From Bacillus sp. EAC (GTDB lineage: Bacteria > Bacillota > Bacilli > Bacillales > Bacillaceae_G): a stretch of 64,000 nucleotides of DNA. The position numbers and the translations under genes are program-made. The notes beneath the pieces are model-generated. The model did no database searches, was not told the origin of the DNA, and saw nothing but the letters and a program-made list of their open reading frames with translations. How positions within the stretch are numbered: position 1 is the stretch's first letter; every line of letters starts with the position of its first letter. The DNA is taken from positions 186,001 through 250,000 of the forward strand of contig NZ_NCSY01000006.1 of assembly GCF_002156875.1 (NCBI RefSeq). The letters are read 5' to 3'. This document shows, piece by piece, positions 1-64,000 of this stretch.

Positions 1-2
1 CA

Positions 3-221
3 CGTAACCAATCATATAAATTAGCTGCTCAGGCAGTTCTAGGTGCTGCTAAAATGGTTCTGGACACTGAATTACATCCTGGTGAACTTAAAGACCAAGT
101 TTGTACGCCAGGTGGTGCAACAATTGAAGCGATAGCTGAATTAGAAAAGCAAGGCTTCCGTTCAGCAATTCTTTCTGCCATGGAAAGATGTACAGAAAAA
201 TCAAAATCTCTTGGTAAATAG
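3..221 (+). CDS. proC: Pyrroline-5-carboxylate reductase, C-terminal fragment
   Basis: The window opens inside this gene; 72 residues are read in frame 3 before TAG at 219-221. The fragment carries the conserved C-terminal signature of pyrroline-5-carboxylate reductase: an [20 protein letters not shown] stretch followed by [10 protein letters not shown] and a closing cysteine-containing helix. The enzyme makes the last, NAD(P)H-dependent step of proline synthesis in the cytosol. A strong terminator follows at 241-270. The N-terminal nucleotide-binding domain lies outside the window, so it cannot be told which ProC paralogue this is. Confidence 0.9.
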
Positions 222-240
222 AAACATAAAAATGAAGCTT

Positions 241-270
241 AAAAAAACCTCTCAATTCGAGAGGTTTTTT
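241..270 (+). terminator. Rho-independent terminator of proC
   Basis: Stem CCTCTC (248-253) pairs with GAGAGG (259-264) around a 5-nt loop, flanked by an A-run on the left and six T on the right. It lies 20 bp after the proC stop codon. Confidence 0.85.
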
Positions 271-315
271 CTATGATTATTTATCAAAAATAGTAAGAAA
301 ACTTTTACTTCCTAA

Positions 316-353
316 ATAAAAAAACTGCCGAGTTGTCTTCGACAGTTTTTTTC
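316..353 (-). terminator. Terminator of tpx
   Basis: An inverted repeat with arms AAAACTG and CAGTTTT around a partly paired centre lies 6 bp beyond the tpx stop. Read on the minus strand it ends in a T-run. Confidence 0.7.
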
Positions 354-358
354 AAGAA

Positions 359-859
359 TTATTTAGCCGCTTTTACAGCTTCGATTGCTGCTTCGTAGTT
401 TGGATGAGTTGTACCTTCACTTACGTACTCAACATAAGTAACAACGTCATTTGAATCTACTACGAATACTGCACGAGCTAATAAACGTAATTCTTGCATT
501 AATACGCCATATGCTTCACCGAAAGAAGCATCACGGTGATCTGAGAAAGTATGTACATTTTCTAGTCCACTTGCTGCACACCATCTTTTTTGTGCGAAAG
601 GTAAGTCCATAGAAATTGTTAAAACATCAACGTTTCCTAAGTTAGATGCTTCTTCATTAAAACGACGAGTTTGAGCATCACAAATACCAGTATCTACAGA
701 AGGAACTGCACTAATTAAACGAACTTTTCCAGCTGAATTTTCTAAAGTTACTGGGCTTAAGTCATTTGCTAATACTGAAAAGTTTGGAGCTTTATCTCCT
801 ACTTTTACTTCGTTACCGATTAAAGTTACAGGATTGTTTTTAAAAGTTACATTTGCCAT
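359..859 (-). CDS. tpx: Thiol peroxidase Tpx
   Basis: A 166-residue atypical 2-Cys peroxiredoxin that reduces hydrogen and alkyl peroxides with electrons from thioredoxin in the cytosol. The peroxidatic Cys60 sits in PSVDTGICD, and the resolving Cys94 in RWCAASGL, as in the Tpx family. The frame is open five codons further upstream, but the ATG at 857-859 is preferred: it has GGGAGG 7 nt upstream and gives the family N-terminus [13 protein letters not shown]. Length matches B. subtilis Tpx. The neighbours ytfJ and ytfI on the same strand repeat the B. subtilis order. Confidence 0.95.
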
Positions 860-950
860 GATATTTCCTCCCAAAATTACAAAATGTTCACAACATTTAT
901 CTTACTGGAAGGAACTACTGAATGCAATTAACTTAACTTAATTTTTATAT

Positions 951-1394
951 TTAATCCAATTCTGAATCATATCCATCATCTTCATCAGAAGAATCTTCTT
1001 TTTTCTTCATATAACTTTTTACTTTTTCAAGCGCTTGAGGGGTTAGATCCATCAACTTTTCAATCAAATGTGTATTTTGATCTAAGTGTAAAAGTTTCAC
1101 TCCATCTTTATTTACAATCAAAAAAGCGATAGGAGTAATCGATGCACCACCACCAGTTCCCCCTCCAAATGGATGAGGACTTCTTACTTCAGCTTGTTTC
1201 ACCCCATCAACAAGATGGTAATTACGGAACTCACTCCCTCCTGCTGCGAAACCTACGCCTACCTTTGAAACTGTTAAAATCAAGCTACCATCTGGAGTTG
1301 AAATCGGATCTCCAATAATAGTATTTACATTAATCATTGCTGATAAATTTTCCATCGCTGCGTGCATTAAGTCCCCAATTGGATGTTGACTCAT
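951..1394 (-). CDS. ytfJ: GerW/YtfJ-family spore protein
   Basis: A 147-residue member of the GerW (YtfJ) sporulation family. It shows the family core: MINVNTIIGDP, then a glycine-rich SKVGVGFAAGGSEF segment and a GGGTGGGASITPIAFL strand, with an acidic C-terminal tail. In B. subtilis the protein is made in sporulation and is needed for the cortex hydrolase SleL to act at germination; that role is inferred here from family and synteny. The start is the ATG at 1392-1394, 7 nt after GAGGTG. The GTG three codons earlier overlaps that ribosome binding site. It follows ytfI by 11 bp, so the two form an operon. Confidence 0.92.
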   Translation of the reverse strand: MSQHPIGDLMHAAMENLSAMINVNTIIGDPISTPDGSLILTVSKVGVGFAAGGSEFRNYHLVDGVKQAEVRSPHPFGGGTGGGASITPIAFLIVNKDGVKLLHLDQNTHLIEKLMDLTPQALEKVKSYMKKKEDSSDEDDGYDSELD

Positions 1395-1405
1395 TTTAAT
1401 CACCT

Positions 1406-2035
1406 CTAATTAGTTTCAATTGGATGTGTTGCTTTAAAATCTTTTCTAGTTTTCAAATAAGCTTTTAGCAATAATAGTCCTGTGAAGACCGCTTTGCGTA
1501 CCGAAAATGAAAAACGAATTTTACCTGAAGTTTCCATTATCGATGCATAATAGTTAGGTGTAATATCTATATTTGGCGGCTGATGTAGGATCGTGAACTT
1601 TCTTAATAAATTCTCAAAAATACCAATCGCACTATAAACAGTTCCTATAGAAATACCCGTTAAAGCTGAATTCCCAACACCAAAGTGAATATGATAAGTC
1701 AAATTGTAAATTTGTACTGACTTTAAAAATTGAATAATGATAGTATGTGCATTTGAATATAAGTTTATGAAAAAATCAATTTGTTGCAGGACAGATAAAT
1801 CCCTTTTTTTCTCTAAATTCTTAGCATCTTCCTTTACTTCTTCCGGTCTTTTTAACGGTATATTAAAGGTAAACTTTATTAAATTCTTCAAAATTGATAT
1901 TTTAACATTCATAAACCTTTCTTCGTTCGTGTAGACAGTTTTAATCATTACTCTCATATGAATAAAAAGGATAAAGAAAATTAAGAGAAGAATGATGATT
2001 GCTATAAAAATTAGAACAGAATAAAAATAAAGCAA
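1406..2035 (-). CDS. ytfI: DUF2953 membrane-anchored protein YtfI
   Basis: A 209-residue protein with one strongly hydrophobic N-terminal segment (about residues 3-26) and a second weak hydrophobic stretch near the C-terminus. It matches YtfI, a DUF2953 protein of unknown biochemical role that is paired with ytfJ across Bacillaceae. The start codon appears to be TTG at 2033-2035, with GGGTGG about 10 nt upstream; no better Met lies nearby. Product function is unknown; a part in sporulation is only suggested by the ytfJ neighbour. Confidence 0.75.
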   Translation of the reverse strand: MLYFYSVLIFIAIIILLLIFFILFIHMRVMIKTVYTNEERFMNVKISILKNLIKFTFNIPLKRPEEVKEDAKNLEKKRDLSVLQQIDFFINLYSNAHTIIIQFLKSVQIYNLTYHIHFGVGNSALTGISIGTVYSAIGIFENLLRKFTILHQPPNIDITPNYYASIMETSGKIRFSFSVRKAVFTGLLLLKAYLKTRKDFKATHPIETN

Positions 2036-2091
2036 GAAAACGAAACCACCCTTTTTTGTATCAGTATAGGCAATTAAACTTTGGCATAAAC

Positions 2092-2126
2092 AAAAAGAAT
2101 GGTAAAAAACTCACCATTCTTTTTTA
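2092..2126 (-). terminator. Terminator of ytcJ
   Basis: Perfect inverted repeat AAAAGAATGGT / ACCATTCTTTT around a 9-nt loop. On the minus strand it ends in a T-run. The ytcJ TGA (2111-2113) lies in the loop and stem. Confidence 0.8.
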
Positions 2127-3682
2127 TACACTATATTTCCTCTACTGATTGTTCCCTTACATTCCATCATTAATAAATCTTCTTCATTAAGTAAAAAAGG
2201 ATTTTCATCAAATAAAATAAAATCTGCTACATATCCAGGAACTAATAATCCTCTTTCATCATCTTGACCAAATGAGGCAGCGCTACTAATTGTATAGAGT
2301 TTTATTGCTTCAAATAGACTAATTGATTCTTTTTCATTATAAATTTGTCCATCTTTTGCCTTTCTAGTTGTAGCCGAATAAATACCCTGCCAAGGATTAA
2401 TTGTATCAATTGGAGTATCTGAGCCATTTGCTAAAGGAATCGATTCATCTAATAATGTTTTTACTAAAAACGCATATTGATTTCGCTTTTCACCTATTCG
2501 TTCCAATAACCAAGGATAATCACCATAAATAAATGAAGTTTGACTATCGACCACGAGATTTAACCCTTTCATTTCCTGAACAAGCTTTGGTGATAGAAGT
2601 GTACAATGAATAAAACGGTCTGGAAGTTTTCCAGTATTAGGGAATTTTTTAACAGCATCAATTGCCTGACTTACCGCTCGATCACCGATCATATGAAATG
2701 CAATAGGTAATCTATTCTCCCGTGCATTCTTTGTGATTGATTCTAACTTTGATGGACTTGTGACTTGTAATCCAGTTGAACTTTTTTCATCCTCATACGG
2801 CTCTTCTAAAAGTGCAGTTCTTCCACCAAATGATCCGTCAATAAATGCTTTGACACCACCAAAAGAAACATTTTTATTTCCATTATGTATACGCCCTTTT
2901 ACCTCGTTTAAAGTAGTATGGTGAATTAGTAAATGAGTATGAAATGATAATTCATCAAGTAACTGCTCATAAAGGTCGATTACTAGATTTGCGTTGCCAT
3001 AGTAGGATAAATCTTCAGTTACCGCAGCTACAATTCCATTTCGGTGGCAATCTTTAACAGCTGTACTAATCGCCTTCGATAAATAAATATCATTTGGTGC
3101 TGGCATTGTCTTTAAGATAAGATTAACAGCCTCATCATAAAGTAATCCGTTCGGTTTACCATCATCAGAATAACCTACTTGACCACCTTCAATTATTGTC
3201 ATTTCATTTATGTTTGCCGCTTGAAGTGCAAGTGAATTTACGAAAAAGACATGCCTACATGTTCTTTTAAGCACGATTGGATTTTTAGAAGAAAGTTTAT
3301 TTAAATCCTCAACAGAAAATGATTGCTCTGAGGTCCATTCATTTTCATTCCATCCCTCACCAATAATCCATTCATTTGATTTATATTTATCAACTGTAGT
3401 TTTCATAAGTTGAATCATTTCGTCATAGGATCGGCAATATGATAAATCTACTCGATTCATCGCTTCTCCATGACCAATTAAATGTAAATGACTATCTATA
3501 AAACCTGGAAACCCAATCTTCCCTTTACAATCAATCAACTCAACATTCTCATCTAATCCATTCAAAAGGTCTTTATATGTACCAGTTTTAATAATCTTTT
3601 CGCCCTCTGTATAGATTGCGTCAACAGTTTTTCCTTCGCGTTCCATTGTATAAAATAAACCATTGTACCAAAGCTTCTTCAA
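2111..3682 (-). CDS. ytcJ: Amidohydrolase family 3 protein YtcJ-like
   Basis: A 523-residue metal-dependent hydrolase of the amidohydrolase-3 group (YtcJ/NfdA-like). Visible metal-site motifs are GFIDSHLHL near the N-terminus, HMIGDRA and RFIHCTLL in the middle, and NGSDTPID toward the end, followed by the family GLLVPGYVADFILFDENP segment. The true substrate is not known. The frame extends to 3733, but that part overlaps the terminator of ytcI, and TTG at 3680-3682 with AAAGGA about 11 nt upstream gives the usual MKKLWYNG start. It lies directly downstream of ytcI, as in B. subtilis. Confidence 0.85.
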   Translation of the reverse strand: MKKLWYNGLFYTMEREGKTVDAIYTEGEKIIKTGTYKDLLNGLDENVELIDCKGKIGFPGFIDSHLHLIGHGEAMNRVDLSYCRSYDEMIQLMKTTVDKYKSNEWIIGEGWNENEWTSEQSFSVEDLNKLSSKNPIVLKRTCRHVFFVNSLALQAANINEMTIIEGGQVGYSDDGKPNGLLYDEAVNLILKTMPAPNDIYLSKAISTAVKDCHRNGIVAAVTEDLSYYGNANLVIDLYEQLLDELSFHTHLLIHHTTLNEVKGRIHNGNKNVSFGGVKAFIDGSFGGRTALLEEPYEDEKSSTGLQVTSPSKLESITKNARENRLPIAFHMIGDRAVSQAIDAVKKFPNTGKLPDRFIHCTLLSPKLVQEMKGLNLVVDSQTSFIYGDYPWLLERIGEKRNQYAFLVKTLLDESIPLANGSDTPIDTINPWQGIYSATTRKAKDGQIYNEKESISLFEAIKLYTISSAASFGQDDERGLLVPGYVADFILFDENPFLLNEEDLLMMECKGTISRGNIVYKKEW

Positions 3683-3708
3683 TTCAAACACTGTCCTTTC
3701 ATCAAAAT

Positions 3709-3737
3709 AAAAAATGAGGGAATATTCCCTCATTTTA
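3709..3737 (-). terminator. Terminator of ytcI
   Basis: Inverted repeat AAAATGAGGG / CCCTCATTTT around AATATT, with a T-run on the minus strand, 15 bp after the ytcI stop. Confidence 0.85.
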
Positions 3738-3751
3738 TCATAAGAATTTGT

Positions 3752-5326
3752 TTAATTCGATTCTCTTACATCTTCCATTGCACGTAATTCTACTCGTCGA
3801 ATTTTTCCAGAGATTGTTTTCGGAAGCTCTTGGACAAACTCTATTTTTCTTGGATATTTATATGGTGCAGTTACGCTTTTCACATGATCCTGAAGCTCTT
3901 TAATTAGTTCTTCTGGATTCGCTGGATTTTCCGTAAGGACGATGAATGCCTTAACAACATTTCCACGTAGCGTATCCGGACTTGCTACTACAGCACATTC
4001 TTTTACTAGTTTATGCTGAACAAGAGCGTCTTCGATTTCGAATGGACCAATTGTATATCCTGAACTGATAATGATGTCATCACTACGGCCATCAAACCAA
4101 TAGTAACCATCCTCATCTTTTTTCGCTCGATCTCCTGTTAAATAGTAATCACCTTTAATTTGTGCGTTAGTACGCTCCAAGTCATTATAGTAATGTTTAA
4201 ATAATGCAGGTGACTTTATGTGAACACCGATATTTCCTACTTGGTTTACTCCTACCGGAATACCATGGTCGTCAACAATATCAACTAAATTTCCCGGAGT
4301 AGGAATTCCCATCGAACCTTCTTTTGCTTTTATATCTTTCATTGTACCAATTAATAAAGTATTTTCTGTTTGTCCATATCCATCTCTTACATCAACTTGA
4401 AAATATTTTTTAAAAGTACGAATTACTTCTAGATTCAAAGGTTCTCCTGCAGAGACGGCACTTCTTAAAGCAGGCAAGTCATACATTTCTAAATTCTCTT
4501 CTTTCGCCATAAAACGGTATTCAGTAGGTGTACTACAGAATACTGAAATATCATGTTCCTTAATTAATGATAGGAATGTTTTTGCTTCAAACTTCCCTTC
4601 ATAAAAGAACCCTGTTGCACCACTACCTAGAGTTGCTAAAAATGGACTCCATATCCATTTTTGCCAACCTGGGCCTGCTGTTGCCCAAACTATGTCATCT
4701 TCTGTCACATCTAACCAACTCGAAGCAACTGTTCGAATATGTGCATATCCCCAGCTATGTGTATGTACAACTCCTTTTGGATTCCCTGTTGTACCCGAAG
4801 TATATGAAATAAAGGCCAAATCATCACTTTTTGTCTCTACTGTTAGGACATGAGCACCGCTTATTGCCTGCTCATTTAAGGAAATCCAAACACCATTTTC
4901 TTCATGGATGGTAAATAATTTATATTTCCCACCTTTAACTATACTATTGAATGTATTTAAGTACTCATTGTGAGCGACAATTGCTTTGACTTCACTATGT
5001 TCGATACGATACAAAATATCTTTTAATGTTAATAATTCTGATCCTGGAACAATAACACAGCCAATTTTCAATATGGCCAAATAAACCGCATATGTTTCAA
5101 CACATCGCGGCATCATTACAAATAGTTTATCCCCTTTTTCAAGTCCATTATTTTTAAATGTAAAGGCGTATTGATGAACTTTATTATATAAATCCTTATA
5201 CGATATTTGATGAGTTTCACCTTTCGCACATACCCATTTAAGTGCCAGTTTGTTTGTTGATGCAAATTTCTCAATTTCCCAAACAATATTATACATTTTT
5301 GGAGCAATTAGACTAGTTCCAATCAT
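3752..5326 (-). CDS. ytcI: Acyl-CoA synthetase, YtcI-like
   Basis: A 524-residue member of the AMP-forming acyl-CoA synthetase superfamily. The ATP/AMP loop YTSGTTGNPKGV is at residues 175-186. It is followed by DGYGQTENT, the YLTGDRAKKDEDGYYWFDGR hinge region, and the catalytic Lys508 in PKTISGKIRR. This architecture activates a short- or medium-chain carboxylic acid to its CoA thioester in the cytosol; the acid cannot be told from sequence. GGGGG lies 9 nt before the ATG. The neighbour YtcJ could supply its acid substrate, but that is inference. Confidence 0.88.
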   Translation of the reverse strand: MIGTSLIAPKMYNIVWEIEKFASTNKLALKWVCAKGETHQISYKDLYNKVHQYAFTFKNNGLEKGDKLFVMMPRCVETYAVYLAILKIGCVIVPGSELLTLKDILYRIEHSEVKAIVAHNEYLNTFNSIVKGGKYKLFTIHEENGVWISLNEQAISGAHVLTVETKSDDLAFISYTSGTTGNPKGVVHTHSWGYAHIRTVASSWLDVTEDDIVWATAGPGWQKWIWSPFLATLGSGATGFFYEGKFEAKTFLSLIKEHDISVFCSTPTEYRFMAKEENLEMYDLPALRSAVSAGEPLNLEVIRTFKKYFQVDVRDGYGQTENTLLIGTMKDIKAKEGSMGIPTPGNLVDIVDDHGIPVGVNQVGNIGVHIKSPALFKHYYNDLERTNAQIKGDYYLTGDRAKKDEDGYYWFDGRSDDIIISSGYTIGPFEIEDALVQHKLVKECAVVASPDTLRGNVVKAFIVLTENPANPEELIKELQDHVKSVTAPYKYPRKIEFVQELPKTISGKIRRVELRAMEDVRESN

Positions 5327-5450
5327 GTGGTTTATCCCCCTTTTGCCATCATTAGTAATTTATATTTAGGAGTTGTCCAAAATAGAATAAATAAAGATTT
5401 CGTTAAAAATGGCTCGAAACCCTTCTTTTATCAGAAAATTTACACAAATT

Positions 5451-5480
5451 AAAAAACCATCTATATAAGATGGCCTTTTA
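5451..5480 (-). terminator. Terminator of the aldose-epimerase-like gene
   Basis: Hairpin CCATCT / AGATGG with loop ATATA, preceded by AAAAAA on the plus strand (a T-run on the minus strand), just after the stop codon at 5487. Confidence 0.75.
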
Positions 5481-5486
5481 ATCGAG

Positions 5487-6368
5487 TTATTCATTTGAAT
5501 GCGTTCCTACTGAAATACTAAAAGTACACTTAAAAATTTCATTAGGGTCTAAAGATTGGACACCTAATCGGTCTTTCATTTCCTTTACAAATCCCATTTC
5601 GTCTGCTATACCATACCATGGTTCGATGCAAACAAAAGGTGCAGTCTGAGTTGTCCATATTCCAACATACGGGAAACCAACAAATTCAACCTTCACGTAA
5701 TTCGGGTGATTTTTTGAGCGTATTGAAATCGCATTTTTATTAAGTTTTTCAAGGATCAAAGCATCATCTTTAAATAGTTTACGTGTTAAAGGTAAAACAT
5801 TTGTGTTTTCAGCTATTAGTTCCCTTTTCCCATTTCTATATGCACCTTCTAATTTAATTGTTTCTATTATTTCTTGATCATCAAACTGTAAGAAATAATC
5901 TTCGAAAGATTCACCTTCCATTATAGGTACATTAAAAGCAGGATGTGCACCAATCGAAAATGGCATTGTAACTGTATCTTTATTTGTTACTTCATATGTA
6001 ATGTAAATTGTTTCATTCTTAATCTTATAGTTTATTCTTAATGAAAAGATAAACGGAAACTTCTCACTCGTTTGTTCATTACTTAATAACTCATAAGTTA
6101 TTTCATCTTTTTTTTCATCAACTAAATTAAAATTAAAATCTCTAGCAAAACCATGCTGAGAAAGTTCATAAGTTTCATTATTTATTTTATATTGATTTTC
6201 GAAAAGTTTACCTACTATTGGAAAAAGCACGGGAGCATGTCTCCCCCAAAAGGAGGGATTTGCATTCCATAGATATTCAATCTTATTATTCTTGGAAAAA
6301 ATACTAGTCAACTCTGCGCCTTCAGACTTAGTGGTAATTTTAATTAGTTCATTTTCTAATATTGACAT
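5487..6368 (-). CDS. Aldose 1-epimerase family protein (LacX-like)
   Basis: A 293-residue galactose-mutarotase-like protein of the LacX subgroup. Family signatures are LSQHGFARDFNF (His72, Arg76), IGAHPAFN (His142) and CIEPWYGIAD (Glu249), which supply the acid, base and sugar-binding residues of aldose 1-epimerases. It should interconvert anomers of a sugar or sugar phosphate in the cytosol. AAAGGAG precedes the ATG by about 10 nt. The gene stands alone between ytcI and sspA, a place where B. subtilis has none, so it may be a later insertion. The substrate is not known. Confidence 0.85.
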   Translation of the reverse strand: MSILENELIKITTKSEGAELTSIFSKNNKIEYLWNANPSFWGRHAPVLFPIVGKLFENQYKINNETYELSQHGFARDFNFNLVDEKKDEITYELLSNEQTSEKFPFIFSLRINYKIKNETIYITYEVTNKDTVTMPFSIGAHPAFNVPIMEGESFEDYFLQFDDQEIIETIKLEGAYRNGKRELIAENTNVLPLTRKLFKDDALILEKLNKNAISIRSKNHPNYVKVEFVGFPYVGIWTTQTAPFVCIEPWYGIADEMGFVKEMKDRLGVQSLDPNEIFKCTFSISVGTHSNE

Positions 6369-6440
6369 GACCGAGATGCTCCTTTTGGTTAGTAATTAAT
6401 ATTATAGCAAACATTCGAGTCATTATTAAACAAATAGAAA

Positions 6441-6466
6441 AGAGGTAGGTTTAATCCTACCCCTTA
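6441..6466 (-). terminator. Terminator of sspA
   Basis: Hairpin GGTAGG / CCTACC with a 6-nt loop about 25 bp after the sspA stop. On the minus strand it continues into CTCTTTTC. Confidence 0.65.
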
Positions 6467-6487
6467 ATCCATAATTATTTAAATTTA

Positions 6488-6694
6488 TTATCTAGAATAT
6501 CCACCAAGGCTTTGTTCAGCCATTTGTACTAAACGCTTTGTGATCTCACCACCAACAGAACCATTCGAACGAGAAGTTGCATCTGGGCCAAGTTGAACTC
6601 CAAACTCTGAAGCAATTTCATACTTCATTTGGTTTAAAGCTTCTTGTGCACCTGGTGCTACTAAATTATTTCTACCTGAATTTCTATTTGACAT
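6488..6694 (-). CDS. sspA: Alpha/beta-type small acid-soluble spore protein
   Basis: A 68-residue alpha/beta-type SASP that coats DNA in the dormant spore and protects it from UV and heat. The GPR protease site is seen as EIASEFGV, and the second conserved block as [16 protein letters not shown]. It is preceded by a near-perfect ribosome binding site, AAGGAGGTGAC, and a plausible sigma-G promoter. Position next to thiI matches B. subtilis sspA. Expression in the forespore late in sporulation is expected for the family. Confidence 0.95.
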
Positions 6695-6718
6695 GTGTTG
6701 TCACCTCCTTGTGAGTAT

Positions 6719-6748
6719 AGAGTGTGATAAAACACATGTCTTCATTCA
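6719..6748 (-). promoter_or_regulatory. Candidate sigma-G promoter of sspA
   Basis: On the minus strand TGAATG (6743-6748) is followed after 16 bp by CACACTC (6720-6726), close to the forespore sigma-G pattern TGAATA / CATACTA. It lies about 25 bp upstream of sspA. Confidence 0.5.
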
Positions 6749-6862
6749 TAATTTATTTGGTAATTTTTAGTATTTTTTCTTCGTTAAAAGATTAATGAAT
6801 TTCTTTAGAATCAGTGATTAAAAGCTGTTTCGTAAACTTACTTGCTATTTACCAAAGTATTG

Positions 6863-6993
6863 GTTGATTTTCGCTCCAAGATGCTCGCTTTCCGAGGGGT
6901 AGGCGCTGAACCTCCTCGGCGCAAAGCGTCCTTGAGTGAGTCTCAGCTGTCCCACTCCTCCCGCAGGAGTCTCACACCTTCGATTCCAATCAA
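6863..6993 (+). repeat. Bacillales-type intergenic repeat, copy 1
   Basis: A 131-bp GC-richer block in the 390-bp gap between sspA and thiI. It begins GTTGATTTTCGCTCCAAG and ends TTCGATTCCAATCAA, so the ends are imperfect inverted repeats. The interior includes CTCCTCGGCGC and CTCCCGCAGGAGTCTC. Diverged copies are at 25651-25773 (inverted) and 58168-58275. It contains no open frame. Similar blocks are familiar from Bacillales intergenic regions. The rest of the gap holds nothing I recognise. Confidence 0.7.
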
Positions 6994-7085
6994 AATCTTT
7001 ATTTGTCTTTCCCTTTACTAAGCCTAAGAAACAACAAACTTTTAGAAAAGAGCATTAACAAAATAGATGTTAAATAGAACAGGTC

Positions 7086-8315
7086 CTATAATAAAGCATC
7101 GATGTCAATTTCATTCTCTTTTGAGTTCGTCTGTTTACGAACCGTTTCATTTTCAAAGATGATTGTTTCTCTGGAAACGACTGCTTCATTTATTAAGTCT
7201 GTAAAATCAAAACGACTTTCAAATCGAGCAACTTTATCTCGTTTTGGTTTAGTTGTTGGGTTTGCAGGTGTGAAAATTGTACAGCAATCCTCATAAGGTC
7301 TGATACTAATATCATACGTATCAATTTTTTTAGCAATTTCCATAATTTCTAACTTATCCATTGCTAATAGTGGTCTTAATACAGGATAATTTGTTACTTC
7401 ATTTATTGTATGCATGCTTTCCAACGTTTGACTTGCAACTTGTCCTAGGCTTTCTCCAGTAGCTAAAGCCAGTGCCTTACGATCGATTGAAACTTGTTCA
7501 GCAATTCTTAACATGATTCGTCTCATAATCGTCATCGTATAACTTGCTGGCATTTCTTTATGAATTGCTTTTTGAATTTCTGTAAATGGAATAACGTGTA
7601 AAGTAACTCTCTTACAGTATCTAGTTAACTTACTAGCTAAGTCCGTTACTTTTTGTTTTGCGCGATCACTTGTAAATGGTGGACTTTCAAAATGAATTGC
7701 TTCTATTGAAACTCCTCTTTTTAAGAGCATATAAGCAGCAACGGGACTGTCAATTCCACCAGATAATAGAAGCATTACTTTTCCGCCAACACCAACTGGG
7801 TAACCACCTGCTCCGTATTCTTCTCCACAAGTAATATAAGTTGCGTCATCTCTTACTTCTACACGAACCGCTACATCCGGATTATGAACATCTACAGTCA
7901 GTTTTTCAGTATTTTGGAGGATATATCCACCAAGTTCTCGATTTAATTGTGGCGTATTTAAAGGAAATTGTTTATAACTGCGTTGAACATTTACTTTAAA
8001 CGTCTTTACACTCTCACCAAGTTCTTTAATCGCTTCAAGTGCGCCTTTTTTAATAGCCTCTAATTCGGTATCAACTTTTCTAGCATAACTAAATGTATGA
8101 ATACCAAAAACTTGTTTTAAACTAGCTGCTACCTTTTCATGGTCTTCACCATTTAATTTAATGTACATACGATCACGTGTAGCAATTATTTTTATGTTTT
8201 CAAAGCTCTTTAATCGATTTCTTACATTTTCTCTTAAAATACTTGTAAAACGACCTCTATTTTTTCCTTTAGTCGTCATCTCACCATATCGAATTAAAAT
8301 ATATTCTACATTCAT
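7086..8315 (-). CDS. thiI: tRNA 4-thiouridine / thiamine sulfur transferase ThiI
   Basis: A 409-residue ThiI with the usual Bacillus layout: ferredoxin-like N-terminus, THUMP domain (about residues 60-165) and PP-loop ATPase with [14 protein letters not shown] (P-loop 185-191). The C-terminal rhodanese domain of the E. coli protein is absent, as in B. subtilis. It adenylates tRNA U8 for 4-thiouridine formation. GAGGTAA lies 6 nt before the ATG and overlaps the stop of nifZ; the gap is 5 bp, so translation is probably coupled with the dedicated sulfur donor. Confidence 0.95.
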
Positions 8316-8320
8316 TTTTG

Positions 8321-9463
8321 TTACCTCGTTACTTTATATAAATTTTTTATTACTTCTGTTATTATCTTGTTAAATCTTGCTACTTCATCCAACGTATTTT
8401 CATATGAAAGACTGATCCTTACTGCACTACCAGCAACTTGTTCGCTCTTACCCATACTTTGCAATATTCGGCTGATCTCATATGTTTTTGAAGAGCAAGC
8501 AGACTTTGTAGAGATATAAACACTTTCTTCAGATAGAGCATGCACAATTACTTCAGGCTTTAATCCTATAAAAGAAATGTTAATTATATGTGGAGCAAAA
8601 TTTGAAAGTGGCGAATTCAGTACAGAACCTTCTATTTCGTTTAAATTAGATAGTAACTTATTTCTCATGTTTACTAAATGATTTCTCATCTCATTTTGCT
8701 TTTCAAAAATCATTCTTAATGCTTTAGCCATAGCGACAATGCCAGCTAGATTTTCAGTACCTGAACGAATTTCTCTTTCTTGAGAACCACCAGTTGATAG
8801 GGACGATAACATAACACCTTCTCGAACATACAAAAATCCAGTGCCCTTGACACTATGAAACTTATGTCCAGAAACTGTTAATAAATCGATTGCAGATTCC
8901 TTAATGTTTACTGGTACTTTACCAATACCTTGAACTGCATCGACGTGGAAGTATATTTTCGGATAATTCTTTAACAGTTGTCCAATCTCGCTAATCGGTT
9001 GGATTGCTCCTGTTTCATTGTTTACATGAATAACTGATACAAGTATAGTATCCTCTTTCAAAGCATTCTTTACCTGTTCCATAGAAATAAATCCATTTTC
9101 ATCAGGTGAAAGATAAGTAACTTCAAACCCTAGTCCTTCAAGTTGCTTATAAGCTTCATAAATTGACGGATGCTCGATTTCCGTTGTGATTAGATGCTTT
9201 CCTCTAGAACGATGCATCATTGCCGTTCCCTTTATAGCAAGGTTATTTCCCTCAGTTCCACCAGATGTAAAAATAATCTCAGATGGTTGTACAGAAAGAA
9301 GATCAGCAATTTGATTTCTTGCTTTCGTCAGCAATTGCTCCGATTTCCCACCTAGTTTATGAATGGAAGAAGGATTCCCAAAAAACTGTTCTGAAACAGT
9401 CAAATATGTGTCTAATACCTCTTTATACGGTTTTGTTGTAGCACTATTATCAAAATAAATCAT
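8321..9463 (-). CDS. nifZ: Cysteine desulfurase NifZ (ThiI partner)
   Basis: A 380-residue PLP-dependent NifS/IscS-family cysteine desulfurase. The PLP lysine is Lys201 in [12 protein letters not shown], and the persulfide cysteine is Cys323 in [12 protein letters not shown]. The N-terminus [13 protein letters not shown] and the [10 protein letters not shown] loop are typical. In B. subtilis the equivalent NifZ passes sulfur to ThiI for tRNA 4-thiouridine. The 5-bp spacing to thiI in the same direction supports the same role. Length is normal. Confidence 0.94.
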
Positions 9464-9516
9464 TACTGTACCTCCATGTTGCTTACACCAGTTTCATTAT
9501 ATCCGATAACAAACTG

Positions 9517-9547
9517 AAACCCCTAAGATTTTCATCTATAGGGGTAT
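9517..9547 (-). terminator. Possible terminator of ezrA
   Basis: Inverted repeat ACCCC / GGGGT around the ezrA stop codon. The following T-run on the minus strand is weak (TTTCAGTTT), so this may be only a partial terminator. Confidence 0.4.
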
Positions 9548-11248
9548 TGTGTACTTTTGTTCATTTAGTATTTCTTGTAACTTATCAATTGCACCAGGTT
9601 CTATTCTTTCAATTGAAGCAGCTGCTTCCTCTAGAGCTTCATTATATTGGAATTCTCTAAATAATTGTTCTGATTTATCCATAGATAATGCAATTTGTAC
9701 ATATTTACTTCTATAGCGATTACCATATTGTATCACTTTTTCTACAAAATATCCTTGTTCAATCATGAATTTTGTATCATGATAACACTCATTAACTGAT
9801 GAAGATGCTTTTTCTAATAAAATAGATACTTTTCCCATTTTTAAAGGTTTTTTCTCAAGTTCTAAATAGACAATTTGCATACTTTCTTGGGCAGTCTGAA
9901 TTTGTTTTAAAGATGAAATCGGCATCCCTGGTAAATTAGAAATTTGAACAAGACGTTTGACCTCTAACATTAATCGCTTCATTTCGATTAATTGATCACG
10001 TGCTTGAAGCTCATCTTTACGCAGTGCCTTCAACATTTCTACATACATCGAATGTGATTCTTTTACATCTTCCATTTGCTTCTTAAGTAAATTTAATTCT
10101 TCTCTGATCACTGAAAAAGCTAAATCTTGTTCAGCCACTCGAATTTGTAATAATTCAAATCGCTTCGTAATGATACTCACTTGCTTTTCAACATGCTTTT
10201 GAGTTTGTGTATCTTCTTCGCTTAATTCATAAATTTGCTGAACTAGATGCGTTTCTTCTTTTGTTTTTAAATTAGCCTCACGAATTCGCTGAATTTCTTC
10301 TTGCGACGACCAAATTTCTTTTTCAACAATATATTTACTTTCAACTTCTTGTTCTAAAGAATCATAGATTGAATCAATTTTTTCTTTAACAAAATCAAGT
10401 TTTTCTATTGCTTCTGTTATCTCTAACTTCTTAATTAATTCAACACATTCATTACAAGCATTAGCACAATCCGTTGATTCAGTCTCAATTTTTTCATAAT
10501 CTAGTGCATACCCATCTGATTTCATTTGTTTTAAACCATCTAATAAATTATGTATTTGATTTGGCATTGTTGTAGAAGATTCAATAAATAAATCAGGTAA
10601 TATCTGCATTTGATCTCTTAATAGATTTACTTGTTCGCTAATATCTTTTACTAACTCTCTAGCTTCTAAGTAATTACCTTGTTCGGTCGTCTCATTAAAC
10701 AATTGAATTTGTTTTTTAATCTCATCTAATTTCTTCTCTAAATTAGCTTCTGAAATTGCATACAAGTGACGATGAGTTAGCAATAGCTTTCTTTGCTCTA
10801 AATACTCTTGGTTTAAGTGCTCAATATCAAGATTATTTTGCTCTTCGCTTCCTATTAACTCACTAACTTCACTTAAAATCTTTTCAATTGTCGATTCCGC
10901 TTCGTTTAAAACCGCTTCAAGATCAGCAATTGCCGTTTTCGCATTCATGAAATGATATTTATTTATCGATTCATCGATATCATAAACTGAATCTGTAACT
11001 TTCGGTAAAACAGTTGTCACTAGCTCATCCCAATCTGTTCTCCACTTTTCAAAAAGCTCTTCTGTTTGACCAGTCATATTGAGAGCCTTTAGTTTTGACA
11101 GTTCATCTGTCACTGGCTTACTCATAAGTTGCATTCTCCAGGATTCAAGCTCATCGAGTCTTTTATACAAACGATTCCGCATCGTTAGGGCTACTATCAT
11201 TAGAGCGATAACAATACAAATTACGATTAATATTACGGTCACAGTCAT
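9536..11248 (-). CDS. ezrA: Septation ring formation regulator EzrA
   Basis: A 570-residue membrane-anchored coiled-coil protein that restrains FtsZ ring assembly and helps coordinate septal cell-wall synthesis. There is one N-terminal membrane segment (residues about 3-22), then RNRLYKRLDELE and a long run of charged heptad-like helices to the C-terminus. The length and N-out, C-in design match EzrA. A GGAGG lies 12 nt before the ATG. The B. subtilis braB gene, normally between nifZ and ezrA, is missing here. Confidence 0.94.
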   Translation of the reverse strand: MTVTVILIVICIVIALMIVALTMRNRLYKRLDELESWRMQLMSKPVTDELSKLKALNMTGQTEELFEKWRTDWDELVTTVLPKVTDSVYDIDESINKYHFMNAKTAIADLEAVLNEAESTIEKILSEVSELIGSEEQNNLDIEHLNQEYLEQRKLLLTHRHLYAISEANLEKKLDEIKKQIQLFNETTEQGNYLEARELVKDISEQVNLLRDQMQILPDLFIESSTTMPNQIHNLLDGLKQMKSDGYALDYEKIETESTDCANACNECVELIKKLEITEAIEKLDFVKEKIDSIYDSLEQEVESKYIVEKEIWSSQEEIQRIREANLKTKEETHLVQQIYELSEEDTQTQKHVEKQVSIITKRFELLQIRVAEQDLAFSVIREELNLLKKQMEDVKESHSMYVEMLKALRKDELQARDQLIEMKRLMLEVKRLVQISNLPGMPISSLKQIQTAQESMQIVYLELEKKPLKMGKVSILLEKASSSVNECYHDTKFMIEQGYFVEKVIQYGNRYRSKYVQIALSMDKSEQLFREFQYNEALEEAAASIERIEPGAIDKLQEILNEQKYTIPL

Positions 11249-11456
11249 ATCCCTGGTGTACCTCCTCTACTTGCCTTCTAATCTATTTTAATTAACATAT
11301 TTTGACATTATTATTTGTTCATAATTATACTTTATAGTTAATAATAACATGAGACAGTTGATTTTTAACCTAATTTTTTCAATTTTTTTAAATATTTATC
11401 AAACTATAATAAATATTGTAACAACTTGTCAAAAAATCACTTTTTGCAACATATAA

Positions 11457-11498
11457 AATCGCCTTCTATTGTGAATAAACACAATAATAAGGCGATTG
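11457..11498 (-). terminator. Terminator of refZ
   Basis: Long hairpin with outer arms AATCGCCTT / AAGGCGATT and inner arms ATTGTG / CACAAT, ending in TTTAT on the minus strand just past the refZ stop. Nothing else is recognised in the remainder of the ezrA-refZ gap. Confidence 0.85.
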
Positions 11499-11501
11499 AA
11501 T

Positions 11502-12149
11502 TTAACCTAACAATTCTAATTCACTCAAATGCTGAAAATCTGATTCTTGTAAAGAAGTGATCCACTTTTCAACATATTCTTTATATCGTTCAAAAAAATA
11601 AGTATCATTTTGTTGAATATAAAGTACCTCATTTAAATAACTAGGAAATAAATAAGGTGTAGACATAAACGATTTTAACTGTACAAAAAACACTGAAAAA
11701 GGCATAGTGAGTTTTGGATTATTTAATCTTATTGCATCATAGACTTGAGCAAATGTATATCTTTCCCTTGCCAAGTAAGTTGTCATGATTTCTCTAATAA
11801 AAACAGAGTCCAGTGTTAATTCTCTATAAAAAATAGATGTATACTCTTTTTTTAGAAAATAATAACTTAACACTTCCTCAACTAATTCATTTAATACTGA
11901 ATTAGGATTTTTCTCTTCAAGTAATAAGCAATATTTATTTAAAATAGTCACATATCCTTCTAAAAATTCCACAATAATATGTTCAAGCAAACCCTGCTTG
12001 CCTTTAAAATAATACGAAATCGTTGCAATATTTACATCTGCTTTTTTAGAAATATCTCTTACTGAAGTACCTTGATACCCATTTATTTTAAATAATGATA
12101 GGGCTGTCTCGATGACTTTATTCTTAGTTGCAAGTTTTTCTTGCTCCAT
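11502..12149 (-). CDS. refZ: TetR-family FtsZ-ring regulator RefZ
   Basis: A 215-residue TetR-type protein. The N-terminal helix-turn-helix is clear (TSVRDISKKADVNIATISYY) and is followed by a YFKGKQGLLEHI segment. Sequence and position (ezrA-refZ-ytsP-dgcP-rpsD) match B. subtilis RefZ (YttP), which binds sites near the origin and helps inhibit Z-ring assembly over the chromosome during sporulation. The start is ATG at 12147-12149 with GAGGTG 6 nt upstream; the GTG at 12156-12158 lies within that binding site. Function is inferred from orthology. Confidence 0.85.
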   Translation of the reverse strand: MEQEKLATKNKVIETALSLFKINGYQGTSVRDISKKADVNIATISYYFKGKQGLLEHIIVEFLEGYVTILNKYCLLLEEKNPNSVLNELVEEVLSYYFLKKEYTSIFYRELTLDSVFIREIMTTYLARERYTFAQVYDAIRLNNPKLTMPFSVFFVQLKSFMSTPYLFPSYLNEVLYIQQNDTYFFERYKEYVEKWITSLQESDFQHLSELELLG

Positions 12150-12296
12150 ACATGTCACCTCTACTTCTACAATTCCTTTATTTAAAAAATTGGCGATTTT
12201 AAGTAAAAACCCTTTAGTTTTCAGTCGACAAAATTAACTGTTATCTTTCCAAATATGCTATGATATTCCAAAAGATATAGGGAAAGGGGTCAGCAT

Positions 12297-12785
12297 ATGT
12301 TCCAAAAAGTCGAATATGCAGGTACGAAAGAGCAACAATATCAGACACTTACTTCACAAGTTAAAGCATTAATACATGACGAACATAACTTAATTGCAAA
12401 TTTAGCAAACACATCAGCACTTCTAAATCAATTTTTACACGAAATCAATTGGGTTGGTTTTTATTTAAAAGATGGTGATCGTGATGAATTAGTACTAGGG
12501 CCATTTGTAGGTTTACCTGCTTGTGTACGTATTCCATATGGAAAAGGAGTTTGTGGTACATCAGCACAAACAAAAACTACTCAAAGAATTGCAAATGTTC
12601 ATGAATTCCCTGGTCATATCGCATGTGACGCTGCATCCAATTCAGAAATTGTTATTCCTTTATTCCATAAAGGCGAGGTAATCGGTGTTTTAGACATTGA
12701 CAGTCCAGAATTAAATCGTTTTGATGAAGTTGATCAAAAACATCTTCAAGAAATCGTAAATCTAATTGAAGCAACAATTCAATAA
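12297..12785 (+). CDS. ytsP: Free methionine-(R)-sulfoxide reductase (GAF domain)
   Basis: A 162-residue single GAF-domain protein. The three redox cysteines are Cys76 (GLPACVRIP), Cys86 (GKGVCGTSA) and Cys110 (GHIACDAAS); their 10- and 24-residue spacing equals that of E. coli fRMsr. It should reduce free methionine-R-sulfoxide in the cytosol, using thioredoxin. AAAGGGG is 7 nt before the ATG. It is read divergently from refZ and ends at a terminator shared with dgcP. Confidence 0.9.
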   Translation: MFQKVEYAGTKEQQYQTLTSQVKALIHDEHNLIANLANTSALLNQFLHEINWVGFYLKDGDRDELVLGPFVGLPACVRIPYGKGVCGTSAQTKTTQRIANVHEFPGHIACDAASNSEIVIPLFHKGEVIGVLDIDSPELNRFDEVDQKHLQEIVNLIEATIQ

Positions 12786-12787
12786 AT

Positions 12788-12835
12788 AAAAAAAGGAAGA
12801 TAAAATAGATTTCTCTATTTTGTCTTCCTTTTAAT
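12788..12835. terminator. Bidirectional terminator between ytsP and dgcP
   Basis: Long inverted repeat AAAAGGAAGA(T/C)AAAATAG with its complement around ATTTCT, with A-runs and T-runs on both sides. It can serve ytsP (plus) and dgcP (minus). Confidence 0.85.
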
Positions 12836-14702
12836 TTGCAATTGTCACCTTGTTTTTCCCTGTATTTTTAGCGATATATAAAGCATCATCAGCGCTTTTA
12901 AATAATTTATCAATTGATGAAGAATTACTATTACCACTCCCCCAGGCGGAAACGCCACAGGAAGTTGTAACTCTTGGATTTGAAATCTTCTCAACCTCTT
13001 CAATAATCCTAGATGCAACTTTTTTACCGTGTTCAATTCCAATTTTCGGTAAGTAAGCTGCTAATTCCTCTCCACCCCATCTTGCTGCTATATCCGTTGA
13101 ACGAACAACATCCTTAATAATATTTGCAACTTGAATAAGTACATTATCGCCGATTTGATGACCATAAGTATCATTAATTTTCTTAAAATCATCGATATCT
13201 AATAGAATTAATGTCCCTTGTGAATCCTCTTGCATGCTTTTACTAATATGTTCTTCTAAATACGCTCTAGAATATAAGTCGGTTAAATGATCAGTAGCAA
13301 CTAATTGTTCCAATTTCTCTTGAAGCATTGTATTACGAAGAGCTAATTTTGTTGGTTCCATCACATTTTCAACAAGTGTACGATCATCATATTTAAATTT
13401 AAAAGGCTCTCGGTGAAGCATGATTGCGATTCCTTGTAATCCAGTCGTTTCAACTTTTACTGCTACAATTGAATTAAAAGGATAATCTTGATAACAATTT
13501 TCTTGAGAGGCATGAACTTTTAATAAAGTTCCGCCATGTATCATTGTATCATTTACTATTTGTTGAATTAACCCATTTGCAGTACGAGTTTTGAAAAACT
13601 CTGTACTACCATCCAACACTTTTAAATGAGCATTGTCCTTTAAAATAACAATCGCAAATTCCTCACATTCAAATCGAGTTTGAAACTTATTAACTAAATA
13701 GCTAATTAACTCTAAGCTATGTAGATTTTGATTTAAATTTTGTCCAACTTCATTAACAAACTGAATTCGTTTGGCACTATCCTCTACTTGCTGGTAAAGT
13801 TTAGCATTCTCTAATGCAATACCTGCTTTTGAAGCGAGTAATGTAAAAAATTCTTGTTCATATACTGTAAAACGCATTAAATTATTATTCGCAATTTGTA
13901 AAACACCATAAACACCTTGTTGACCGTGAACTGGTGAATACATATAAATAGAGCCGTCCTTCTTTTCAAACGTAGTAATATTTTCACTGTATGCTTGTAT
14001 GACAAAAGGATTTGCGTCGTTATCCATAGGAGAAAATTGTTTTACTGGTAAATGAGATGGTTCAACCGATTGGTGATTAGTCAGAAGAAGTAGATATTCA
14101 TTGTTTGGATATACAGTTTCTAACGAAGTAATAATTTCAGCAAAAACATTTTCTATATTAAATGATGAATGTAATTTTGAAGTAATCTTTGAAAGTTGAA
14201 GATACTGTTTTCCTTGCTCAATCGTTCTAGCAAGTTTTACTAACAGATTTCTCAATTCAAATGTTTCTTTATGAAATGAAAGTAAAAAGCTCTCACTAAA
14301 TTTCTCTAGCTCTCTTTCTTCTCCAGTAAAGTCTAGTTCAACTATATGTAAGTCACTTTCATCATAATTCCAGTAGTATAAAATTGTTTTGTTTAAACTA
14401 TGTAAAATTTTGTACTTGCTCTCTCTGTCAAATTCAATAGGTAAACTATCAACCGATACTTTTGATCTAATTTCAAACTCTTTTCCTTCTTCTTTCAACG
14501 AATTATAAGTAATAGACTCAAAAAACTCTCCGCTAGTGTTATTTCCATATAAAGATACTGTTCTTGCACCTAATACATCACATACAAGTTTCGAATACTT
14601 CATATATATGCCTGAAAGATGTTGAAAGTTTTCTTGATTGACCATAAAATCGAAAAATTCCGACTTTAAAAAAAGTATTTTATTATTTTCATCGAGATTC
14701 AT
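12831..14702 (-). CDS. dgcP: GAF-GGDEF diguanylate cyclase DgcP
   Basis: A 623-residue protein with sensory GAF-type domains and a C-terminal GGDEF domain (about residues 455-623) that makes cyclic di-GMP from GTP. One GAF region is clear at about 175-310, with a less certain one at 315-450. The active site is GGEEL at 543-547, so catalysis should be intact. An RxxD product-inhibition site (RSTD, 534-537) lies exactly five residues before it. TAGGTGA is 7 nt before the ATG. Position before rpsD matches B. subtilis dgcP (ytrP). The GAF ligand is unknown. Confidence 0.92.
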   Translation of the reverse strand: MNLDENNKILFLKSEFFDFMVNQENFQHLSGIYMKYSKLVCDVLGARTVSLYGNNTSGEFFESITYNSLKEEGKEFEIRSKVSVDSLPIEFDRESKYKILHSLNKTILYYWNYDESDLHIVELDFTGEERELEKFSESFLLSFHKETFELRNLLVKLARTIEQGKQYLQLSKITSKLHSSFNIENVFAEIITSLETVYPNNEYLLLLTNHQSVEPSHLPVKQFSPMDNDANPFVIQAYSENITTFEKKDGSIYMYSPVHGQQGVYGVLQIANNNLMRFTVYEQEFFTLLASKAGIALENAKLYQQVEDSAKRIQFVNEVGQNLNQNLHSLELISYLVNKFQTRFECEEFAIVILKDNAHLKVLDGSTEFFKTRTANGLIQQIVNDTMIHGGTLLKVHASQENCYQDYPFNSIVAVKVETTGLQGIAIMLHREPFKFKYDDRTLVENVMEPTKLALRNTMLQEKLEQLVATDHLTDLYSRAYLEEHISKSMQEDSQGTLILLDIDDFKKINDTYGHQIGDNVLIQVANIIKDVVRSTDIAARWGGEELAAYLPKIGIEHGKKVASRIIEEVEKISNPRVTTSCGVSAWGSGNSNSSSIDKLFKSADDALYIAKNTGKNKVTIAN

Positions 14703-14960
14703 ACAAAATCACCTACTTACTATTTAAGAAATGTACTAATATAACTATTTTTTATTATAAATCACTTAGTTAGTTTTTCCTACAATTATTTTTATACAAA
14801 ATTGGACATATTCTCATAATTCAGATACCAAAAACCTCTATTCCTTATGACATTACTGTGTTTAAAACGACAAATTACTACTAAATTCTCCGTTTTTTTT
14901 TATCCGCTAAAAGAATCATTTTTTAATTTTTTGTAAGTAAAGCTTGAATTAAATCTATCC

Positions 14961-14989
14961 TTGACTTAAATATGCATAATGGATATAAT
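14961..14989 (+). promoter_or_regulatory. Sigma-A promoter of rpsD
   Basis: TTGACT (14961-14966) and TATAAT (14984-14989) are spaced by 17 bp. The predicted transcript would begin near 14996, giving a leader of about 185 nt. The rest of the dgcP-rpsD gap (14703-14960) shows nothing I recognise. Confidence 0.85.
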
Positions 14990-14995
14990 ATTCCT

Positions 14996-15182
14996 TGTGT
15001 AAAATAACGCAGCGTTGTAAGCACAGGCTTGATTTTTATTTTGTTCCTCTATTCAATTTAGAGGTGTCATCGCGTAACTCCGGCTGCTGGGGCGAGGATA
15101 CATGAAAGCAAAATAAACAAACTGGGGCTACACGAACGTTTTTATTTTACTCCAAAATAAAAACTTTAAGGAGGAGTCATCA
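14996..15182 (+). promoter_or_regulatory. rpsD 5' leader, candidate S4 autoregulatory RNA
   Basis: A long, structured, GC-richer leader between the promoter and rpsD. It has a GC-rich region around 15070-15115 and a perfect 11-bp hairpin, GTTTTTATTTT / AAAATAAAAAC (15138-15148 and 15154-15164), ending 3 nt before the AAGGAGG at 15168-15174. In B. subtilis, ribosomal protein S4 binds the rpsD leader and represses its own translation. That the same happens here is inferred from position and structure. Confidence 0.6.
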
Positions 15183-15785
15183 ATGGCTCGTTATACAGGA
15201 TCTACTTGGAAATTATCTCGCCGTTTAGGCATTTCATTAAGCGGAACAGGTAAGGAATTAGAAAAACGCCCTTACGCTCCAGGTCAACATGGACCAAACC
15301 AACGTAAAAAATTATCAGAATACGGTTTACAATTACAAGAGAAGCAAAAACTTCGTCACATGTTCGGTGTTAATGAGCGTCAATTCCGTCGCACATTTGA
15401 TATCGCTGGTAAATTAACTGGTAAACACGGTGAAAACTTCATGATCTTATTAGAAACTCGTTTAGATAACGTAGTTTACCGTATGGGTCTTGCTCGTACT
15501 CGTCGTGCTTCTCGTCAATTAGTTAACCACGGTCACATCTTAGTTGATGGCAAACGTGTTGACATCCCTTCTTTCCGAGTGAAAGTTGGCCAAACTATCA
15601 GCTTACGTGAAAAATCACAAAACTTAGCTGTAGTTAAAGAAGCTGTTGAAGCTAACAACTTTGTACCTGAGTACATCACTTTCAACGCTGACAAATTAGA
15701 AGGTACTTTCAACCGCTTACCAGAGCGTTCTGAATTACCAGCTGAAATCAACGAAGCTCTTATCGTTGAATTCTACAACCGTTAA
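15183..15785 (+). CDS. rpsD: 30S ribosomal protein S4
   Basis: A 200-residue S4 protein. The N-terminal segment [19 protein letters not shown] and the [10 protein letters not shown]-like stretch are typical of the zinc-free Bacillus form. The S4 RNA-binding domain covers about residues 93-155 ([15 protein letters not shown]). It is a primary 16S rRNA binder in 30S assembly. A strong AAGGAGG precedes the ATG. Transcribed alone from its own promoter and leader. Confidence 0.97.
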
Positions 15786-15811
15786 GCTAAATGCTATGTA
15801 AATAGCGTTTA

Positions 15812-15858
15812 TAAAATCCCTAGAAACGTTGATTTATCAACACTTCTAGGGATTTTTA
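15812..15858 (+). terminator. Terminator of rpsD
   Basis: Long hairpin AAATCCCTAGAA / TTCTAGGGATTT with an inner TTGATTTATCAA palindrome, followed by TTTTATA. It lies 27 bp past the rpsD stop. Confidence 0.9.
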
Positions 15859-16025
15859 TATATTAACTTCTTTGTAGAATAATGTTTTCTCCCCCACTTA
15901 ATTAGGGGAGGGTTTGGGGGAAGTTTAATTATAAAAAAGTGGACAGACGCTAAATTTATAAAAGTAGACATCTTAGATAATTCGATTTTATAATTATTTA
16001 ATATTAATTTAGGAGAAAAGATTAT

Positions 16026-16151
16026 ATGGAAAGACTAGTTATGGCGCAAGAACTCCTGAAAAGAGCTAAACATCATAGAAATTCTATTGGTGATCATGGA
16101 GACCCTTATGAAGAATCCTTATTAAGTGGTGAGGTTACACCTAGCCAATAA
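16026..16151 (+). CDS. Possible small protein (41 aa), unknown
   Basis: An open frame of 41 codons with ATG at 16026 and TAA at 16149-16151, preceded by TTAGGAGAAAAG (AGGAGA about 9 nt upstream). The peptide begins MERLVMAQELLKRAKHH and ends GEVTPSQ. It is charged and amphipathic at its N-terminus and has no membrane segment. I do not recognise it. It is the only coding candidate in the 455-bp gap between rpsD and the next gene, where the only other features are terminators. Confidence 0.4.
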   Translation: MERLVMAQELLKRAKHHRNSIGDHGDPYEESLLSGEVTPSQ

Positions 16152-16160
16152 TTTAACAAA

Positions 16161-16195
16161 TGAAAAAGACCACATTAAAATGTGATCTTAACTAT
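16161..16195 (-). terminator. Terminator of the 16.2-17.1 kb operon
   Basis: Hairpin AAGATCACATT / AATGTGGTCTT on the minus strand followed by TTTTTC. It lies 46 bp after the stop of the small membrane protein at 16241. Confidence 0.65.
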
Positions 16196-16240
16196 TTCTA
16201 ATTTAACTAACTCATGCAATAGTTCAATTAGAAATTATTC

Positions 16241-16456
16241 TTAGTTTTTAAAATAATTCTTTATTCCTTCGTTAATAACTAATAATCCAATTATTAATGC
16301 TGCCGTTCGCAATACAAATTCTGCCACCCGTATATTTCCGATGAGAGTTTGTATGTCATATAAGTGCCCTGTAATAATAGTTGGAGAAATTATTATTAAT
16401 ATCCCTATTACAAGATTAAAAAACAGTAACAATTTATTTGGATTTTTATTATTCAT
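16241..16456 (-). CDS. Small two-helix membrane protein, unknown
   Basis: A 71-residue protein with two predicted membrane helices (about residues 8-30 and 46-63) and a basic, asparagine-rich tail. TAGGAGC lies 8 nt before the ATG. It starts 12 bp after the stop of the secreted protein gene upstream and probably shares its transcript. No family is recognised. Its size and place next to a secreted protein would suit an immunity or accessory protein, but nothing in the sequence proves this. Confidence 0.65.
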   Translation of the reverse strand: MNNKNPNKLLLFFNLVIGILIIISPTIITGHLYDIQTLIGNIRVAEFVLRTAALIIGLLVINEGIKNYFKN

Positions 16457-16468
16457 TTTTTATAGCTC

Positions 16469-17140
16469 CTATCTTTGTGTTATGATATCTCCTACTCTAT
16501 ATGCATATGCAAACCAATCCGATGTAGAAGAAAGAGAGAAACTTACACCACCTGAAGCCCCAACCGGAATATTTACTCCAGTATTTCTAGAAATTGTAGC
16601 GGTTAAATACCAATCTCCTTCTACAATATAGTGAATCTTAGCAGCTGTTTCTAAATTAGCGAAAATGGTACCACCAAACTTATAAGATTTACCAGTTACA
16701 GGGTCTGCTCTATCTATACTAATATTTAGGATTTTAACTATTCCCCAATAACCTCCACCTTCACTTGTTTCGCAATAAAAATTCACAGTTGGATTGTAAT
16801 TTGATTTAACTGAGATTGTTTGACCTATTGTTCGAAATGTAGCTGCTAAAGGAGATACACTTTCTGCTGACCTTGATTTATTAGAATTATAACTTTTCAT
16901 AATTTGGTTCGCTGCCTCGAATTGCGAAATACCATTATCTTCTGAGATTTGTTTCGCTAATTCATCAAAAGTTAAGACTTCACTAACTACTGTATTTGGA
17001 TTATTTTCTGTTAAATCTAAGCTGGTACTTATTGCCTTTTCCACATTATTACCTTGCACTTCACTAGCAAAAGAAGTTTGTGCAGATACAAAAATTGATC
17101 CCAAAGCCAAAACACTTACTAAAGATTTTCTTAATTTCAA
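16469..17140 (-). CDS. Secreted protein of unknown function
   Basis: A 223-residue protein with a clear Sec signal peptide (basic start, hydrophobic residues 9-22, probable cleavage after SFA at about residue 25). The middle part is acidic and helical (TFDELAKQISEDNG). The C-terminal half (about 100-223) is rich in aromatic and beta-forming residues. No lipobox, LPXTG or repeat is seen. The start seems to be TTG at 17138-17140 with GAAGGG 6 nt upstream. No family is recognised. It forms a two-gene unit with the small membrane protein downstream. Confidence 0.7.
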   Translation of the reverse strand: MKLRKSLVSVLALGSIFVSAQTSFASEVQGNNVEKAISTSLDLTENNPNTVVSEVLTFDELAKQISEDNGISQFEAANQIMKSYNSNKSRSAESVSPLAATFRTIGQTISVKSNYNPTVNFYCETSEGGGYWGIVKILNISIDRADPVTGKSYKFGGTIFANLETAAKIHYIVEGDWYLTATISRNTGVNIPVGASGGVSFSLSSTSDWFAYAYRVGDIITQR

Positions 17141-17500
17141 ATTAAACCCTTCTTCCTTTAAATAATATCATAATTTAATATTGAATTATTGTTAAAAAAT
17201 TTAGATTTATTATTTTTTTTCGAATATTCAATATCATGTTTTAATATTAAAATATTATTAAAAATTTTTGTATTGGGAAAATTTATGGTACTTTTTACCA
17301 ATTTACATTACTTTTTACCATTAAAATTTAATAAACTAGTAGTTTACTTATGTTTACCCCTCTCATTTATTGGAAAAATTTTACATATTTAGATAAATTA
17401 TTACTAAATAATTTAAACATCTCTCAAATTTTTTTATTTAGGGAATTTTTTTAAAGTGAACTTGCATAGTGGGTGTTCAAGAGCTACATAAACAGCTTGT

Positions 17501-17520
17501 ATGACCCCGGGGGGATGTCT
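17501..17520. other. C6G4 cos-like tract beside HNH gene
   Basis: On the minus strand the tract reads TCCCCCCGGGGTC, standing out in a very AT-rich gap (17141-17536). In many Gram-positive cos-type phages an HNH nuclease gene is followed by a C/G tract near the cos site and then terS. Here no terS frame follows, so this looks like a remnant. The rest of the gap shows nothing I recognise. Confidence 0.4.
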
Positions 17521-17536
17521 GAATATTTTATATTCT

Positions 17537-17929
17537 TTAGGACAATTTAAAACGTGCCTGTTGGTCTTGTACTATGCTTGATAATTCATCCTTACTTATC
17601 TCTCCACCCTCTGACATTTTATGGTGATAAGAACATAAGCAGATAAGGTTGTCATCATCTAATCGTTTGTTCCAATCATTAGCTACTGATTCAATGTGAT
17701 GTACTTCGATATTAATATAGTTATATTTTAATTGTGTATTGTTTCGTTCCCTAATACATACCTGACACATATGTTTATCACGCTCATTGATTTGCTTCCG
17801 TTTCTTTTGCCATGCTCTGGTCCATCTAAACTTATCAATGTAAGTAGTAGTCTTCATACGATTAGGTTTACTACTACACACATGAGTACGATCATGGATA
17901 CCACTACAGTAACTGCATGATTTAAGCAA
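17537..17929 (-). CDS. Phage-type HNH endonuclease
   Basis: A 130-residue HNH nuclease. Two zinc-binding CxxC pairs are seen (CSYC, CQVC), then the HNH core VHHIESVANDW - N - LICLCSYHHKMSE. Such small nucleases act with terminase in DNA packaging of cos phages. The frame opens at an ATG at 17942-17944, but that codon abuts a terminator and lacks a ribosome binding site. TTG at 17927-17929 has GGAGTGG 6 nt upstream and gives the usual start MLKSCSYC. It is intact in sequence but isolated from other phage genes. Confidence 0.85.
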   Translation of the reverse strand: MLKSCSYCSGIHDRTHVCSSKPNRMKTTTYIDKFRWTRAWQKKRKQINERDKHMCQVCIRERNNTQLKYNYINIEVHHIESVANDWNKRLDDDNLICLCSYHHKMSEGGEISKDELSSIVQDQQARFKLS

Positions 17930-17946
17930 TGTTATCCACTCCATAT

Positions 17947-17976
17947 AAAAAAGGCACGTAGTGTGCCTTAAAAAAA
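17947..17976 (-). terminator. Terminator of the 158-aa membrane protein gene
   Basis: Hairpin AAGGCAC / GTGCCTT with a short loop. On the minus strand it ends in TTTTTT directly before the HNH gene. Confidence 0.75.
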
Positions 17977-18453
17977 TTAAAGTCTTAATAATGTACCAGC
18001 TAATGCAATCAAAGCAAGTGCATTTATAACCTGCGATTCAAAATAAAATCGATAAACCCTTTTAAAAAGAATTGTTAAAGGAAGAAAATACACTAAGTAT
18101 TTACAAATATAAAGTGCTGCTGGAGCTAGATATTCTTTACTTAAGAGACTATATTGAGCAACTTGTGGTTTAGAATATGCCGATTTTGCTGTAATCAATA
18201 ACCCTACAATTGCAATAATAAATCCAACAGCAGTAATTAATACGTTAGAAGCTTCTTGCTCTTTACCCCTGCAAATTAAAATAAAAAAGCTTCGAAGAAT
18301 TAATATTCCTCCAAATGTCCCAATTCCACGTGCAATAAAATCTACAATTTGATTTATCAGCTCTTTATTATCCGGAAATTTAATATCAAACTTTTCAACT
18401 ATTAATATACACAATGGGATCAAAATAACAGAAAGTATAATTTTGATTGGCAA
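17977..18453 (-). CDS. Membrane protein, unknown
   Basis: A 158-residue hydrophobic protein with four to five predicted membrane helices (about residues 4-20, 43-60, 72-90, 108-125 and 140-157) and no recognised domain. The first codon would be TTG at 18451-18453, but no good ribosome binding site precedes it and no ATG lies nearby, so the true start is uncertain. It is flanked by the HNH gene and the divergent Abi-alpha gene in the phage-derived block. Function cannot be assigned. Confidence 0.55.
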   Translation of the reverse strand: MPIKIILSVILIPLCILIVEKFDIKFPDNKELINQIVDFIARGIGTFGGILILRSFFILICRGKEQEASNVLITAVGFIIAIVGLLITAKSAYSKPQVAQYSLLSKEYLAPAALYICKYLVYFLPLTILFKRVYRFYFESQVINALALIALAGTLLRL

Positions 18454-18657
18454 GGATATTCATAATTTCTTTTTAAATTTTTAATCACAATAATAACCCC
18501 TCTTTCATTAATCAGAATTATTATATAATTAAAAATAGTATGACGGTTATATAAATATTTTTTTAACTTGATAATTATTTCCTTCTAACAGGTCCATTCT
18601 TCTTGAATATATACCATATTTCTTTCGTTTCAGTACTTTCCAGTTTACAAAACAATG

Positions 18658-18686
18658 TTGACTAGTTGGATAAATGGACAGATAAT
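18658..18686 (+). promoter_or_regulatory. Sigma-A promoter of the Abi-alpha gene
   Basis: TTGACT (18658-18663) and GATAAT (18681-18686) are spaced by 17 bp, 38 bp before the ATG. The remaining part of the 270-bp gap shows nothing I recognise. Confidence 0.65.
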
Positions 18687-18723
18687 TATTTAGAATTAAA
18701 CTAAAACAATCTGGAGAAATATT

Positions 18724-19539
18724 ATGGACATAACAACATTAACTACTGCAGGTACTGCAATAGGAACAACACTTTTGACAAATTTTGTTACAAAAGGTGA
18801 AAGTGCACCATTACAAACCTTAAATGATGCATGGTATTTAGTTTTTGGAAATCTGCATTTTGTTTCCGAAAAAAAGCGCGCAAAACACAAAGCAGAATTA
18901 GATTTGTATATGAATGATATTGTAAAAGAAGTATCTTTAATACCAGATGAGAACTTAATAGAGCCTCGGATGAGAATTGTAGGCCCTGCATTAGACGCAT
19001 CTAAATACTATATTGAAGAAGGAATTTTACGAAAAATGTTTGCCAAAGTTGTTGCATCTTCAATGGATAATCGACAATCATCTAATGTTCATCCTTCATT
19101 TGTTGAGATTATAAAACAACTATCTCCATTGGACGCAAATAATATAAAACTATTCATTGTTGAGTCTCAACAACCGATATGCAAATATAAATTAATAATT
19201 AAAGAGACAGGTAATTACAGAATTTTCAAAGATAATGTATATCTTCAGAATAATGAAGTTGATGATATTGATTTACTTTCAACTTCAATTACAAATTTAA
19301 TAAGACTTGGATTATTAGATGTGAATTTTGTAGACAGTATCTCTAATATTAATGCTTATAAAAATTACTATAATCATCCAACTTATACTGATCTTAAAAC
19401 ATTTTTTGAAAACCCTTATATTTATAACCCAGAATCACAAGAATTATTTAAAAGATACAATGATATCCAAATTGAAAAAGGTGTAATTACGATAACAGCA
19501 CTTGGTAAAGCTTTTATTAATGTTTGTGTCGAAAAGTAA
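18724..19539 (+). CDS. Abi-alpha / DUF4393 family protein
   Basis: A 271-residue cytosolic protein that fits the DUF4393 (Abi-alpha) family. Seen are an early hydrophobic TTAGTAIGTTLLTNF segment, then PLQTLNDAWYLVFG, a charged helix, IPDENLIEPRMRIVGPALDASKYY, and VHPSFVEIIKQLSPLDANNI. Relatives include a lactococcal abortive-infection protein, so a role in stopping phage is possible but unproven here. GGAGAA precedes the ATG, and a dedicated promoter and terminator frame it as a single-gene unit. It lies next to phage remnants, the usual home of such genes. Confidence 0.8.
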   Translation: MDITTLTTAGTAIGTTLLTNFVTKGESAPLQTLNDAWYLVFGNLHFVSEKKRAKHKAELDLYMNDIVKEVSLIPDENLIEPRMRIVGPALDASKYYIEEGILRKMFAKVVASSMDNRQSSNVHPSFVEIIKQLSPLDANNIKLFIVESQQPICKYKLIIKETGNYRIFKDNVYLQNNEVDDIDLLSTSITNLIRLGLLDVNFVDSISNINAYKNYYNHPTYTDLKTFFENPYIYNPESQELFKRYNDIQIEKGVITITALGKAFINVCVEK

Positions 19540-19543
19540 ACTA

Positions 19544-19568
19544 TAAGACCTTTTAGGTCTTTTTTTAT
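19544..19568 (+). terminator. Terminator of the Abi-alpha gene
   Basis: Hairpin AAGACC / GGTCTT around TTTTA followed by TTTTTAT, 5 bp after the stop. Confidence 0.8.
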
Positions 19569-19587
19569 TCCTACTAATATTTCAAAT

Positions 19588-19613
19588 AAAAAAAACACCC
19601 TATCGGATGTTTA
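19588..19613 (-). terminator. Terminator of the 99-aa gene
   Basis: Short hairpin AACATCC / GGGTGTT with a T8 run on the minus strand, at the stop of the gene beginning at 19910. Confidence 0.65.
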
Positions 19614-19910
19614 ATTATTCATAGCAGGTATTTCATCTATTTTATCTGGTAACTCATTAATTTTACCTTCCAAATAATCAATTCCATTAGATGTAATCTG
19701 TGCTAAGTAACAATTCTCTAATATTTGTTTATAAGTAATAAAACCCTTTGCTAAAAGATATTCATAGACACAGTGTGTTTCATTTTCTAGTGCATCTCTA
19801 TGCAAATTTTCATACTTTACTTCGTATGGTAAACCTCCGCTAGTAAAATAATAATCATAAAGATCAAATAAAATCTCTAGCCTATACCTCTGTCTTTCTT
19901 TTATATCCAT
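19611..19910 (-). CDS. Small protein, possible winged-helix phage type
   Basis: A 99-residue charged protein. The pattern RLEILFDLYDYYFTSG, then VYEYLLAKGFITYKQ and AQITSNGIDYLEG resembles the small YjcQ-like winged-helix proteins found in prophages, where a final segment reads IT-x-x-GI-x-YLE. GGGGG is 6 nt before the ATG. No catalytic residues are seen. The assignment is by pattern only; DNA binding is possible. Confidence 0.5.
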   Translation of the reverse strand: MDIKERQRYRLEILFDLYDYYFTSGGLPYEVKYENLHRDALENETHCVYEYLLAKGFITYKQILENCYLAQITSNGIDYLEGKINELPDKIDEIPAMNN

Positions 19911-19983
19911 TCTTTACCCCCAAAAATATACTGACTTATGTATATTAATGTTAATGTTTGAGAAAGTCTATGAAATCTAACTA

Positions 19984-20013
19984 AAAAGCACTCACTAATG
20001 TGAGTACTCATTA
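19984..20013 (-). terminator. Terminator of the 68-aa membrane protein gene
   Basis: Hairpin ACTCAC / GTGAGT around ATTA on the minus strand, followed by GCTTTTT, 20 bp after the stop at 20033. Confidence 0.65.
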
Positions 20014-20032
20014 TTCAGTAAATCCTTATCCT

Positions 20033-20239
20033 TTAATTTAAAAACCATTTGGCCCATAGATAAGCACCAAACAATGCACTTAGACCTACAACACTTGACG
20101 TAAAATTCTTCGGCAATTTAATAACTCTACAAATAAAATTAGTAAAAATAGCAAAAACAGTCATAATAATCATTAAAAATACTAATTTCCCAACTAAATA
20201 ATTTACAAATGGCTCTAACGGTGACCAATCTATTGTCAT
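20033..20239 (-). CDS. Small membrane protein, unknown
   Basis: A 68-residue protein with two predicted membrane helices (about residues 15-38 and 46-64). GGAGGG lies 6 nt before the ATG, so translation is likely. The C-terminus SALFGAYLWAKWFLN is aromatic-rich. No family is recognised. It stands alone between two hairpins in the accessory block; a holin-like role would be a guess. Confidence 0.55.
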   Translation of the reverse strand: MTIDWSPLEPFVNYLVGKLVFLMIIMTVFAIFTNFICRVIKLPKNFTSSVVGLSALFGAYLWAKWFLN

Positions 20240-20294
20240 TCTATTCCCTCCATTCTACGAGTATTTTATCGGTAAAATGGAGTCTCTTTATAAA

Positions 20295-20327
20295 TAAAAA
20301 ACATCTCTGAAGAGATGTTTTAAAATA
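20295..20327 (-). terminator. Hairpin downstream of the broken ORF
   Basis: AAACATCTCT / AGAGATGTTT around GAAG; T-run on the minus strand. It probably ends the transcript that begins with the globin gene. Confidence 0.65.
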
Positions 20328-20394
20328 ATTATTTGTACATCAATATTCTGTAAACATCATTTTTATCATTACTTGGATTTTGGCAATATAAATA

Positions 20395-20562
20395 TTACTT
20401 TTGAAACATTGAATTTGAATTATCATTATTTACAATTTTTTGAATGTGTAAATAAACGTAATTGTAATCTTTATTATTTTCCGGACGATAATCTTTTAGC
20501 CATTTATTTACCGTTTAGACTTCTTTTTGCTGTATCATTTTAAATGGAAGGCATTTTTTCAT
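20395..20562 (-). pseudogene. Small ORF interrupted by an in-frame stop
   Basis: Starting with ATG 5 bp after the globin stop, 15 codons are followed by TAA and then, in the same frame, by 39 further codons beginning TVNKWLKDYRPENN and ending at TAA 20395-20397. The single stop splits a coherent 54-residue sequence that looks coding (WLKDYRPENNKDYNYVYLHI). It seems a decayed or recently broken small gene. It is unrelated to the globin. No family is recognised. Confidence 0.45.
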
Positions 20563-20567
20563 TTTAA

Positions 20568-20930
20568 TCACTTATAAAGGATATCATCCTTCAGTGCAGC
20601 CACCTTACTTAATGCAACATCAATATCAGACTCACTTATTCCAAAGTGAGCAAGTGCATCATGTAAATGTGTTGCGATCGCATTAAAATGTTCTGGTTGT
20701 AAATTTAGCCCCTCATGCGCCTTGGACATTGATTTACCAGAATATTGATTAGGTCCACCTAATGCAAAACTAATAAATTTTGTCTGATGTTTACGCTGTT
20801 TTTCCATGTCTGTCTTCTCGAAAAAATGATTTACTGTTTCATCTTTTAAAACTAATTCGTTATAAAAATAGTCCACAACTTTCGAAACCGCTTCTTCTCC
20901 ACCAAATTTTTCATAAAGAGTTTGTTCCAT
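20568..20930 (-). CDS. Group I truncated haemoglobin
   Basis: A 120-residue 2-on-2 globin (YjbI-unlike, group I type) that binds haem and O2 or NO in the cytosol. Visible features are the start LYEKFGGEEAVSKVVDYFYNE with the distal B10 tyrosine, the GGPNQYSGKSM turn, and the proximal histidine in KAHEGL. The start chosen is ATG at 20928-20930 with AAGGTGG 7 nt upstream; the frame is open 14 codons further but lacks a signal. Probable roles are NO detoxification or oxygen handling. Confidence 0.88.
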   Translation of the reverse strand: MEQTLYEKFGGEEAVSKVVDYFYNELVLKDETVNHFFEKTDMEKQRKHQTKFISFALGGPNQYSGKSMSKAHEGLNLQPEHFNAIATHLHDALAHFGISESDIDVALSKVAALKDDILYK

Positions 20931-21133
20931 AATGACCACCTTTGCATTTTTACATAATAATAGTTTTTCCAAAAGCCAAATTTTGAATCTTCATTTTCAA
21001 TAGGATTCTACTTTCTACTCAATCATCTTCTATATCAACAGATTCCCTTAACATAACCTTTTAAAAACAACAATCTATTAGAAAAAAGCCAATAAAAAAA
21101 CTAGAAATGCTAATAAAACAGCACGTCTAGACT

Positions 21134-22600
21134 TTAATCTTCTCTAGTATTAACTTCCACAGCTACTCTAATGCCTGATTCAATTGCTCCTTCGATCCAT
21201 CCTGGTATTGAAGAAGTATGTTCACCTGCAAAATGAATTCTTCCTTCAGGAGTTGAGATATACGGCCCAAGATCCGTTTGCTGTTCTGTTTTAAACATCG
21301 ATAAGGCACCACCAGCATATGGATCTTGTGTCCAGCTGTGCGTATATCCAGTAATGAACTCAGTATATACTTGATTTCCAAAAATTAATGCTAAATTTTT
21401 TAACGCTTCCCTAATTCGTGCGTCTTCTGACAGACTATCCCATAATAAAGCTTCATCTTCCCAGGTGTAACTCCCTAATATGGTTCCTGGACCATCTGAA
21501 TCTAGTCGATTACTTGGAAAATAAGAAAATCGAATTGGTAAATCAGTAACAACTTTACCACCATAAAGTCCATATTTCTCCCAAAATCTAGTTTTGAACT
21601 GAAGTCCTATCTTTGTTGCCGCTAAGTAATGTAATGAACGAATTGCTTTCAACTTGTAGTACGAAAAAGTATTTACTGGATAAACTTCTACAAAACTTAA
21701 TACAGAAAAAGGGATTGTAATAATCGCGTAGTCTCCGGATGATTGAAATTGCTCAGAGCTTTTTGTATGTTCTGAATGAATTGAAACTTTGTTGGTTTGC
21801 TGGACGATTTTTGTCATCTTATGTCCATAGAAAATATTATCTCTTAATTCTTCCAAAAATGCGCTAGGAAGCAAATCATTGCCGCCAGTTATTTCATACA
21901 GTTTTATATCTTTCCCAAATAATACTGTGAATTCACGTAAGATAGCAGTAAAAGACAGCTCTGGAAACCCTCTTGTTCCTTGTAGAACTTTTATCACGTC
22001 CAATGCATTCGGAGACAATGAAACGCCATTTGGATTATATCTTAAGAATAATTCCATTGAATACATATCATAATCATTTACAATCTTTTCCCAATTTTTT
22101 GTAGTATCTTGATTAATGAACTGAATCGTTGGCCCTATCGAGTTATCAAGTAGTTGATCTACAGTTAAACCTTTTTCGGAAGCTTGGACTGGAAATTCTA
22201 AAATATCGGGATTTTGTTCATATATTTCTTGATTGGTTCTAATTCCATTTACATAAATTAAATCATTAGGAGTGCTATTAATAAATTCATTCACTTTTAA
22301 ATTGAATTTATTTATATATTCTATTACTAGTTGATGGGTTGAAGGAATTCGCATAGCCCCAAGTTCCAAATATTGCCCATCTATAAATGGTTCTCTTTTC
22401 GTATATACCCTACCGCCTACTCGATCATTTGCTTCTAAAATAGTCACATTATGTCCGGCTTTTTTTAATAATGAAGCAGCAACTAACCCAGACATTCCAG
22501 CACCAACGATCGTAATTCTCTTTGGATTGTTTGTTTTTTCTAATCCATTTCGAATGATTGATATCATTTGATTGGTAGAAAGTGCTTGACGTGAACTCAT
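21134..22600 (-). CDS. Flavin-containing amine oxidase
   Basis: A 488-residue FAD-dependent oxidase of the monoamine/L-amino-acid oxidase family. The dinucleotide-binding motif VGAGMSGLVAASLL and the following EANDRVGGRVYT are at about residues 33-66, and the FAD-binding C-terminus HFAGEHTSSIPGWIEGAIESG closes the protein. No signal peptide or membrane helix is seen. Related Bacillus proteins include YobN. It should oxidise an amine or amino acid with release of H2O2; the substrate is not known. ATG at 22598-22600 has AAAGAG 9 nt upstream; upstream TTG and ATG codons lie too close to that site. Confidence 0.85.
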   Translation of the reverse strand: MSSRQALSTNQMISIIRNGLEKTNNPKRITIVGAGMSGLVAASLLKKAGHNVTILEANDRVGGRVYTKREPFIDGQYLELGAMRIPSTHQLVIEYINKFNLKVNEFINSTPNDLIYVNGIRTNQEIYEQNPDILEFPVQASEKGLTVDQLLDNSIGPTIQFINQDTTKNWEKIVNDYDMYSMELFLRYNPNGVSLSPNALDVIKVLQGTRGFPELSFTAILREFTVLFGKDIKLYEITGGNDLLPSAFLEELRDNIFYGHKMTKIVQQTNKVSIHSEHTKSSEQFQSSGDYAIITIPFSVLSFVEVYPVNTFSYYKLKAIRSLHYLAATKIGLQFKTRFWEKYGLYGGKVVTDLPIRFSYFPSNRLDSDGPGTILGSYTWEDEALLWDSLSEDARIREALKNLALIFGNQVYTEFITGYTHSWTQDPYAGGALSMFKTEQQTDLGPYISTPEGRIHFAGEHTSSIPGWIEGAIESGIRVAVEVNTRED

Positions 22601-22696
22601 AGACATCAACTCTTTCTATGGATTTTAAATAGTTCCTTAGAATTTTATTCTTGTTACATTTTCTTTAGAATATTTTAATGATTTTTAACAGAAGAC

Positions 22697-22730
22697 AAAA
22701 AAAGGCCTCGAATAACTTCGAGGTCCTACT
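22697..22730 (-). terminator. Terminator of the 123-aa gene
   Basis: Hairpin GGACCTCGAA / TTCGAGGCC around GTTA on the minus strand with a T7 run. Confidence 0.8.
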
Positions 22731-22769
22731 AATAATCTACTTGAAGATTTGATTAAAAATAGTCAACTA

Positions 22770-23141
22770 CTATTTTAATTTTACTCTCGCCAAGTCATGC
22801 TGCATTGCATTATTACCGTTTTGCGGATCAAATGTAATGTCACTAAGTCCGAACACACTTACAACAACATCTTTATCTTTTGGATGAATGACTCTTACTT
22901 CATATGCAAACAATGCAGGTGAAAGTTGTAATGATCTAAATGTTCTGTATTGATTTGGAGCCAATGTTTGTGTAGAAGGGTCTACCATTGGTATTACGAT
23001 AGGAGAACCAGATGACCAGTCAAACATTTGGACCGTTACTGATCTAAAACTATCTGGATCAATATTCAACGCTTCTACAGTTAAGAACATTGTTGAAGAA
23101 TGTCTTCTTAACACACCAGTTGTTAAAATTTTAGAACCCAA
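22770..23141 (-). CDS. Conserved-looking hypothetical protein, 123 aa
   Basis: A 123-residue soluble protein without signal peptide. It looks like a single beta-sandwich: alternating strands such as TMFLTVEALNID, FRSVTVQMFDWSS and LFAYEVRVIHPKDKDVVVSVFG. The start is probably TTG with AAGGAG 10 nt upstream. It has its own terminator. I do not recognise the family. Similar short beta-rich proteins occur in Bacillus spore surface or phage contexts, but no link can be shown. Confidence 0.6.
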   Translation of the reverse strand: MGSKILTTGVLRRHSSTMFLTVEALNIDPDSFRSVTVQMFDWSSGSPIVIPMVDPSTQTLAPNQYRTFRSLQLSPALFAYEVRVIHPKDKDVVVSVFGLSDITFDPQNGNNAMQHDLARVKLK

Positions 23142-23294
23142 TTCGCGCTCTCTCCTTATATCTTATTTGGACAAGCAAGTCCATACAATATACAATGTTG
23201 TTCCATTAAAAATGGAAACGGACAGTAGCACATCATTACATTATTTCAACATTTTAATTAATAGATTACAAAAAATAGAGAAGTTTTAAAAATC

Positions 23295-23876
23295 TTATAT
23301 CTGATGATAAAAAGTAGCCTTTAATAAAGATAAACACTCTCTTATATATGCAGTAGGAATAATTACGCGTGGTGTTTTTGCCGGTAAACCAACGATATTT
23401 AATCCTTGCTTCTTTGCTAATTTAACTGATCGATACAAATGATAATCATTTGTGACTACTATCACATTAGCTTTTTCACTATCAATTATTTTTTTTGAAA
23501 ACTTTATATTTTCGAATGTATTTGTCGATAATTCTTCTTTTATTATTCTGTGATCTTCTATTCCTAATTTGATTAGTTCCAGTCTCATACACTCTGCTTC
23601 TGAAATTAATTCATCTTTTCCTTGACCACCAGAGACAATAATCTTAGTATTTTCATTAGCTTTCGCATACTTAGCTGCTGTTTGTATTCGATATTTAAGA
23701 GCAAGTGTTGGCTTACTTTTCTTCAAGCCAGCACCTAAAACTATTAAATAATCCGCTTTTTTAGGCACTGTGTGCTTATATTGTGAATAACTATTTACCC
23801 CTATAAAAATCATACAAGCAAGATAAACTAGTATTCCAAATAATACACAATATGTACCAATCTTTACTATATTCAC
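23295..23876 (-). CDS. YdcF/SanA-like DUF218 membrane protein
   Basis: A 193-residue protein with one N-terminal membrane helix (residues 8-28) and an extracytoplasmic DUF218 domain. Typical motifs are ADYLIVLGAG, IIVSGGQGKDE, SEAECM and IVVTNDYHLYRS. Family members SanA and ElyC act on envelope integrity, possibly on lipid-linked wall precursors; the exact reaction is unknown. The start seems to be GTG at 23874-23876 with GGTGG upstream. It is a single-gene unit. Confidence 0.8.
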   Translation of the reverse strand: MNIVKIGTYCVLFGILVYLACMIFIGVNSYSQYKHTVPKKADYLIVLGAGLKKSKPTLALKYRIQTAAKYAKANENTKIIVSGGQGKDELISEAECMRLELIKLGIEDHRIIKEELSTNTFENIKFSKKIIDSEKANVIVVTNDYHLYRSVKLAKKQGLNIVGLPAKTPRVIIPTAYIRECLSLLKATFYHQI

Positions 23877-23940
23877 TTATCACTCACCACCAAATTCTTT
23901 CACTTTTATCCTATTGTAACGAATAATTAGACAGTTTTCA

Positions 23941-23993
23941 TTAAAAAAAGAGACAATCAACAAAATGACTACCATTGTTGATTGCCTCTTTTT
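23941..23993 (-). terminator. Terminator of the 44-aa gene
   Basis: Long hairpin AAAGAGGCAATCAAC / GTTGATTGTCTCTTT on the minus strand with T-runs on both sides, directly after the stop at 23997. Confidence 0.85.
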
Positions 23994-23996
23994 CAT

Positions 23997-24131
23997 TTAT
24001 CTAGGGTATTTTTCGTCCATAGGATTGTGTTGATCTTTTGAAAGTCTTTTTTGATGAGCTTTCGTTTTCGCATCAACATGGTTTGCATCACTAGGTCGAT
24101 TTTTCTTTGAACCACCTGCTGCATGACTCAT
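23997..24131 (-). CDS. Small hydrophilic protein (44 aa), unknown
   Basis: A 44-codon frame with a strong ribosome binding site (GGAGGG 5-6 nt before the ATG at 24129-24131) and its own strong terminator. The peptide is very basic and hydrophilic: MSHAAGGSKKNRPSDANHVD at the start and DEKYPR at the end. The composition (Lys, His, Asn, Ser, no hydrophobic core) is like that of small spore or stress peptides of Bacillus. No named family is recognised. Confidence 0.65.
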   Translation of the reverse strand: MSHAAGGSKKNRPSDANHVDAKTKAHQKRLSKDQHNPMDEKYPR

Positions 24132-24189
24132 TTTATTCCCTCCATATAACCAGTTCGTACAAAAAGTAGTTTACGTAGAAAGAATTTGT

Positions 24190-25569
24190 TTATGCAATTT
24201 TTTGAGAATCCCCTATCTCATTTTCGTGATTTAAACCTTTACCAAAAACGGCGGCTAACATGCTAAACAATGGTGTAATAAATAGGATAAATGAAAATGG
24301 TAAATATTCTAAAACCGGGACACCTAGAGTTGCTGCAAAAAATGCACCACTTACACTCCAAGGTACAATCGGATTAAATAATGTCCCACCATCTTCTAAA
24401 GCTCGAGATAAGTTTTTAAGTGGGATATCCTTTTGAATATACACATCCTTTAATAATTGCCCAGGAAGTAGGATTGAAAGATATTGTTCTCCAGTCAATA
24501 AATTAACACCTATTGAAGATAATGTACTAGCAATGACAATATTGCCTTTACGTTTTAAATTAGTTAATGACTCAATCGCTTTATCAAACACTCTAAGTTC
24601 TTGTAGCAGTCCTCCTAAGGCTAATGCGATAAAAATTAGTGAAACAGACCACATCATGGATTGTAAACCACCACGATTAATGATCGAATTTAGCATTTCG
24701 TTGTTTGTATCTAATTGGAATCCACTTTGTAATGTAGTGAAAACTTTATCTAGTGTAACACCTTTTTGAATGATAAAAGCTAAAATTAGAGAACTCACAA
24801 TCCCTGCTGACATCGTTGGTAGTGTAGAAAATCCTTTAAACGCCATAATAAACACAATTAAACATGGGATTAGTAGGATAGGATTTACTTCAAAATTTGC
24901 AGAAATTGCTTTTTTCATTTCCATAACCTGTGCCATATCTGTGTTGCCATGTCCCATACCGATGATTAAAAATAAAATAACAGTTACAATTAACGCTGGA
25001 ATCGTTGTATATGCCATATGACGAATATGCTCATTTACTTTGATTCCTAAAATGCTTGGTACAAAATTTGTTGTATCTGATATTGGTGACATTTTATCAC
25101 CAAAGCAAGCTCCACATATAATCGCACCTGCAGCAATAGCTGGAGGAATTCCCATGATATGCGCGATCCCCATTAATGCAACTCCAACAGTCCCAATTGT
25201 CGTAAATGTACTCCCCGTAAAACTAGCAACTATAATGGTTATAAAAATGCTACTAACAGCAAACCATTTTGCAGAAAGAACTGAAATTCCGAAATATAAT
25301 AACGTTGGAACTGTACCACTTAACATCCATGAGCCAATCAATAACCCAATCATCATTAGAATCAATGTGGGTGATAGTCCATTCTGTATTCCCTTTTTCA
25401 TTCCATCTTCAAGCTGGTTCCATTTGTAGTCTTTTACTAAGCCAAAAATTGATAGACAAACTACACATAGTAATAGTGGAATATGCGGTTCCGTATTTAA
25501 AATAACTAGACAACTAGACATAATGATAGTAAACAGTGCGATTAACGCACCTAATTCGATGTTTTTCAT
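24190..25569 (-). CDS. NhaC-family Na+/H+ antiporter
   Basis: A 459-residue transporter with about 11-12 membrane helices. NhaC family signatures include FTGSTFTTIGTVGVALMGIA, GAIICGACFGDKMSPISDTT and the C-terminal ALEDGGTLFNPIVPWSVSGAFF. It exchanges Na+ for H+ across the cell membrane; MleN-type malate/lactate exchange is an alternative in this family. GGGAGAA lies 8 nt before the ATG. It is a single gene between the 44-aa gene and repeat copy 2. Confidence 0.88.
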   Translation of the reverse strand: MKNIELGALIALFTIIMSSCLVILNTEPHIPLLLCVVCLSIFGLVKDYKWNQLEDGMKKGIQNGLSPTLILMMIGLLIGSWMLSGTVPTLLYFGISVLSAKWFAVSSIFITIIVASFTGSTFTTIGTVGVALMGIAHIMGIPPAIAAGAIICGACFGDKMSPISDTTNFVPSILGIKVNEHIRHMAYTTIPALIVTVILFLIIGMGHGNTDMAQVMEMKKAISANFEVNPILLIPCLIVFIMAFKGFSTLPTMSAGIVSSLILAFIIQKGVTLDKVFTTLQSGFQLDTNNEMLNSIINRGGLQSMMWSVSLIFIALALGGLLQELRVFDKAIESLTNLKRKGNIVIASTLSSIGVNLLTGEQYLSILLPGQLLKDVYIQKDIPLKNLSRALEDGGTLFNPIVPWSVSGAFFAATLGVPVLEYLPFSFILFITPLFSMLAAVFGKGLNHENEIGDSQKIA

Positions 25570-25650
25570 GAAGATTTTCTCCCAATTTCTATATTATTGG
25601 CTTTTTTCTAAAAGTATGTTGTTTATAGATTTAGTAACTCTTCGACAGAA

Positions 25651-25773
25651 GTTGATTGGAACGGTTATACGAGACTCCCATGGGAGTAGCGGAAAAGCTA
25701 TTACCCAGCTGGCTTTGCGATGAGGCTCAGCTCTCGCACCACGAAAAAGCAGTATGCTGGTGTTAAAATCAAC
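25651..25773 (-). repeat. Bacillales-type intergenic repeat, copy 2 (inverted)
   Basis: Read on the minus strand it begins GTTGATTTTAACACCAGC and ends CGTTCCAATCAAC, paralleling copy 1. It retains the central GAGCCTC and the CTCCCATGGGAGTCTC block. It fills most of the 270-bp gap between the GNAT gene and nhaC. Confidence 0.6.
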
Positions 25774-25843
25774 TCACACATTCTAAAATAACAACAATAG
25801 TTAAGAAAACAGCCTTCTTATTTTTTTCTTGTAAGTATAATGT

Positions 25844-26305
25844 TTAAATATCCATATAAACATGTTCTCTAAACTTAGTAAATCCAAGTTTCTCATAAAA
25901 TTTTCTAGCAATTTCGTTATCAATCCAATAATCTAACTCAACTCTTGAAAGATTATGCTCACGAGCAAATGATGCAATTTTATGAATTAAAAATGATCCG
26001 TAGCCTTTATTCCTTTTCCCTTCATTAATGCTAATTTGGTGAACATAGGCTAATCGAAATGCTTTTTTTATTGGTCCCTCTGGAATATTTTTTATTTCAA
26101 TCCAAGCATAGCCTACTAATTCTTCTTCATCTTTTACTAATAGAAAAAAGTGTTCAGGTTTATCAACTACACTCTTAAAAAACTCAGTTACTTCATCTAT
26201 ATTGTGAACCTTAAAAAATTCTGGAAATAATTCTGCATGTAAATTCTGAACGCCTTCGTTTAATTTTGCCAATATTCGGTAATCTCTAGTTAGTATAATC
26301 TCCAT
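25844..26305 (-). CDS. GNAT-family N-acetyltransferase
   Basis: A 153-residue GNAT acetyltransferase. Motif A, the acetyl-CoA loop, is seen as GKRNKGYGSFLIHKIASFA, preceded by VHQISINE and followed by VELDYWIDNEIARKFYEKLGF. The substrate is unknown. ATG at 26303-26305 has AAAGGGTG 6 nt upstream. The gene is preceded by a complete T-box leader (26322-26598), so its expression should rise when a tRNA is uncharged. It lies directly downstream of tyrS with no separate terminator seen between. Confidence 0.85.
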   Translation of the reverse strand: MEIILTRDYRILAKLNEGVQNLHAELFPEFFKVHNIDEVTEFFKSVVDKPEHFFLLVKDEEELVGYAWIEIKNIPEGPIKKAFRLAYVHQISINEGKRNKGYGSFLIHKIASFAREHNLSRVELDYWIDNEIARKFYEKLGFTKFREHVYMDI

Positions 26306-26321
26306 ATATATCACCCTTTCA

Positions 26322-26598
26322 AAAAAATAAAAAAATCGAAGCCACCCCTATAAATATAGGGACGACCTCGATCGCGTTACCACCCTAGTTATAAAGAAAG
26401 TTTACTAATAAGTTTATTTTCTTTATCACTCGTTATCTGTAACGTAGACTTACGTTCTTCCCTTCATTAGATAACTAACTACGAAAAGAAAACTCCTGAA
26501 ATGTATTCATCTGAATGGATAGACGAGTTCACACCAACCACTCGCTCTCTTTAGCTATTACCAATCAAACTACTTATTTTCGTTCACTGTTTGTTCTT
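26322..26598 (-). promoter_or_regulatory. T-box leader of the GNAT gene
   Basis: On the minus strand the leader has the stem I motifs AGAGAGC and GGTTGGTG, a specifier-loop region GAATACATTTCAGGAG, the T-box core AGGGTGGTAACGCG (26373-26386), and a terminator (26325-26371) with arms CGAGGTCGTCCCTA / TAGGGGTGGCTTCG followed by T7. The specifier reads UAC (Tyr) if taken directly after GAA, or ACA (Thr) if aligned one base later, as in the tyrS leader; I cannot settle this by eye. Uncharged tRNA would favour readthrough. Confidence 0.88.
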
Positions 26599-26600
26599 TA

Positions 26601-27863
26601 TTATAATGTAATTAAGTGGTACTTCTTTTTACCACGACGTATAATGATAAATTGTTCTTCAATTGCATCAACTTTAGTTAATACTTTAGCGACATCTTGA
26701 CTGCGGTCACCATTTACGTAAACTGCTCCATTTTGAACATCTTCACGTGCTTGACGTTTCGAAGGAGAGATTTTTGCAGCAACTAATAAATCAACTAATC
26801 CCATTTCCTCTTCATCTAAATTAAATGAAGGTACATCTTTAAATCCTTGTTTGATCTCATCAGCTGTTAATTCTTTTACTGTTCCACTAAAAAGTGCTTC
26901 CGTAATTTTAATCGCTTGATCAAGAGCTTTTTCACCATGAACTAATTTAGTCACTTCAGCAGCAAGTGCTTTTTGAGCTACACGTTGCTCTGGTGCTTCA
27001 TTAAATTGCTTTTCAAGCTCCAAAATTTCTTCTTTCGATAAGAAAGTAAAGTATTTCAAATATTTTACAGCATCACGGTCATCAGTATTAATCCAGAATT
27101 GGTAAAATTCATATGGAGTTGTTTTCTCAGGATCTAACCATACAGCTCCACCTTCTGTTTTACCAAACTTAGAACCATCAGCTTTTGTAACTAGTGGTAT
27201 TGTTAAACCAAATGCTTTTGAATCTTCTTCAGTTTTACGAATTAATTCCATACCCGCTGTAATGTTACCCCATTGGTCACTACCACCAATTTGTAATTTA
27301 CAATTATGGTCTTGGTATAATTTTAAGAAGTCGTATGATTGTAAAATCATGTAACTAAATTCTGTAAATGATATACCTGCTTCTAAACGTGATGCCACAG
27401 AATCTTTTGCAAGCATGTAATTTAAACCGAAGTTTTTACCGATATCACGTAAGAAAGTAATAACATCTAAATCGCCAGTCCAATCAAAGTTGTTTACTAC
27501 TTTAGCTGCATTTTCACCTTCGAAACTTAAAAATGGTAATAATTGTGTACGAATACGTTCACTGAACATTTTCACTGTTTCTGTTGTGTTTAATGTACGT
27601 TCAGCTTTTTTACCACTTGGATCACCAATCATACCTGTAGCTCCACCAACAACACCGATTGGTTTGTGACCAGCAACTTGGAATCTTTTTAACATTAATA
27701 CTGGTAATAAATGTCCGATGTGTAAGCTATCACCCGTTGGATCGAATCCGCAATATAATGAAATAGATTCTTCACTTAGTAGTTTTTGAAGACCCTCTTC
27801 GTCTGTCATTTGACTAATTAATCCACGAAATGCTAAATCTTGTAACAATGTTTCCATTTTCAT
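26601..27863 (-). CDS. tyrS: Tyrosyl-tRNA synthetase
   Basis: A 420-residue class I tyrosyl-tRNA synthetase. The HIGH motif is HIGHLLP, and the KMSKS-equivalent is KFGKTEGG. The catalytic segment YCGFDPTGDSLHIGH and the C-terminal S4-like RNA-binding domain (ISPSKRQAREDVQNGAVYVNG) are intact. ATG at 27861-27863 has AGAGG 5-6 nt upstream, giving MKMETLLQDL; the ATG two codons later is an alternative. A T-box leader precedes the gene and should raise expression when tRNA-Tyr is uncharged. Confidence 0.96.
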   Translation of the reverse strand: MKMETLLQDLAFRGLISQMTDEEGLQKLLSEESISLYCGFDPTGDSLHIGHLLPVLMLKRFQVAGHKPIGVVGGATGMIGDPSGKKAERTLNTTETVKMFSERIRTQLLPFLSFEGENAAKVVNNFDWTGDLDVITFLRDIGKNFGLNYMLAKDSVASRLEAGISFTEFSYMILQSYDFLKLYQDHNCKLQIGGSDQWGNITAGMELIRKTEEDSKAFGLTIPLVTKADGSKFGKTEGGAVWLDPEKTTPYEFYQFWINTDDRDAVKYLKYFTFLSKEEILELEKQFNEAPEQRVAQKALAAEVTKLVHGEKALDQAIKITEALFSGTVKELTADEIKQGFKDVPSFNLDEEEMGLVDLLVAAKISPSKRQAREDVQNGAVYVNGDRSQDVAKVLTKVDAIEEQFIIIRRGKKKYHLITL

Positions 27864-27903
27864 CAAATCCTCTCTATTAATAAAATTCTTTTTAAACAAA
27901 ATA

Positions 27904-28172
27904 AAAAGTCCCTACTGATATACAGTAGGGACGAATAATTAGAATCGCGGTACCACCCTAGTTGCAGCAAATAAATCTTGCTACCTCTCATACAATTAAC
28001 GGCTGTTAACCGTTCTAATCCTAATTTGTTATGTACAACAAATGTCGAAAAAGAATGCTCCAGGGTGTAATTCATGTCAATGTCTGTGCTAATTCTCACC
28101 AACCATTAGCTCTCTTAAGACAAAATCATTCACACTACTAAACCTTTCAACGCTCACGTATTAAAATGTTAT
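27904..28172 (-). promoter_or_regulatory. T-box leader of tyrS
   Basis: On the minus strand: AGAGAGC and GGTTGGTG of stem I, specifier region GAATTACACCCTGGAG with a UAC tyrosine codon, T-box core AGGGTGGTACCGCG (27946-27959), and a perfect 10-bp terminator stem GTCCCTACTG / CAGTAGGGAC (27908-27932) followed by TTTTTAT. This is the standard control of tyrS in Bacillus. Confidence 0.93.
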
Positions 28173-28179
28173 GAAACAT

Positions 28180-28208
28180 TTATAACATAAATAATTATAT
28201 TAAGTCAA
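28180..28208 (-). promoter_or_regulatory. Sigma-A promoter of tyrS
   Basis: On the minus strand TTGACT (28203-28208) is followed after 17 bp by TTATAA (28180-28185), just upstream of the T-box leader. Confidence 0.65.
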
Positions 28209-28348
28209 ACACAGTTTTTTAATCTTTTCAATTTATTTCTATTATTGTCCTATAAATTGAATAAAAATGCTTTAATTGAAATAATATGATTTAATATACA
28301 TTAACAAATGTTTTTAGTTATACATAAAATTGAATTGGAGTGTTTCCT

Positions 28349-28924
28349 ATGAAGAATAAAGGTATGTGGATTGCCATAATTATCGTAGTCGTTCTTATTT
28401 TTATGGGTGTAGGAAGCTATAATGGCTTTGTTACCCAGGAAGAAAATGTAACGAATAAAATGTCACAAGTTGATAACCAATTAAAACGTCGTTCAGATTT
28501 AATACCGAATTTAGTTAATACAGTAAAAGGATATGCATCTCAAGAAAAAGATGTGATAGCTTCTGTAACAGATGCACGCGCAAAATTAGCTGGTGCTCAA
28601 ACTACTGCTGAAAAAAGCAAAGCAGATCAAGAATTATCTGGTGCTTTAAGTCGTTTATTAGTCGTAGTAGAAAACTATCCAGACTTAAAATCAAATGAAA
28701 ATTTTAAGGCGTTGATGGATAGCCTAGAAGGTACCGAAAATCGTTTAGCAGTTGCTCGCAAAGATTATAATGATGCCGTAACTGTTTATAATCAAAAAAT
28801 CAAAAAATTCCCGGGCGTTATATTAGCTGGAACATTTGGATTTGATAAGAAAGAATACTTTGAAGTATCTGAGTCAGATAAAGCCACTCCTGAAGTTGAT
28901 TTTAGTGGCGATGGTAATAAATGA
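28349..28924 (+). CDS. LemA family protein
   Basis: A 191-residue LemA protein: an N-terminal membrane helix (about residues 5-24) and a long helical bundle. The signature QVDNQLKRRSDLIPNLVNTV, then VTDARAKLAGA and LLVVVENYPDLKSNENF, is clear. LemA proteins are exposed outside the membrane; their biochemical role is not known. ATG at 28349 has GGAG 8 nt upstream; a GTG three codons earlier is less likely. The stop overlaps the start of the TPM gene by 4 bp (ATGA), so the two are coupled. Confidence 0.92.
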   Translation: MKNKGMWIAIIIVVVLIFMGVGSYNGFVTQEENVTNKMSQVDNQLKRRSDLIPNLVNTVKGYASQEKDVIASVTDARAKLAGAQTTAEKSKADQELSGALSRLLVVVENYPDLKSNENFKALMDSLEGTENRLAVARKDYNDAVTVYNQKIKKFPGVILAGTFGFDKKEYFEVSESDKATPEVDFSGDGNK

Positions 28925-29640
28925 GAAAACTTCTCTCACTATTCATCCTTATAGGATTGATTCTATCTTTCGCAACTGTAGCATTTGCTGAAATAAAAGT
29001 CCCTTCTCAAGTAGGAGATATTTATGTTCAAGATTATGCAAATGTATTAGATAGTCAAGATACACAGAGTCTGATCCAATTAGGAAAAAAATTAGAAGAT
29101 TCAACAACTGCCCAACTTGCGGTTTTAACAATTCCTAGTTTAGAAGGTAATGATATTAAAGAATACGCTAATACTGCTTTTCGGAAATATGGACTTGGTA
29201 ATAAAGAGAAAAATAACGGTGTTCTTCTGTTATATTCACAAAAAGACCGAGAAATCCGGATAGAAGTTGGATATGGATTAGAAGGAGTAGTAACGGATAT
29301 ACGCTCTGGTGCCATTTTAGATCAAAGTGCTATTCCTTACTTAAAAAAAGGTGAAACATCGCTAGCCTTAACGAATACATATAAGGCACTATACAATGTC
29401 ATCTTAAACGGATCTGAAAAGACAGGCCATTCTAAAACTAGTACCCTTTGGGACAATTTAAAAATCATCCTAATAGTTGTTTTCGTTGTCATAGTAATTG
29501 CCATCGATATGATGTTCTTTAACGGAGTTCTAACCTACTTCATCATAAACTTATTACCTGCACTATTAAATTCTTCTGGCGGTTCAAGAGGCGGTGGAGG
29601 TGGAAGCTCTGGCGGCGGTGGCTCTGACCGGAAATTTTAA
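28921..29640 (+). CDS. TPM domain protein (YgcG family)
   Basis: A 239-residue protein with a signal peptide (cleavage near VAFA, residue 23), a TPM domain (about 33-155, with YVQDYANVLD and RIEVGYGLEGVVTD), a membrane segment (about 178-200) and a glycine-rich tail (GGSRGGGGGSSGGGG). This matches the TPM_phosphatase/YgcG family, which lies next to lemA in many bacteria and sits at the membrane. It lies between tyrS and acsA, where B. subtilis has no gene. The partner role with LemA is inferred from overlap. Confidence 0.9.
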   Translation: MRKLLSLFILIGLILSFATVAFAEIKVPSQVGDIYVQDYANVLDSQDTQSLIQLGKKLEDSTTAQLAVLTIPSLEGNDIKEYANTAFRKYGLGNKEKNNGVLLLYSQKDREIRIEVGYGLEGVVTDIRSGAILDQSAIPYLKKGETSLALTNTYKALYNVILNGSEKTGHSKTSTLWDNLKIILIVVFVVIVIAIDMMFFNGVLTYFIINLLPALLNSSGGSRGGGGGSSGGGGSDRKF

Positions 29641-29652
29641 TATCTTTATGGC

Positions 29653-29693
29653 AAAAGAAAACCATTGGAATACTCCAATGGTTTTTCTTTTTT
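29653..29693. terminator. Bidirectional terminator between TPM gene and acsA
   Basis: Hairpin AAAACCATTGGA / TCCAATGGTTTT around ATAC, with an A-rich left flank and T-rich right flank. Confidence 0.85.
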
Positions 29694-29701
29694 ATATTTT
29701 A

Positions 29702-31420
29702 TTAATCTTCCATTGTTGATAAATCACCTGTTGGTAGGTTTAATTCCCAAGCTTTTAAGACTCGTCTCATAATCTTACCACTACGAGTTTTTGGTAGTTT
29801 ATCACGGAACTCAATTTGTCTTGGTGCAGCATGTGCTGCTAATCCAACTTTGACAAAATTACGAATTTCCTCTTTTAATTCATCAGTAGCTACATACCCA
29901 TCTCTAAGAGCAACAAATGCTTTAATGATTTCACCACGAACTGGATCTGGTATGCCAATTACACCAGCTTCAGCAATTGCTGGATGTTCTACTAGTTTAC
30001 TTTCTACTTCAAAAGGTCCAACACGTTCGCCGGATGTCATAATGACATCGTCTACTCGACCTTGGAACCAAAAATACCCATCCTCATCCATATAAGCAGA
30101 ATCTCCAGAGACATACCATTCATCATTTAAGAAATAAGATTGGAATTTCGCTTCGTTATTCCAAATCGTATTCATCATTGATGGCCAGCCTTTTTTGATT
30201 GCTAGATTTCCCATTGTATACGGCGCTACTTCTACTCCATTATTGTCAACGATGGCAGCTGTGACACCCGGAAATGGTTTCCCCATAGAGCCTGGACGAA
30301 TAGGCATGCACGGGTAATTACAAATTAATTGCGCTCCTGTTTCAGTCATCCACCAAGTATCGTGAATACGTAATTGGAACACTTTTGCTCCCCATCGTAC
30401 TACCTCAGGATTTAAAGGTTCACCTACACTAAGGATATGGCGTAGTGAACTTAAATTAAATTTTTTAACTGCGTCTTCGCCTGCCCCCATTAACATACGG
30501 AAAGCTGTTGGAGCACTATACCATATCGTTACACCGAATTCTTGAATAGTTTCATACCAAGCATCCGGACTGAATCTGCCACCTAAAACGACGTTTGATG
30601 CCCCATTTAACCATGGTCCAAAAATTCCATAAGACGTTCCTGTTACCCATCCAGGATCGGCTGTACACCAATAAATATCATTTTCTTTTATATCAAGTAC
30701 CCATTTACCAGTTTGGTAGTGTTGAATCATTGCTTGTTGGACGTGTAGAACACCTTTTGGTTTACCTGTTGAACCAGATGTATAATGCAAAATTAGACCG
30801 TCTTGACGATCTAACCATGTAATCTCAAATTCTTGTTTTGCTTCCGCATAACGCGTCTTGAAATCTACAAACTTACCACCTTCTTCAACGTCATCCCCTA
30901 CAAGAAAGATTGTTTTTAAAGCTGGTAGATCATTAATAGGCACACGAGATAATAATGCAGGAGTTGTAATAAGTACCTTAGCTTCGCTATCTTCTAAGCG
31001 ATCTTTTACAGCTCCCTCCATAAATGCTTCAAATAAAGGACCTACCACTGCCCCTAATTTTAAAGCACCAAGTAGTGCGAAGTATAATTCGGGCTGGCGA
31101 GGCATGAAAATAAACACTCTGTCACCTTTTTCAACATCACCGAATTGCTTTAAAACATTTGCTGCCTTATTCGAATTGTTTTTCATTTCTTCAAAAGTAT
31201 ATTTTTCGTTACGCTGATCATCTTTATAATATAACGCAACTTTATCTTTACGATGAGAAGTTGCATGACGATCAATCGCCTCATATGCAACATTATATTT
31301 TTGTGAAGTATACCAAGAAAATTCTTTTTCTACTTCTTCCCAATTAAAGTTTTTATAACTTTCTTCATAATTAGCTAAATTGAATTGACCCTCTTTCACA
31401 GGAAGCGCTTCCACTTTCAT
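29702..31420 (-). CDS. acsA: Acetyl-CoA synthetase AcsA
   Basis: A 572-residue AMP-forming acetyl-CoA synthetase, the same length as B. subtilis AcsA. The ATP loop is HYTSGSTGKPKGVLHV, followed by DTWWMTETGAQ and the YVSGDSAYMDEDGYFWFQGR hinge. The catalytic Lys549 in PKTRSGKIMRR is the residue acetylated and switched off by AcuA and restored by AcuC in B. subtilis. acuABC lie divergently just upstream. GGAGGG precedes the ATG. A possible cre site lies within codons 3-7. Confidence 0.96.
   Translation of the reverse strand: MKVEALPVKEGQFNLANYEESYKNFNWEEVEKEFSWYTSQKYNVAYEAIDRHATSHRKDKVALYYKDDQRNEKYTFEEMKNNSNKAANVLKQFGDVEKGDRVFIFMPRQPELYFALLGALKLGAVVGPLFEAFMEGAVKDRLEDSEAKVLITTPALLSRVPINDLPALKTIFLVGDDVEEGGKFVDFKTRYAEAKQEFEITWLDRQDGLILHYTSGSTGKPKGVLHVQQAMIQHYQTGKWVLDIKENDIYWCTADPGWVTGTSYGIFGPWLNGASNVVLGGRFSPDAWYETIQEFGVTIWYSAPTAFRMLMGAGEDAVKKFNLSSLRHILSVGEPLNPEVVRWGAKVFQLRIHDTWWMTETGAQLICNYPCMPIRPGSMGKPFPGVTAAIVDNNGVEVAPYTMGNLAIKKGWPSMMNTIWNNEAKFQSYFLNDEWYVSGDSAYMDEDGYFWFQGRVDDVIMTSGERVGPFEVESKLVEHPAIAEAGVIGIPDPVRGEIIKAFVALRDGYVATDELKEEIRNFVKVGLAAHAAPRQIEFRDKLPKTRSGKIMRRVLKAWELNLPTGDLSTMED
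31400..31413. promoter_or_regulatory. Possible catabolite-responsive element in acsA start
   Basis: On the minus strand TGGAAGCGCTTCCT, a perfect palindrome at its centre, fits the cre pattern TGWNANCGNTNWCA at 11 of 14 positions. It lies in the first codons of acsA. In B. subtilis acsA is under CcpA control. The match is modest. Confidence 0.35.
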
Positions 31421-31599
31421 TCAAATCCCTCCTCGAATTAGTACTCTACTATTATACATTGAGTAGATTTAATTTTCAGTATTTTTGATATATTATTTAC
31501 ATTTAAATAATTAGACAGAAACTGATTATTTTCCTGTATGTCTTAGTTGTTTTTTTAGTATGATAAGAAAAAAGGTGTTTTCCGATGGAGGGTGAAAGT

Positions 31600-32232
31600 T
31601 TGGATCACCCAAAAAAATATTTTTCAAAAAACATTCTTACCAATAATGGTGAATTAATCATAGAGGGGCCTGTTGGTGCAGAAGCCCTTGAAACCTATAT
31701 GTTTCATGATAATTTAACTTCATTTAGACAACCTGAGCAGCAGCATAGAGCAATCGTTGAAATCGCTAGATTACCAGAAGCGCGGATTATTATTGCAAGG
31801 CATAACAATATTATTGTCGGATATGTTACCTACTTATATCCTGACCCTCTTGAAAGATGGTCTCAAACCACATTAGACAATTTAATTGAATTAGGTGCCA
31901 TTGAAGTAATCCCTGAATTCAGAGGGTTTGCTGTAGCTAAAAACATGTTAATTCTTTCAATGATGGATGATGCGATGGAAGATTATATTATTATTACAAC
32001 TGAATACTATTGGCATTGGGATCTAAAAGGTACTGGATTAAGCGTATGGGATTATCGTAAAATGATGGAAAAAATGATGAACGCTGGTGGCCTTGTCCAG
32101 TTCGCAACTGATGATCCCGAAATTTGTTCACACCCTGCAAACTGTTTAATGGTGAGAATAGGAAAACGAGTGACAACCGAGAATATTCAAGATTTTGATG
32201 CACTGAGATTTATGCAAAGATATATGTACTAA
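31600..32232 (+). CDS. acuA: Acetyl-CoA synthetase acetyltransferase AcuA
   Basis: A 210-residue GNAT protein that acetylates and inactivates AcsA. It carries the strongly conserved AcuA segments YVTYLYPDPLERWSQ, ELGAIEVIPEFRG (acetyl-CoA binding), TTEYYWHWDLKG and FATDDPEICSHPANCLM. The frame opens at an ATG at 31585, but GAGGGTGAAAG that follows is the ribosome binding site of TTG at 31600-31602, giving the expected start MDHPKKYFSKNI. First gene of acuABC, divergent from acsA. Confidence 0.94.
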   Translation: MDHPKKYFSKNILTNNGELIIEGPVGAEALETYMFHDNLTSFRQPEQQHRAIVEIARLPEARIIIARHNNIIVGYVTYLYPDPLERWSQTTLDNLIELGAIEVIPEFRGFAVAKNMLILSMMDDAMEDYIIITTEYYWHWDLKGTGLSVWDYRKMMEKMMNAGGLVQFATDDPEICSHPANCLMVRIGKRVTTENIQDFDALRFMQRYMY

Positions 32233-32267
32233 CTGAACTTTAATCTCGAAAGGTAGGATTCAAAAAC

Positions 32268-32909
32268 ATGCTTATTCAAGATATTATGCGCAGTTCAACT
32301 ATAACTTTAAAGAAAGAAAATACCATAGGTGAAGCAGTAACTATTTTTCGAAATGGTGAAGTTCGTCATATTCCTATTATTGACGATGATAATCGTGTAA
32401 TTGGGATTATTTCAGATCGTGATGTTCGTGATGCATTACCATCTACACTTTTTCCTCAAGCAATTAGTACTGTACTTGAAGTAGCTGTTGAAAAAATAAT
32501 GACGACAAATGTGATTACTTGTAATCAAAATGATTTTGTTGAGGAAGTTGCAACAAACTTTTATCAATATAAAATCGGTTGTTTACCAGTTATTTCGAAC
32601 GGAAAATTAATTGGACTTGTCACTGAAATTGATGTACTACATACTCTTGTTACTTTAACCGGAGCGTATCAACCAAGCTCACAAATTGAGCTTTTAGTTA
32701 AAGATCAACCGGGAATACTTAGTGAAGTCGTTAATGTATTTTCGAATGAAAACATTAATATTGTAAGCGTATTGGTTTATCCAGGAAAGGACGTCCAGCA
32801 TAAAGTGCTTGTATTTAGGATTCAAACAATGAATCCTCTATCTATTATCCAAAAATTACAAACTGAGGGCTATACGGTACTTTGGCCAAATGAAGTGAGT
32901 GAAGCATAA
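32268..32909 (+). CDS. acuB: CBS-ACT protein AcuB
   Basis: A 213-residue protein with two N-terminal CBS repeats (about residues 1-65 and 76-132) and a C-terminal ACT domain (about 139-205, QIELLVKDQPGILSEVVNVF). Such tandem domains bind nucleotides and amino acids, but the ligand of AcuB and its job in acetate or acetoin use are not known. AAGGTAGG lies 10 nt before the ATG. The stop shares one base with the start of acuC (TAATG), so translation is coupled. Confidence 0.93.
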   Translation: MLIQDIMRSSTITLKKENTIGEAVTIFRNGEVRHIPIIDDDNRVIGIISDRDVRDALPSTLFPQAISTVLEVAVEKIMTTNVITCNQNDFVEEVATNFYQYKIGCLPVISNGKLIGLVTEIDVLHTLVTLTGAYQPSSQIELLVKDQPGILSEVVNVFSNENINIVSVLVYPGKDVQHKVLVFRIQTMNPLSIIQKLQTEGYTVLWPNEVSEA

Positions 32910-34081
32910 TGAAAAAAGATGCATACCTAGTTTATAGCGAAGAATATCATTCATATCATTTCAATGAAAATCATCCCTTTAATCCGATACGCTCTCAATT
33001 AGTCTATGAATTGCTAAAATCTAGTAGTTTCTTAAATGATACTGAAGTCATTTCTCCAAGAATAGCAACCGACGAAGAGTTATTATTATTTCATGATAGT
33101 CAATATATCGAGCAAGTAAAAAAAGCTAGTCATCAACCTATTAGTGAAAATATAGCCGATCAATTTGGACTAGGTACTGAAGATACCCCAATATTTAGAA
33201 ATATGCACGAAGCAAGTTCATTAATAGTAGGTGGTACATTAACCGCTGTCGATGCTGTATTAGAAGGAAAATCTGATCACGCTTTCAATTTAGGTGGTGG
33301 TCTACATCATGGGTTTAAACGGAAAGCATCTGGGTTTTGCGTATATAACGACTGTGCTATAGCCATTAAATATATTCAAAAAAAATATGGTTTAAAAGTT
33401 TTATATGTTGATACAGATGCACATCATGGCGATGGTGTGCAATGGGCATTTTATGATGATCCGAACGTATGTACATTATCTATTCATGAAACAGGACGCT
33501 ATTTATTCCCTGGGACAGGTGGCGTAAACGAAAGAGGTCAAGGTAATGGGTTTGGTTATTCATTCAACCTCCCTATTGATGCGTTTACTGAGGATGAGTC
33601 GTTTCTATCAACCTATAAAAGAGCACTCACTGAAATTGCAGAATACTTTAAACCTGATATTATACTTACGCAAAACGGCTCTGACTCCCATTGTTATGAT
33701 CCTTTAACGCATTTATGTACAACGATGAAATCATTTCATGAAATACCTAAAATCGCCCATGAAATTGCTCATAAATATTGTGATGGTAAATGGATTGCGG
33801 TAGCAGGTGGAGGCTATGATTACTGGAGAGTTGTACCTAGGGCATGGTCTCAGGTTTGGCTAGCCATGACAAATCAACACCCGACATCAGATTCTATATC
33901 AGATAGTTGGCTGAAAAAATGGCAGAAAATTTCTAATGTTAAGTTACCTATAACTTGGACAGACGATCCAACAATCGTAAAACCTATCCCAAGAAAAAAA
34001 GAAATAGAAGAATACAACGAACAAATCCTGTACCGGGCTCTTGAGCCTTTACACATTCAACAAAAGAAACCTTTTATATAA
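32909..34081 (+). CDS. acuC: Protein deacetylase AcuC
   Basis: A 390-residue zinc-dependent deacetylase of the arginase/histone deacetylase fold. The active-site segments are LGGGLHHGFKRKASGFCVYND, VDTDAHHGDGVQWAFYDD and the downstream QNGSDSHCYDPLTHL, with the catalytic Tyr in GGGYDYWR. In B. subtilis AcuC removes the acetyl group that AcuA places on AcsA. It closes the acuABC operon and is followed by a strong terminator. Confidence 0.95.
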   Translation: MKKDAYLVYSEEYHSYHFNENHPFNPIRSQLVYELLKSSSFLNDTEVISPRIATDEELLLFHDSQYIEQVKKASHQPISENIADQFGLGTEDTPIFRNMHEASSLIVGGTLTAVDAVLEGKSDHAFNLGGGLHHGFKRKASGFCVYNDCAIAIKYIQKKYGLKVLYVDTDAHHGDGVQWAFYDDPNVCTLSIHETGRYLFPGTGGVNERGQGNGFGYSFNLPIDAFTEDESFLSTYKRALTEIAEYFKPDIILTQNGSDSHCYDPLTHLCTTMKSFHEIPKIAHEIAHKYCDGKWIAVAGGGYDYWRVVPRAWSQVWLAMTNQHPTSDSISDSWLKKWQKISNVKLPITWTDDPTIVKPIPRKKEIEEYNEQILYRALEPLHIQQKKPFI

Positions 34082-34102
34082 AGAAATGTGCAAGGCGAAA
34101 AA

Positions 34103-34142
34103 ATGACAGGATCTTCAATTGAAGACCCTGTCGTTTTTGTTA
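34103..34142. terminator. Terminator of acuABC, also usable by the subtilase gene
   Basis: Hairpin GACAGGATCTTC / GAAGACCCTGTC around AATT, with T5 to the right and a T-run on the minus strand too. Confidence 0.85.
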
Positions 34143-34175
34143 TTACTCTATTTATCTATCATTCAAATTAAACTT

Positions 34176-37100
34176 TCATTGCTTAACTGTAATTTCTACA
34201 GGTTTTGTAGTGACTTTAAACCCACTTTTTGTAACTACATCGGCCGACATATAATACGTACCATCTGGGAGATCGGCTTTTGGTGTCCATTGAGTTCGTA
34301 GTGAATGCTCATTTTTCACTTCAAATGAATCCACTATTTCCCCTTTACTATTTTTAATTTTGATTGTCCAATCTACTCGGTTAGAAGCATAACTAATAAT
34401 ATATGCTGGATTGTCTTTGTTAACATCTGTCTGTGGATCTACCCAGAAAAATGAGACAACCATTTCTTCATTAATATAAGATGGATCTCCCCAAACTGTG
34501 TAACCTTGGTTATAAGCATAATCAACACCCATCACTACTATACTTTTCGGTTCCTCATCAACAATTAACGATGTTTTTCCAAGTTCTACAGTATCCATAT
34601 ACTGGCCATTACACCAAATAAGTCCGATTTTAAATCCACTTCCATTTTTTGTATCTTCGGCTTTGTAGGAAATTTCATATTTCCCATCTTTTGGTTTTAC
34701 TTGAATATCAGATACTGTTGGGGCTACTGAATCCACTTTAATAGGTAGCTTTACTTCTTGTGGTTTTGCATTTTTATAATCTAATGTTGTTTTAATAACA
34801 TATTCATAATCTCCATCTGGCACAATATTGCCATTTTGATCTGTCATATCCCATAAATATCCACCGACCATATAATCTCCGTAAGCCATAATATTTTTTC
34901 TGAATTTCCACGGCTTACCTGTATATTCACTAAAATCGCCTAAGTACTGAATTGTTTTTCCTTTTTGGTTTTGTACGAACATTTCTGTTTTTTGTAAATT
35001 ACGTAATGCAGTGAATGTTGAATAAGCACCATAACCATAGAAATTCGGTGACACAGCTATATGGTTTGTATCAAATCTACCTGTAGAAGGATCGTATCCC
35101 ATAGGAAGTGAGGTTACATCATCCCAAAGTGCCGTATATCCTAAAAATGCATCCTTATCCCATGCCACTGGATCAATGTTTTTTGCTTGATCCCACTCTC
35201 CATTAAATCCCATATATGGAACTGTTAACGGAACGGCAGAATCACTTCCTTTTCCAGTAGGCTCTAAGCGAACAAACCCTTCAATAAATGCACCTTTCTT
35301 TAAGCCCCTAGGCAACCGAATCTCAACATTCAAATTTTTTTCTTGCCCTGATTTAATCTTTAACGTTGTTCCTTGTACAGAGGTTACTTTTTCTCCGTTG
35401 ACATATGTGTTAACACCATCTAATCGCTTACTTGATAAAGTTAAATACTCTTTCGAATCCAATGTTCCATCATTATCTAAGTCAAACTCTTTCATTTCTG
35501 TTTCATCAGTTAAGACATCTACAAAAACCGAATATTCCAGTTCTTCTTTCGGTTTAAGCTTTTGAAGTGATTCCGCATTCAAGTTGAATATCGCTCTGTC
35601 ATTTTTAATCTCTTTTAATGCAACAGCCCCTGCTTGCTCTAAAGAAGTATTTTTACTAGTTACAAGTACAGGTGTTTTAATCGCGTTTTGAATTTGCATT
35701 AAACCTGATCCTTGAACACGAGGAGAGTAAGGTACTTCATTGTTCTTACGTGGATCTTTTAGTATTTTTGCTGTATTCATTAATGCAATTTTTGCCTTTA
35801 AGGCTGTTTCTTTCGAATGTGACAATCCTTTTTCATATAGTGATTGTAATAATAATGCTGAACCTCCAGCTACATGAGGAGTTGCCATTGATGTTCCACT
35901 CATAACTTCATAATCGTTTCCAGGAACAGTAGAATAAATACTACCTCCAGGTGCAGATAGCTCAGGCTTGAAATCTAACGTATGCGGAGCACCAATAGAT
36001 GAAAAATCTGACATTGTATTTTTAGTAGGATTATCAATATATATCCCATTTGATAAATGCATTTTTACAACTTGACCACTTGTCAATTTGCTAATTAATG
36101 CATCTCCAACTGCCTTTCCAGTTGATGCTACAGGGATTGAATATGGACTTAACCTTAAGTATGGATAATCTTCCATCTCGTTATTGTCGGGTGGTATAAT
36201 AATAATCGCTTTTGCACCTTTAGCTTCAGCATCAAATTGGAAAGTAGAATAAAAGCTATATATATCCTGAAGCTTCACGACCGCAATCTTACCCTTTAAG
36301 TCTTTATTAAAATCAGAAGCCTCTAACCCCCCGCCAACATAAACCAATTCATAATCTTGACCAGATGATAAAGCTTTAGAGAATTTAAAATTATAAGAAG
36401 ATGGAAACTGAGTTTGATCTTGAAACGGTAACTGCATTCCATTCGATTCTGCTAATGTATTAAAATGAACTTTCGAATTTTCATACGATGCTACTGAGAT
36501 CGCATAAGGACTTACAGATGGTTCTCCAACTACACCAATATCAGGGTTCTCCGCATATGGTTTTAAAGATGATTGTAATAAATAATTTTTACTACTATAT
36601 GAAGCATTACCGCTTGCAACGATAACAAGTGAACCTTGCTCAGTTGCTTGACGAATTGATTTTTGAATCGGATCGTTTTCCTCTCCTACATAGCCTGAGT
36701 CAGTACCTAAACTCATGTTAATTACATCCGCACCCATTGTAACTGCATGTTCAATTCCTGCAATAATATCATCCTCTGTTGCACCATCACTATAATCAGA
36801 AAATACCTTTTCAGCTAACAATTGAACTCCAGGTGCAATACCTTCAACTCCGTCGGTTGTTTCATCACCATTAGCTCCAACAGTACCAGCTACGTGTGTA
36901 CCATGAGAGCTACCATATTCTCCAGGTATTACATCTGTATCTTCATCTGCCCAATCATATCCTGTAGGAACTTTATCGCTATACCAAACTTCGTTAACCG
37001 ATGTTTCTGCAAATTTCGCTTTTATACCATCTTGCGTCCATTTCTCTTTTTGTTTCCCTTTTTCAGTCAACGTCATATCTTTATGCGTGTAATCTATACC

Positions 37101-37727
37101 CGAGTCAATAATTGCAACAAGTAAACCTTCACCTTCATACCCGTATTGATTCCATACTTTTTGGGCTTGGACTAATTCTTTACTTGCGCCCATTGCAGGC
37201 TGATATGTTCTAGCGATATGAACATTTGTTACTCCAGGAATTGATTCTATTTCTTTTATGTTTTGAAACTCTGTTTGTAAACTGAAACCGTTAAATCCTT
37301 CATAATAGCGATGCTTAATTTTATTAGAAGCAGATTTCGATTTTGAATCATTACTATTTGGAATTTGGGAAATTACTTGATCTTGTTTTTGCTTAAAACG
37401 CTCTTTCTTACTTAGACCTGATTTTTCATTCGTAGATGGTTCTTCTATTTCAACAATTAATCGGACTTGTTCATCAGGCTTATATGCTTTTGCTAATCCT
37501 TTTTCTTTTAGGTCTTTATATCCGAATTGGTCCTTTACATCGGGTGCTAAAGCTTTTTGTCTTTTTAAGAGAATCTCTCTTCCTTGTTTAAGGATTTCAT
37601 CTACACTTTGTTTAGGAACTGAGTTGTTTTTAGGACTTTCGGCTGAAGCAGTAAATGATGAGAAAAACATTGATAGCATTGATGCAGTTGCTAGTACTTT
37701 TAAAGATTTCCTTTTAAATTCCTTCAT
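34176..37727 (-). CDS. Large secreted subtilisin-like serine protease (S8)
   Basis: A 1183-residue secreted protease. Signal peptide (about 1-29, ending SFTASA), an I9-type propeptide (about 85-175), and an S8 catalytic domain with Asp208 (AIIDSGIDYTH), His275 (GSSHGTHVAG), oxyanion Asn374 (VASGN) and Ser613 (MSGTSMATPHVAG). A PA domain is inserted between His and Ser (about 430-560). Downstream come beta-sandwich (Fn3-like) regions and an EF-hand-like loop DLDNDGTLDSKEY (about 750). No LPXTG or SLH anchor is seen, so it is probably released. It resembles lactocepin/Vpr-type proteases and sits where B. subtilis has motPS. Confidence 0.92.
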   Translation of the reverse strand: MKEFKRKSLKVLATASMLSMFFSSFTASAESPKNNSVPKQSVDEILKQGREILLKRQKALAPDVKDQFGYKDLKEKGLAKAYKPDEQVRLIVEIEEPSTNEKSGLSKKERFKQKQDQVISQIPNSNDSKSKSASNKIKHRYYEGFNGFSLQTEFQNIKEIESIPGVTNVHIARTYQPAMGASKELVQAQKVWNQYGYEGEGLLVAIIDSGIDYTHKDMTLTEKGKQKEKWTQDGIKAKFAETSVNEVWYSDKVPTGYDWADEDTDVIPGEYGSSHGTHVAGTVGANGDETTDGVEGIAPGVQLLAEKVFSDYSDGATEDDIIAGIEHAVTMGADVINMSLGTDSGYVGEENDPIQKSIRQATEQGSLVIVASGNASYSSKNYLLQSSLKPYAENPDIGVVGEPSVSPYAISVASYENSKVHFNTLAESNGMQLPFQDQTQFPSSYNFKFSKALSSGQDYELVYVGGGLEASDFNKDLKGKIAVVKLQDIYSFYSTFQFDAEAKGAKAIIIIPPDNNEMEDYPYLRLSPYSIPVASTGKAVGDALISKLTSGQVVKMHLSNGIYIDNPTKNTMSDFSSIGAPHTLDFKPELSAPGGSIYSTVPGNDYEVMSGTSMATPHVAGGSALLLQSLYEKGLSHSKETALKAKIALMNTAKILKDPRKNNEVPYSPRVQGSGLMQIQNAIKTPVLVTSKNTSLEQAGAVALKEIKNDRAIFNLNAESLQKLKPKEELEYSVFVDVLTDETEMKEFDLDNDGTLDSKEYLTLSSKRLDGVNTYVNGEKVTSVQGTTLKIKSGQEKNLNVEIRLPRGLKKGAFIEGFVRLEPTGKGSDSAVPLTVPYMGFNGEWDQAKNIDPVAWDKDAFLGYTALWDDVTSLPMGYDPSTGRFDTNHIAVSPNFYGYGAYSTFTALRNLQKTEMFVQNQKGKTIQYLGDFSEYTGKPWKFRKNIMAYGDYMVGGYLWDMTDQNGNIVPDGDYEYVIKTTLDYKNAKPQEVKLPIKVDSVAPTVSDIQVKPKDGKYEISYKAEDTKNGSGFKIGLIWCNGQYMDTVELGKTSLIVDEEPKSIVVMGVDYAYNQGYTVWGDPSYINEEMVVSFFWVDPQTDVNKDNPAYIISYASNRVDWTIKIKNSKGEIVDSFEVKNEHSLRTQWTPKADLPDGTYYMSADVVTKSGFKVTTKPVEITVKQ

Positions 37728-38279
37728 TAATTCCTCTCCTCTTGTTTATCCATTTATAATTTAAACTCGATACCTCAATTTTTTAGTACCAAAGTTATAA
37801 CTATATAAAATTGTAAAACTACTAAAAATGAATCGATGAAACGCTTATTGTTTTTTTTGTTCTCGCTAACAACATTATTAAAAAACAATTTATGAGAAAG
37901 AATAGGAAGAAAATTGAAGATTAATAGGATGACTGGGGTAAATATTACAAGATTTCATTGAATCGAATCGGCACGAATAAATAGTAGATACTAAACTTAA
38001 GTCTTTTACAACCTAGTATCTTCCTACTAATTCATATTGTACTTGCCGTTTGATTCACAGTAAATTGGGGGAATATTCCAGTTAAAAGTCATTCGCTTAC
38101 TTACTTTTTTATCAATTTTTGTTAAAGAATTTGTCATTGTTTTTCTTATAAAATAGAAATTTGTATTATCTTCAATTATTAAGTTTTTATTAAAATAAAA
38201 TTTCATCTCAAACTTGGGGTAATGTGGTTTTTATTCATATAGTGTATCTACTTTTCTCACTTACCCGAGCGTAAAGACA
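37728..38279. other. Long intergenic region between subtilase gene and ccpA
   Basis: About 550 bp with no supported gene. It must hold the subtilase promoter, but no convincing -35/-10 pair was found. No repeat or RNA structure is recognised. Confidence 0.5.
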
Positions 38280-38281
38280 AA

Positions 38282-38322
38282 AAAAAGAAGCTTTAGAACA
38301 ATTCAGTTCTAGCTTCTTTTCT
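38282..38322 (-). terminator. Terminator of ccpA
   Basis: Hairpin AAGAAGCTAGAAC / GTTCTAAAGCTTCTT around TGAATT on the minus strand followed by a T-run. Confidence 0.85.
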
Positions 38323-38325
38323 CAT

Positions 38326-39324
38326 TTATTTTGTTGATTGTCGAATTTGAAGATGGTGAGGAAGAATAACCGTTGTATCTTCAACCGTTTCTTTATTCAT
38401 AAATTTTGTTAGTAGTCTCATTGCAACTGCACCAATATCATACATTGGTTGAGCAACAGTCGTTAGTTTCGGACGAACCATAATCGCAAGTCTAGTATTA
38501 TCAAATCCAATAACTTCTAAATTGTTAGGAACTAATAGTCCATGATCTTGTGCACTATGAATGACACCAATCGCCATTTCATCTGAAGCAACAAAAATCG
38601 CAGAAGGCACTAAATTACGTTCATGGAACGTTTCAAATGCTTCACTACCGGATTCATATGTATGGTCTCCAAATGTAACTAGTTCATCATCAAAATCAAT
38701 ACCATTTTCCTGTAATGCACGTTTATAGCCTTCTAACTTACTTAACCCAATAAGGTTATTTTCAGTTGGTCCATTAACAAACGCTACTTTTTGATGTCCT
38801 TTTTTAATTAGATAATCTACTGCATCAAACGCTGCTTGAGCATAATCAATGTTTACAGAAGGAATCGTTTTTGACTCATCATAAGTAGTTGCTAGTACAA
38901 TCGGTACACCAGCTCTTTCGTACTCTTCTTTATGAACCTCTGTAATAGCTCCACCGATAAACAGTATACCGTCGACTTGTTTAGCTAACATGTTATTAAT
39001 TAAAGTAATCTCTTTTTCAATATTTTCATCAGAGTTGCTTAATATAATATTGTATTTATACATTGTTGCGATATCTTCAATACCACGGGCAAGTTCTGCA
39101 TAAAAACTGTTCGAAATATCTGGAATAATTACGCCTACAGTTGTTGTTTTCTTACTAGCTAGTCCTCTTGCAACTGCATTTGGTCTGTATCCTAAACGAC
39201 TAATTGCCTCATTTACTTTTTTACGTGTCGTAGGTTTTACATTTGGGTTTCCGTTTACTACACGAGAGACAGTAGCCATGGAAACGTTTGCCTCACGTGC
39301 TACATCGTAAATTGTAACCGTCAT
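38326..39324 (-). CDS. ccpA: Catabolite control protein A
   Basis: A 332-residue LacI-family master regulator of carbon catabolite control. The DNA-binding head is almost identical to B. subtilis CcpA ([20 protein letters not shown], then [12 protein letters not shown]). The HPr-Ser-P binding core and ASDEMAIGV segment are intact. ATG at 39322-39324 has GAGGAG 8 nt upstream; the GTG three codons earlier is too close. It follows aroA in the same direction, as in B. subtilis. It probably governs acsA and the sugar clusters in this window. Confidence 0.96.
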
Positions 39325-39540
39325 TTTACTCACTCCTCTATTTAATTCTATCTATTATGTAGTTTGTTTGTTATTTCAGTAAAATAGTCATTAATTGTCG
39401 TATTCCACAAAAATAGTGCCTTCATTCTATCTTATAGAAAATTATATATTCATTCAATAGAACGATTAGAAAAAAATGTAAAATATTTGAAGTAATATAC
39501 TATATAAAGCTAATTTAAATCAAATGTTCACAAATTATTC

Positions 39541-39580
39541 AAAAAAGCACCTTTAGGATAATCATCCTATCAGTGCTTTT
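39541..39580 (-). terminator. Terminator of aroA
   Basis: Hairpin AAAGCAC / GTGCTTT with an inner AGGAT / ATCCT stem; T-run on the minus strand, shortly after the aroA stop. Confidence 0.8.
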
Positions 39581-39585
39581 ACAGT

Positions 39586-40656
39586 TTATCTATTTATGAA
39601 TGAATTTATTTCTGACATAAATTGATCGAATTGCTCAAAATTCATTTGTTGAGCAGTGTCACTTAAAGCCGTTGCAGGATCTGGATGAACTTCGGCCATA
39701 ATTCCATCTGCTCCAATTGCAAGTCCTGCCTTTGCAGCTGGTATTAAGAGATCTCTTCTTCCTGTAGAATGCGTTACATCTACTAAAACTGGTAAGTGAG
39801 TTTCTTGTTTTAAAATAGGAACCGCAGTAATATCTAAAGTATTTCTAGTTGCTTTCTCGTATGTTCGAATTCCTCGCTCACATAAAATAATTTCTTGATT
39901 TCCTTCAGACATAATATATTCAGCAGCATAAATAAATTCTTCAATTGTAGCCGCTAACCCTCGTTTAAGTAAAATAGGTTTATTAACAGCTCCAGCTGCT
40001 TTTAATAATTCAAAGTTTTGCATATTGCGTGCCCCTATTTGGATTATATCTACATAATCTAGTGCCATTTCAATATGTTCAGGGCTAACAATCTCACTTA
40101 TAATCGCAAGTCCATGATTTTGACCAACTTCTTTTAATATTCTTAAGCCTTCTTCTCCAAGACCTTGAAAATCATACGGAGATGTACGTGGTTTAAATGC
40201 TCCACCACGCATAATTTTCACACCTTGTTCTTTTAACACTTTTGCAACTGAATCAACTTGTTCATAGCTCTCCACTGCACAAGGTCCCGCGATAATAATC
40301 GGATTACCATCGCCAATTTTTACTCCATTTACCTCAACAATTGTATTTTCCGATTTTCTTTTTCTAGAAACGAGTAATACCTTTTTGTCAGCTTCCTCTT
40401 GAAGTTCTAAGCTACTTTTAAATATTTCTTTAAAAATATGTTGTAGCGTTGAAGTACTATATGGTCCATCATTTATCGAAGCAATATGATCAAGCATTTT
40501 ACGCTCTCTAACTGGATCATATCTTTTAACGCCTTGATCAATTTTCGCCACGCCAATTTTCTTTACGATTTCGCCTCTTTTATTTAGCAATTCAAATATT
40601 TGATGGTTAATCTCATCTATTTCACTTCTTAGATGTTCTAAATCATTGTTAGTCAA
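39586..40656 (-). CDS. aroA: Bifunctional chorismate mutase / DAHP synthase
   Basis: A 356-residue fusion: an AroQ-type chorismate mutase domain (about 1-88, [20 protein letters not shown]) and a type I DAHP synthase domain (about 105-356, [39 protein letters not shown]). It makes the first step of the shikimate pathway; the mutase part gives feedback control by chorismate and prephenate in B. subtilis. The start is TTG at 40654-40656 with AGGAGG 8 nt upstream. Confidence 0.95.
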
Positions 40657-41024
40657 TTTAAAGTCCTCCTAGCAAAAATACCTTTATCTCATGTGTTATT
40701 ATGTCACTTTATAGACAGCTAATCAAAATATCAGCATTATTTTAGAAAAGTTTTATTCCATTATTTCATTTAAATTAGAAAAAGAGTTGCTTGGCAACCC
40801 TATACTTTGAGGGGGGTATCTTTTTTTAGAGATTCTTACCTTAAACATTGTTGAAAGTAAATAATGAGATTTGTGGGTTTCCGCTCCAACTACCTTCTTT
40901 TAATGTCAGTTTGCTTGTACAAAACTAATTAAAAAACAAAAATCTATCTTTTAGAAAGGATCCAAATAAGAAATAGTGTTGCCAAAACAACCCAAAACAT
41001 AGATAAAAATAGATAGATGTAACT
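40657..41024. other. Intergenic region upstream of aroA
   Basis: 368 bp without a supported gene. It contains a short palindrome GTTGCTTGGCAAC (40785-40797) and a TTTCCGCTCCAA string (40877-40890) that resembles one end of the repeat family described at 6863; the latter may be chance. Nothing else is recognised. Confidence 0.4.
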
Positions 41025-41477
41025 TTATTCTCCAGAATCAATAAACAAATTTATAATTGGAATTTCTGGCGGACTTATCTCAATTGGAAGTTTATTAAGC
41101 TCAAAAAACTTTAAAGCTTTGACTTCACTTTCATCTTTTTCCATCACACCGCTATAATCCGTACATACATACGTAGCAATTACATTGTACACTTCATCTC
41201 CATGAGGATATTTGTAATAATACTCTTCTCCAGAGAAAATGTTAAATAGTACAAGTGTGTTAGCAACTAGACCTGTTTCTTCTCTTAATTCTCGTTTAGC
41301 TACTTCCTCTAATGTCTCTCCCATTTCTAATGAGCCACCTGGTAATCCCCAACAATTGTTATCTTTTCTAAGTTGTAATAACATTCTCTTTTTCGAATCT
41401 AGTAGAATAACGTTTGCACCTGCCATTATTATGGGACGGCTTCCAACTATTTTTCTTAAATCCATAATATAACCCAT
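41025..41477 (-). CDS. Nudix hydrolase
   Basis: A 150-residue Nudix protein. The Nudix box is complete: GGSLEMGETLEEVAKRELRE followed by ETGLV, matching G-x5-E-x7-REUxEExGU. It should hydrolyse a nucleoside diphosphate linked to some group, with Mg2+; the substrate cannot be told. GAGGAG lies 8 nt before the ATG. It stands between aroA and the divergent rhodanese gene and has no equivalent there in B. subtilis. Confidence 0.88.
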   Translation of the reverse strand: MGYIMDLRKIVGSRPIIMAGANVILLDSKKRMLLQLRKDNNCWGLPGGSLEMGETLEEVAKRELREETGLVANTLVLFNIFSGEEYYYKYPHGDEVYNVIATYVCTDYSGVMEKDESEVKALKFFELNKLPIEISPPEIPIINLFIDSGE

Positions 41478-41677
41478 GAAATACTCTCCTCTAGACTATC
41501 TTTCATTCAATTAGTATTTAATTCGTTGCGCTTCTTACTTTCCCTTTTTATATGGCATAACGACAGTTCAGTATAGAAAGAAGTAAATTTGAATTATTGG
41601 TAAGAAAAGGTGTATTGTATAAAATGAAGTTTCCATTTTTAGGAATTTCTAAATTTGTAAATTATGGAGGGGTAACG

Positions 41678-42067
41678 ATGACTATTACTTTTAAACAAAT
41701 GGTAGCAGAGGCTCGTGAAAATGTACCGGGTATCAGTTCAGCTGAAGCTCGTGAAAAAATTAATTCTAATCCAGATACATTCGTAATTGATGTACAAGAT
41801 GCAACAGATGCAGGTGCATGTGGATTAATACCAAGTAGTGTGAATATTTCACTTGGTATGCTTCCAATTCGCGCTGATCTTGAATTACCAGAACATTTAC
41901 GTGAACCACGTTTGGCTGATCGAAATCGTCCAGTTTTAGTAACTTGTGGTGCTGGAGGACAAGCATCTTTAGGTGCTTATTTACTTAAGAAAATGGGATT
42001 CACAGATGTTGCATATATTGATGGTGGAACTGCCGCATGGAAAGCTGCTGGCTTTGATGTAGAATAA
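41678..42067 (+). CDS. Rhodanese-like sulfurtransferase
   Basis: A 129-residue single-domain rhodanese. The active loop is VTCGAGGQASLGA with Cys90 as the persulfide carrier, and the closing YIDGGTAAWKAAGF is typical. The substrate is not known; such proteins carry sulfane sulfur in the cytosol. ATG at 41678 has GGAGGGG upstream; the open frame continues 27 codons further upstream without a good signal. Confidence 0.88.
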   Translation: MTITFKQMVAEARENVPGISSAEAREKINSNPDTFVIDVQDATDAGACGLIPSSVNISLGMLPIRADLELPEHLREPRLADRNRPVLVTCGAGGQASLGAYLLKKMGFTDVAYIDGGTAAWKAAGFDVE

Positions 42068-42081
42068 ATTAAACTTTGGAA

Positions 42082-42114
42082 GGAGAAGTGGTAAGTTCAC
42101 TTCTCTTTTTTCAA
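42082..42114 (+). terminator. Terminator of the rhodanese gene
   Basis: Hairpin GAGAAGTG / CACTTCTC around GTAAGTT followed by T6. Confidence 0.85.
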
Positions 42115-42145
42115 GATTTTTTTCTGCGCTAATGAAATAGTAGTC

Positions 42146-42200
42146 AAAAAAAACTGCACCTCTAATTGTTAGTTGTTTCTAACAATTGGAGATGCAGTTC
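42146..42200 (-). terminator. Long hairpin, terminator of ytxJ (hairpin family copy 1)
   Basis: Arms 42152-42172 and 42179-42199 pair over 21 bp with two mismatches around a 6-nt loop; arm core AACTGCAC...AATTGTT. On the minus strand a T7 run follows. A close relative with perfect arms is at 44603-44653. Confidence 0.75.
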
Positions 42201-42212
42201 ACTTTAATATGG

Positions 42213-42542
42213 CTATTTTTTTAATAATGCATTTTCGATTGACTCTTTTTTAATTGAAAAATGAGAAGTATTAAATACTGCTTCACCGTTTTCAAAAATA
42301 AATAACTGAGGAGATTCGTGTCTAATTGATGTCTTCTCGGCAATATAGTTTGAAAGTTCACGGTCATCTTGAACTTGTAAATAATACAAAGGAATTTCTT
42401 CATAAGCTGTAGCAAATGCTAAAAATTCAGTATAAGCTGCATGACTTATTGGACATGTTGTACTGTGTTTTAAGAAAACAAATTTTTCATTTAAATTAAT
42501 TAGCTCTTCAAACTCTTGAATCGTCGAAATTCTTTTGACCAT
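42213..42542 (-). CDS. ytxJ: Bacilliredoxin-like protein YtxJ (BrxC)
   Basis: A 109-residue thioredoxin-fold protein. The TTCPIS motif with Cys30 marks it as the BrxC/YtxJ type of bacilliredoxin, which removes bacillithiol from S-bacillithiolated proteins in the cytosol. ATG at 42540-42542 has GAGGG about 10 nt upstream and gives MVKRISTIQEFEEL. The start overlaps the end of ytxG by 35 bp, so the two are in one operon. B. subtilis has ytxH between them; here it is missing. Confidence 0.88.
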   Translation of the reverse strand: MVKRISTIQEFEELINLNEKFVFLKHSTTCPISHAAYTEFLAFATAYEEIPLYYLQVQDDRELSNYIAEKTSIRHESPQLFIFENGEAVFNTSHFSIKKESIENALLKK

Positions 42543-43005
42543 TATTCTTTTTTCCCTCACGCTTCGTTTTAATCTTTTCCCAAATATCAACTGCAGTCGA
42601 ACCCCATTTTAAGGCTTGAGACATTTTTTCAGTACTAATTTTTACAGTATTTGTAACATTTGTAGCTGTATCTCTGACTTTTTCGTTCATTTCAGAGATA
42701 GTCACGCCTACTTCTTCGACTGATCTAGCTAATACATCAAAGGATTTTGCCCGCTCTCGCATATCTTTTGTTAATTCGTTAGAATTATTAACAAATATTT
42801 TTGCTTCTTCAGCTAAATGATTAGAAGTATGTATTAATTGAACCGTTTCGACGCAAACATCATGTACATCTTTTTGTGTCTCCGAAAGTGTATGTTCAAC
42901 ACCTCTTAATACCTTTTCAAAACGGAATAACGAACGACAAATAAAAATAACTAAAACTACAAATGCTATAGCTGCAATAAATGTGCTAACTGAAATAAGA
43001 TTCAT
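42508..43005 (-). CDS. ytxG: DUF948 membrane protein YtxG
   Basis: A 165-residue protein with an N-terminal membrane helix (about residues 4-24) and a long helical, probably coiled-coil part typical of DUF948 (FEKVLRGVEHTLSETQKDVH, VEEVGVTISEMNEKVRD). B. subtilis YtxG belongs to a stress- and stationary-phase operon with ytxH and ytxJ. The exact role is not known. It overlaps ytxJ by 35 bp and is divergent from ampS. Confidence 0.85.
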   Translation of the reverse strand: MNLISVSTFIAAIAFVVLVIFICRSLFRFEKVLRGVEHTLSETQKDVHDVCVETVQLIHTSNHLAEEAKIFVNNSNELTKDMRERAKSFDVLARSVEEVGVTISEMNEKVRDTATNVTNTVKISTEKMSQALKWGSTAVDIWEKIKTKREGKKNNGQKNFDDSRV

Positions 43006-43203
43006 TCATGTGACCCCTTTCTTCCATAGCTTTCCACAAATATAATTCTCTTATTTTGTATTATACTACAAATTTTACCAAACACTAAATAAGTCATTCA
43101 CCAAGTTTTCAAATTCTTTTGTAAAAAAAGAATACTATCAGTAAACAAAACTGACCAAATAGTTTACAATAGGATTATAGTCATATTATTGGAGGGAATT
43201 TTC

Positions 43204-44319
43204 ATGAAAGATCCACGTATTGCTAAATTAGCTAAAAACTTAATCAATTACTCTGTTAAATTACAACCAGGGGAAAAAATCTTAATCGAAAATTTTAAAC
43301 TTGAATCAGAATTAGTAACTGCTTTAGTAAAAGAAGCATATGCTGCTGGTGGTTTTCCTTTCGTTTCAATTAAAGATCATAAAGTAGACCGCGCTTTATT
43401 AATGGGTGCTACTGAAGAACATTTCAATAAAATTGCTGAATATGAAGCAAATGTTATGAAAGACATGGATGCTTATATCGGTTTACGTTCAGGTGTTAAT
43501 ATTAGTGAGCTTTCTGATGTACCGGATGAAAAAACAAAAATACATGGTAAAACTGTTGGACATAAAGTACATAGAGAAATTCGTGTTCCAAAAACTAAAT
43601 GGGTAGTTTTACGTTTCCCAACAGATTCTATGGCTCAATCTGCAAAAATGAGCACAGAAGCATTTGAAGATTTCTACTTCGATGTTTGTAACCTAGACTA
43701 TGGTAAAATGGACAATGCTATGGATGCACTTGTAGCATTAATGAACCGCACTGACAAAGTACAAATTAAAGGTCCTGGAACAGATTTAACGTTCTCAATT
43801 AAAGATATTCCAGCAATTAAATGTGCTGGAGAAATGAATATTCCTGATGGAGAAGTATTTACTGCTCCAGTTCGTGATTCAGTAAATGGTACACTTTCTT
43901 ACAACACGCCATCACCAAACAATGGTTTTACATTTGAAAATGTACAGCTTAAATTTAAAGATGGTAAAATTGTTGAAGCAACTGCTAACGATTCAGAACG
44001 AATTAACAAAGTATTTGATACAGATGAAGGCGCGCGCTATATCGGAGAATTCGCAATTGGAGTAAACCCATACATCTTACATCCAATGGGTGATATTTTA
44101 TTCGATGAGAAAATCGATGGAAGTTTCCACTTCACTCCTGGTCAAGCTTATGATGAAGCATACAATGGTAATAACTCAAATATCCACTGGGATATGGTAT
44201 GTATCCAACGTCCTGAATACGGTGGAGGAGAAATTTACTTCGATGACGTTTTAATCCGTAAAGATGGCCGTTTCGTAATTCCAGAATTAGAAGGCTTAAA
44301 CCCAGAAAATCTAAAATAA
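43204..44319 (+). CDS. ampS: M29-family metallo-aminopeptidase AmpS
   Basis: A 371-residue M29 (thermophilic) aminopeptidase. Conserved parts are RIAKLAKNLINYSVKLQPGE, the metal-site glutamate region GEMNIPDGEVFTAPV, a HFTPGQAY loop and the late IHWDMVCIQRPEYGGGEIYFD segment with His and Asp ligands. It cleaves N-terminal residues from peptides in the cytosol with two divalent metals. ATG at 43204 has GGAGGG 7 nt upstream. It is followed by a strong terminator. Confidence 0.94.
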   Translation: MKDPRIAKLAKNLINYSVKLQPGEKILIENFKLESELVTALVKEAYAAGGFPFVSIKDHKVDRALLMGATEEHFNKIAEYEANVMKDMDAYIGLRSGVNISELSDVPDEKTKIHGKTVGHKVHREIRVPKTKWVVLRFPTDSMAQSAKMSTEAFEDFYFDVCNLDYGKMDNAMDALVALMNRTDKVQIKGPGTDLTFSIKDIPAIKCAGEMNIPDGEVFTAPVRDSVNGTLSYNTPSPNNGFTFENVQLKFKDGKIVEATANDSERINKVFDTDEGARYIGEFAIGVNPYILHPMGDILFDEKIDGSFHFTPGQAYDEAYNGNNSNIHWDMVCIQRPEYGGGEIYFDDVLIRKDGRFVIPELEGLNPENLK

Positions 44320-44330
44320 ATAAAAAAAAA

Positions 44331-44367
44331 TCAAGAACACATATTAACATTGATATGTGTTCTTTTT
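44331..44367 (+). terminator. Terminator of ampS
   Basis: Hairpin AAGAACACATAT / ATATGTGTTCTT around TAACATTG followed by a T6 run. Confidence 0.85.
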
Positions 44368-44448
44368 TATTGATTTAGGTCTGACTTGCACAAATTTAAA
44401 ACTAGGCGAATATCTTGCTTTGAATTTCTAACAAAAGGAGGATTTCGC

Positions 44449-44607
44449 TTGATTCCAAAATACCCATACTATAGCTATGAGGAAAAATGTGAGCAAGTTC
44501 CACTTACTTTCCCACCACAACACCAAGACATGCAACCTGGTTTACTGCATGATTTAGAAAAATGCTATTTACTAGTTAAATTGTTAAAAAAACCACAATA
44601 TCTTTAA
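44449..44607 (+). CDS. Small protein (52 aa), unknown
   Basis: A 52-codon frame that begins with TTG at 44449 behind a strong AAAGGAGG (7 nt spacing) and ends inside a long hairpin. The peptide has a YPYYSYEEKCEQVP start and the string TFPPQHQDMQPGL. That string is like the N-terminal extension of YhxC-type short-chain dehydrogenases, but the dehydrogenase domain does not follow. It could be a small protein in its own right or the stump of a lost gene. Confidence 0.5.
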   Translation: MIPKYPYYSYEEKCEQVPLTFPPQHQDMQPGLLHDLEKCYLLVKLLKKPQYL

Positions 44608-44653
44608 CTGCACTCCAATTGTTGTACACGACAACAATTGGAGTGCAGTTAAA
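44603..44653. repeat. Perfect 23-bp hairpin (hairpin family copy 2)
   Basis: Arms 44603-44625 and 44631-44653 are perfectly complementary, with loop ACACG. The arms share the core AACTGCAC...CAATTGTT with the ytxJ terminator at 42152-42199. There is no good T-run on the plus side, though T-rich sequence follows on the minus side. Confidence 0.8.
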
Positions 44654-44710
44654 ATTACTAAGTTCAAACTAGATTCTTCTAACTAATTTTCTTTCACCCA
44701 TTAAATCGTG

Positions 44711-45853
44711 TCAGGCACCATAAACCAAATTCCCATTAATAAACGTAGCTTTTACATTTAATTTCTGATCAATCATGACAATGTTTGCTTTTTTTCCAGG
44801 TTCTAAGCTTCCTACTTCATGATCAATATTTAGCAGTTTTGCTTGGTTTCGGCTTACCATTGGTAAAATGCTTTCAAGTGGAATACCCAGAACCTCTTTT
44901 ATATTTTTTAAGCATTCCATTAAATTAGTGGTACTTCCTGCCAGTGATCCTGTTTCCACAGTCCGGGCAATTTTATTTTCAACCTTTACTTCTATTGTCC
45001 CTAAGGTATAATTGCCGTCGGGCAAATTAGCAGCTGCCATTGAGTCGCTAATCAATAACACTTGGTCCTGCCCTTTTGACTTATAAAGTAACTTGATTGC
45101 CCCGGGATGAACATGGTGCAAATCAGCGATACACTCGCAATAGCATTGATCATTTGTGAGCACGGCCCCAACGCATCCAGGATCTCGATGGTTAAACCCG
45201 CGCATCCCATTATAAGTATGGACCGCAATCCTTGCTCCGTGTTCAATTGCGTTATTTGTAGTATCATAGTCTGCATTGGTGTGACCTATCGAGACGTGAA
45301 TTCCTTTTTTCGTTAAGAACTTAATCGCTTCTTCTGCAAGTTCCTTTTCAGGAGCAATCGTCATAACCTTAATTGTATTGTTTGAAATCTCAATTAGCTC
45401 TTTCAACTCATCCAAAGAGAGTTCACGCATAAATTTGACGGGATGTGCTCCACGATGCTCCGGAGTAATATAGGGTCCTTCTACGTATGAGCCAATTATT
45501 TCCGCACCTCTTGACTTACCAATCGCTTCACTGACAACCTTTATTGCATTTTTAATTTTTTCAAAATCATGGGTAAGAGTGGTTGGTAAAAATCCCGTGA
45601 CACCGGTCCGAGCGAGCGACATGGACATTTCTTGCAGAGAATGGATACTTCCATCCATCGTGTCATTCCCCGCAAGTCCATGAATATGGATATCAATCAT
45701 GCCAGGAATGGCTTCGAAACCTGAAAAATCCAAAATCTCACATGAAGGCTTTTTCGTTGTAATTTCTTGAATTTTTCCATTTTCGATCAATAAATAGCCT
45801 GTATCTAAGACTTGATTCAATGTATAAAATTTTTCTGCCTTAATCGCTTTCAT
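44711..45853 (-). CDS. nagA: N-acetylhexosamine-6-phosphate deacetylase (NagA/AgaA type)
   Basis: A 380-residue amidohydrolase. Metal and substrate segments are GMIDIHIHGLAGNDTMDG, EGPYITPEHRGAHP, GHTNADYDTT, HTYNGMRGFNHRDPG, CIADLHHVHP and the catalytic Asp in LLISDSMAA. It removes acetate from GlcNAc-6-P or GalNAc-6-P. The neighbours (AgaS, LacC-type kinase, KbaY-type aldolase) and the lack of a NagB gene suggest GalNAc-6-P. Last gene of the operon that starts at 49874; 86 bp separate it from the kinase gene upstream. Confidence 0.9.
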   Translation of the reverse strand: MKAIKAEKFYTLNQVLDTGYLLIENGKIQEITTKKPSCEILDFSGFEAIPGMIDIHIHGLAGNDTMDGSIHSLQEMSMSLARTGVTGFLPTTLTHDFEKIKNAIKVVSEAIGKSRGAEIIGSYVEGPYITPEHRGAHPVKFMRELSLDELKELIEISNNTIKVMTIAPEKELAEEAIKFLTKKGIHVSIGHTNADYDTTNNAIEHGARIAVHTYNGMRGFNHRDPGCVGAVLTNDQCYCECIADLHHVHPGAIKLLYKSKGQDQVLLISDSMAAANLPDGNYTLGTIEVKVENKIARTVETGSLAGSTTNLMECLKNIKEVLGIPLESILPMVSRNQAKLLNIDHEVGSLEPGKKANIVMIDQKLNVKATFINGNLVYGA

Positions 45854-45939
45854 TCCATTCCCACTCCTCTAGATTCCTAGCACATTGCTGAAGAATAATT
45901 GGCAACTCCACTATATGTACTGCCTCTTACCCTTCAAAA

Positions 45940-46872
45940 TTATACTTGTAAGTGGTTTAGCTTCTTTAATACTTTGAAGCATGCTCCGTACATTCCAGCG
46001 TCATTTCCTAAGACTGAAGGAAATACTAAGTTCCCCTTTTCATAAATCGGCATGATTTGCTTTGTAATCTCAGCATTGATATCTAGAATAAATTGGTCTG
46101 TTTGTTCTGCAATTCCTCCGCCGATAATGATTGCCTCTGGATTGAGCAGATGTGCAACATTTACAAGTCCAATACTTAAATAATGAATAAATCTTTTATA
46201 TACGGTTGAAGCAATTGAATCCTTTTCTATCACTAACTTGAGAATTTCTTCTCCAGAAATATTCTTCACAAATTCTCCTTGTTTCTTCTTTTCTTCTATA
46301 AAATCATTTACTAAAGCTGATGTGGCAGCATATCGTTCGTAACAACCTTTTCGCCCGCAACCGCAAACGCGTCCATCGCTGACGATAACAGTGTGGCCTA
46401 ATTCACCAGCTAGATTATGGGATCCATTCACAATCTTTCCGTCTACGATTATAGTACTGCCTATGCCTGTTCCTAATGTTAAAAAAACGACATTTCGCTT
46501 TCCTCGAATTGCGCCCTTCCACATTTCACCTAAGCAGGCACTTTTTACATCGTTTTCAACACTAACAGGTAATTCAAATTTATTGAATAAAATGTCAGCC
46601 AACTTCATTCCAGAATAGTTGGGAAGATTGTTGGAAAATAAAATTTCTCCCTTTTCATGATCGACCAAACCACAGGTTGAGATTCCGATTCCTGCTATTG
46701 AAAAATCATTTTGGAGCATTTCTATCTTTTCGACTAGAAGCTCAGGAAGGAACTTTTGTATATCACTTTTAGGGGTCGCCACTTTGTCTTTGATGATCAA
46801 ATGACCTTTTTGATCCAATAGTCCATATTTGATAAACGTACCTCCGATATCAAAACAAACAATATAGTCCAC
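45940..46872 (-). CDS. ROK-family sugar kinase
   Basis: A 310-residue ROK kinase. The ATP loop is FDIGGTFIKYGLLD, the catalytic Asp lies in ENDVKSACLGE, and the sugar/zinc signature is ELGHTVIVSDGRVCGCGRKGCYERYA. It lacks an N-terminal helix-turn-helix, so it is an enzyme, not a repressor. In this cluster it most likely phosphorylates imported GalNAc (or GlcNAc) at O6, like the AgaK-type ROK kinases. The start is GTG at 46870-46872 with AGGGGG 8 nt upstream, 1 bp after the stop of the gene before it. Confidence 0.88.
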   Translation of the reverse strand: MDYIVCFDIGGTFIKYGLLDQKGHLIIKDKVATPKSDIQKFLPELLVEKIEMLQNDFSIAGIGISTCGLVDHEKGEILFSNNLPNYSGMKLADILFNKFELPVSVENDVKSACLGEMWKGAIRGKRNVVFLTLGTGIGSTIIVDGKIVNGSHNLAGELGHTVIVSDGRVCGCGRKGCYERYAATSALVNDFIEEKKKQGEFVKNISGEEILKLVIEKDSIASTVYKRFIHYLSIGLVNVAHLLNPEAIIIGGGIAEQTDQFILDINAEITKQIMPIYEKGNLVFPSVLGNDAGMYGACFKVLKKLNHLQV

Positions 46873-46873
46873 A

Positions 46874-47809
46874 TTACTCTCCCCCTGTTAATTCTTTCAC
46901 CTTAATGACATTCAAAAAGTATTGCACTTGTGATAAATCGATTGATCCTGTTCTTTCCGATACCGCATTTGACATTCCGCATGCACACGACCACTTGAGT
47001 ACCTCCTCAATTGGATATCCCCTGGAATGAGCGTATGTGAAACCGGCAAGCATACTATCTCCTGAACCGACTTGATGAACAGTTGTTAAAGTTGGGATAA
47101 TAGCCTGAAGAACCCGGCTTCTACTAATTAATAAGGCCCCGTCTTCTCCTAATGATAGAAGGACGAATTCCACTCCATTCTGACAGAGTGCCTGAGCATG
47201 CAACATCATGCCCTTCAAAGATATTTGTCCTTCTCCAATTAACTTGCAAAATTCTTCCCTATTTGGTTTTATTAAAAAGGGCTTCCCGTGAACACCTTCG
47301 GCTAATGCATCCCCACTTGAATCTAATAGTAAATACTTTCCATGTTGTTTTGCTTTTTCTGCCAGCTGCCGGTAAAAATCCGCCTCTAATCCACCGGGTA
47401 GGCTACCAGAAACCACGATATATTCCATTGATTCGAGAATGGTGTCGAAATTTTTCAAAAACTCTTCTCTTTCATTTTCCACTATCTTAGGGCCTTGTTC
47501 AAGGATTTCTGTATGACCTTCCCTTGATTCAATCGTTAAACAAAACCTTGTTTCACCTTGTATTGGTATAAAGCGATTGATTAACTTCCAATTAGGGAGT
47601 TGCTCTGCGATCCATTCACCGCTTTTCCCTCCTAAAAATCCAGTACATGTAACTTTAGCCCCTAATTGTGATAAAACACGCGAGACATTCAGCCCTTTAC
47701 CGCCTGCTGTTTTATCCACGGATGAAACACGATTCACTTCGTCCAACTGAAAGGCTGATAGGCTGTATCTAATATCAATAGCCGGGTTTAATGTCACTGT
47801 TGCAATCAT
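46874..47809 (-). CDS. PfkB-family kinase, LacC-like (tagatose-6-phosphate kinase)
   Basis: A 311-residue PfkB-type kinase of the LacC/FruK branch: MIATVTLNPAIDIRYSL, the KTAGGKGLNVSRVLSQLG sugar site and the GSGDSMLAGF anion hole with the catalytic Asp. With the AgaS-type enzyme and the class II aldolase it should turn tagatose-6-P into tagatose-1,6-bisphosphate; 1-phosphofructokinase activity is an alternative. ATG at 47807-47809 has GAGGAT upstream, within the tail of the aldolase gene. The open frame runs 10 codons further upstream into that gene. Confidence 0.87.
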   Translation of the reverse strand: MIATVTLNPAIDIRYSLSAFQLDEVNRVSSVDKTAGGKGLNVSRVLSQLGAKVTCTGFLGGKSGEWIAEQLPNWKLINRFIPIQGETRFCLTIESREGHTEILEQGPKIVENEREEFLKNFDTILESMEYIVVSGSLPGGLEADFYRQLAEKAKQHGKYLLLDSSGDALAEGVHGKPFLIKPNREEFCKLIGEGQISLKGMMLHAQALCQNGVEFVLLSLGEDGALLISRSRVLQAIIPTLTTVHQVGSGDSMLAGFTYAHSRGYPIEEVLKWSCACGMSNAVSERTGSIDLSQVQYFLNVIKVKELTGGE

Positions 47810-47814
47810 TTTTT

Positions 47815-48666
47815 CTATCCTCGATTCACACTGCCGCACATTTTGATTTTATCGGCAACCACTTTTTTCATTTCAGCCTTTGCATCTTTAAAATAATACC
47901 TTGGGTCATTGGCATCTGGGTGTTCTTGTAAATAACCACGTAGGCCTTTAATAAAAGCCATCTTTAATTCAGTGGCAATATTTACTTTACAAATCCCTCG
48001 CTTGATCGTTTTTTGAACTAATTCATCTGGTAACCCTGAAGCACCATGAAGAACTAGTGGGATATTAACTTCCTTTTGAATAGCAGTTAATCGATCAATA
48101 TCTAATTTGGGTTCCCCTTTATATAGTCCATGAGCCGTACCAATGGCGACTGCTAATGAATCAATTCCGGTTCTGGAAACAAACTCGCAGGCTTCTGTCG
48201 GATTTGTATAAATCTGATCCCTTTCATCTACTTCCAAATCATCCTCGATCCCACTTAGCCGGCCAAGTTCTGCTTCAACCGCCACGCCAAATGGAGACAC
48301 ATACTCTACCACTTCACGGACGATTCTAACATTCTCCTCAAAGTCATAATGAGAAGCATCGATCATGATAGATGGAATTCCCATTTGGATTAATTCTTTA
48401 ATATCTTCAACTTTTTCATGGTGATCAAGGTGAAAACAAATTGGAATATCGTAGCTTTTTTTAGCGGCCACCATCATGCTAACCAGGAATTCCTTACCAA
48501 TATAGCTCACCGTACTTGGTGTCGCAGCAATCATGACCGGGGATCGTAGCTCTTGAGCCACTTCTAAAACGGTTTTCATTGTTTCTAAGTTATGAACATT
48601 AAATGCCGGTACAGCATATCCCTTTGACTGTGCATCTAGCAGTATCGCACTCCTTGAAATAATCAT
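47815..48666 (-). CDS. kbaY: Class II tagatose/fructose-bisphosphate aldolase (GatY/KbaY type)
   Basis: A 283-residue class II aldolase with the zinc-binding histidines in FHLDHHEKVE, the AVAIGTAHGLYKG loop and VLHGASGLPDE, as in KbaY/GatY. It should cleave tagatose-1,6-bisphosphate to DHAP and glyceraldehyde-3-P; the neighbours favour this over fructose-1,6-bisphosphate. The start overlaps the stop of agaS by 4 bp (ATGA), and GGAGGGG precedes it. The kinase follows after 5 bp. Confidence 0.9.
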   Translation of the reverse strand: MIISRSAILLDAQSKGYAVPAFNVHNLETMKTVLEVAQELRSPVMIAATPSTVSYIGKEFLVSMMVAAKKSYDIPICFHLDHHEKVEDIKELIQMGIPSIMIDASHYDFEENVRIVREVVEYVSPFGVAVEAELGRLSGIEDDLEVDERDQIYTNPTEACEFVSRTGIDSLAVAIGTAHGLYKGEPKLDIDRLTAIQKEVNIPLVLHGASGLPDELVQKTIKRGICKVNIATELKMAFIKGLRGYLQEHPDANDPRYYFKDAKAEMKKVVADKIKMCGSVNRG

Positions 48667-49874
48667 GATAACTCCCCTCCATTTTTCAACTCATTAGAAT
48701 AAGGGTAAATTTTGACGCCTTTCACGACCCTGTTTACCACTCCTGAGGGTGATGGATTATCTGGAGAAAAACCAAGATTAATAGATTTATACATTGCGAA
48801 GGTTTGAGCATATAAAATAAAAGGAAAAGCTAGTAAAATATCTTCATTAATCGTTGGTAGATTAACATGATAAAAAAGATCACTATGTTTTTCTGCTGCT
48901 TCATCCTTAAAGGAGGAAATAGCCACTACCTTCCCTCGGTCGGTTTCTCTATAAATCTCTTCTAATATATCGAGATCATATTGTCTTGTGTAAGAGTGGC
49001 AAGATAAGAACACGAATACAATTGTATCTTTATCTAAAATTGACTTAGGACCATGTCGAAACCCTAATGAAGTGTCGAAGGTTGATGGTATCGTTCCGCC
49101 CGTTAACTCTAACAGTTTTAAAGAAGACTCTCTTGCTAAACCTTCAAATACACCTGAGCCTAAATAAACAACTTTTGAAAAAGTAGAAGCAGCTAGTTCT
49201 CTTACACTTTTTTCACTTTCTCTTATGATCGTGTGACCGGCTTGAATTAGATTATCAAGTGTTTCCTCCCATGTGTGAATTTGTTTAACATGAGAAAGAA
49301 GCAAAATAGAGAGAAGCATCGTCGTAAAGCTGCTCGTCATCGCAAAACCTTGATCATTTGCTTCCTCAGGCATGAAGATGACTAAGTGTTTTTCATCGCT
49401 TTTCTTTTTTACAGCTAATAATCCATTTTCATTACATGTAAAAATAATTCCGTAAAAGTCCTCAACGATTTGCTCTCCCAATTGAATAGCTGCTAAGCTT
49501 TCTGGGCTATTGCCTGAGCGGGCAAAGGAAATCATAATCGTCGGAAAGTTCTTATCTAGAAATGAATGAGGATTCGAAACGATATTTGTTGTAGCAATAC
49601 TTTCCACAATTATTTTTTTGTTATTAACTATTCCTTTTAGATGGGGAAGAATGGTGTCTCCTACAAAAGCAGAGGTACCTGCTCCTGTCAAAATGATTCG
49701 TAGTTGCTCATGCTTCTTCTCAATATTTTTTAAAAATGATAGGATACGATCTCTATTAATTAACAGGATTTCCTTTGTTTCATTCCATAATCTAGGTTGC
49801 TGGGCTATTTCTTTCGCTGTATGGCTGGCACCGACATTCATTCTCTCGATTTCACTTGATTTTAATAGCTCCAT
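48663..49874 (-). CDS. agaS: SIS-domain galactosamine-6-phosphate deaminase/isomerase AgaS
   Basis: A 403-residue double-SIS-domain protein of the AgaS type (E. coli AgaS is of like length). Sugar-phosphate-binding parts are ILTGAGTSAFVGDT, ISFARSGNSPES, YLGSGVFEGLARESSLKLLE and TSLGFRHGPKSILD. It should convert galactosamine-6-P to tagatose-6-P and ammonia. ATG at 49872-49874 has AGGAGG 7 nt upstream. It is the first gene of the agaS-kbaY-kinase-ROK-nagA operon and is preceded by operator A. Confidence 0.9.
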   Translation of the reverse strand: MELLKSSEIERMNVGASHTAKEIAQQPRLWNETKEILLINRDRILSFLKNIEKKHEQLRIILTGAGTSAFVGDTILPHLKGIVNNKKIIVESIATTNIVSNPHSFLDKNFPTIMISFARSGNSPESLAAIQLGEQIVEDFYGIIFTCNENGLLAVKKKSDEKHLVIFMPEEANDQGFAMTSSFTTMLLSILLLSHVKQIHTWEETLDNLIQAGHTIIRESEKSVRELAASTFSKVVYLGSGVFEGLARESSLKLLELTGGTIPSTFDTSLGFRHGPKSILDKDTIVFVFLSCHSYTRQYDLDILEEIYRETDRGKVVAISSFKDEAAEKHSDLFYHVNLPTINEDILLAFPFILYAQTFAMYKSINLGFSPDNPSPSGVVNRVVKGVKIYPYSNELKNGGELS

Positions 49875-49894
49875 ACATTCTCCTCCTATCAAAC

Positions 49895-49914
49895 TGTTCA
49901 TGTCATCATTACCA
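49895..49914. promoter_or_regulatory. Operator A, candidate GntR site before agaS
   Basis: TGTTCATG-TCAT-CATTACCA, an imperfect 20-bp palindrome that matches the shared consensus TGGTAATG-N4-CATTACCA at 14 of 16 arm positions. It lies 21 bp before the agaS start. Confidence 0.7.
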
Positions 49915-49922
49915 GTAGAATT

Positions 49923-49951
49923 AAAATAGATACTTTTCGTATCTATTTCAA
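49923..49951 (-). promoter_or_regulatory. Hairpin / possible agaS promoter at the end of the gntR gene
   Basis: The palindrome AAATAGATAC / GTATCTATTT around TTTTC may end the regulator transcript. The same stretch read on the minus strand also offers TTGAAA and TATTTT spaced by 17 bp, just upstream of operator A. Either or both may be true. Confidence 0.4.
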
Positions 49952-50662
49952 TTCTACTGTATAAGTAAATTTATCTCCTCTAGCAATCGATATCGTATAC
50001 TCAATCACTTTACTTTGGTCATAAGTAATACGTTTTAACATAAGACATGGGGCACCTTCAATAATGTTTAACATGTCAGCCTCCACTTTATTAGCGCTAA
50101 CCGCCATAAAGCTTTCCAGTGCACTAGAAATTTTCACATTATACTCGGAACTAAATATCTCATACATCGGCGTATTCTCTAATTTTTGACTGGAAAGGCT
50201 GTTAAAACCTTTGACTGGAACATAGGAAGTTTCATATAACATCGGTTCCTGGTCTGCAAGCCTTAAACGAATGATCTTAAACACTTCTTCTTCGACTGGA
50301 AGATCCATCGCCTTTGCTATTTTATTATCACAGAAGACTTTTTCGAAAGAAACGACTCTAGTAGTTGGAAGCTTTCCAGCTTTCTTCATTTCTTCCGTAA
50401 AACTATAAAATTTCACAAGACTTTGGTTATACGTTCTCGGTGAAACATAGGTTCCTTTACCATGAATCTTATAAATATATCCTTGCTTTTCCAGCTCTTG
50501 CATGGTTTGTCTTACCGTTGTCCGGCTAACCTGGTAGGAATCACATAATTCACGTTCAGACGGCAATTGATCATTTTCAACAAGCTCACCTGTTTCGATT
50601 TTTTCTAATAAAATATCCATTAATTGATAATAAAGCGGAAGTCGAGAATCCTTTTCTACCAT
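49943..50662 (-). CDS. GntR/HutC-family transcriptional regulator
   Basis: A 239-residue regulator. The N-terminal GntR winged helix is clear (LPSERELCDSYQVSRTTVRQ, then GKGTYVS), followed by a UTRA effector domain (about 90-235) with the CLMLKRITYD strand. HutC-type regulators such as NagR, DasR and AgaR-like proteins sense phosphorylated amino sugars. Located between the two arms of the amino-sugar cluster, it is the probable repressor acting at operators A-D; operator B lies before its own gene. AAAGGAG precedes the ATG. Confidence 0.9.
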   Translation of the reverse strand: MVEKDSRLPLYYQLMDILLEKIETGELVENDQLPSERELCDSYQVSRTTVRQTMQELEKQGYIYKIHGKGTYVSPRTYNQSLVKFYSFTEEMKKAGKLPTTRVVSFEKVFCDNKIAKAMDLPVEEEVFKIIRLRLADQEPMLYETSYVPVKGFNSLSSQKLENTPMYEIFSSEYNVKISSALESFMAVSANKVEADMLNIIEGAPCLMLKRITYDQSKVIEYTISIARGDKFTYTVELK

Positions 50663-50678
50663 GATAAGCTCCTTTAAG

Positions 50679-50698
50679 TGGTATCTTTGTCATAACCA
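50679..50698. promoter_or_regulatory. Operator B, candidate GntR autoregulatory site
   Basis: TGGTATCT-TTGT-CATAACCA matches the consensus at 12 of 16 arm positions. It lies between a TATAAT-like -10 (50714-50719, minus strand) and the regulator's ribosome binding site. Confidence 0.65.
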
Positions 50699-50762
50699 GT
50701 TATATATAAGTATATTATACATAATATTGAAAAAGTTACCACATAATGTCGCAGTGAAATTT

Positions 50763-52025
50763 TTATAATACTTCCTCTTTTGTCATTTTCAAATTTCTCA
50801 TATAATCCTCTAATGACACCATTGCTCCTGAAACTCTTGATTCCTCAGCTGCAAAAGCAATCATATGACTTTTAGCCGAAACTATACCCGACGTTAGACT
50901 GCCTCTATCTTTCTGTTTCACACTAAGGATGAAATCCGCCATAATACCCGTATCTGCACCCATATGCCCACCATCCACTGTTTCAGGATGAACCGTTTCC
51001 TTTTCACCTGAAAAAAGGTTGATTTCAATCTCATTTCTCACATCGTTGCCACTTATTTCTCCCTTTGTTCCCATAATTTTAAAGTTACGGTAGGTTTCGT
51101 TTGTAAACGCAGTCATTGTAAAGGCAACAGTCACATCGTTTTCAAATAATAAATTAACTACCTGGTGATCGACGACGTCGTTATCACAATGAAACACACA
51201 TCGTCCATATGGACCTTCTTGAATCGCTTTTAGTCTGCTATCAATGCTAGGATTTGCTGATATAACATTGGCAGGCCAGACATCCCTATCATGTAAATAC
51301 CACTTAGCAGCTGAATAAGAACATTCCTTTTCTACTTTACATCCATCTAAACAGCGTTGTGTTGAACCTTCGGGAGCATTTTCCTTTTTAAAATAAGTTA
51401 AGCTTCCGTATGAGGATACGCTCTTACATTCTGTACCAATTAACCAAGCTAACATATCCATATCATGACAGCTCTTTTGTAAAATCATCGGACTTGATTT
51501 ACCTGAATTACTCCAGTTGCCACGGACAAAACTATGGGCCTGATGAAAATAGCCTACATTTTCATTCCATTGAATCGATACAATATCACCGATTACTTTT
51601 CGGTCTACACTTTCTTTTAACGCTTGATAAAATGGAGCATATCTCATAACATGGCAAACAGTTAATAATGTATTGTTTTTTTCAGCAGCTTCGGCAATTT
51701 CTAATGTCTCATGTGGCTTCGGTGACATCGGTTTCTCTAGCAAAATACTATAACCTTTTTCGATTGCTTTCATGACAGGCTTATAATGATCACGGTCGGG
51801 ACTGCAAATCAAAATTGCTTCACAAAGTTGATCTTTTTCTAACAGTTCTGTCCAATCTTCAAATCTCATATTCTCAGGAATATGATGCGCTTCTGCAAAT
51901 TTATCTCTCTTCTCTTTATTCGGTTCAGCTACTGCAATGAATTGAATTTCCTGAGGATACTCGAGTGCATAAGTTCCATATGCATAATATCCCCTGCTTC
52001 CTGCACCAATTAATGCTGCTTTCAT
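50763..52025 (-). CDS. Gfo/Idh/MocA-family oxidoreductase
   Basis: A 420-residue NAD(P)-dependent enzyme. The Rossmann start is AALIGAGSRGYYAYGTYA, the catalytic-lysine motif ILLEKPMSPKPHET, and a helix LQKSCHDMDMLAWLIG follows. A central insert has four cysteines (QRCLDGCKVEKECSYSAAKWY), typical of a subgroup found with sugar ABC transporters. It may oxidise or epimerise the imported sugar, or start glycoside cleavage through a keto intermediate. It is the last gene of the ABC operon, 30 bp after the second permease. The reaction is unknown. Confidence 0.85.
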   Translation of the reverse strand: MKAALIGAGSRGYYAYGTYALEYPQEIQFIAVAEPNKEKRDKFAEAHHIPENMRFEDWTELLEKDQLCEAILICSPDRDHYKPVMKAIEKGYSILLEKPMSPKPHETLEIAEAAEKNNTLLTVCHVMRYAPFYQALKESVDRKVIGDIVSIQWNENVGYFHQAHSFVRGNWSNSGKSSPMILQKSCHDMDMLAWLIGTECKSVSSYGSLTYFKKENAPEGSTQRCLDGCKVEKECSYSAAKWYLHDRDVWPANVISANPSIDSRLKAIQEGPYGRCVFHCDNDVVDHQVVNLLFENDVTVAFTMTAFTNETYRNFKIMGTKGEISGNDVRNEIEINLFSGEKETVHPETVDGGHMGADTGIMADFILSVKQKDRGSLTSGIVSAKSHMIAFAAEESRVSGAMVSLEDYMRNLKMTKEEVL

Positions 52026-52055
52026 TTTCAGTTCCTCCTCGCTTTGTAATTACAG

Positions 52056-52889
52056 TTATTTTCCACCTGTTACAGCAATTCCTTCAATAAATTGTTTTTG
52101 TAGGACAATAAACAAGATAAGCATTGGTAATATTGCTAAAAATGAGCCTGCCATCAAAATAGGGTAGTTTGTTAAATATTGCCCCTGAAGCGATGTCAAT
52201 CCAACTGATAGAGTCATAGACTCAGGTGAACTATTGACAATCATAGGCCACATCAATTCATTCCAGCTCCAAAGAGTAGTAAAAATTCCCAAGGCAACCA
52301 AACCTGGCTTGGCCAGTGGTAGCATAACACGCCAATAAATTTGAAAATGGTTACAGCCATCCAGTCTAGCCGCTTCTTCTAACTCTTTTGGAAGTCCCAT
52401 AAAAAATTGACGTAATAAGAAAGTTCCGAATGCACTAAATAAACCTGGAACCACCACTGCTTGCAGTGTGTTCAACCAACCTAATTTCACCATAATCATA
52501 TATTGCGGAAGTAAAAAAACTTGCCCGGGTACCATTAAAACAGATAGCGCTATCATAAAAAGAATATTTCTGCCTGGAAATTCAATCCTCGCAAAGGCAT
52601 ATGCGGCTATTGAACATAGAAATAATTGCCCTGTTGTACGGATTACCGTAACAATTAGGGTGTTAAACATAAATTTTAAAAAAGGTAACAATGCAAAGAC
52701 TTCTTTATAATTCCCCCATTGAAAATCCTTCGGGATGATAACTGGTGGAACATGAATCGACTCTGCATAAGTCTTTAATGAGGTTAGGATCATCCAAATA
52801 AAAGGTAGGACCATCGCTACCGAGCCGACAATTAGAATTAAATGGATGAGAAGGGTTTTACTTGTAAAAATCTGTCTCGTTTTTTCCAA
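52056..52889 (-). CDS. CUT1 sugar ABC permease (MalG type)
   Basis: A 277-residue permease with six predicted membrane helices and the EAA loop ELEEAARLDGCNHFQIYWRV that docks the ATPase. It pairs with the MalF-type permease encoded 14 bp upstream. The start is TTG at 52887-52889 with GGAGG 8 nt upstream. It belongs to the amino-sugar importer. No ATPase gene is in the cluster, so a shared MsmX-type ATPase is likely. Confidence 0.9.
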   Translation of the reverse strand: MEKTRQIFTSKTLLIHLILIVGSVAMVLPFIWMILTSLKTYAESIHVPPVIIPKDFQWGNYKEVFALLPFLKFMFNTLIVTVIRTTGQLFLCSIAAYAFARIEFPGRNILFMIALSVLMVPGQVFLLPQYMIMVKLGWLNTLQAVVVPGLFSAFGTFLLRQFFMGLPKELEEAARLDGCNHFQIYWRVMLPLAKPGLVALGIFTTLWSWNELMWPMIVNSSPESMTLSVGLTSLQGQYLTNYPILMAGSFLAILPMLILFIVLQKQFIEGIAVTGGK

Positions 52890-52903
52890 TGGTTACTCCT
52901 CCT

Positions 52904-53851
52904 TTAATCATAGTGAACCCATTTTTTCTGTAAAACCATTTGAATTGCAGTAATAATCAGAATGACAACCAATAACAGTACAGCGATTGCGGCTGCATAA
53001 CCTTTATCGTTTAACACGAATGCATGCTGATAAAATAGATAGACAATTGATTGTGTATTTTCCAAAGCTGTACTACTTTTTCCAATCATCATGAAAATCA
53101 AATCGAATACTTGAAACGCTCCAATTAAAGACATGATTGTAACAAAGAAAATAACGGGAGATAGTAGCGGCAACGTTATTTTAAAAAATACTTTGATGGG
53201 ACCAGCCCCATCCATTTCCGCTGCTTCATAATAAGTCTTTGGTATTCCCTGCAGACCAGATAAGAATATGACCATGTTATAACCAATTCCACTCCAAACT
53301 GCCACCACAATTATCGAATATAATGCAATTTTCGGATCACTAACCCATTGTGGACCCTTTATTCCAAAAAGAGATAAAAAATAATTCAGTAGCCCATAAT
53401 CAGAATTATATAGCCATTTCCACACCATGGCGATTGCAGCAGGCATAGTAATAACTGGTAAAAAGTATAAAGTTCGATAGACAGATTTCCCTTTTATTTT
53501 TTGGTTTAAGAGAACCGCAAGAAGAATAGAAAAGAAAACCCCAAGAGGAACAGTAAAAATAATATATATCCCTGTATTTTTAAACGACTGCAAAAGGTTT
53601 GAATCCTCTAGCATCCGTTTATAATTATCCAATCCAGTCCACTCATACTGTCCAAATGCTCCCCATTCGGTAAAACTAAAGTAAAAAGTTTGTATGATTG
53701 GCCATAGGTAAAATATTAATAAACCTAGCATAGTTGGAGCAATCATCAGATATGCCCAAAAGTAATCGGAACGTTTCTTTGTCTTAGATAAGTTTGGAAC
53801 TTTTAATTCTCTATTAACCTTCGCAACTACTTGTAGAGGAGTTTCCTTCAC
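52904..53851 (-). CDS. CUT1 sugar ABC permease (MalF type)
   Basis: A 315-residue permease with about six membrane helices (first FWAYLMIAPTMLGLLIFYLW) and the EAA loop YYEAAEMDGAGPIKVFFKIT. It forms the membrane channel with the MalG-type protein. GTG at 53849-53851 with AAAGGAGGG 6 nt upstream is preferred; the frame is open 18 codons further, but that part overlaps a hairpin behind the binding-protein gene. Confidence 0.9.
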   Translation of the reverse strand: MKETPLQVVAKVNRELKVPNLSKTKKRSDYFWAYLMIAPTMLGLLIFYLWPIIQTFYFSFTEWGAFGQYEWTGLDNYKRMLEDSNLLQSFKNTGIYIIFTVPLGVFFSILLAVLLNQKIKGKSVYRTLYFLPVITMPAAIAMVWKWLYNSDYGLLNYFLSLFGIKGPQWVSDPKIALYSIIVVAVWSGIGYNMVIFLSGLQGIPKTYYEAAEMDGAGPIKVFFKITLPLLSPVIFFVTIMSLIGAFQVFDLIFMMIGKSSTALENTQSIVYLFYQHAFVLNDKGYAAAIAVLLLVVILIITAIQMVLQKKWVHYD

Positions 53852-53875
53852 TATATTCCCTCCTTTTAAGGAAAA

Positions 53876-53902
53876 TAAAGAGAAGAAATAACTTCTCCTC
53901 TT
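53876..53902 (-). other. Stem-loop between binding protein and permease genes
   Basis: AGGAGAAG / CTTCTCT around TTATTT on the minus strand, with only a weak T-run. Such hairpins protect the binding-protein mRNA or reduce downstream readthrough. Confidence 0.5.
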
Positions 53903-53910
53903 CATTTTTT

Positions 53911-55155
53911 TTAGTTCTTAGCTAGTGCCTCATCGGCCTTTTTCGTTAACTCTTTTGCTGCATCCTCTACACTTTCTTCTCCGCTCCAAGCCTTTTTCAG
54001 AATATCTGTTTCATATTGCCAAATTTCTCCTGTATTTTTCACACTTGGAAGTGGAACAGAATAGTCAACACCGTCAATAAAGGCTTTTAAGTTCAAATTC
54101 GGAACAGATTGAATCCAAGCTTCTTGAGTACCATTATAAGCAGGTATAACTGTTCCCGTATTCGCATACACTTCCGCTGCTTCTTTAGATCCCAGGAACT
54201 GTACAAACTTCCAAGCAGCATTCTTATGTTTTGTATTCGCCGCAATAACATTAGATAGACCATGTATCGCAACCGCACGTTGTTTTCCTTTTGGTACAAC
54301 CGCAACGTTTAAATCAGGATTTTTTTTATATTCTGGGACCATCCAAGGACCATCAAACATCATAGCTATTTTTCCTGAAGAGAATAATTCAGAAGGAGCC
54401 GTTTCTGTCATTTGGGCTTGTGTAGGAGAAAGCCCTTCCTTAATAAAGCTAATATTGTATTTAAGTGCTTCAATAGCCTCAGGTTGGTCAAAGCCAACAG
54501 ACTTGCCATCTTCAGAAACGATATGCCCGCCATTTTGCCAAATTAAATCATAATAACCACCTTGGTTACCCATTAACGCAGCATAACCCCAAATACCTTT
54601 ACCCTTGTTTGTTAGCTTAGTCGCTACTTCCTTTAATTTGTTCCAGTCCCAAGAATCATCTGGATATGGCAAACCTGCTTCATCAAAAATCTTTTTGTTA
54701 TACCATAAGCCTGTCGTATCAAAATCTTTTGGAATACCAAATAATTTTCCATCAACTGTATAAAGATCAACTAAAGACTTTGGATAGTTGTCTAAACTAT
54801 AATTATCTTTTTTAGCCATATCGCTAAGGGGAAGAATTACTTTACCTTCAGCATATTGAACTACGTGTGGACCATTCATCCATAAGACATCAGGCAATGC
54901 TCCACCTGTTGCAGCCGTTTCAAGCTTTTGGAAATACTGAGCGTAAGGCGTAAGTTCCGTTTTCACCTTAATATCCGGATATTTTTCATTAAATAATTTT
55001 ATAATTTCATTAATCGCAGGAACCTGTTTCTTATCCCAAAATCCATAAGTAATTTCGACTTTACCGTCACTTGATGTTTGATCACTAGAACTACATCCAG
55101 CTAAACCTAGTAATCCTAAGGCTAAGGTTAAAAACATAATAAGCCATTTTTTCAT
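53911..55155 (-). CDS. Sugar ABC transporter binding lipoprotein
   Basis: A 414-residue extracellular solute-binding protein (family 1). It has a lipoprotein signal peptide with lipobox LAGC (Cys21), then ITYGFWDKKQVPAINEII, PDVLWMNGPHVVQYA and the late KNAAWKFVQFLGSKEAA segment. It should bind an amino sugar or oligosaccharide and pass it to the permeases. ATG at 55153-55155 has AAGGAAGGG upstream. It is the first gene of the importer operon, preceded by operators C and D. Confidence 0.92.
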   Translation of the reverse strand: MKKWLIMFLTLALGLLGLAGCSSSDQTSSDGKVEITYGFWDKKQVPAINEIIKLFNEKYPDIKVKTELTPYAQYFQKLETAATGGALPDVLWMNGPHVVQYAEGKVILPLSDMAKKDNYSLDNYPKSLVDLYTVDGKLFGIPKDFDTTGLWYNKKIFDEAGLPYPDDSWDWNKLKEVATKLTNKGKGIWGYAALMGNQGGYYDLIWQNGGHIVSEDGKSVGFDQPEAIEALKYNISFIKEGLSPTQAQMTETAPSELFSSGKIAMMFDGPWMVPEYKKNPDLNVAVVPKGKQRAVAIHGLSNVIAANTKHKNAAWKFVQFLGSKEAAEVYANTGTVIPAYNGTQEAWIQSVPNLNLKAFIDGVDYSVPLPSVKNTGEIWQYETDILKKAWSGEESVEDAAKELTKKADEALAKN

Positions 55156-55215
55156 AATGTTTCCCTTCCTTTTCATGAAAGTTTAATAGATTTTAAACCT
55201 AATAAGATTTCTATC

Positions 55216-55235
55216 TCATCATGACGTTACTACCA
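55216..55235. promoter_or_regulatory. Operator C, candidate GntR site
   Basis: TCATCATG-ACGT-TACTACCA matches the consensus at 11 of 16 arm positions and shares the extended CCAGTTGAT end with operator D. It lies in the importer leader, 61 bp before the start codon. Confidence 0.55.
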
Positions 55236-55320
55236 GTTGATTTGTAAAGGCTTACAAAAATGTCCTATTGTACCTATGAATAAAAATTATCACCCCCTAG
55301 TTATAATTTTAAAACCGATA

Positions 55321-55340
55321 TAGTAATGATGTCATTACCA
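55321..55340. promoter_or_regulatory. Operator D, candidate GntR site at the importer promoter
   Basis: TAGTAATG-ATGT-CATTACCA matches the consensus at 15 of 16 arm positions, the best of the four. It begins about 9 nt downstream of a minus-strand -10 box. Confidence 0.75.
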
Positions 55341-55349
55341 GTTGATGAT

Positions 55350-55355
55350 AGTATA
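55350..55355 (-). promoter_or_regulatory. Candidate -10 box of the importer operon
   Basis: TATACT on the minus strand. The -35 region at 17 bp is poor (TTTAGG). The site is supported mainly by operator D lying over the expected start. Apart from operators and this box, the 400-bp gap holds only the hairpin at 55516-55558. Confidence 0.45.
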
Positions 55356-55515
55356 ACATCTCTTTTTCAATTCCTAAATACCATTTTTGTAATTTTTCAA
55401 AAAATAAATTCGACACATTTCATCATGAACGTCTTAGACCTAACTAAAGCAATTGTTTCCGAAACATGAAAAATGAATCGAATCTAGTTTATTGTGATAC
55501 CCTTTCTGATTCTGA

Positions 55516-55558
55516 AAAGGGAGAAGAAATATATTTCATTCTCCTTCTTTTTTTCTAA
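55516..55558 (-). terminator. Terminator of the 159-aa membrane protein gene
   Basis: Hairpin GGAGAATGAAAT / ATTTCTTCTCC on the minus strand, followed by CTTTTC, just after the stop at 55564. A T-run also lies on the plus side. Confidence 0.6.
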
Positions 55559-55563
55559 CGCTA

Positions 55564-56043
55564 TCAAAATCCTCCACCGCTTATTATCCAAGTAACAAAC
55601 ATACATACATAAAGTATCCCTTGCAGTAATAATAAAATAACTCCTGAAAATTTAGCTAAACCAGCTTCCCCTTTTTTATAAGCTACAATTCCTGCAATTA
55701 TGCTAGCTAATAGACATATGAAGAACATCGCCATAAAATTCTCACCTTGAATAGAATAGTATGTATCATTTACAATCCAATCTATTGTCTTAGACGTATA
55801 TGTATTACCTACAATCCAACCAATGAAGCTTAAAAGAGCCAAAACATACGACATGATTCCAAATTTTTTACTATATATTAGTACTCCGATCGTACAGATA
55901 GTAATAAAAACTGAAGAACTACCATATAAAGAATAGTCATAAATTTCTTGCCCCGTTTCATGTAGAAACCGCCCCATAAATGATAAATAAGTAAGTAGTA
56001 AACATACAATTCCAGTCCATCTAAAATACTTTAACAACTCCAT
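55564..56043 (-). CDS. Membrane protein, unknown
   Basis: A 159-residue protein with four to five predicted membrane helices (about 8-26, 42-58, 62-80, 103-121 and 131-153) and no recognised motif. It ends WIISGGGF. It is followed by a terminator and is about 90 bp from the zinc-ribbon gene upstream in the same direction. No function can be given. Confidence 0.6.
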   Translation of the reverse strand: MELLKYFRWTGIVCLLLTYLSFMGRFLHETGQEIYDYSLYGSSSVFITICTIGVLIYSKKFGIMSYVLALLSFIGWIVGNTYTSKTIDWIVNDTYYSIQGENFMAMFFICLLASIIAGIVAYKKGEAGLAKFSGVILLLLQGILYVCMFVTWIISGGGF

Positions 56044-56132
56044 ATAATATGCCTCCGACCAGTAGTACCTAACTTATAAACTATTAAACAAAATAAAAAA
56101 CTAGAATCGTTGAATTCTAGTTCTTGTTGACA

Positions 56133-56669
56133 TCAAAGCAGTTCGTTCCCACATTTTTTACAAAAATTAGCGTCGGCTGGATTTTCTTCAAAACAGTCAT
56201 TACAAGTATTTTTTAACGTTTTTCCGCAATTAGAGCAGAAATTTGCATTTTGTTCATTCTCTGCAGAACAATTTTTACAATGAATCTTTAGTTCTGAAAT
56301 AGCTTCTCTTTTGCCTTCTGTTATGGCCTTACTTATATCTTTTACCCCATCTTGAATTTCATGGCCAACATAGTTGAATGTATCACTTGTAACAGGTGCC
56401 ATTTCCCTTGCGACATATCGAGCAGCCACACTTCCATAACCTAAATTACATAACACAATCCCTATAAACAGTAAGGGCATTCCAATAAACATGTAATGGA
56501 ACTTTGTGGGTCCCATACTAAAACTATTAAACGCTTGAAAGAAATCAAAAAGTCCTATTCCCATAAACATTATTCCAATTAAAACAACTAATGGTCCAAC
56601 GATTCTAAAGAAACTTCTAGCCTTTGTATGACCTTCAGTAATAAACGGTTTCTTTTCACTCAATTTCAT
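56133..56669 (-). CDS. Membrane protein with double zinc-ribbon tail
   Basis: A 178-residue protein with two membrane helices (about 25-44 and 59-79), a short charged linker and two C-terminal zinc ribbons: CKNCSAENEQNANFCSNCG and CNDCFEENPADANFCKKCG, each with CxxC pairs. This is the DZANK-like arrangement of bacterial membrane proteins with unknown targets. ATG at 56667-56669 is very close to AGGGTG; TTG two codons later (spacing 7) may be the true start. Confidence 0.75.
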   Translation of the reverse strand: MKLSEKKPFITEGHTKARSFFRIVGPLVVLIGIMFMGIGLFDFFQAFNSFSMGPTKFHYMFIGMPLLFIGIVLCNLGYGSVAARYVAREMAPVTSDTFNYVGHEIQDGVKDISKAITEGKREAISELKIHCKNCSAENEQNANFCSNCGKTLKNTCNDCFEENPADANFCKKCGNELL

Positions 56670-56837
56670 TCACCCTTTTTGAACTTCCATAATATCATTT
56701 CATTACACAATATTCTTTTCTTGAATAAAAATGACAGTTATAAAACTTGAAAACAAATACATTATTTTCCAAATATAATTCAACATTCATCTCTGATTTC
56801 CCTTCAAGACTTAGAAATTGTAATCTTTTCATAAAAA

Positions 56838-56864
56838 AAAAGAATGGGATCATCTCCCAGACTT
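56838..56864 (-). terminator. Terminator of the symporter gene
   Basis: Stem TGGGA / TCCCA around GATGA on the minus strand, followed by CATTCTTTTTTTT. It lies just beyond the symporter stop. Confidence 0.7.
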
Positions 56865-56868
56865 TTTT

Positions 56869-58077
56869 TTATGCTGATTTTTTTCCATTTGTCATTCTTT
56901 CAACTAACATACTAGCAGACAAATCTCCAGTTGCATTTAACATTGTTGCAGGTGGATCTATAATTGTGCTAATTGCCGCTAGTATTGGTAAAGCTTCTAC
57001 TGGCAATCCAAATAATGAAAGGATTAACATTTCCCCAATCATTCCACCATTAGGAATTGCTCCCATCACCATTCCAACTAATAATGCTATACCGATTGTT
57101 ACTAGATAAATATTTAGTCCTGAAAAGTTCATTCCAAACACACCAAAAGCAAAGGCTATTTTAACAACGCCTCCCATAACAGATCCATCTTTGTGTAGTG
57201 CACTTGCTAAAGGAATAACCGTTTCTCTAACGTTTTTAGACACGCCCATTTTTTCAGCTGATTCAAAGTTCGTTGGAATTGTAGCAGCACTACTACATGT
57301 CCCAAGCGCTGTTAAAGTAGATGGTAAAACATTCTTCCAATAGATTTTGAACCCTTCAAGACCGCCAGCCATATATGCAAAAATGCTATAAACAATGAAA
57401 TATAATAAAAATGCAGTTACATAATAGAGTACAAACACTCTTCCATAAGCACCTAATAATTCTTTTCCGTAAGTTGGTACTAAATAGGCAAAATATGCTC
57501 CTAGCCCCACCGGCGCAAGATACATAATATAGTTAACCATGTTCATTATTACGATGTTTCCACTTGATAATAGCTTTCTCACGATATCTGCTTTTTCGCC
57601 AGCTTTATTTGTTGCCAAACCTACTAATATTGCAAATACTATAATAGCCATCATATTACTACGAGAAAACAAACCAGAGAAATCACCAACTGTGAATGTG
57701 TTGACAATTTGCTCTACAACTGAAACCTTATCAGTAGCTTCAGGTTTAACTAGAGGTATGTGAACACCGTGTGCAGGTGGATAAACCTTCATGACAACGA
57801 CCATAATAATCGCAGAAATAATTCCAGTAAATAAGAAAACTCCTGACATATTTCGAATCATTTTTCCGAAACCTTCTCCTCCACCATTCGCAAAACTCGA
57901 TGCGATTGAGAAAAAAACAAGGGGTACAACTACTACAAATAATAAGTTCAAAAATAAATCCCCAATTGGTTTAAGGGCAATGCCAACGCTTTCTGAATTC
58001 CAACCGATGATTGAACCAATGATAATACTACCGATAAGTATCAACGGGAAAGCGTAATTTTTCATAGAAAACTTCAT
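56869..58077 (-). CDS. Dicarboxylate/amino acid:cation symporter (DAACS)
   Basis: A 402-residue transporter of the glutamate/C4-dicarboxylate family with eight membrane helices and two re-entrant loops. The signature loops are ALGTCSSAATIPTNFESAE and the later ISTIIDPPATMLNATGD, with GVFGMNFSG between. It takes up an acidic amino acid or dicarboxylate (possibly Ser/Thr in SstT-like members) with H+ or Na+. GGAGGA lies 6-7 nt before the ATG. It is a single gene between terminator and repeat copy 3. Confidence 0.9.
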   Translation of the reverse strand: MKFSMKNYAFPLILIGSIIIGSIIGWNSESVGIALKPIGDLFLNLLFVVVVPLVFFSIASSFANGGGEGFGKMIRNMSGVFLFTGIISAIIMVVVMKVYPPAHGVHIPLVKPEATDKVSVVEQIVNTFTVGDFSGLFSRSNMMAIIVFAILVGLATNKAGEKADIVRKLLSSGNIVIMNMVNYIMYLAPVGLGAYFAYLVPTYGKELLGAYGRVFVLYYVTAFLLYFIVYSIFAYMAGGLEGFKIYWKNVLPSTLTALGTCSSAATIPTNFESAEKMGVSKNVRETVIPLASALHKDGSVMGGVVKIAFAFGVFGMNFSGLNIYLVTIGIALLVGMVMGAIPNGGMIGEMLILSLFGLPVEALPILAAISTIIDPPATMLNATGDLSASMLVERMTNGKKSA

Positions 58078-58167
58078 AAACTTCCTCCTTATTCATGTTG
58101 CTAATAGTAGTATACCGAAAAATTTGATAGTTTGTATCTTTTATTTATGGCTCTGTTAAAAAAGATT

Positions 58168-58275
58168 GTTGATTTCAAGTTTCAGGATGCTCTCTTTTCC
58201 GTGGGACGTGTGCTGCGCCTTGCACGAGTTTCAACTGTCCCCAACTCCCACAGCAATCGAGCACCTTTTCTTATC
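58168..58275 (+). repeat. Bacillales-type intergenic repeat, copy 3 (degraded)
   Basis: It begins GTTGATTTCAAGTTTCAGGATGCTC and runs through CTTTTCCGTGGGACG, a TGCACGAGTTTCAACTGTCC segment and CAACTCCCACAG, in the same order as copy 1. The right end is decayed. It fills most of the gap between the symporter gene and the malR terminator. Confidence 0.55.
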
Positions 58276-58404
58276 TTTTTCGAATGCCTTCTTTACGTCA
58301 ACGTGAATATAAAACCAATCTTTTAAAGGAATCCTTTATTAAAATATCACCAATATACATTTGCTGAGCCTTATTTTTAAAAAATAAATCCCCACATTTT
58401 AAAA

Positions 58405-58447
58405 AAAGGAGAACACGCATTAGATAACTAATGCTGTGTTCTCCTAA
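58405..58447 (-). terminator. Terminator of the LacI-family regulator gene
   Basis: Long hairpin AGGAGAACAC / GTGTTCTCCT with an inner GCATTAG / CTAATGC stem, T7 on the minus strand. Confidence 0.9.
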
Positions 58448-58463
58448 TCTTTTATAAATTACG

Positions 58464-59477
58464 CTACATGCTAGATTGTCTCTCAATTATTCGATAAGGT
58501 ACAATAACGCTTTTCGAATGATTGTCATTTGATTGAATACGGTCAATAACAAGCTTAGTAGCTTCATTTCCTAATTGAAAAATATTTACATCAACAGAAG
58601 AAAGTCTTGGTGTGGCAAGCTCAGCTAATACTAAATTATTAAAACTTATTATCGAAATTTGTTCAGGAACTTGTTTTCCCTGATCGGCTAGTGAACTTAA
58701 AATCCCTAATGCAATAATGTCATCAGCTGCAACAATAGCTGTAGGAGGTTCGTTTAAAGACATTAGATGTTCAATGGATAGTTTTCCACTTTCTAACAAG
58801 AAATCATCATGAAAAATATACTCATCATTTACTGTCATACCAGCCAATTTAATTGCATCGCAATAACCATATAATCGTTCTTGCGTTACAAGAAAATCTC
58901 TACTTCCACCAACAAACGCAATTTTCGAGTGTCCTTTTCGGATAAATTTATTTGTAACTTCCCTTGCCGCACCGTAATTATCATTATCGATATAAGTTAT
59001 GCTTTCAACGTGTTGATAAGGTTTTCCGACCAATACAAACGGAAACTCTTGTTTTAATAAATATTGGATAATCGGGTCATTTTCACGAGAATAAAGCAAA
59101 ATAATACCATCTACTCGTTTTCCCATCACCATTTTTTCTACTGCTTCAAGAATTTGTTCTTCAGTTTCTCCTGTCGAAATGAGAAGAGAGTAATCTTTTA
59201 TATGTGCAGTAGAACTTATTCCTCTAATAACCTCCGGAAAGAAAGGATTCTGAAATGATTTACTAGCTGAACTAGGCATGACAATTCCCAATGTCTGAGA
59301 TGTTTGATTTGCTAAGTTTCTTGCATTAATATTTGGATGGTAGCCTAACTCTTCCATAATTCTTTTTACTTTTCTTTTCGTACGATCACTAATTAGAGAG
59401 CTATCTGAAATAACTCGAGACACTGTGGAAGGGGCAACTCCAGCAGCTTTTGCTACATCATTTATTGTAATTGCCAT
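58464..59477 (-). CDS. LacI-family maltose operon repressor (MalR-like)
   Basis: A 337-residue LacI-type regulator with the DNA-binding head ITINDVAKAAGVAPSTVSRV and hinge helix ARNLANQTSQT, then a periplasmic-binding-protein-like effector domain. The head and its place behind malEFG and an amylase gene suggest the MalR repressor of maltodextrin use. GAGGTG lies 5 nt before the ATG. It ends the cluster and has its own terminator. Confidence 0.87.
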   Translation of the reverse strand: MAITINDVAKAAGVAPSTVSRVISDSSLISDRTKRKVKRIMEELGYHPNINARNLANQTSQTLGIVMPSSASKSFQNPFFPEVIRGISSTAHIKDYSLLISTGETEEQILEAVEKMVMGKRVDGIILLYSRENDPIIQYLLKQEFPFVLVGKPYQHVESITYIDNDNYGAAREVTNKFIRKGHSKIAFVGGSRDFLVTQERLYGYCDAIKLAGMTVNDEYIFHDDFLLESGKLSIEHLMSLNEPPTAIVAADDIIALGILSSLADQGKQVPEQISIISFNNLVLAELATPRLSSVDVNIFQLGNEATKLVIDRIQSNDNHSKSVIVPYRIIERQSSM

Positions 59478-59574
59478 TGTAACACCTCATTTCTTACTCA
59501 ATCATTAGTATATTTTTCTTAGGCTATTAATTAGTCTCAATTTTGAATACTTTTAACTATGATTTGATCCTACC

Positions 59575-61146
59575 TTACTTTTGAACTTCAAGAATAATTG
59601 AACCATAACCTTTTAATGTTAAAGTTGATTTATTTAAATTAGCGTTATTCATAAATAAGTTATTTATAACTTTCTCTTTTAAATCAATTTTAATCGTATC
59701 TGCTTCAATATTGTGAATAACTAATACCTTTTGATTTTTACTTTCTCTAAAGTAAGATAGACTTGACCATTCATTATATGAACCTACACTATACTCACTA
59801 AAAATATTAAACGCTTCATTATTATTTCTGATTGAAATTAGCTTTTTATAATGCGAAAACATTGAGTTAGGATCTTTTCGTTGTTCATCTAAAGGTACTA
59901 AATCTTTATTTAAACGAATTGGTTCCCACTTAGTAGTACCATCGGTTAAAGAACTGTTCCATTTAAATGGTTCACGAATCTGTTCATCAGGTTTTTCACC
60001 GAACATTCCTAATTCTTCACCGTAATATACAAAAGCTAGGCCCGGCATCGTTAAATAAATACTTGCTGCTAATTTTGCTTGATCTAAATTACCATTTAAC
60101 TGACTAACAACACGATTTTGATCATGATTACTAATAAATAATGAGTCAATAAATCGTTGCCCATCCGCTAATTTTTTTCCTTCAATTTCTTTTGAGAAGA
60201 ACGAGTCAAAATCAAATGCGGTACCCGTCTTTACCGCATGCATGATTTGATCAGATCCATCGAAGTTAAACATTGAATCATATGACTCGTAATATCTCTT
60301 TTGGTCATATAATGGTTTCCAAACTTCTGCAATTACAAATGCATCAGGATTATTCTTCTTTACTTCCGATGTATATTCCTTCCAAAAATTAACATTTTTA
60401 CCTAAGACATTTGTACCACGTTTATATTCACTTGGTTCAAACCCCATTGCAGCAGCATCTAAACGAAACCCATCTGCACCTTTATCTAGCCAAAACTTAG
60501 AAATTTTATAAATTTCATTTCTAACATTCTCATTGTCTAAATTTAAATCTGGCATGCCTTCCCAGAAAAATGCATGATAATATTGCTTCCCTGCACGATA
60601 CCATGGTCCATTTAAAGGAAATTCTTTATCTTTTCCATCATTAAATATATAGTAATCTTTATATTTCTTATCACCCTTTATTGCTTTTTGAAACCATGGA
60701 TTTTGAATGGATGTATGATTAAATACCATATCCATAATGATTTTGATATTCTTTTCTTTTGCAGACTTTACTAAATTTTCAAAGTCCTGCATTGTTCCAA
60801 ATTTAGGATCAACTCCGTAATAATCTACCACATCGTATTTATGATATGAAGGTGAAGGTTGTATTGGATTTAGATAAATACACTGAATTCCTAACTCTTT
60901 TAAGTAATCTAATTTTTGTTGAATACCTTTCAAATCACCATATCCATCGTTATTAGAATCCGAAAATGAAATTGGAAAAAGAGAGTAGCATGTTCGTACA
61001 TTTTCAGTAAATGTTTTGCTTATTGAGAAATTTTTTATTTTCTTGTCTTCAATAGGTACTTTCGGTTTTGAAGCTGTTTGAGTTGAGCAGCCGATCAGTG
61101 AGGTTAATAATATAAAAGTTACTAGTAATTTGATTGTTTTTAGCAT
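59575..61146 (-). CDS. GH13 alpha-amylase family lipoprotein
   Basis: A 523-residue glycoside hydrolase 13 enzyme. It has a lipoprotein signal with lipobox LIGC (Cys20), so it is anchored outside the membrane. The catalytic residues are Asp230 (GFRLDAAAMG), Glu274 (VIAEVW) and Asp342 (FISNHDQNR); region I is DMVFNHT. It should cut starch or dextrins to maltodextrins for the adjacent ABC importer. GAGGGA lies 5 nt before the ATG. A terminator separates it from malG. Confidence 0.92.
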   Translation of the reverse strand: MLKTIKLLVTFILLTSLIGCSTQTASKPKVPIEDKKIKNFSISKTFTENVRTCYSLFPISFSDSNNDGYGDLKGIQQKLDYLKELGIQCIYLNPIQPSPSYHKYDVVDYYGVDPKFGTMQDFENLVKSAKEKNIKIIMDMVFNHTSIQNPWFQKAIKGDKKYKDYYIFNDGKDKEFPLNGPWYRAGKQYYHAFFWEGMPDLNLDNENVRNEIYKISKFWLDKGADGFRLDAAAMGFEPSEYKRGTNVLGKNVNFWKEYTSEVKKNNPDAFVIAEVWKPLYDQKRYYESYDSMFNFDGSDQIMHAVKTGTAFDFDSFFSKEIEGKKLADGQRFIDSLFISNHDQNRVVSQLNGNLDQAKLAASIYLTMPGLAFVYYGEELGMFGEKPDEQIREPFKWNSSLTDGTTKWEPIRLNKDLVPLDEQRKDPNSMFSHYKKLISIRNNNEAFNIFSEYSVGSYNEWSSLSYFRESKNQKVLVIHNIEADTIKIDLKEKVINNLFMNNANLNKSTLTLKGYGSIILEVQK

Positions 61147-61165
61147 TTTTGTCCCTCTTTTAGAA

Positions 61166-61199
61166 AAAAAGAGTGAGATTCAAGACCTCACTCTTTTCA
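61166..61199 (-). terminator. Terminator/attenuator between malG and amylase gene
   Basis: Hairpin AAGAGTGAG / CTCACTCTT around GTCTTGAAT on the minus strand, followed by T7, between malG and the amylase gene. Confidence 0.8.
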
Positions 61200-61233
61200 T
61201 TTTAGTATATTACTAGAAGATAATGATCTGACA

Positions 61234-62097
61234 TTATCCTTTGTTCGCTCCAGCAGTTACACCTTGAATGATATACTTCTGTAACCACACATATAGAATT
61301 GTGATTGGAACAGCAACTAAAACTGCACCTGCAGCGAACATTGTAAAATTCTGATTCGTCTGTCCTTTAATTAAATCAAATAAACCAATTGCTAATGTTT
61401 TCTTTTCATTCGAGCTTATTAATAATCGTGGCAATATAAAATCCATCCAAGGAGCCATGAATTGTGTTAAAGCAACAAATGTTAAAATTGGTTTTGATAA
61501 AGGTAAAATAATTTTAAAGAAAATTTGTGTTTTAGTTGCACCATCAATCATCGCAGATTCATCAAGTGCTTTTGGAACTGCCCCAAGATAACCTTTAATT
61601 AACCAAGTATTAAATGGAATTTGACCAGCAGCATATACTAAAACTAATCCCATATGATTATCTAATAATCCAAAGTTTAAGAATAAGATATAAATTGCAA
61701 TCATTCCCATGAATGATGGGAACATCTGAAGAACTAACATTGCAATCATACCAAATTTTTTCCCTTTAAATTTAAAACGAGAAAATACGTAAGCAGCTGA
61801 TGTTGATAAAAATACTGAAAGAACCATGTTAATTAAAGCGATTTTTAACGTATTCCAGTACCAAAGTGAAAACTTTGTTTCCGTTAAAAGCTCTTTATAA
61901 TGCATTAGTGTTGGATTTGTAGGAATTGGCGTTGCATTTGCAAGACCTGTTGATTCACCGAAAGATGATCCGACAATCCAAATGATTGGAAATAACACAA
62001 TGACAGCAACTATCGTTAATAAGATATAAATTAAAGTAGTTAATAGCGCGCTACCAAAATTAAAGCCTTTTTTATTTGTTTGTATCTTAGTAGACAT
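61234..62097 (-). CDS. malG: Maltodextrin ABC permease MalG
   Basis: A 287-residue permease with six membrane helices and the EAA loop ALDESAMIDGATKTQIFFKI. The sequence GQTNQNFTMFAAGAVLVAVP and the WLQKYIIQGVTAGANKG C-terminus are typical of MalG/MdxG. ATG at 62095-62097 has GGAGGAG upstream, inside the tail of malF; the frame is open 21 codons further but overlaps malF. It forms the channel with MalF; the ATPase is not in the window. Confidence 0.93.
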   Translation of the reverse strand: MSTKIQTNKKGFNFGSALLTTLIYILLTIVAVIVLFPIIWIVGSSFGESTGLANATPIPTNPTLMHYKELLTETKFSLWYWNTLKIALINMVLSVFLSTSAAYVFSRFKFKGKKFGMIAMLVLQMFPSFMGMIAIYILFLNFGLLDNHMGLVLVYAAGQIPFNTWLIKGYLGAVPKALDESAMIDGATKTQIFFKIILPLSKPILTFVALTQFMAPWMDFILPRLLISSNEKKTLAIGLFDLIKGQTNQNFTMFAAGAVLVAVPITILYVWLQKYIIQGVTAGANKG

Positions 62098-62098
62098 T

Positions 62099-63511
62099 TT
62101 AGAACTCCTCCTCTTTAAATTGCTTTGTACGAGTAAAGTTCCAAGCAGAAATTGACCCAATTACTAGGAAGATTAAAATAGACATTACAGATGCCATGTT
62201 GTACATACGGTTATCAAGCGTAAGTTTGTAAATCCAAGTAATTAATATATCAGTCGATCCAGCAAATTGATAATTTGGATTCGCTGGTCCACCTTCTGTT
62301 AAGAAATAGATAACGTTGAAATTATTAAAGTTTGATGCAAATGACATAATCAATAATGGTGCTGTTGAAGCTAATACTAATGGGAATGTAATCTTCCAAA
62401 ACTCTTGAGCTTTTGATGCCCCATCAATTTTAGCAGCTTCATAAATTTCTTTATCTAAGCTTGTCATTACGCCTGTCATTAATGCCATGAAATAAGGAAA
62501 ACCTAACCACAAGTTAATAACTATGATTGTTGCACGAGCAATGTTTGGATGATGTGAATCTGTAAACCAACCAATCCGTTCATCTGTTAGCCCTATATTC
62601 ACTAAGAATTGAGAGATTGGACCAAACTGTCCATTAAATAATGTTTTGAATACAAGTAATGAAATCATACTTGGTATTGCCCATGGTAAAATGTAAATCG
62701 TACGCCAGAATTTTTTTCCTTTTACGCGACTACTATTTACAACGACAGCCATGAATAAGCCTCCGAAGAAACATGTAACCGTAGAAAGAATTGCCCAAAC
62801 AAATGTCCAAACAAATACTCCAGTAAATGTATGAGTCCAAATTGGTAAACTAAATAAGTTGACAAAGTTTTCAAAACCTACCCAAGTTACTAGTTTAGTA
62901 GGAGGTAAATGGAATTTATTATAGTCTGTGAATGCAATAAGTACACCAAAGATAATTGGCATTAACGAAATTAATGTAAGCATGACGATAGATGGAATTA
63001 AAACGATGAATTCGAACATCCCGTCCCATAAATCTCTAATGTATTCTCTTGAAGTTTGTATAGTTTGTGTTTCATTTAATTTTTTTCTTACTTTATACGC
63101 ATCTTTAATATTCCAATAATAGATTCCTATAAGGATAGAGATAAAGATTAATGCAATAATACCATTTATTAATAGTACAATAGAGTGATCGCCTTCAGTT
63201 AATCCTGTTATCCCCATCGTACGAGGTTGCGTTCCTAATGTCACTAATCCCCAAAAACCTTTTAAGAAAAATCCACCGTTTTCTCTTAAATAAAATCCTT
63301 CTGAAAGTGCATTATAATGTCCTGTAATCACTTCAATTGCAACAACTAGAATCTGAATTAAAAAGAAGAATAAACCTTTGATATACTGTTTATTTACTAC
63401 TTGTCCTAGTCCCCAAATAAATACAGAGAAAATGGCAGGTAGTGATGGGTTCATTTTCGATTTATTACTTGGTAAATTAGGCTCATGTCCAGTAACTTTT
63501 GCCGTTTCCAT
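62099..63511 (-). CDS. malF: Maltodextrin ABC permease MalF
   Basis: A 470-residue permease of the MalF/MdxF type with a long N-terminal part holding two to three extra membrane helices (about 25-60 and 112-130) before the six-helix core. The EAA loop is EIYEAAKIDGASKAQEFWKI. A large outside loop lies before the core. GGGAGGGGGA precedes the ATG. The stop is directly followed by malG. It should import maltose and longer maltodextrins. Confidence 0.93.
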   Translation of the reverse strand: METAKVTGHEPNLPSNKSKMNPSLPAIFSVFIWGLGQVVNKQYIKGLFFFLIQILVVAIEVITGHYNALSEGFYLRENGGFFLKGFWGLVTLGTQPRTMGITGLTEGDHSIVLLINGIIALIFISILIGIYYWNIKDAYKVRKKLNETQTIQTSREYIRDLWDGMFEFIVLIPSIVMLTLISLMPIIFGVLIAFTDYNKFHLPPTKLVTWVGFENFVNLFSLPIWTHTFTGVFVWTFVWAILSTVTCFFGGLFMAVVVNSSRVKGKKFWRTIYILPWAIPSMISLLVFKTLFNGQFGPISQFLVNIGLTDERIGWFTDSHHPNIARATIIVINLWLGFPYFMALMTGVMTSLDKEIYEAAKIDGASKAQEFWKITFPLVLASTAPLLIMSFASNFNNFNVIYFLTEGGPANPNYQFAGSTDILITWIYKLTLDNRMYNMASVMSILIFLVIGSISAWNFTRTKQFKEEEF

Positions 63512-63580
63512 TTCTTGCTCTCCCCCTCCCGTACCAAAAAATGGTACTACTATATGCTAAAACAATATCTTATTATCTAA

Positions 63581-63614
63581 AATTATGCAAACAACAGAAA
63601 CCGTTTGCATAATT
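63581..63614. promoter_or_regulatory. 12-bp inverted repeat with LacI-type half-sites
   Basis: AATTATGCAAAC (63581-63592) and GTTTGCATAATT (63603-63614) are perfectly complementary with a 10-nt spacer. Inside lies GAAACCGTTTGC, a LacI-family-like sequence with a central CG, resembling MalR or CcpA sites (12 of 14 to the cre pattern). It stands between malE and malF and may be an operator or a hairpin. Confidence 0.5.
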
Positions 63615-63625
63615 AGTTGATAATA

Positions 63626-63656
63626 CAGCCTCTCACACTATATTGAGAGGCTGTAT
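63626..63656 (-). other. Stem-loop after malE
   Basis: ACAGCCTCTCA / TGAGAGGCTGT around a 9-nt loop, 12 bp after the malE stop, with no real T-run. Such hairpins usually stabilise the highly expressed binding-protein mRNA. Confidence 0.6.
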
Positions 63657-63667
63657 TGATACTATAA

Positions 63668-64000
63668 TTATTTTTTTCCAGCTTGTAATGCGTTGTAATC
63701 GTCAACCGCTTTCTTTTGAGCTTGTTCAGGAGTCATTAAGCCATCCCAAACGTTTACGATCATATTTTTAGCAGGATCCCACCAGTTAGCCATTTCAGGA
63801 ATTGAAGGCATTGGTTTTGAGAATGCTGCTTGTGCTGCAACACCTTGTAGTAATACATCGTCGCTTAAGCCAGGTACTTCACTAGCATATTGTTCTTTAA
63901 GAGCTGGTAATTTGCCATTAGATTTGTAAAGTGCTTCTGCACCCTCTTTAGAACCTAAGAACATTGCGAAAATACGTGCTGCCGCAGGATGTTTAGAGTA
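63668..64000 (-). CDS. malE: Maltodextrin-binding protein MalE, C-terminal part
   Basis: The last 110 residues of a family 1 solute-binding protein; the frame stays open to the window edge. The visible end has YSKHPAAARIFAMFLGSKEG, GKLPALKEQY, a QAAFSKPMPSIPEMANWWDP segment and NVWDGLMTPEQAQKKAVDDY, typical of maltose/maltodextrin-binding proteins. It heads the malE-malF-malG unit and would deliver maltodextrins to MalFG. The signal peptide and most of the protein lie outside the window. Confidence 0.9.
   Translation of the reverse strand, partial: YSKHPAAARIFAMFLGSKEGAEALYKSNGKLPALKEQYASEVPGLSDDVLLQGVAAQAAFSKPMPSIPEMANWWDPAKNMIVNVWDGLMTPEQAQKKAVDDYNALQAGKK

Follow-up and report, generated by a model that had tools for sequence, protein, structure and literature searches.

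The dre-sites bound by NagR, the YvoA protein of Bacillus subtilis, follow a rule according to the accessible part of PMC4333415: GG in one half, a single G in the other, and G-7 only in the poorer half. In Streptococcus and other Lactobacillales, AgaR1 and AgaR2 are HutC-type GntR regulators of N-acetylgalactosamine (GalNAc) and galactosamine (GalN) genes, including those for the deacetylase, isomerase and aldolase; they are autoregulated in most genomes, and their motifs are described as even palindromes, 20 and 18 bp in length (PMC4694137, available text). The palindromes of the HutC, FadR and YtrA subfamilies can have additional, weaker boxes on one side or on both, at 7-12 nt from the centre of the site, as stated in the available portion of Suvorova et al. 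(PMC4494728). The same portion identifies structure 3ddv as the AgaR protein of E. faecalis and describes NagQ, a GntR regulator that acts on direct repeats of TGGTATT.

The DNA considered here, called the window, is a stretch of 64,000 nucleotides that contains an amino-sugar cluster. Four short sites in this cluster are, with high probability, operators of its HutC-type GntR repressor, the product of 49943-50662. This repressor would govern how an amino sugar, most likely GalNAc, is imported and broken down; as judged from sequence comparison, the HutC regulon is most likely new, and its operator is asymmetric. The features are as follows.

44711..49874, minus strand: catabolic run of agaS, tagatose-bisphosphate-type aldolase, PfkB kinase, ROK kinase and N-acetylhexosamine-6-phosphate deacetylase (NCBIfam/Pfam)
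49896..49917, minus strand: agaS-side site, TACTGGTAATGATGACATGAAC, predicted operator (PWM, profile R1, conserved in relatives)
49943..50662, minus strand: GntR/HutC-type regulator gene (gntR), predicted binder of the four sites (Pfam GntR and UTRA)
50680..50701, minus strand: gntR-side site, AACTGGTTATGACAAAGATACC, predicted operator (PWM, R1, conserved within the genus)
50714..50719, minus strand: predicted gntR -10 hexamer TATAAT, part of a conserved ATGTATAAT and 12 bases ahead of the gntR-side site (visual comparison of upstream regions, spacing analysis)
50763..53905, minus strand: remainder of the importer operon, two ABC permeases and a Gfo/Idh/MocA oxidoreductase (Pfam, NCBIfam)
53911..55176, minus strand: substrate-binding protein of the ABC importer, first gene of the importer operon (SBP_bac_1 match)
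55217..55238, minus strand: importer site 2, AACTGGTAGTAACGTCATGATG, predicted operator in the leader, 105 bp downstream of importer site 1
55322..55343, minus strand: importer site 1, AACTGGTAATGACATCATTACT, predicted operator spanning the expected transcription start of the importer operon
55350..55355, minus strand: predicted -10 hexamer of the importer operon, TATACT (sequence and spacing analysis)

The preliminary description of this DNA had drawn the sites as a palindrome, TGGTAATG-N4-CATTACCA. Its four 20-mers (49895-49914, 50679-50698, 55216-55235 and 55321-55340) lie where they were placed and match that consensus at 14, 12, 11 and 15 of 16 positions; their arms match each other at 6, 4, 3 and 7 of 8 positions, i.e., the palindromes are uneven. 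Because 45 positions of the 64 kb window have exactly 11 matches and 7 have exactly 12, the second and third 20-mers, which are counted among them, are unexceptional by this consensus. With up to three mismatches, the consensus has 3 matches in the window against 0.38 expected, and it is unselective in the genome, with 34 places against 26 for a reversed control. The sites are real and their form was misread: the conserved element is one-sided and directional, not a simple mirror image, and its supposedly free N4 spacer begins with A (A12) in 100% and continues with C (C13) in 85% of the 98 unique sites.

An unsupervised motif search of 53 upstream regions from 24 loci, window included, converges on AACTGGTAATGACaACATtAc. 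The motif reads AACTGGTNATGAC-NN-CATNAC. A hold-out PWM was built from 50 regions of 25 distant loci whose regulator is at most 66% identical, and reached a log-likelihood of 466, against 78-90 for three mononucleotide-shuffled sets. It places the four sites first in the window, in the order importer site 1 (25.3), importer site 2 (20.6), agaS site (19.2) and gntR site (18.1), followed by the mirror of site 1 at 14.6; the best unrelated position scores 11.5. The genome scan proposed with the palindrome succeeds when the motif is learned from relatives: profile R1, from which all Gottfriedia sequences were left out, puts the four sites at ranks 1-4 in the 4.33 Mb genome (importer site 1, E 2.5e-4; agaS site, 0.028; importer site 2, 0.081; gntR site, 0.13; next hit, 1.13). 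All four fall inside the amino-sugar cluster, which holds a NagA-type deacetylase. The genome-wide E-values of importer site 2 and the gntR site are modest, and the gntR site drops to rank 7 when the PWM is built from Clostridia alone. Two positions scored at least 16 in five window shuffles (one strand), so that a few of the 117 site hits in the collection may be due to chance. Three near misses fall within long ORFs and were discounted for that reason, namely G000:C25:26330 (880-aa ORF, L129), G000:C25:190064, which is window position 4064 (524-aa ORF, L098), and G000:C11:9094 (868-aa ORF, L097). In the genome, the degenerate pattern ACTGGTNATGAYNNCATNA is matched exactly at importer site 1, at the agaS site and nowhere else; allowed up to three mismatches, it was too loose as a probe (200 forward and 176 reverse matches against 115 and 97 in the control).

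The one-sidedness of the element is seen in its orientation and its composition. All 117 sites, found in 47 sequences, have their best score on the strand of the regulator, and the CATNAC box (column values 0.87, 0.84, 0.95 and 0.64) always lies downstream of the core, about 9 nt from its centre, where it looks like an extra box. Both importer sites obey the NagR rule in 16/16 copies each: GG on one side of the dyad, one G on the other, and G-7 confined to the weak half. The gntR sites carry G-7 in 12 of 32 cases and the agaS sites carry C13, the weak half's single G, in only 22 of 37, so one core model does not fit every site. The GT-N4-AC skeleton of HutC operators is found with C at the AC position in 16/16, 16/16, 32/32, 22/37 and 13/16 members of the five site classes; the window's agaS site has AT at this place and takes a more symmetric form, a 24-bp dyad ACTGGTAATG-N4-CATGAACAGT. 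We propose, tentatively, that the HutC repressors of one clade, common to Bacillaceae and Clostridia, act on a composite operator with a direction, in which a NagR-type core is followed by the CATNAC box in one orientation relative to the gene, promoter-type copies often lying 5-6 bases past the -10 hexamer.

It is conceivable, though we doubt it, that the operator is instead the long dyad first drawn (GGTAATG-N4-CATTACC, with GT-N12-AC), bound symmetrically by one wide-headed dimer or by two overlapping dimers. Column pairs across that axis are indeed complementary (e.g., 0.95, 0.82, 0.78 and 0.66 against a background of 0.21-0.33), Bacillaceae agaS sites such as ACTGGTAATG-ATGA-CATTAACAGT match at 9 of 10 arm bases on it, and the mirror of agaS sites scores 16.4 to 19.7 on the opposite strand (L111, L112, L115, L117, L118). 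However, a symmetric complex is hard to reconcile with a spacer that is itself conserved and asymmetric, with outer GG bases that are mainly one-sided (pair 5-22: 0.34), and with the common direction of all the sites; the GT-to-AC distance published for most HutC sites is 4 nt (PMC4494728, available portion). Covariation within the dyad is next to none beyond column composition and thus cannot decide between the two axes.

The 239-aa regulator is made of an N-terminal GntR winged HTH (PF00392, 63 bits) and a C-terminal UTRA domain (PF07702, 132 bits), the combination that places it in the HutC subfamily. Its closest solved structures are those of NagR/YvoA (2wv0, 4u0v, 4wwc; E 1.2e-41) and DasR (8.3e-36), and the base-reading residues Arg37, Arg47 and Gly68, counterparts of NagR Arg38, Arg48 and Gly69, are kept in 46/46 regulators, window included. 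Sites, conservation, co-occurrence with the regulator, orientation and DNA-reading residues were all computed. Among 18 agaS genomes, sites stand at agaS in 13/13 with an adjacent orthologous GntR protein (the window's own among them) and in 0/5 without; this co-occurrence was also checked genome-wide. Three site-positive genera (G040, G143 and G169) were absent from all training sets, R1 finds sites in 12/12 other genomes of the same genus (best E 2.4e-4 to 5.3e-4), and the sites are kept in relatives from soil bacilli to clostridia. Within the 200 bases before gntR, 8 of 46 sequences have no site scoring at least 9 (L060, L064, L066, L067, L073, L084, L088, L090), and within the 200 bases after it, 9 of 45 have none. 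Further targets in relatives, i.e., a family 4 glycosidase, an M60 (enhancin-type) peptidase and binding proteins, suit a GalNAc/O-glycan regulon.

The domains of the protein, the co-occurrence of the sites with its orthologue and their position as the best four in the genome support the earlier prediction that they form an operator set for the product of 49943-50662. It is improbable that the sites serve some other regulator, whether of the cluster or global. Further GntR paralogues do exist in this genome (10 matches, counting the regulator itself), yet the five agaS genomes that lack the orthologue also have paralogues (best identity 35-41%) and show no agaS sites, their best R1 E-values being 0.075, 0.31 and 0.31, with none below 0.5 in the other two.

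The placement of the sites relative to transcription differs from copy to copy. A -10-like hexamer stands six bases upstream of importer site 1 in 13/14 distinct orthologous upstream sequences (window's included), while none was called upstream of importer site 2 in 16 orthologous copies. The preliminary description put one site over the expected transcription start: TATACT, six bases upstream of the importer site, speaks for this, although a -35/-10 scan of the stretch, which found no clear promoter excess (25 against 21.3 in shuffles, sd 4.3), lists neither this hexamer nor the TATAAT of gntR. Its further statement that the sites mark all three transcription units is uncertain on the agaS side. 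A -10 upstream of the agaS site finds no support, with 11/37 in the real sequences and roughly half in shuffled ones; the scan does list TTGAAA-N17-TATTTT upstream of the window's agaS site. In five loci (L070, L074, L076, L078, L093), agaS lies downstream of gntR and the sole site is before gntR; agaS may therefore be transcribed by read-through from gntR. In 7 of 10 named same-genus relatives, translation from the first start codon past the agaS-side site gives MELLKS...; this start corresponds to window position 49874 and not to the mechanical ORF start at 49901, so that the site probably lies outside the agaS coding sequence. DNA looping between the importer sites by fixed helical phase finds no support, as their spacing is 97-105 bp within the genus and 73, 77 and 143 bp elsewhere.

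At many promoters, the element begins 5-6 bases past a -10-like hexamer, close to where the transcript is expected to begin. Together with its invariable preference for the sense strand (117/117) and its presence inside leaders, this would also suit an element acting as RNA, a conserved transcript 5'-end AACUGGUAAUGAC... with an indirect link to GntR. Such a role seems very improbable, since the core of the importer sites follows the NagR DNA-reading rule, the element is accompanied by a NagR-like protein, and several clostridial gntR promoters (L083, L086, L087) show the symmetric form TGGTACGTACCA at the DNA level, with the register unchanged. Chance resemblance, suggested by the background-level scores of the second and third 20-mers under the palindrome consensus, is extremely improbable for the set of four, given the hold-out ranks 1-4 in window and genome and the sites in 12/12 other same-genus genomes.

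Returning to a DNA operator bound by the GntR protein, we infer its binding, the repression, the inducer and what the extra box does as follows. The operator would consist of CTGGT-NATG-ACNAC, an asymmetric core of the NagR (dre) type whose upstream half, with GG, is strong and whose other half, with a single G, is weak; the CATNAC box comes after it. As long as inducer is lacking, a repressor dimer would occupy the core and block RNA polymerase, at importer site 1 and gntR where transcription starts, and at importer site 2, perhaps also at the agaS site, within the leader. The regulator would limit its own synthesis. A sugar phosphate, probably GalN-6-P or GalNAc-6-P to judge from the enzymes, would loosen binding. 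Should the composite operator be true, the bound complex would be functionally one-sided, e.g., a dimer plus a third DNA contact facing the advancing polymerase, and could also serve as a roadblock within leaders.

For Bacillaceae and Clostridia, these predictions outline a regulon of amino-sugar (probably GalNAc) utilization that has a defined motif and can be tested. The family 4 glycosidase and M60 peptidase targets of relatives hint at O-linked glycan use, and the fixed operator orientation raises the question of how native sites that are not palindromic accommodate HutC repressors. Among the matches listed, titles and abstract openings in the literature named no such regulator for amino-sugar use in Bacillaceae or Clostridia, and three motif strings brought up no title on such a regulator among the matches listed.

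The regulator shares its base-reading Arg, Arg and Gly with NagR and with DasR of Streptomyces. The sites have the GG-N6-C half-site spacing of dre-sites, and in the importer sites GG is confined to one half and the poorer half carries G-7 (PMC4333415, accessible part). They differ from the NagR system in their genes, an AgaS/tagatose route with an ABC importer rather than nagAB/nagP, in the added CATNAC box, and in their fixed orientation, a feature compared for the present sites alone. An extra box at a comparable distance recalls the additional half-sites of Suvorova et al.; here, however, CATNAC is always downstream, with columns up to 0.95. As with AgaR1 and AgaR2, a HutC-type GntR regulator is probably tied to GalNAc/GalN genes, but the route includes an ABC importer and a ROK kinase, and going by the motif descriptions the two differ in that the present motif is asymmetric and oriented and shows no even 18- or 20-bp palindrome. 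E. faecalis AgaR (3ddv) matches the regulator weakly, in the UTRA part (E 1.3e-7, against 1.2e-41 for NagR). E. coli NanR reportedly has operators made of GGTATA repeats. The direct-repeat operators of NagQ and NanR resemble the present sites in being directional and in their TGGT-type units, whereas no tandem TGGT units occur within a site here.

Among named genomes, those nearest to the one carrying the cluster are of Gottfriedia species or are recorded as Bacillus sp., and the genome is accordingly taken to belong to Gottfriedia. The cluster comprises ten genes on the minus strand, as judged from gene calls and domain or family matches:

G000:C25:186001-250000: the window, within the 4.33 Mb genome
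Minus strand: import genes (substrate-binding protein, two ABC permeases, Gfo/Idh oxidoreductase)
49943-50662, minus strand: regulator gene, gntR
Minus strand: catabolic genes (agaS, tagatose-bisphosphate-type aldolase, PfkB hexose kinase, ROK kinase, N-acetylhexosamine-6-phosphate deacetylase)

Together, the products of these genes could carry an imported N-acetylhexosamine through an entire pathway, leading from the 6-phosphate through deacetylation and AgaS to tagatose-6-P and its cleavage by the aldolase. Because the AgaS and tagatose steps are present, GalNAc is the natural reading of the substrate. The Gfo/Idh/MocA protein of the importer operon (window 50763-52025), whose relative in locus L073 has a site of its own, might possibly have a family 109 glycosidase-like function.

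The sites before agaS, before gntR and, twice, before the importer operon form a real and well-conserved set of predicted operators, although the preliminary description, which proposed a palindrome with an N4 spacer, is wrong in detail about the geometry. The four 20-mers are present with the match counts reported, but two of them make poor palindromes (arm matches 4/8 and 3/8). Partial matches to the corresponding 16-position consensus are common in the window, where 45 positions have a match count of exactly 11 and 7 a count of exactly 12; the proposed genome scan, with 3 mismatches allowed, returned 34 places, and the reversed control pattern 26, so that the finding would not survive this test with this consensus. 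Nor is the spacer neutral: among 98 unique sites its first base is invariably A, and the next is C in 85%.

The evidence for the set comes from relatives. All 12 other same-genus genomes that were searched contain an orthologue of the regulator, 86-91% identical, and 46 loci were taken from named genomes. When 53 upstream regions from 24 loci chosen by hand were submitted to unsupervised EM, the result was AACTGGTAATGACaACATtAc, the same motif appearing in all 12 best runs shown, barring shifts and strand. As a guard against circularity, a hold-out PWM was trained on 50 regions of 25 distant loci (GntR at most 66% identical), with a log-likelihood of 466, where three mononucleotide-shuffled sets reached 78, 90 and 86. 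In the window, this PWM ranks the four sites first to fourth (25.3, 20.6, 19.2 and 18.1), followed by the mirror of importer site 1 (14.6), the top unrelated place scoring 11.5. Since a Clostridia-only PWM (20 regions) ranks them 1, 2, 3 and 7, the gntR site is the weakest of the four. R1, a sequence-only profile, was built from the sites of 42 relatives, with Gottfriedia excluded; genome-wide, it gives these predicted operators the top four places (E 2.5e-4, 0.028, 0.081 and 0.13; next 1.13), scoring being confined to the best 150 of the 3509 candidates from a first look.

The sites are also oriented. Across 955 kb (the window plus the 46 loci, both strands, score at least 16), all 117 places, which are not independent of each other, score best on the gntR strand with TGGT upstream; the opposite strand serves as a null with 0 hits, and five window shuffles (one strand, 320 kb) gave 2. 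Loci L090, L092 and L094 had no place at this score. One place, in L051 (score 16.7), lies inside a gene and looks like chance. The places span about nine kinds of position, among them gntR, agaS and the two importer sites. Further positions, and two sites beyond that scan whose strand is opposite that of the cluster's gntR, are:

Family 4 glycosidase: L059, L060
M60 peptidase: L066, L067
Binding proteins: L072 and, weakly, L075
Oxidoreductase: L073
Opposite strand, before a DUF2961 gene: genome G097 (L137)
Opposite strand, before a divergent second gntR paralogue: genome G169 (L107); near-symmetric, 18.6 on its own strand versus 16.1 on the other

Both opposite-strand sites face their own gene, and polarity therefore follows the gene rather than the locus. 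Several arrangements may be recorded here. In two Neobacillus genomes (L066:4714-7293 and L067; GntR 65-66% identical), two sites separated by 101-102 bp lie before the gene for an M60 (enhancin-type) peptidase of 809 aa, and the 20-kb locus gave no match to aga genes. A tandem triplet with exact 29-bp steps precedes a family 4 glycosidase-type gene (L060:3942-4022). One same-genus genome has, on a different contig, a second site pair 39 bp apart with TATAAT six bases upstream (L160, G010:C39:9426-9485).

The assignment of the sites to the regulator, with binding as its predicted basis, is strong. An AgaS-family protein (E < 1e-60) is found in 18 of 249 genomes of the order, and a GntR orthologue (at least 51% identity) adjoins agaS in 13 of the 18, the window's genome included. 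A site scoring at least 14 lies in the 4-kb locus in 13/13 of these genomes, six of which belong to one genus (in L123, before gntR only), and in 0/5 of the agaS genomes without the orthologue; counted by genus, 5/5 versus 0/4. The five still have GntR paralogues (best identity 35-41%), and their best whole-genome R1 matches are weak, with E values of 0.075, 0.31 and 0.31 and none below 0.5 in two genomes; the 19 other genomes in the same search gave best values of 1.1e-4 to 0.0074. The PWM used for these counts was the EM motif, whose training included G000, G008, G097, G178 and G203, and that of R1 included G097, G178, G203 and G250; G040, G143 and G169 were in neither set.

AACTGG is preceded, at a distance of 5-6 bases, by the end of a -10-like hexamer in 14/14 importer-site-1 and 15/25 gntR sequences and in 4/37 agaS and 6/15 other sequences; importer site 2 has none in 16 copies. 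Shuffles give a rate of about 0.035 for each single spacing and about one half for any -10 call in range. In Gottfriedia gntR, the hexamer is mostly 12-13 bases away. Most likely, the regulator would act as a repressor at the importer's start site and at that of its own gene, with a further roadblock 105 bp downstream, within the importer leader. The spacing between the two importer sites is unphased (97-105, 73, 77 and 143), which speaks against a tight loop.

Other elements neighbour these sites. On the minus strand, a hairpin with a 16-bp stem (window 49918-49954) includes the stop codon of gntR and reaches almost to the agaS operator, with no T-run after it. Single-sequence folds gave a comparable hairpin, with differing stem letters, in those Gottfriedia loci that were folded as well as in L058, L059, L062, L064, L065, L072 and L073, and none in L069, L071, L077, L061 and the clostridial L081, L083 and L086. 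Four bases before importer site 2, TGTAAGCCTTTACA (window 55243-55256, minus) is one mismatch from the CcpA cre consensus; by eye, similar sequences occur in the Gottfriedia leaders compared and not in the Rossellomorea ones. Upstream of the gntR -10, GTGGTAACTTTTTC (window 50729-50742, minus) is similar to the right end of the gntR operator when inverted (AAAGATACCAC) and is a possible extra half-site; on visual comparison, GTGGTA with a T-rich tract is seen again across the genus, in L058-L060 and in L065.

As regards architecture, complementarity of the pairs across the axis of the long symmetric dyad first proposed is far higher than background, and in agaS sites of Bacillaceae, for example ACTGGTAATG-ATGA-CATTAACAGT, 9/10 arm positions match (8/10 in the window); agaS-type sites may conceivably be bound otherwise than importer-type sites. 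The conserved column block in the 98 unique sites is AACTGGTNATGACNNCATNAC. By eye, ATNAC-like boxes seem to recur past CATNAC in ~8-bp steps in clostridial agaS promoters (L083, L084, L086, L087), e.g. AATTACAACATGACAACATTAC in L087.

Among the matches listed by literature searches, motif strings included, no title dealt with such a regulator, or with its motif, for Bacillaceae or Clostridia. The HutC-type GalNAc regulators AgaR1 and AgaR2 of Streptococcus have even palindromic motifs, in Lactobacillales (PMC4694137). The HutC skeleton consists of GT, four bases and AC (PMC4494728), and native NagR dre-sites are non-palindromic, with GG at -5 and -4 in one half, G-4 and often T at -5 in the other, and G-7 almost confined to the poorer half (PMC4333415). 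Counted from the core centre, the present sites have GG on the left, G-4 on the right (column C13) with mostly A at position 14 and hence no G-5, and G-7 on the right (C16), left G-7 being rare (7%). Importer sites 1 and 2 show all these features in 16/16 copies each, gntR sites keep C13 in 32/32 and C16 in 12/32, and agaS sites C16 in 37/37 and C13 in 22/37. A symmetric TGGTACGTACCA stands in the same register in the promoter of the regulator gene itself in some Clostridia (L083, L086, L087). By alignment, NagR Arg38, Arg48 and Gly69 correspond to Arg37, Arg47 and Gly68, kept in 46/46 sequences. In some of the sites the core obeys this known rule; orientation and extra box lie outside it. Given the NagR-type core, the right-hand CATNAC would be an extra box; it lies ~9 nt from the core centre, within the 7-12 nt range reported for additional half-sites (PMC4494728).
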